Shown here one piece after another: positions 1 to 16,551 of a stretch of DNA of 16,551 nt. Under the pieces are notes generated by a model. That model made no database searches, was not told where the DNA came from, and saw only the letters and a program-made list of their open reading frames with translations. Location: positions 1 through 16,551 of the forward strand of contig CAMPJQ010000011.1 of NCBI GenBank assembly GCA_946886925.1, given 5' to 3'. Origin of the DNA: an uncultured Terrimonas sp. (GTDB taxonomy: Bacteria; Bacteroidota; Bacteroidia; Chitinophagales; Chitinophagaceae). Position 1 is the first letter of the stretch. Every line of letters begins with the position of its first letter. Made by a program: the position numbers and the translations under genes.

Positions 1-5
1 GTTTA

Positions 6-37
6 AATCAGTTGCCGGAATTTCAAACCAACTGATT
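6..37. repeat. 9-bp perfect inverted repeat with 14-nt loop
   Basis: AATCAGTTG at 6-14 is exactly complementary to CAACTGATT at 29-37. No clear T-run follows on either strand (only TTT of TTTAAAC on the minus side), so a terminator role is weak. It could belong to the 3' end of a gene beyond the left edge. Apart from this and the heptad array at 121-155, I see no gene in positions 1-162. Confidence 0.35.
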
Positions 38-120
38 GCGTTTGTAAATGTCATGATAAAATGTTTTAGTTATAGTTTATACGTATCATCCGTAGTTAAT
101 AACAGCAGCTTTACTGCCTG

Positions 121-155
121 TCACCTTTCACTTCTCATCTCTCACTATTCACTGC
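121..155. repeat. Heptad-periodic array, five degenerate 7-nt units (TCACYTC-like)
   Basis: The trinucleotide TCA recurs exactly every seven bases at 121, 128, 135, 142 and 149. The remaining four bases of each unit are pyrimidine-rich and vary. The array ends eight bases before the stop codon of the minus-strand DUF1761 gene, so it lies immediately behind a gene's 3' end. The same 7-nt period with different heptamers fills the corA-lysS spacer at 12345-12650. No coding role is visible. The function is unknown. Confidence 0.75.
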
Positions 156-162
156 GCTATCC

Positions 163-591
163 TTATCTCCATGCGCCTATTATTGCACCCATTAAGGTAA
201 GCGCCACCACGCTGTAAAAGCCATTGATGAGTATCAACCGCCAGCTTTTGAGCTCAAACAGGCTATGGATAGCAATGGCGCAGAAAGTCCATATCCCTGC
301 TAAAAAACCAGCAGTGGCACCCCAAGCAAGGTCTGTTTTTTGAGCACACCCAGCGGGGCAGTCTCCCGGTGTATCGGCAAGAAACATACCGAGATTGGCG
401 GCCATCAGCAGCGAAAAGATGAGCGTCCAGCCGAAAATTTTTCCTTTGTTACCCCTTCTGATCTGTTCTTCCGAGAGGTTATTCTCTTTCATCCATGCTT
501 TTCCAAACAGGTTGGGCGAATACCATATTCCACCCACAACAAACGAAGAAATGCCGGCCACCAATACCGCCAGCCAGTTAACCGATCCCAT
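163..591 (-). CDS. DUF1761 family membrane protein
   Basis: This 142-residue integral membrane protein has four hydrophobic segments at about residues 6-26, 52-72, 90-111 and 118-139. The conserved start of the DUF1761 family is visible as GGIWYSP followed by LFGKAWM (residues 20-34). A short loop at residues 73-86 carries two cysteines (C78, C82). The length is normal for the family and the ATG at 591 gives a natural start just before the first membrane span. DUF1761 proteins have no established biochemical function. The gene is divergent from the histidine kinase gene with an 83-bp gap, and no convincing consensus promoter was found for it there. The stop codon lies 8 nt from a heptad-periodic array. 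Confidence 0.85.
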   Translation of the reverse strand: MGSVNWLAVLVAGISSFVVGGIWYSPNLFGKAWMKENNLSEEQIRRGNKGKIFGWTLIFSLLMAANLGMFLADTPGDCPAGCAQKTDLAWGATAGFLAGIWTFCAIAIHSLFELKSWRLILINGFYSVVALTLMGAIIGAWR

Positions 592-609
592 ACAGTGTAA
601 GATTTATTG

Positions 610-641
610 TTTGAAATGTTATTCTATCGAATCTAATGTTG
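610..641 (+). promoter_or_regulatory. Probable Bacteroidota-type promoter for the histidine kinase operon
   Basis: A TTTG element (610-613) is followed after 20 nt by TAATGTTG (634-641). This matches the Bacteroidota consensus TTTG-N19-21-TAnnTTTG with one mismatch in the -7 element. The expected start of transcription, near 647, leaves a leader of about 28 nt before the TTG codon at 675. That fits the proposed non-ATG start of the kinase gene. Confidence 0.5.
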
Positions 642-674
642 ATTTTTACAGCATAAAAGCAAAACCTGACGAAA

Positions 675-1754
675 TTGGAAAAAAGGCAGACCAGTATCAG
701 TGTTTTACCGACAAAGCCAATCCCGCATCAACTGCAGATCAATGATATCGGGTTCAGGCTTGTTCTTGCTCCTTTTTTTGGCATTGCTATACCATTGATA
801 AGTGGTATGATCAACGCGAACAACCTCACCCACTGGCAGGTTAAATTCAGTTTTCTGTATACTATTCTTATCGCTTTTATTATATGGGAAGGAAACCGCT
901 ACCTGCATTTTTCATTGCGGAGTTATTTTAACTGGCACAATAAACCCATACGTAAAATAGCGGTGATACTGATTGCTATATCCTTTTATACTGTTCCTGT
1001 TTCTGTGCTGTTGCTGCTGGGATGGTATGCCATTTTTGGAAACGGGCAACCAAACCGACAGGTAATTATTATTTCAACGCTCATCATTATGATCTGCGTT
1101 ATTTTTATCGCGCATGTATATGAAACTGTTTTCCTGGTAAAGGAGTCAGAAAATGAAATGATTCGCAATGAACAATTAGAAAGAGCAAAAGCAGAAGCAG
1201 AGCTGGAGACATTAAAGAGCCAGATAGATCCGCATTTTATTTTTAATTCTTTAAATACACTTTCGCATCTTATAGAAGAAAAACCTGCTAAGGCCAAGCT
1301 GTTTAATGATCATTTGGCTGATGTATACCGCTATATCCTGCAGCATAAGGGGCAGGAACTGGTATTGCTGCGGGATGAAATGCAATTTTTGAATGATTAT
1401 TTTTCTTTGCTGTGCATTCGTTTTGAAAACGCTGTTCAGTTAAAATCAGAAATAGGTGAATCTCAATTTGAAGCCTGGCTTATTCCTCCGATCTCTTTAC
1501 AGCTCCTGGCCGAAAACGCGATCAAGCACAATGAGTTTTCCGACAACTGCCCTTTGGTAATTCATGTACAATGGAAAGAAGAAAGTTTAATGGTGAGCAA
1601 CAGGCTGCATAAAAAAGAACTACGGAAAGAATCTTCAAAAACAGGTTTGAGTAATTTAAATGAACGATATAAATTAATTGCACGAAAAGAAATTATCGTT
1701 ACAGCTACAGCAGATTTTTTTGTTGTTCAGTTACCCCTGCTCAAAATGATATAA
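675..1754 (+). CDS. Sensor histidine kinase, LytS/YehU type (His_kinase family PF06580)
   Basis: This 359-residue sensor kinase should autophosphorylate on a histidine and pass the phosphate to the response regulator encoded next to it. Four membrane segments lie at about residues 27-45, 57-71, 95-117 and 129-150, followed by a short coiled linker (155-182). The phosphoacceptor block is QIDPHFIFNSLNTL with His187. The ATP-binding N-box is LLAENAIKHNE (278-287) and the glycine box is GLSNLNERY (324-332), all typical of the LytS class. The reading frame is open only from 657, with no ATG or GTG before the first membrane span, so TTG at 675 is the likely start. A promoter-like sequence at 610-641 supports this. 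The signal is unknown because no extracytoplasmic sensor domain is present. The stop codon is 1 nt from the regulator's ATG, which implies translational coupling. Confidence 0.93.
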   Translation: MEKRQTSISVLPTKPIPHQLQINDIGFRLVLAPFFGIAIPLISGMINANNLTHWQVKFSFLYTILIAFIIWEGNRYLHFSLRSYFNWHNKPIRKIAVILIAISFYTVPVSVLLLLGWYAIFGNGQPNRQVIIISTLIIMICVIFIAHVYETVFLVKESENEMIRNEQLERAKAEAELETLKSQIDPHFIFNSLNTLSHLIEEKPAKAKLFNDHLADVYRYILQHKGQELVLLRDEMQFLNDYFSLLCIRFENAVQLKSEIGESQFEAWLIPPISLQLLAENAIKHNEFSDNCPLVIHVQWKEESLMVSNRLHKKELRKESSKTGLSNLNERYKLIARKEIIVTATADFFVVQLPLLKMI

Positions 1755-1755
1755 T

Positions 1756-2505
1756 ATGAGAGTTGTCATTATTGAAGACGAAAAGCCGGCGGCACAAAAA
1801 TTACAAAAAGCCATTATAAAATGCAATGGCAATATTGAGGTTACCGCCATTTTAAGTAGCACAAAAGATGCCACAGCATGGCTCCGGGATAATCCAATGC
1901 CGGAACTGATCTTTATGGATATTGAATTATCCGATGGGCTGTCTTTCAGAATATTTGGGGATGTAACCATTACCTGTCCGGTGATATTTACCACCGCTTA
2001 TGATGAATACTGGCAGGAGGCTTTTGAGTATAACAGTATTGACTACCTGCTAAAACCCGTAAAACAGGATAAGCTGGAAACAGCATTGAAAAAGTATGAA
2101 ACGCTGAAAAAGCATTTTACGCTTAATTATCAAAAGCTAAAACAATGGCAGTCTGAAAGCAATGAATATAAAAGACGGTTCCTTGTGAAAAAGGGACAGG
2201 ATTATATAAGTATTAAAACAGAAGACATTCCTTACTTCTACGCTACGCACAAGCTCGTGTGTATGGTAGATAACAAAAATCAAAAATTTATCCTTGATCA
2301 ATCGCTCGCCGATATCGAAACGAGATTGGATCCTTCGCAATTTTACCGGGTGAACCGCAAATACCTCGTTAATATGACTGCCATAAAACTGTTGAAAACA
2401 TATCCTAAAGGCAAATTAAAACTGGAGGTAGCACCCCCGGTTGATGAAGATATTATAGTAGCTCAGGAAAATGTAGGCTCCTTTAAAGAATGGATAGGCC
2501 GGTAG
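1756..2505 (+). CDS. LytTR-family response regulator
   Basis: This 249-residue protein has an N-terminal receiver domain (about 1-120) and a C-terminal LytTR DNA-binding domain (about 138-245). The receiver keeps the acidic pocket E7/D8, the phosphoacceptor D55 in FMDIELSDG, T79/T80 and the conserved K100 of LLKP. The LytTR part shows the usual FLVKKGQDYISI beginning and the QFYRVNRKYLVN block. It is the partner of the upstream kinase, with only one base between the genes. LytTR regulators usually bind pairs of short direct repeats. A candidate pair lies downstream at 2563-2589, in front of the 808-residue protein gene. Length and residues are intact. Confidence 0.95.
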   Translation: MRVVIIEDEKPAAQKLQKAIIKCNGNIEVTAILSSTKDATAWLRDNPMPELIFMDIELSDGLSFRIFGDVTITCPVIFTTAYDEYWQEAFEYNSIDYLLKPVKQDKLETALKKYETLKKHFTLNYQKLKQWQSESNEYKRRFLVKKGQDYISIKTEDIPYFYATHKLVCMVDNKNQKFILDQSLADIETRLDPSQFYRVNRKYLVNMTAIKLLKTYPKGKLKLEVAPPVDEDIIVAQENVGSFKEWIGR

Positions 2506-2525
2506 TGCAGGCACTCTCCTAAAAT

Positions 2526-2589
2526 GTAACATTTTACTGTGCAACGCGTTATGCAGTATTGCTGCCTGTTACCTGCATATGCCTGTTAC
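2526..2589 (+). promoter_or_regulatory. Candidate operator: direct TGCCTGTTAC repeats plus an inverted half-copy
   Basis: The 10-mer TGCCTGTTAC occurs at 2563-2572 and again at 2580-2589 (17 nt start to start). An 8-bp palindrome, GCATATGC (2575-2582), sits between their centres. The inverted core GTAACA is present at 2526-2531 inside an AAAATG/CATTTT hairpin, and a related GTTA lies at 2548-2551. LytTR regulators typically recognise paired 9-bp direct repeats containing GTT, but usually about 21-22 nt apart, so the spacing here is unusual. The location between the regulator gene and the secreted-protein gene suggests control of the latter. This is inference. Confidence 0.4.
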
Positions 2590-2703
2590 AGTATGGCAAA
2601 ATATTAACAAAACACACTATAAAAGCAATCCGCTATTCGGTAATTTTAAATTAAACTAACAGTTATAAGTTTAGTCATATTAACACAATTAAATGTTCAC
2701 AAT

Positions 2704-5130
2704 ATGAAAGCATTTTACACCCTCATAACCGCCCTGCTTTTTGCACTGGCATTACCGGTTGCCGTTACTGCTCAAAATGAGTGGCCGAAAACCATTACAG
2801 GTTCCAATGGCAGCCTCATTAAAGTGTACCAATGGCAGCCCGAATCCTTTTCAAACGGAGTACTGGAAGCCAATGCGGCCATCTCCGTTGCCGAAAACGG
2901 AAAAGATGAACCGGCATTCGGAATGATCTGGCTAACCGCTTCAACAAATGATAACGGCCAACAGGTAATTATCCGTTCGGTTGAGGTGAATGCCATAAAA
3001 CTTCCTGATGAAACAGATGAAAATGAATTGGCAGCCCTGCAAACATCAATCGCCAATGGAATGTCAAACCAAAATTTTTCCATTCCCGCAAGTGATATAA
3101 ATAATGCTTTGCAAACCAACAAAGAGCAGGAAAAAATTTCAGGCAATCTGAATAATAATCCTCCAAAAATTATGTACTCCGATAAACCTTCACTGCTCGT
3201 TGTAATAGATGGAGCTCCCAGGCTACAGCAAAACAGCAAATGGGGGGTGGAAACAGTAATCAATACACCATTTATCATTGTAAAAAATAATAAGAATAAA
3301 TTTTACCTGTATGGCGGAAAGCATTGGTATGCTGCTCCATCGGCTACAGGCCCTTATGCTATAACTACCAATGTTCCTGCTAATCTCGAAAAGATCCAAT
3401 CCGAAATTATACAGGCCAACAAAGACAATAAAGTACAGCAGGAAGAGAACGATTATACTATTTCAAACATCATAGTAAGTACAGAACCTGCCGAATTATT
3501 ACAGTCTAATGGAGAGCCCAATTTTACACCGGTACAACAAACCAACCTGTTGTATGTAAAAAACTCCAACAACGATATCTTCATGGATGTTAGCAGTCAG
3601 CAATATTATGTGTTGCTTTCGGGCAGGTGGTACAAATCACAAACATTAAGCGGTAAATGGAATTATGTTGCTTCGGATAAGTTACCTGCCGATTTTGCAA
3701 AAATACCCGAAGGATCTCCAAAAGATAATGTGCTTGCCAGCGTAGCGGGCACAATTGCAGCCAAAGACGCGGTAATGAATGCACAGGTGCCTCAAACAGC
3801 CAAAGTTGACCGTAAAAATACGAATGCCGATATACAATATGATGGCAACCCTCAATTTGATGATATTGATGGCACGGATATGGCTTATGCCGTGAATACA
3901 CCGGATTATGTGATTCGCTGGAGAGGTACTTATTATGCAGTGGATAATGGCGTATGGTTCCAGTCTTACAGTGCAAACGGACCATGGGCAGTAAGTGCCG
4001 ACCGTCCTTACGCGGTTTCGCTTATCCCGCCACGTTACCCTGTATATGCCATGAAATATGTGTATATATATGATGTAACACCGGATTATATATATATGGG
4101 CTATACCCCCGGGTATTTAAACACTTTTGTTTACGGACCCACTGTTGTATATGGAACAGGATATCATTATCGTCCATGGTATGGAAGTTATTATTATGCC
4201 CGTCCTTACACCTGGGGCTTTAATATGCACTACAACCCGTGGACAGGTTGGGGTTTTGGATTTAATTATAATATGGGGTGGTTCCATATGAGTACAGGCA
4301 ATTATAGCCCGTGGGGTTGGGGCGGATGGTGGGGGCCATCAGTATACCGTCCTTCTTATTGCTGGACACCTTACTATGGCGGATACAGGCACGGCTATTA
4401 CGGCAATAGTTATTACAGGAGCAGAAACACCGTTATTGTAAATAATATAAATGTTTATCACAACAACAATATTTATAATCACCGCAGAGATGTGGTTACA
4501 AGAGATAACCGCAGATCCGTATCATACAATAGAAATACGCAGTCTGCACCAGTAAGAAGATTTAATAATGCAAGACCTTCTGAAAGGAATGTATCCAGGA
4601 ATGCAAATACATCTTCGCGCCCTTCTGTAATAAGAGATAATGGCGCCGGTTCTGCTTCACCACGCAATTCATCCGGCCGCATTTCAGGCAATAACAATAG
4701 TGCCGAAAACAACAGGGCTGTATCAAGACGTTCCAGAACTTTTAATGAACGTTCTGCTTCAGGTAACAATGATCGTGTTGCTACACAACGTCCGTCGGCC
4801 AGAACCAATGCCAATAATAATAACGTTAACAGACAACTGGCCGAACGAAGAGACAACACAAGTACATCGCGGTCTTCTTCTGTTAACAGGCAGGGAACAG
4901 TTCGTTCGCAAACGCAGCAGCAACCTGCCGTACGTTCTTCACAAAGAAGAGCACCGAATACAATCACTGGAAGATCACAGCCCGTTCGCAGAAATGTTAG
5001 CCCGGCTCCACGTTCTTCTGCACCGCAAAGAGTAGGAAGGTCTTCAAATAACAGCGCTTCCCCAAGAAGCGAGGGCAATCGCAGCAGCAGATCATCTGGC
5101 AGTAGTGAGCCAAGGGCAAGAAGAGGATAA
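2704..5130 (+). CDS. Large secreted protein with three WY/GPW repeats, a Tyr/Trp/Gly-rich core and an Arg/Ser/Asn tail
   Basis: This 808-residue exported protein has a signal peptide (1-23, probable cleavage after VTA). Three copies of a short motif of the form YY-x-GxWYxSxxxxGPW follow, at about residues 200-233, 301-337 and 410-445, about 100-110 residues apart. Residues about 451-590 are extremely rich in Tyr, Trp and Gly (WGWGGWWG and similar). The last 210 residues are a low-complexity Arg/Ser/Asn tail, probably disordered and strongly basic. Relatives in Bacteroidota are, from memory, often labelled 'carbohydrate-binding family V/XII' or hypothetical. That label rests on aromatic repeats, and no enzyme motif is visible. 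No lipobox, T9SS C-terminal domain or transmembrane barrel is evident. The gene follows the LytTR regulator by 198 bp and ends in a strong terminator, so it is probably a single transcription unit. A cell-surface or matrix role is plausible but not shown. Confidence 0.85.
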   Translation: MKAFYTLITALLFALALPVAVTAQNEWPKTITGSNGSLIKVYQWQPESFSNGVLEANAAISVAENGKDEPAFGMIWLTASTNDNGQQVIIRSVEVNAIKLPDETDENELAALQTSIANGMSNQNFSIPASDINNALQTNKEQEKISGNLNNNPPKIMYSDKPSLLVVIDGAPRLQQNSKWGVETVINTPFIIVKNNKNKFYLYGGKHWYAAPSATGPYAITTNVPANLEKIQSEIIQANKDNKVQQEENDYTISNIIVSTEPAELLQSNGEPNFTPVQQTNLLYVKNSNNDIFMDVSSQQYYVLLSGRWYKSQTLSGKWNYVASDKLPADFAKIPEGSPKDNVLASVAGTIAAKDAVMNAQVPQTAKVDRKNTNADIQYDGNPQFDDIDGTDMAYAVNTPDYVIRWRGTYYAVDNGVWFQSYSANGPWAVSADRPYAVSLIPPRYPVYAMKYVYIYDVTPDYIYMGYTPGYLNTFVYGPTVVYGTGYHYRPWYGSYYYARPYTWGFNMHYNPWTGWGFGFNYNMGWFHMSTGNYSPWGWGGWWGPSVYRPSYCWTPYYGGYRHGYYGNSYYRSRNTVIVNNINVYHNNNIYNHRRDVVTRDNRRSVSYNRNTQSAPVRRFNNARPSERNVSRNANTSSRPSVIRDNGAGSASPRNSSGRISGNNNSAENNRAVSRRSRTFNERSASGNNDRVATQRPSARTNANNNNVNRQLAERRDNTSTSRSSSVNRQGTVRSQTQQQPAVRSSQRRAPNTITGRSQPVRRNVSPAPRSSAPQRVGRSSNNSASPRSEGNRSSRSSGSSEPRARRG

Positions 5131-5157
5131 TTACTTTACTATATAGTGATAAAGCAG

Positions 5158-5195
5158 AAAAGAGAAAGAATATTAGCACATTCTTTCTCTTTTTT
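5158..5195 (+). terminator. Strong intrinsic terminator after the 808-residue protein gene
   Basis: A perfect 14-bp stem pairs 5158-5171 (AAAAGAGAAAGAAT) with 5180-5193 around an 8-nt loop (ATTAGCAC). It ends in a run of six T (5190-5195). It begins 28 nt after the stop codon and separates this gene from the OmpA lipoprotein gene. The purine/pyrimidine split of the arms makes it almost symmetrical, so weak function on the other strand is possible. Confidence 0.8.
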
Positions 5196-5297
5196 ATTAA
5201 AAATGATAGCTTTGTACGATATTTTCAACCTTTGAAACGGTTTTAATCATTTTGATAACATATCTTTACCAATAACATCTCAAAAAAACAATTCAAA

Positions 5298-6164
5298 ATG
5301 AAATTGAAGTATTTTTTACTCTTGGCCATTGCTCCGGCTTTTTTATTTTCCTGTGTAAGCAGTAAAAAATTTAAAGCGGCACAGGCTCAGTTGGATTCTC
5401 TGAATCAGGCCCACACAAAGCTACAAGGCGATTTTAAAATTTGCGAAGACGACAAAGCAGAAAATGCCCGCAAAAGCGCAGCTTACCAAAGCCAAATTGA
5501 AGCATTGAACAAGCAACTCGCATTTCTTAAAGAAAACAACACTACAACGTTAAAGCAACTGGAAGATCTTTCTGTTATCTCCAGTGCCCAGGCCGAAAGC
5601 ATAAAGAAATCGCTCGAAAACATCGGCGCAAAAGATGTTTATATCCAGGATCTGCAATCGGCTATGGCCCGCAAAGATTCGCTGAATATGGCATTGGTAA
5701 TGAACCTGAAAGGGGCAATAGGTAATTTGGATGACCAGGATATTAATGTTAAGGTAGATAAAGGCGTTGTGTTCATTGATATCTCTGATAAATTATTATT
5801 CAGAAGCGGTAGTTATGTAATTACCGAAAAGGCAAAAGAAATATTGGGTAAAGTGGCACAGGTGCTGAAAAACCAGCCAGACCTTGAATATATGGTTGAA
5901 GGTCATACCGATGATCTTTCATACAGTAAAGGTGTATTATTAGACAACTGGGATCTGAGCGTTAAACGTGCTACTTCAGTAGTAAGGGTGCTTCAAAAAC
6001 AATATGGCATTGCTCCTGCCCAGTTAACTGCAGCCGGACGCAGTGAATATGTTCCTGTTGCTGATAACAATACAGCAGAAGGAAGAGCAGCCAACCGCAG
6101 AACAAGGATCGTTGTACTTCCGCAATTAGACCAGTTCTTTAAACTGCTTGAACCAAAGCAATAA
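5298..6164 (+). CDS. OmpA-family peptidoglycan-binding lipoprotein
   Basis: This 288-residue envelope lipoprotein has a lipoprotein signal peptide ending in the lipobox LFSC with Cys19 as the lipidation site. Residues about 24-125 form a Gln/Lys/Glu-rich helical, coiled-coil-like stalk. The OmpA C-terminal domain lies at about 150-275. Its peptidoglycan-binding pattern is visible as GHTDD (D205), NWDLSVKRA (R224), AAGRSEYVPV and the closing NRRTRIVV. It probably anchors the outer membrane to the cell wall. The nearest -7-like element is TATCTTTA at 5261-5268, without a well-placed -33 partner, so the promoter is uncertain. The next gene starts 9 nt after the stop, suggesting co-transcription. 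Confidence 0.95.
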   Translation: MKLKYFLLLAIAPAFLFSCVSSKKFKAAQAQLDSLNQAHTKLQGDFKICEDDKAENARKSAAYQSQIEALNKQLAFLKENNTTTLKQLEDLSVISSAQAESIKKSLENIGAKDVYIQDLQSAMARKDSLNMALVMNLKGAIGNLDDQDINVKVDKGVVFIDISDKLLFRSGSYVITEKAKEILGKVAQVLKNQPDLEYMVEGHTDDLSYSKGVLLDNWDLSVKRATSVVRVLQKQYGIAPAQLTAAGRSEYVPVADNNTAEGRAANRRTRIVVLPQLDQFFKLLEPKQ

Positions 6165-6173
6165 ATTATTATA

Positions 6174-6806
6174 ATGTTTTTTAAAAAGCCATCCGGAAGC
6201 CGGATGTCTTACTTTGTATCACCAAAACCTATACTGACAAGATTGAAAAAAACTGCAGCTATACTACTCTCTGCTTTATTATGCTTCAACTGGTACGGTT
6301 ACCAGTTTGTAGCAGGTTACCTGCAATACCAGGCCGGCCTACAATTAGAAGCAAGACTCGATAATAACGATTACAATGACTCACAACTTATCAAAGTGAG
6401 GATACCACTAAATCTTCCTTATCACAACGACTGGAATTATTATGAACGATACGATGGCGAAATCGAGTTTAGGGGCATCCATTATAAATATGTAAAAAGA
6501 ACGATAGAAAACGGCGACCTGGTGTTATTATGCCTTCCCAATAATGCAAAACAACGTATCCAATCTGCAAAGGAAGAATTTTTTAAGCTCGTAAATGATT
6601 TACAACAGGAAACAACAGGTAAAACAACCAACCCTGGTAAAGCATCAGCTCTGAAAAATTTCTTCAGCGATTACCACCAGGAAAAAAACAGCTGGGAGAT
6701 TACGGCGCTGCAGGCGGGTAGCACTGAATTTAATGATACAAAATTTTATTTCCCTTCTGTAGTTAACAGGCTTAAGCCCGAACAACCTCCCGAGTATTTA
6801 TGCTGA
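6174..6806 (+). CDS. Uncharacterised small membrane-anchored protein
   Basis: This is a 210-residue protein of unknown function. It has one hydrophobic segment near the N-terminus (about residues 27-49), preceded by basic residues, so it is probably inner-membrane anchored with a soluble domain outside the cytoplasm. The motif LEARLDNNDYNDSQLIKVRIPLN (residues 58-80, given in part) and YVKRTIENGDLVLLCLP look like conserved blocks. I recall similar proteins in Bacteroidota without assigned function. Two starts are possible: ATG at 6174, 9 nt after the OmpA lipoprotein stop, or ATG at 6204 (residue 11). A 7-bp hairpin at 6190-6206 lies between them and overlaps the second. The region from residue 138 to 158 is Thr/Lys/Gly-rich and may be a linker. 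Confidence 0.75.
   Translation: MFFKKPSGSRMSYFVSPKPILTRLKKTAAILLSALLCFNWYGYQFVAGYLQYQAGLQLEARLDNNDYNDSQLIKVRIPLNLPYHNDWNYYERYDGEIEFRGIHYKYVKRTIENGDLVLLCLPNNAKQRIQSAKEEFFKLVNDLQQETTGKTTNPGKASALKNFFSDYHQEKNSWEITALQAGSTEFNDTKFYFPSVVNRLKPEQPPEYLC
6190..6206 (+). other. 7-bp hairpin overlapping the second possible start codon
   Basis: CATCCGG (6190-6196) pairs perfectly with CCGGATG (6200-6206) around an AAG loop. The final ATG of the 3' arm (6204-6206) is the second in-frame start of the 210-residue gene. The hairpin lies 26 nt after the preceding stop codon and has no T-run after it. It could lower translation from the internal start or stabilise the OmpA mRNA. Neither is shown. Confidence 0.45.
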
Positions 6807-6885
6807 ATAAAAATGGTCGGATATCTTCTTACCATTCACTTCCTCTTTAAATATTCATCTTGTTTATTGCTGTAAAATTATTTGT

Positions 6886-7977
6886 ATGAAAAAAATAATT
6901 GCGCTGGTCGCATCCTTTATATTTTTTGCTTCATTGAAAGTCCATTCGCAGGGCTGCGTGGCTGTTCGCAGCACAGGCGGCGTGTGCATGCTGGATGGAT
7001 CCCACGATACGGTTAGAACCAGTTGGGAATTATATGCCAATAACCGGTATTTCAAGTCCTTCAGGCATTTTCGCGGAGCCGAAGAAGAAGAGAACCGTGT
7101 GAAGGACGGTACGGAAGTAATCAACCACAGTTATAGTCTCGACCTCACGCTCATCAGGAAACTGCACAATGGCTGGTCAGTAGGTTTCAATCTGCCCATT
7201 AACTCCAATGCCCGCTCTTCCATGTATGAACATGGCGGCAATGGTGGAGGCGCCGATGGAAGACACAAAACCCATTCTTTTGGCATAGGAGATATCCGGC
7301 TTACCGTGTATAAATGGTTATTGGATCCTGCTATTGTCAAAGCCAATGTGCAGATTGGACTTGGCATTAAATTACCTACCGGCGATTATAAATACCAGGA
7401 CTATTTTATTAAGAACGACAGTACCAGGCTGCTGGGCCCGGTAGATCAGTCTATACAATTGGGTGATGGCGGAACCGGCTTTACAACAGAATTAAATGCC
7501 TATTATAATATCAGTCATAGAATTGGGTTATACGGAAACGTATACTATCTTTTTAATCCACGGGAGCAGAATGGTGTATCTACCTCAAGAGGTGGAGCCA
7601 TATCGGCGAGCAGTATATTATACCGCAGCGATGCAATGAGTGTGCCCGATCAATATATGCTTAGAGCAGGCATTAATGTTAACTTCAACAGGCTCACCTT
7701 GTCGGCAGGCGTGCGTGATGAATGTGTGCCTGCCCGCGACGCTATTGGTGGCAGCAATGGTTTTCGCAGGCCGGGATATATCGTTTCCGTAGAACCGGGC
7801 TTACAGTATCACATCAAAGGAGGCATGTTGTATGCTTTTGTTCCTATAGCTATTGTACGCAACCGTACGCAAAGTATTCCGGATAAAATCCGTACGACTG
7901 CAACCGGAACCTATACAGTAGGAGATGCTGCTTTTGCAGATTACCTGGTAAATATTGGTTTGGCAATACAGTTTTAA
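6886..7977 (+). CDS. Probable outer-membrane beta-barrel (porin/transporter-like) protein
   Basis: This 363-residue exported protein has a signal peptide (1-22, cleavage likely after VHSQ or VHS). Many short amphipathic beta-strand-like stretches follow, for example WSVGFNLPIN, VQIGLGIKLPTG, IGLYGNVYYLF and LTLSAGVRDE. The C-terminus ends in strand-like VNIGLAIQF with a terminal Phe, as expected for an outer-membrane barrel. The pattern resembles the MetA-pathway 'putative phenol degradation/transporter' barrel group (PF13557), but this is by style, not by a decisive motif. The first mature residues GCVAVRSTGG contain a Cys that could disulfide with Cys34. It lies 79 bp behind the 210-residue gene. 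Positions 6812-6836 contain a weak AATGGT/ACCATT inverted repeat, so co-transcription is uncertain. Substrate unknown. Confidence 0.7.
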   Translation: MKKIIALVASFIFFASLKVHSQGCVAVRSTGGVCMLDGSHDTVRTSWELYANNRYFKSFRHFRGAEEEENRVKDGTEVINHSYSLDLTLIRKLHNGWSVGFNLPINSNARSSMYEHGGNGGGADGRHKTHSFGIGDIRLTVYKWLLDPAIVKANVQIGLGIKLPTGDYKYQDYFIKNDSTRLLGPVDQSIQLGDGGTGFTTELNAYYNISHRIGLYGNVYYLFNPREQNGVSTSRGGAISASSILYRSDAMSVPDQYMLRAGINVNFNRLTLSAGVRDECVPARDAIGGSNGFRRPGYIVSVEPGLQYHIKGGMLYAFVPIAIVRNRTQSIPDKIRTTATGTYTVGDAAFADYLVNIGLAIQF

Positions 7978-8081
7978 CACATTGCCATTCATTATTTATG
8001 TGGCTACAGCATTCTGCTTCCCTTTTGGGAATATAAAGTCAGATCATCGGGTAAAGGAGTGCAAATGAGAATTGCCTACGT

Positions 8082-8124
8082 AAAAAATGTACAAAGCCTG
8101 AAGTACTTACATGCTTCAGGCTTT
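8082..8124 (-). terminator. Intrinsic terminator for the DUF1579 gene in a convergent gap
   Basis: AAAGCCTGAAG (8093-8103) and CTTCAGGCTTT (8114-8124) form a perfect 11-bp stem with a 10-nt loop. Read on the minus strand the stem is followed by a run of six T (complement of 8082-8087). It lies 22 nt behind the DUF1579 stop codon and about 115 nt behind the plus-strand barrel gene. On the plus strand only CTTTGTTGG follows, so it probably serves mainly the minus strand. Confidence 0.7.
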
Positions 8125-8145
8125 GTTGGTAATGATTATTGGTCT

Positions 8146-8715
8146 TTATTTTCGGGTAAATTTTATTTCCATATTCTTGAATTCTTTACCGTTCTCCTGT
8201 ATAAACATCTCCATCAATTGCGTATTGTCATCTATCCATTTAAACGTTTCCCTAACCTGCATTTCTTTCCCGGTAGAAGGATCAACCGAAGTGCCTGTAA
8301 AATTAATGGTTTTCAGTTGCGGGTCCCATTTGCCTTCCATATGCATAATGCCGGTGCCCATGTTATCAACCCAGGAACTTTGAAAAATTTTCTTTGCATT
8401 ATCGTAACCCACCAAACTGTATCCTTCAAATGGCTGACCCATAAAACTACCGCTATGCTTTGATTCCTGGTAACGTCCACCCATTATCATTTTATTTACC
8501 GCTGTAGCCGTGCTTTTAGAAGGAGGCGCCCCGGGAGCCATCCACATGGTTATTTCTTCATTCCACTCTCCGTCATCTTTTGCAAGCATCTGGTGCATTT
8601 CACCAGGCGTCATATAGGCCATCCAGGCCTTTGAAGCAGCATCATCCTGGGCCATTAACTGTCCGCAGATAATTAGCAAAAAAATTGTGCAGCAACTGGC
8701 AGTTATCTGTTTCAT
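8146..8715 (-). CDS. Secreted DUF1579 domain protein
   Basis: This 189-residue exported protein has a signal peptide of about 22 residues ending in LMAQ. The DUF1579 pattern is clear: an opening on MTPGEMHQMLAKDDGEWNEEITMW, then MGGRYQESKHSGSFMGQPFEGYSLVGYDN, DNMGTGIMHMEGKW and a lipocalin-like closing strand EIKFTRK (blocks quoted in part). Family members are small beta-rich exported proteins without a proven function. The length is normal and the ATG at 8715 gives the signal peptide directly. A -7-like TAACTTTA lies about 15-22 nt upstream on the minus strand, without a clear -33 element. The gene is convergent with the barrel gene and divergent from the ThuA-like gene (138-bp gap). Confidence 0.88.
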   Translation of the reverse strand: MKQITASCCTIFLLIICGQLMAQDDAASKAWMAYMTPGEMHQMLAKDDGEWNEEITMWMAPGAPPSKSTATAVNKMIMGGRYQESKHSGSFMGQPFEGYSLVGYDNAKKIFQSSWVDNMGTGIMHMEGKWDPQLKTINFTGTSVDPSTGKEMQVRETFKWIDDNTQLMEMFIQENGKEFKNMEIKFTRK

Positions 8716-8853
8716 AAAATGTGTTTTCTTAAAGTTACAAAATCAGTTTTTCATTTTTTGGGGAAAATAATCCGGAAGTAAAAACACCGTACAGTTATCA
8801 TTATGATTTGGTTAAAAAACACGTAATTTGCCGGAGCGTTATAAATTCATAAC

Positions 8854-9888
8854 ATGAAACAAATCTTCTTTTTAAGCTCCTGCATTTCCCGCATATTTGC
8901 CGTAGTTATTTTCTGCACTTCCTGCACACTGGCACAACAGCCGAAACAATGGGTTACTTATGCCGGCGGCGATGGTCCGGGTAAAGGAAAACATATTGTA
9001 CTGATAAGTGGTGATGAAGAATACCGCTCAGAAGAAGCCTTGCCCATGCTGGGAAAAATACTCGCCGGAAAATATGGATTCAAGTGCACGGTATTGTTCG
9101 CTGTTGATCCAAAAACGGGACATATCAATGTGGAGACCCTTGATAATATTCCCGGGCTTGAAAATCTGCAAACAGCCGATCTTATGGTAATCTTTACCCG
9201 GTTCAGGGAATTACCCGATGAACAAATGAAATATATTGACGAATACATCCGTAAAGGCAAACCGGTGATTGGCCTGCGTACTGCAACGCATGCTTTTTAC
9301 TATAAAAAAAATCCAGGTAATCAATATGCAAAGTATTCCTTTAATAGTAAGATAAAGGGTTGGGAAGATGGTTTTGGAAGAAGGATTTTGGGTGAAACCT
9401 GGATCAATCATCATGGAAAACATGGAAGTGAAGGCACGCGCGGTTTAATTAACGGTATACTAAAAGATGAAAAAAATCCTATTCTCAATGGCGTTTCAGA
9501 TTTATGGGGACCAACAGATGTATATACGGTAAGAGAATTGCCGGGTGATACCAGAGTGCTGGTATATGGGCAATCCACCAATGGATTATCGCCAGACAGC
9601 AGTGTAAATTTTAATAAATCCATTATGCCGGTGTCCTGGATCAGGACTTACCAGGGAGAGAATGGGCAAACAGGAAGGGTTTTTGCCAGCACAATAGGCT
9701 CTTCTATTGATTTTAAAAGTGAAGATCTTCGCAGATTGTTTGTCAATGCAGCTTTTTGGTGTATGGGTATGGAAAGTAAAATACCCGAAAAAGCTGATGT
9801 AGAGGTTATAGGAGCATACAACCCTACTATGTTTGGCTATGACCTGTTTAAAAAAGGAGTATTCCCCTCTGTGTATGAGTTAAAATAA
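8854..9888 (+). CDS. Secreted ThuA-like domain protein
   Basis: This 344-residue exported protein has a signal peptide of about 27 residues ending near TLAQ. The ThuA-like domain (class I glutamine amidotransferase-like fold) spans about residues 45-310. Recognisable blocks are KHIVLISGDEEYRSEE, ADLMVIFTRFRELPDEQM, KPVIGLRTATHAF, LGETWINHHGKHG and GPTDVYTVRELP. ThuA was named for trehalose utilisation in rhizobia, and Bacteroidota have many secreted versions, often near sugar or glycan-catabolism genes. Reaction and substrate are not established. It is not inside a visible polysaccharide-utilisation locus: its neighbours are a DUF1579 gene and an ABC ATPase gene. It is convergent with the latter across 44 bp. 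Confidence 0.9.
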   Translation: MKQIFFLSSCISRIFAVVIFCTSCTLAQQPKQWVTYAGGDGPGKGKHIVLISGDEEYRSEEALPMLGKILAGKYGFKCTVLFAVDPKTGHINVETLDNIPGLENLQTADLMVIFTRFRELPDEQMKYIDEYIRKGKPVIGLRTATHAFYYKKNPGNQYAKYSFNSKIKGWEDGFGRRILGETWINHHGKHGSEGTRGLINGILKDEKNPILNGVSDLWGPTDVYTVRELPGDTRVLVYGQSTNGLSPDSSVNFNKSIMPVSWIRTYQGENGQTGRVFASTIGSSIDFKSEDLRRLFVNAAFWCMGMESKIPEKADVEVIGAYNPTMFGYDLFKKGVFPSVYELK

Positions 9889-9908
9889 TTTTAGCCTGGA
9901 ACAATCAA

Positions 9909-9934
9909 AGCTATTGGCATTTCCAACTATAGCT
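9909..9934. terminator. Possible bidirectional terminator between convergent genes
   Basis: The left arm 9909-9917 (AGCTATTGG) pairs with 9923-9934 as six plus three base pairs, with a 3-nt bulge and CATTT loop. An outer CCTGG/CCAGG pair (9895-9899 with 9942-9946) could extend it. It fills the 44-bp gap between the ThuA-like and ABC genes, and its right arm includes the first base pairs of the ABC stop codon (TAG at 9935-9933). The absence of a strong T-run makes this a weak call. Confidence 0.35.
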
Positions 9935-10916
9935 AAACATACCAGGTTGCCTTACTATTTAAGGAAACATACACTAAGTGGCCAATGGATGGAGGGTAAT
10001 CCTCCGTTTTTACTGTAATTTTATTTTCTGAAAGCATTATTTCTATTTCATAATAACTTCCAAAAAAGTATACAGCATTTACTTTCCCTTTAAGTGACTG
10101 CTCCTCTTCCGCAACTATTTTAAATTCCTCCGGCCGAACGAATATATTTTTTTCATTCCTTTCTGCAACGGTTAGTGGCAAAAGAGCTTTTGCCTGGGAT
10201 TGGCTGATAACGTTGTATTTTCCAAATAAAGCGGCTGCATATTCAGTAACAGGGCGCTGGTATATCTCCGCGGGTGAACCTTTCTGAATGATTTGCCCGT
10301 CTTTCATTATTAAAATTTCATCCGCCCAGGGAAGTGTATCGCCGGGATCATGTGAAACCAGTATACATGTAATATCCAGTCTTTCACCAATGTCGCGGAT
10401 AACAGATTTGAGGATGTTTTTATGGATCAGGTCAAGATTTGAAAACGGCTCATCCAACAATAAAAGTTTGGGTGAAGTGGTAAGCAGCCTGGCCAATGCA
10501 ATTCTTTGTTTTTCTCCACCTGATAATTCATCTGTTCTCCTCTTCAGTAAATGGCTGATCCTGCATACTTCGTATAAAATCTCAGCTTCCCCCGGCAATA
10601 ATGTATTTGCGTAACTCAATATCTCTTCTACCCGGTAGTTATTGCGCAATTCAAACTGCTGTGATAAATAGGCGATTTCAGGATGTCCCGGTATTAATTT
10701 TTCATAAGGCCCTTTCACCCTTTCCTTCTCAAAATATACCTCACCTGCATCAGCCTGAATAAATCCTGATATAATTTTCAGCAATGTGCTCTTACCGGAA
10801 CCAGATGCGCCTGCAATAGCAATTTTTTGAAACTGTTGCTGAACAAAGCTAATATCCCGCAATACAATTTGATCTCCTTCCAGCTTGCGGATATCCGATA
10901 CTTTTAATAAAACCAT
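9933..10916 (-). CDS. ABC transporter ATP-binding protein, MalK/PotA-like importer type, no adjacent permease
   Basis: This 327-residue cytoplasmic ATPase has all ABC motifs: Walker A GASGSGKST (36-44), Q-loop Gln86, signature LSGGEKQ (131-137), Walker B LLLLDEP (151-157) and H-loop His189 in LVSHD. Residues about 240-327 form a C-terminal beta-rich extension (IFVRPEEFKIV, then KGKVNAVYFFGSYYEIEI) that looks like the TOBE domain of importers for polyamines, iron, sulfate or sugars. The linker DGQIIQKGSPAEIYQRP also fits that class. No membrane permease or binding protein lies within the window, so the substrate cannot be named. A -7 element TATCTTTG (complement of 11010-11017) lies upstream. 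Confidence 0.88.
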   Translation of the reverse strand: MVLLKVSDIRKLEGDQIVLRDISFVQQQFQKIAIAGASGSGKSTLLKIISGFIQADAGEVYFEKERVKGPYEKLIPGHPEIAYLSQQFELRNNYRVEEILSYANTLLPGEAEILYEVCRISHLLKRRTDELSGGEKQRIALARLLTTSPKLLLLDEPFSNLDLIHKNILKSVIRDIGERLDITCILVSHDPGDTLPWADEILIMKDGQIIQKGSPAEIYQRPVTEYAAALFGKYNVISQSQAKALLPLTVAERNEKNIFVRPEEFKIVAEEEQSLKGKVNAVYFFGSYYEIEIMLSENKITVKTEDYPPSIGHLVYVSLNSKATWYV

Positions 10917-11369
10917 ATAGGCAGAACAAAGTTTTTTAATGCAGTATTAATTTGTTGTCGGGATTTTAAGCTAAGGTGCTTATACAAATGAAGCTTAACG
11001 TTTAAGATGCAAAGATAATATTTCCTTTCGCGTGTAACTATTCGTGATCAGTTTTGACCCGGCAAGGCAAACGCCTAAATTTGAAGAGAGCCGTAGTCCC
11101 GACATTTCTGTAACCCGTGCTTTAGCACTGTTGTAAATGAGTTTTTGAAGAAGTGAGTGCCATCGGCACTGTTCATAATGGCATCGGGCTTAGGCTCCCC
11201 ATAACCCCTTGCTATTTTTATAATATTCATTCGAGGCTATGCCTCTTTTTTACAATTTTATGAATTAAATGTGTTTATCCTGGCAAACCCCCATTACTGT
11301 TTGCACAATTTGTTTATTTTTTCCGAACTTTCTATTGGTAATAGCATTTGTTCTTTCAAATAAAAATGT
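10917..11369. other. 453-bp divergent spacer with a hairpin cluster and an orphan terminator-like element
   Basis: No open reading frame of note lies between the divergent ABC and corA genes. Three short perfect palindromes are spaced along it: GTGC/GCAC around TTTA (11117-11128), AGTGCC/GGCACT around ATC (11156-11170) and GAGGC/GCCTC around TAT (11233-11245). The last is followed by six T (11246-11251), the form of a plus-strand intrinsic terminator, yet no plus-strand gene precedes it. TGCCAT within 11158-11163 can alternatively pair with ATGGCA at about 11178-11183, competing with the second hairpin. The stretch could be a decayed palindromic repeat element, a small RNA or a leader. No clear TAnnTTTG promoter was seen for corA. 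Confidence 0.55.
11010..11017 (-). promoter_or_regulatory. -7 promoter element for the ABC ATPase gene
   Basis: Read on the minus strand this is TATCTTTG, an exact match to the Bacteroidota -7 consensus TAnnTTTG. The expected -33 position has only a weak TAGT in place of TTTG. It would give a leader of about 85-90 nt before the ATG at 10916. Confidence 0.45.
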
Positions 11370-12344
11370 ATGAAAGAGATTATCAATTGCGCTGCTTATG
11401 CCGGTGGTCAAAGACTTGCTGATGTTGAATTAAATAATGTTCATGACATCCTTAAAGAAAAGGATAAGTTCGTATGGATAGGATTGTATGAACCATCAGA
11501 GGCAATACTCAGCAAAGTGCAGGATGAATTTAATTTGCACGACCTGGCCATTGAAGATGCACACCGGGCGCATCAGCGTCCTAAAATAGAATTGTATGGC
11601 GATTCGATTTTTGTAGTGCTTCGTACGGCACAGATGAACAAGGAACGTCATATTGAATTTGGCGAAACGCACTTTTTTGTTGGAGTAAATTTCATTGTGA
11701 GCATACGACATGGTTCTTCTGTTGCGTATACCGAAGTGCGGTCGCGTTGTGAAACAATGCCTGAGCTGTTAGGTAAGGGCCAGGGATTTGTATTATACGC
11801 GATTATGGATTTTATTGTTGACAGGTATTTCCCTGTTGTAGATGAACTGGAACAGGAGTTAGATGTGATTGAGGACAAAATATTTAAAGGAAAGCCCAGC
11901 CGGGAAACCACCGAACAGATATACGAGTTAAAGCGGGAATTGCTGGAGGTAAAAAGAACAGTGTCGCCATTGATAGATATTTGCAACCGCCTGATGCGGT
12001 TCGATATCAAAAGCATATCAGATGAAACACAGCCTTATTTCAGAGACATCTATGACCACGCTGTACGCATCAATGAAATGATAGATAATACAAGGGAATT
12101 ATTGAACACTGCCCTGGAAGCAAATTTTTCTTTAATATCCATATCTCAAAATGACACTTCAAAAAAGTTTGCGGGATGGGCTGCAATCATTGCTATGCCA
12201 ACCATGATCGCCGGTTTTTATGGTATGAACTTTAAGTTTATGCCTGAGCTTAACTGGCATTATGGATACTACGCTGTAATTATTATAACTATTGCTACCT
12301 GTAGCTTATTGTATTATTTTTTCAGAAGATCAGGTTGGTTGTAA
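11370..12344 (+). CDS. corA: CorA-type divalent cation transporter (magnesium/cobalt channel)
   Basis: This 324-residue protein is a CorA-family cation channel of the inner membrane, normally a homopentamer importing Mg2+ (and Co2+). The large N-terminal cytoplasmic domain (1-265) includes the typical IEDAHRAHQRPKIELY and the long stalk helix region (150-265). Two C-terminal membrane segments lie at about 268-284 and 300-318. The signature GMN (285-287) follows TM1 in FYGMNFKFMPEL, the pore-loop region. A basic tail (FFRRSGWL) follows TM2, as expected. The length is normal. The ATG at 11370 is the natural start. The stop codon is immediately followed by the heptad-periodic region. The gene is convergent with lysS. 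Confidence 0.96.
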   Translation: MKEIINCAAYAGGQRLADVELNNVHDILKEKDKFVWIGLYEPSEAILSKVQDEFNLHDLAIEDAHRAHQRPKIELYGDSIFVVLRTAQMNKERHIEFGETHFFVGVNFIVSIRHGSSVAYTEVRSRCETMPELLGKGQGFVLYAIMDFIVDRYFPVVDELEQELDVIEDKIFKGKPSRETTEQIYELKRELLEVKRTVSPLIDICNRLMRFDIKSISDETQPYFRDIYDHAVRINEMIDNTRELLNTALEANFSLISISQNDTSKKFAGWAAIIAMPTMIAGFYGMNFKFMPELNWHYGYYAVIIITIATCSLLYYFFRRSGWL

Positions 12345-12650
12345 AATGCAAATGGAAAAATTCGAATCCAAAATGAGAAACCTGAAATCAGAGAGGCAGT
12401 CGGCGATCAGCCATCAGATTTCAGCAGTCGGTAATTATTCAACTGATACCTATGCCTGAGCAATGAATACTCGCCACTGGCAACTGAAACTTCACCATTC
12501 AGATATTTCTTCCTTGTAGTTAGTAGTTACTGATCTGATAGCTAACGGCTGAACGCTGGTAGCTCCGAAATCCGAAATGATAAACCGGGTTGAAACGGAT
12601 GCTCCCTGCAACTTGCACCCTGTAACCAATCTCAAATTTCAAATTTCAAA
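12345..12650. repeat. Composite heptad-periodic repeat region between corA and lysS
   Basis: The whole spacer follows a 7-nt period while the heptamer changes by block. AAA recurs at 12371, 12378 and 12385. TCAG recurs at 12407, 12414 and 12421, flanked by CAGTCGG at 12397 and 12425 (28 nt apart). GCCACTG/GCAACTG lie at 12473/12480. GTAGTTA is tandem at 12516/12523. GCT recurs at 12541, 12548, 12555 and 12562. CCGAAAT is tandem at 12565/12572. GCAACCT-like units lie at 12601, 12608, 12615 and 12622. CAAATTT is tandem at 12633/12640 with a partial third copy. Spacings between blocks 12397, 12425 and 12516 are multiples of seven. The region starts at the base after the corA stop codon and extends into the 3' end of lysS. 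It has no ORF and no T-tract terminator. Confidence 0.8.
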
Positions 12651-14185
12651 CCCTTCTCTCCCTCCCCATCCCTTTTCTCCGGCCGCATCTGTGGAAAGAA
12701 AAGCACATCCTGTATAGAAGGCTGGTTGGTTAACAGCATGCACAAACGATCAATGCCTATACCTATGCCTGCGGTGGGTGGCATGCCGTATTCCAGCGAT
12801 CTCAAAAAATCATGATCAATAAACATGGCTTCCTCATCACCGCGTTCCATTAATTTTACCTGTTCTTCAAAACGTTCGCGCTGATCAACAGGATCATTAA
12901 GCTCACTATAGGCATTGGCTATTTCCTTACCATTGATCATCAGCTCAAAACGCTCTACCAGCCCCGGTTTACTGCGGTGTTTTTTAGTGAGCGGGCTCAT
13001 CTCTACCGGGTAATCAATAATAAATGTGGGCTGTATATAATGCTTCTCGCATTTCTCACCAAAGATGCTGTCAATAAGTTTTCCACGTCCCATGCCCGGC
13101 GTAGTTTCTATATAAAGCTTTTTACAGGTATCTCTTAATGCTGTTTCATCCATTTCACTAATATCAATACCGGTGTGTTCTTTTACCGCTTCATAAATGG
13201 AAACTCTTTTAAAAGGCGCTCTAAAATTCAGCATTTTATCCCCTACGGGTACATCGGTTGTATTGTGCAAAGCAATTGCTACCTGCTCCAGTAAGTTTTC
13301 CGTGGTATTCATCATCCAGAAATAGTCCTTATAGGCCACATAAAATTCGAGGATGGTAAATTCCGGGTTATGTGTCCGGTCCATTCCTTCATTCCGGAAA
13401 TTACGGCTGAACTCGTATACCCAGTCGAAGCCGCCTACGATCAGCCTTTTTAAATACAGCTCATTTGCAATGCGCAGGTACAATGAAATATCCAACGCGT
13501 TGTGATGCGTAATAAAAGGACGTGCAGCGGCGCCTCCGGGAATACTTTGCAATACAGGCGTATCTACTTCAAGCGCCCCATGCTCATTTAAAAAACCACG
13601 AATGGTATTGATCATTGTGGTGCGCTTAATGAAAGTATCTTTCAGTTGGGGGTTAATGATCAGGTGAGCATAGCGTTGGCGATACCTGAATTCCGGATCG
13701 GTAACCGCGTCAAAACTTTGCCCTTCCGCTTCCTTTACTACCGGCAAAGGCTTGAGTGATTTGGAAAGTATAGTGAAAGCGGTAACATGAATGGAGGTTT
13801 CGCCGGTTTTGGTAATAAAGCCATATCCCTTTATACCAATGATATCACCTATGTCTAATAATTTTTTCCATACCGTATTATACAGTGTTTTGTCTTCACC
13901 GGTGCATATATCATCGCGCTTTACATAAATCTGTATCCTGCCCGAATGATCCTGCAGTACGGCAAAAGAAGCTTTGCCCATATCGCGTATGCTCATAATG
14001 CGGCCGGCGAAACTGATATCGGTAAACCTATCCCTGTTTTCTTCGGAAAAATTATTTTTTATATCTGTTGCCGTGTGGGTAACAGGAAAAGCTTCCGCGG
14101 GATAAGGATCAATACCCAGCTTTTCCAGTTCCAGTCTCTTTTCTCTTCTGATGATCTCCTGCTCAGATAAATGTTGTGTACTCAT
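12632..14185 (-). CDS. lysS: Lysyl-tRNA synthetase, class II
   Basis: This 517-residue cytoplasmic enzyme charges tRNA-Lys with lysine using ATP. The N-terminal OB-fold anticodon-binding domain spans about residues 57-145 ([21 protein letters not shown]). The class II catalytic core follows with motif 1 around [18 protein letters not shown] (208-225), motif 2 around [17 protein letters not shown] (261-277) and motif 3 around [13 protein letters not shown] (473-485). The normal end of bacterial LysRS (FPQMRPEK) falls at residue 504. Thirteen more residues follow and are encoded by repeat-like DNA (12635-12673) continuous with the heptad region, which is odd. The start ATG at 14185 lies 27 nt downstream of a near-perfect promoter at 14212-14242. 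Confidence 0.97.
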
Positions 14186-14211
14186 TGCATTTTCTTTTTC
14201 AAAAAGTGCAG

Positions 14212-14242
14212 CAAAGGTACTGGTTAGGCAGAAGCCTGCAAA
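14212..14242 (-). promoter_or_regulatory. Consensus Bacteroidota promoter of lysS
   Basis: Read on the minus strand, TTTG (complement of 14239-14242) is followed after exactly 19 nt by TACCTTTG (complement of 14212-14219). This is a full match to TTTG-N19-21-TAnnTTTG. The predicted transcript would begin around 14206 with a leader of about 20 nt. It is the best promoter match in the window and indicates lysS is transcribed independently of the SDR gene upstream. Confidence 0.75.
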
Positions 14243-14259
14243 GATTTTAAGAACGCAGC

Positions 14260-15168
14260 CTACTGTATTATCAAACGCGCCGCGTTCTTTGCCGTAACAG
14301 GGATGTAAGAAAAGCGTTGGTTGAATTTGCTGCTGTCAAAAAAATAATCACGGTCATACTGGTATGCCATTTCCTTAATTTCCTTTAATACCGGCATAAA
14401 AATACCCAGCAATCCCAGCATTGCTTTAGATAAAATACTATAGCGGGGTTTTGTATTCAGTTCTGCTGCCAGCAGTTCAATCCATTGCCGGCCGGTTAGT
14501 TTAGTAGCGTCTGTTGGCAAATGCCACACCTGGTTAAAAGCATCGGGCGTATTACCCAATATAGCTGTGCCTTTTGCCGCATCAGATACAAAAGTAAAAT
14601 TGTGTACTTTATTTGCGTTTACCAGCCAGTTCGCTTTTTTACCTTTCAGCAGGTTATCTGTAACCAACTGATGTAATACACTTGATCTTCCGTTCGTGAA
14701 ATCTGCAGCACGGGCAATAAGCGCGGTAAGATTTCCGTGCTTTACCTCGTTCATCAGCATGTCTGCGATCTGTTGACGGATCGCTCCCTTTTTACTGGTG
14801 GGGCGAACAGGTGTTTCTTCCGTCATGTGCTGCAAATAATCCCTGTCGTACATATATACATTGTCAAAGAAAACCAGCCGGGCATTGTGCTTTTTGCAGG
14901 AATCAATTACATTACGCATGGTGGCAGGCCAGCGTTCCTGCCATATTTTTAAGCGGTAGGGAAAGCCTACGGTAAGATAAACTACTTCCGATCCTTTTAC
15001 AGCTTTATCTACCTCAGCAGCATTGGTAATGTTGGCCGGGAACAATTCATCGCCAGCATTAATTTTTTGCGGTGTGCGGCTTACCAACCGGATGGCATCG
15101 GTATAGGCAGGAAGGATTTTTGCGAGTTCAACACCTATCGAACCTCCTGCACCTAAAATAGTTTGCAT
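14260..15168 (-). CDS. NAD(P)-binding Rossmann-fold protein, atypical SDR / epimerase-like
   Basis: This 302-residue cytoplasmic protein opens with the dinucleotide-binding loop GAGGSIG (residues 6-12) of the extended/atypical short-chain dehydrogenase superfamily. Other markers are the beta-4 region [23 protein letters not shown] (98-108) and [17 protein letters not shown] (115-131). In standard SDRs a YxxxK pair lies in that last region. Here Ser/Lys stand there and no clear catalytic Tyr is evident, so it may be a non-canonical reductase or a binding protein. A hydrophobic stretch [11 protein letters not shown] (about 249-259) precedes the C-terminal substrate-binding part. The gene is 61 bp downstream of the glucosidase gene on the same strand and 74 bp upstream of lysS. 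The substrate cannot be deduced. Confidence 0.85.
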
Positions 15169-15229
15169 GATGTGTCTCTATTAATTAAATAAAAAATAAA
15201 CGGTCCTTTGTCGCATTTCATCAGCCGGT

Positions 15230-16551
15230 TTAAGGCTTTGCTAGTTCTTCTGCAGTAGCGGCTTCAGATGCAAGGTCGGTTTTATGTTTTCCCCTGCTGT
15301 GATGGAGTTCATTGATCAGTTCGGCTACCAGCGAAGTCCATCCGGTTTGGTGGGAGGCGCCCAACCCGTTACCATCATCCCCGTGAAAATATTCATAAAA
15401 GAGCACCAGGTGCTCATTGCCCGGCTTTTGATAAAACCAGTTGTGTTGTCCGAATAATTTCCTTTTCCCGTCATCATCCTTTTTAAAAATACTTATTACC
15501 CTTTTTGTAAGTTCATCCGCTACCTCGCCCAGCGATAATTGCGTACCAGATCCTACCGGACATTCCACTTTTAAATCGCTGCCATAAAAAGCACCGTACT
15601 TACGGATGGATTGTATGATTAAGTAATTAATAGGCATCCACACTGGCCCACGCCAGTTGGAGTTACCTCCGTAAAAATCGGAAGTAGAATCCCCGGGATC
15701 GTATTGTGCAGTATAATTAATGCCATTGATCGTAATACTGTACGGATCTTTTTCGTGATGCTTCGACAGCGCCCGGATGCCACCTTCGGAAAGAAATTCA
15801 TCTTCGTTCAGCAAATGTTCGAGCAAATACACAAGGCGTTCCCTGGGCACCAATGATAACAGCATGACTTCCCCATCGCTTTTCTCCTCATTGGGCCAAA
15901 ATTTGTTGTTTTTTTTCCGGTAACTTTCGAACCAGCCAATTCGCTTTTTAAAGTCTTTTAATTTATCAAATACCTTTTTTTCTATAGCAGATACGGCAAA
16001 TAAAGTGGTGAGCCCAACGATAGACTGTATACGCAACTGCAATGGTTCGGATCCGGCTATGGACAATATATCATAAAAGAACTTGTCTTCTTCATTCCAC
16101 AATCCATGTTCATTGATGGCTTCTGCAATCAACACAAACTGTTCAAAAAACTTAGTGGCTGTATCTTCAAAAGCAATATCATGCACAGCAATCTCCAGGG
16201 CCATATCCAGCATGTTCAGCGCATACATGCCCATCCAGCTTGTGCCATCGGCCTGCTCCAACTGCATGTTGCTGCCCAGTTGTGAACTGCGGTTAAATAC
16301 CCCAATATTATCCAGTCCCAAAAAGCCCCCTTCAAAAAGATTATTGCCGCTCAGGTCTTTCCGGTTCATCCACCAGGTAAAGTTGATCAGCAGTTTTTGA
16401 AAGACTTTCTTTAAAAAATCAATATCTCCCTTACCATCGTTTTTCTTTTCAATATAATACACCTGCATGGCAGCCCATCCCTGTACGGGAGGATTAACAT
16501 CACTAAAATTCCATTCATAGGCAGGCAATTGGCCATCTGGCTTCTTATTCC
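15230..16551 (-). CDS. Glucosidase, GH63/MGH1-like (alpha/alpha)6-barrel, N-terminal part outside the window
   Basis: This is the C-terminal 439 residues or so of a glycoside hydrolase. The frame is open to the right edge with residues NKKPDGQ before the TTG codon at 16528, so the true start lies outside the window. The sequence matches the bacterial GH63 (mannosyl-oligosaccharide glucosidase / YgjK-like) catalytic domain. Visible blocks are LPAYEWNFSDVNPPVQGWA, NLFEGGFLGLDNIGVFNRS, EQADGTSWMGMYALNMLDMAL, YGGNSNWRGPVWMPINYLI and EHLVLFYEYFHGDDGNGLGASHQTGWTSL (quoted in part). The acidic residues in EGGFLGLD and EYFHGD regions are candidates for catalysis, but I cannot assign them with certainty. 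Members of this family have about 870-900 residues, so roughly half is missing. It presumably hydrolyses alpha-glucosides. The last 15-20 residues (Ala/Glu-rich) look like a disordered tail. Confidence 0.85.
   Translation of the reverse strand, partial: NKKPDGQLPAYEWNFSDVNPPVQGWAAMQVYYIEKKNDGKGDIDFLKKVFQKLLINFTWWMNRKDLSGNNLFEGGFLGLDNIGVFNRSSQLGSNMQLEQADGTSWMGMYALNMLDMALEIAVHDIAFEDTATKFFEQFVLIAEAINEHGLWNEEDKFFYDILSIAGSEPLQLRIQSIVGLTTLFAVSAIEKKVFDKLKDFKKRIGWFESYRKKNNKFWPNEEKSDGEVMLLSLVPRERLVYLLEHLLNEDEFLSEGGIRALSKHHEKDPYSITINGINYTAQYDPGDSTSDFYGGNSNWRGPVWMPINYLIIQSIRKYGAFYGSDLKVECPVGSGTQLSLGEVADELTKRVISIFKKDDDGKRKLFGQHNWFYQKPGNEHLVLFYEYFHGDDGNGLGASHQTGWTSLVAELINELHHSRGKHKTDLASEAATAEELAKP

Follow-up and report, generated by a model that had tools for sequence, protein, structure and literature searches.

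Known heptanucleotide repeats and the corA-lysS spacer

In the SPADE survey (PMC6344855), intergenic heptamers are described as the most abundant intergenic tandem repeats across a wide range of prokaryotes, and they are treated there as unexplained. Polymerase slippage has been proposed for the heptanucleotide long simple sequence repeats (Mrazek et al., 2007, as cited in PMC4679880 and PMC4692102). Together with PMC12699852 and PMC9426551, these papers make intergenic heptamers a recognised but unexplained class for which slippage is the proposed origin. As portrayed in PMC6344855, PMC4679880 and PMC4692102, such repeats share with the arrays studied here an exact 7-nt period, an intergenic position and dispersal, but they consist of near-identical copies of one unit, whereas here the units change along the array.

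Mixed arrays have also been described. According to MacGregor (2015; PMC4679880), some Bacteroidetes and Microcystis intergenic regions mix several heptamers, and the statement in an earlier annotation of the present DNA (hereafter, the original prediction) that known heptamer repeats use one unit type per locus is not supported. The TAACTGA repeats of Beggiatoaceae, Cyanobacteria and Bacteroidetes covered by the same paper are likewise intergenic and mixed with other heptamers, and their indels between two Cyanothece strains are mostly 7-nt increments. They differ from our arrays in having one named heptamer and, in Maribeggiatoa, a location mostly just upstream of start codons, whereas the arrays described below avoid divergent spacers. 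Rehm et al. (2015; PMC4692102) described GGGAATC and GGGGA(C/T)T heptamers in Xanthomonas and Nostoc, which resemble ours in being heterogeneous, in forming some inverted pairs in convergent spacers and in varying in length between relatives, but they are G-rich and quadruplex-forming and follow a single consensus. In addition, 90% of the repeats in Xanthomonas have the same flanking genes in two species; here, by contrast, close species differ in which blocks they carry. Our search of the open-licence literature turned up no description of degenerate mosaic heptamers from Chitinophagaceae.

The spacer analysed here separates a corA-like gene from the convergent lysS in a stretch of 16,551 nucleotides from an uncultured Terrimonas sp., referred to as the window. 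By corA scan its nearest named relative was Agriterribacter humi (95% protein identity; family Chitinophagaceae), whose genus group comprises 12 genomes, with G070 (corA 95%) and G067 (88%) as near members. The features of the spacer and its neighbours are as follows (a dot marks features without an assigned strand).

11370..12344, + strand: corA-like gene, upstream neighbour (open reading frame; gene name taken from the original prediction)
12345..12631,.: corA-lysS convergent spacer of 287 nt, a heptamer mosaic (lag scan)
12340..12584,.: main lag-7 segment, score 25.3
12371, 12378 and 12385: AAA; 12407, 12414 and 12421: TCAG; 12541, 12548, 12555 and 12562: GCT (read from the sequence)
12403..12424,.: left inverted arm of ATCAGCC-type heptamers, 77% complementary to 12535-12556
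12513..12564, - strand: dispersed composite element (one copy, about 52-58 nt), GCTATCA-type heptamers followed by a GAGTAACTACTAACGACAGGATGAATAC-like stretch (profile match)
12516..12529, + strand: perfect tandem of two GTAGTTA units (read from the sequence)
12535..12556,.: right inverted arm of GGCTGAA-type heptamers, pairing with 12403-12424
12565..12578, + strand: perfect tandem of two CCGAAAT units (read from the sequence)
12569..12650,.: right-hand block, still alignable with A. humi apart from differences in length (alignment)
12600..12650,.: second lag-7 segment, score 14.2, entering the lysS 3' end
12632..14185, - strand: lysS, convergent neighbour, with its stop codon at 12632-12634 (open reading frame; gene name taken from the original prediction)
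from 12633: tandem CAAATTT (read from the sequence)

TAACTGA was absent from this spacer, and two single copies were found elsewhere in the window against 1.9 expected. We interpret the spacer as a degenerate mosaic heptamer repeat shaped by slippage-like 7-nt turnover and by copying between spacers, and assign this reading a probability of about 0.62. Four things described below were absent from the original prediction: dispersal throughout the genome, multi-heptamer modules common to different loci, the inverted arms, and the scarcity of arrays in divergent spacers.

The seven-base period and its dispersal

Between 12345 and 12650, identity at a lag of 7 nt was 0.478, compared with 0.257 in 2000 dinucleotide shuffles (z 8.9; none of the 2000 as high), and against the same kind of shuffles it was 0.384 at lag 14 (z 5.0) and 0.340 at lag 21 (z 3.2). 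Compared with letter shuffles, the lag-7 z values of the sub-blocks were 2.3 (12345-12396), 7.5 (12397-12578) and 4.2 (12579-12650), and a lysS coding stretch used as control (12653-12900) gave -0.3. When lags 2-40 were scored over the entire window, the two lag-7 segments listed above came out on top, and the runner-up reached 11.6. The periodicity of the spacer is real. Chance as its source is ruled out by the shuffles and by the behaviour of the other lags in the window and in A. humi; codon periodicity is ruled out as well, since 7 cannot be divided by 3 and the coding control shows no lag-7 signal.

The original prediction had described a 7-nt period with changing units, distinct from codon periodicity, and both points held in these comparisons; the positions that it gave for the AAA, TCAG and GCT motifs are all correct, and the GTAGTTA, CCGAAAT and CAAATTT tandems that it named are present at the places listed above. 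It had also taken the whole of 12345..12650 as the spacer. The period does cover that interval, but the true spacer ends at 12631, and the remaining 19 nt or so are the 3' end of lysS. The claim that the period is held in phase from at least 12397 to 12578 was too strong: in the array segments of the spacer, similarity at distances of one to six units was 0.53, 0.40, 0.36, 0.32, 0.29 and 0.24, fading over about five units, and rows written in steps of seven agree poorly around 12436-12460 and 12583-12603. As its units vary along its length, the spacer does not consist of tandem copies of a single unit type, and Tandem Repeats Finder at score 30 called only two period-7 arrays in it (2.1 and 3.3 copies).

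The lysS stop codon sits within the heptamers. The LysS protein ends in K/R-F-E-I in the window, A. humi and G070, with the stop codon lying within AAATTTC-type repeats; the tail in the window is KFEI, embedded in heptamers together with the stop, and the protein of the short-spacer relative G067 ends in DPEV instead. Adjoining the heptamers, positions 12651-12689 in the 3' coding end of lysS carry a pyrimidine-rich 19-nt tandem of 2.1 copies. Nine window spacers of at least 70 nt were tested for lag 7, this one and eight others, and two shorter ones were omitted; the corA-lysS spacer gave a z of 7.6. A weak lag-7 excess was observed in two of the others, at 2506-2703 (z 2.5) and 7978-8145 (z 2.2), with lag 7 the top one among lags 4-30.

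Arrays of this kind are dispersed through related genomes. At a score of at least 15, the 1.173 Mb of A. humi contained 37 segments at lag 7, 23 at lag 14, 10 at lag 21 and 7 at lag 28; each lag between 4 and 30 that seven does not divide had 0 to 6. G056, which belongs to the same family sample but lies outside the 12-genome genus group, had 52 lag-7 segments, 15 lag-8 segments and none at lag 10 in 200 kb at a score of at least 12, and G070 had 23 lag-7 against 8 lag-8 segments in 262 kb at the same score. No lag-7 segments were found in 200 kb of G005 at score 12 or in 50 kb of E. coli. With arrays defined at score 13, there were 52 in 1.17 Mb of A. humi, 43 in 200 kb of G056 and 19 in 262 kb of G070, that is, many intergenic loci per genome, as in the known heptanucleotide repeats. 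A lag-7 segment at score 13 was present in 6 of the 20 stretches of the family sample, five of which are shorter than 15 kb, including one that reads a GC content of 0.00. The mosaic is widespread in the lineage and is best regarded as a degenerate variant of the known heptanucleotide repeats, which it resembles in behaviour, except that it is not built from one unit type. Tandem Repeats Finder at score 50, counting calls with periods of 7 to 35 in sevens, touched 18 of the 52 A. humi arrays and covered 861 of their 5938 bases. If degenerate mosaics are an older or more active form of the known heptamers, most of them escape a standard tandem-repeat finder.

Probable local turnover, orthologous spacers and shared modules

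In A. humi, G056, G070 and the window alike, units become steadily less similar the farther apart they lie. In A. humi, identity at 7, 14, 21, 28 and 35 nt was 0.55, 0.48, 0.41, 0.36 and 0.31. Simulated duplication and deletion of 7-nt units together with substitution gave 0.56, 0.41, 0.34, 0.31 and 0.29 when similarity was not needed for the event, and 0.61, 0.55, 0.50, 0.46 and 0.44 when it was required; with unfitted parameters and the effect of array selection ignored, the observed fall lies between these two versions, one steeper and the other shallower than the data. Decay of a single pure array by mutation was rejected, since its simulation gives a flat profile.

A nearly flat profile (identity 0.64-0.79) was observed in arrays of Pseudoalteromonas, as young arrays should show. 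At one locus of this genus, annotated as the spacer between an S9 peptidase and isocitrate lyase genes, the segment between common anchors measures 43 nt without an array in strain CF6-2; 57 nt in A316, with about two units of each of two heptamers by eye (a regular expression counted no run); 280 nt in SDCH90, which shares its species name with A316, with an unbroken run of 28 units of GCTGANN type; and 336 nt in HJ51, where the other A316 heptamer forms one run of 26 units and one of 15. We infer, with loss as the alternative, that the long arrays grew from short ones; the series still gives the best evidence here for amplification in place. Close strains carrying such a locus in different states would also allow the step size and rate to be measured if the mosaics are indeed a form of the known heptamers. 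When the spacer was compared with plasmids by BLAST, short matches only were obtained, one of them of 33 nt on a Pseudoalteromonas plasmid, which may be due to chance.

The decay of identity, the simulation and the Pseudoalteromonas series support local 7-nt copying, already raised in the original prediction, as the best explanation of the period. In the mechanism that we propose, a stretch nearly repeated at 7 nt would gain and lose 7-nt units in place through slippage-like mispairing in replication or repair, while point mutations alter the units. Neighbouring units would in this way stay alike, distant ones would drift, and new heptamers would take over locally.

The corA-lysS spacer is 287 nt long in the window and 74 nt in G067, where the lag-7 signal is unclear (z 1.8). 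Alignment of the window to A. humi showed 12569-12650 to be conserved apart from differences in length, and 12345-12568 to be nearly unrelated. Between A. humi and G070, the gaps in this spacer are of 7, 7, 1 and 2 nt. We also matched 53 of the 239 spacers on A. humi contig C29 to G070 contig C39, 9 of them with arrays, and restricted the indel count to pairs of at least 84% identity (5 with arrays and 17 without; the other 31 were dropped). Among indels of at least 5 nt, 6 of 14 in array spacers were multiples of 7 and the other 8 were not, compared with 5 multiples of 7 among 31 in the remaining spacers (Fisher p 0.07). For indels of 5-20 nt, a cut picked after the data had been seen, the fractions were 6/10 and 1/11 (p 0.02); gaps inside one spacer are non-independent in both counts. 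The prediction that strains would differ by multiples of seven therefore stands in part, with the two 7-nt corA-lysS gaps and the 6 of 14 on its side, and lengths of 1 nt, 2 nt and others against it.

One difference was of another kind. A mosaic block of 221 nt, a length that is not a multiple of 7, is carried by G070 and cleanly missing from A. humi, a single difference for which pure slippage gives no account. Used as a 251-nt query with its short flanks, it gave at least 58 matches at E<=1 in G070 (itself included; 40 of 187 candidates scored) and at least 45 in A. humi (40 of 168 candidates scored), and every match but its own was a sub-block. The composite element was first found with an iterated profile that matched 42 places and had the window in its training set. 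With a 58-position profile rebuilt from A. humi and G070 only, the window matched positions 1-52 from 12564 to 12513 (E value 2.5e-10); in 1.43 Mb of these two genomes, position 53 or beyond was reached at 14 places. In G056, 12 of 14 matches to the composite profile stop by position 34, i.e., they comprise the heptamer part only. A search with 71 nt of the window against 195 family genomes, a draw that may not have included G070, gave matches at E<=0.001 in A. humi only (best E 8.5e-9), and judged by this search the exact module of the window is narrow in range.

Sharing between loci was also evaluated within A. humi. A plain row-shuffle test is confounded by homogeneous runs, and matches of heterogeneous sequence were counted instead. 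The 52 arrays yielded 10 such cross-locus matches (ordered pairs), compared with 0-2 in eight sets with shuffled heptamer rows and 2-7 in eight sets shuffled in 28-nt blocks; the excess over the latter control is modest. As a second process in the proposed mechanism, multi-heptamer modules of about 40-100 nt would be copied from spacer to spacer, leaving ordered blocks common to different spacers.

Dispersed short intergenic modules, some with inverted arms, are also typical of REP/BIME and MITE-type repeats, and our arrays resemble these in both respects. A REP- or MITE-like selfish element, heptamer-phased by accident, would spread by insertion of whole copies, with 7-nt changes being secondary. 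The ordered composite at 14 places and in the window, the clean presence or absence of the 221-nt block and the many matches of the 251-nt query are what such an element would leave, but these matches are sub-blocks of about 20-130 nt with differing neighbours and do not look like copies of one element with fixed ends. Unlike in REP/BIME and MITE, fixed palindromes and fixed ends were not found in our arrays, which have an internal 7-nt period; inverted arms and a dispersed module are present, but no constant palindrome was seen across loci. Moreover, the sole filled/empty site, that of the 221-nt block, showed an ATT ambiguity of 3 nt only and no clear target duplication, and the long Pseudoalteromonas arrays sit where short strains have about two units of the same heptamers. 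We consider such an element unlikely as the source of the mosaic, and retain 7-nt turnover with copying of modules between spacers.

Placement, folding and the range of heptamer arrays

Placement relative to genes was determined in spacers of at least 50 nt between genes obtained by simple ORF calling (at least 80 codons), with arrays defined at score 13. Arrays occurred in 1 of 122 divergent spacers in A. humi, 1 of 20 in G056 and 1 of 34 in G070; in 32/387, 27/77 and 8/79 tandem spacers; and in 11/92, 6/21 and 4/27 convergent spacers, respectively. Pooled, 3 of 176 divergent (promoter) spacers had an array, compared with 88 of 683 others (Fisher p 1.5e-6); 6 of 52, 2 of 43 and 6 of 19 arrays lay outside any called spacer. 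In the proposed mechanism, arrays would be tolerated in tandem and convergent gaps and removed from divergent promoter gaps and coding sequence. Most arrays probably have no specific function, although hairpins can form from their inverted arms in 3' RNA.

In A. humi, the distance between the upstream stop codon and the start of tandem arrays has a median of 2 nt, with 24 of 33 nearer the 3' end; the median in G070 was -2 nt (8 arrays). In G056 it was 45 nt from the upstream stop against 32 nt to the next start, with 17 of 33 nearer the 3' end, and stop-codon anchoring was dropped as a general rule. Stops in three frames were likewise rejected as a general reason for seven: A. humi arrays stop 2.57 of 6 frames against 2.60 after permutation, and those of G056 3.36 against 2.89 (sd 0.14).

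Another reading is a selected 3'-end structure: arms of inverted heptamers would fold into hairpins that work in both directions to terminate or protect transcripts, with the period allowing pairing in several registers. The arms of the window do pair in registers shifted by 7 and 14, and the RNA folds of the spacer have z values of -2.5 and -2.1 on the two strands (DNA fold z -1.1). Folding with z below -2 was found in 18 of 42 arrays (at least one of the 42 without a z value) and in 6 of 45 control spacers (p 0.003), but compared with controls that keep the period the median z was only -1.0, -0.2 and -0.1 in three genomes. Purine-to-pyrimidine order prevailed over the reverse in arrays by 23 to 5 (of 35) in A. 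humi and 12 to 1 (of 15) in G070, but weakly, by 8 to 5 (of 25), in G056, and A. humi spacers without arrays lean the same way (94 to 55 in tandem, 22 to 14 in convergent and 27 to 15 in divergent spacers). The avoidance of divergent spacers and the proximity to stop codons in A. humi fit this account; the latter is not repeated in G056. In 12200-12800, one weak terminator-like site was predicted (- strand, 12483-12471) against 0.5 (sd 0.8) expected by chance, and Rfam gave no match at E<=1. The orthologous G067 spacer is, in addition, short and lacks a clear lag-7 signal. A selected 3'-end structure seems a little less probable still than a selfish element.

A heptamer profile learned independently of rotation and strand had the consensus C-Y-T-N-W-M-A in A. 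humi, scoring 8.36 per block (148 blocks) compared with 5.78 (sd 0.11) when columns were permuted; a profile from G056 scored 9.65 (100 blocks) compared with 5.74 (sd 0.15). The A. humi profile fitted G056 (5.29 against 3.44, sd 0.23) but not Nostoc (0.05 against 3.59, sd 0.96), and results on nine other single loci with 1-9 blocks each were mixed, which led us to reject a universal unit grammar. An ordered consensus common to loci exceeds what independent slippage predicts, and shared descent of modules accounts for it more simply than a universal preference. Octamer arrays with a AAGACCGT-like unit, some with reverse-complement halves, occur in A. humi (C1 ~119005-120816 and C12 ~199821) and in G056 (~113-166 kb), and seven is therefore the main step but not the sole one.

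In 80 loci from many taxa (1.44 Mb; score 14), lag 7 gave 18 segments in 13 loci, compared with 5, 1, 4 and 1 at lags 8, 10, 11 and 13; multiples of 3 gave 49-72, probably because these loci are mostly coding DNA. The 13 loci include A. humi and nine others labelled Bacteroidota, such as Niastella, Longitalea, Solitalea and a Chryseolinea MAG; the rest are a groundwater Actinomycetota MAG, Nostoc (6 segments) and a GC-rich Paractinoplanes, which has many other lags too and may reflect a composition effect. Chitinophagaceae spacers might carry an undescribed class of interspersed repeats, heptamer-phased mosaics that spread as ordered modules with 7-nt turnover, with a unit grammar common to genera and a parallel octamer class; intergenic DNA of several phyla would then be moulded by a copying step, intrinsic to replication or repair, whose footprint is 7-8 nt. 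We put this broader proposal forward tentatively and regard it as doubtful.

The prominence of lag 7 among the lags that are not multiples of 3 could also point to a dedicated copying enzyme, telomerase-like or another templated polymerase, adding 7-nt units; a terminal or templated polymerase was among the suggestions of the original prediction. Heptamer families do match across phyla: a search with the Pseudoalteromonas GCTGANN array hit 11 of 198 Bacteroidota genomes at E<=1e-5, and six of the loci hit carry arrays. Such matches could arise by chance, as a rich genome has many classes of heptamer; the units are far too different for one template, the octamer arrays in the same genomes have their own ordered unit, and slippage requires no new enzyme, which makes a dedicated enzyme very improbable. 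Most improbable is a lattice of protein binding sites at 7-nt spacing, as entertained in the original prediction: the ordered consensus with degenerate positions would suit it, but the Nostoc arrays do not fit this consensus, arrays differ strongly between close species, and those of A. humi show no orientation preference relative to the upstream gene (mean 0.48).

Individual loci in other taxa showed further arrangements. In Nostoc sp. S13 (L080, 128-19282), six heptamer arrays, mainly of AATGCCC and GTGGGGA types, occur in forward and reverse orientation within about 20 kb. A GCTTTCA/GCCTTCA array in a Bacteroidota locus (L276, 1430-2591; G376 C1 ~3013000) forms a lag-7 segment of about 1160 nt, and at two other Bacteroidota loci (L278, 1445-1718; L280, 1450-1534) heptamers are followed by their reverse complement and could form hairpins.
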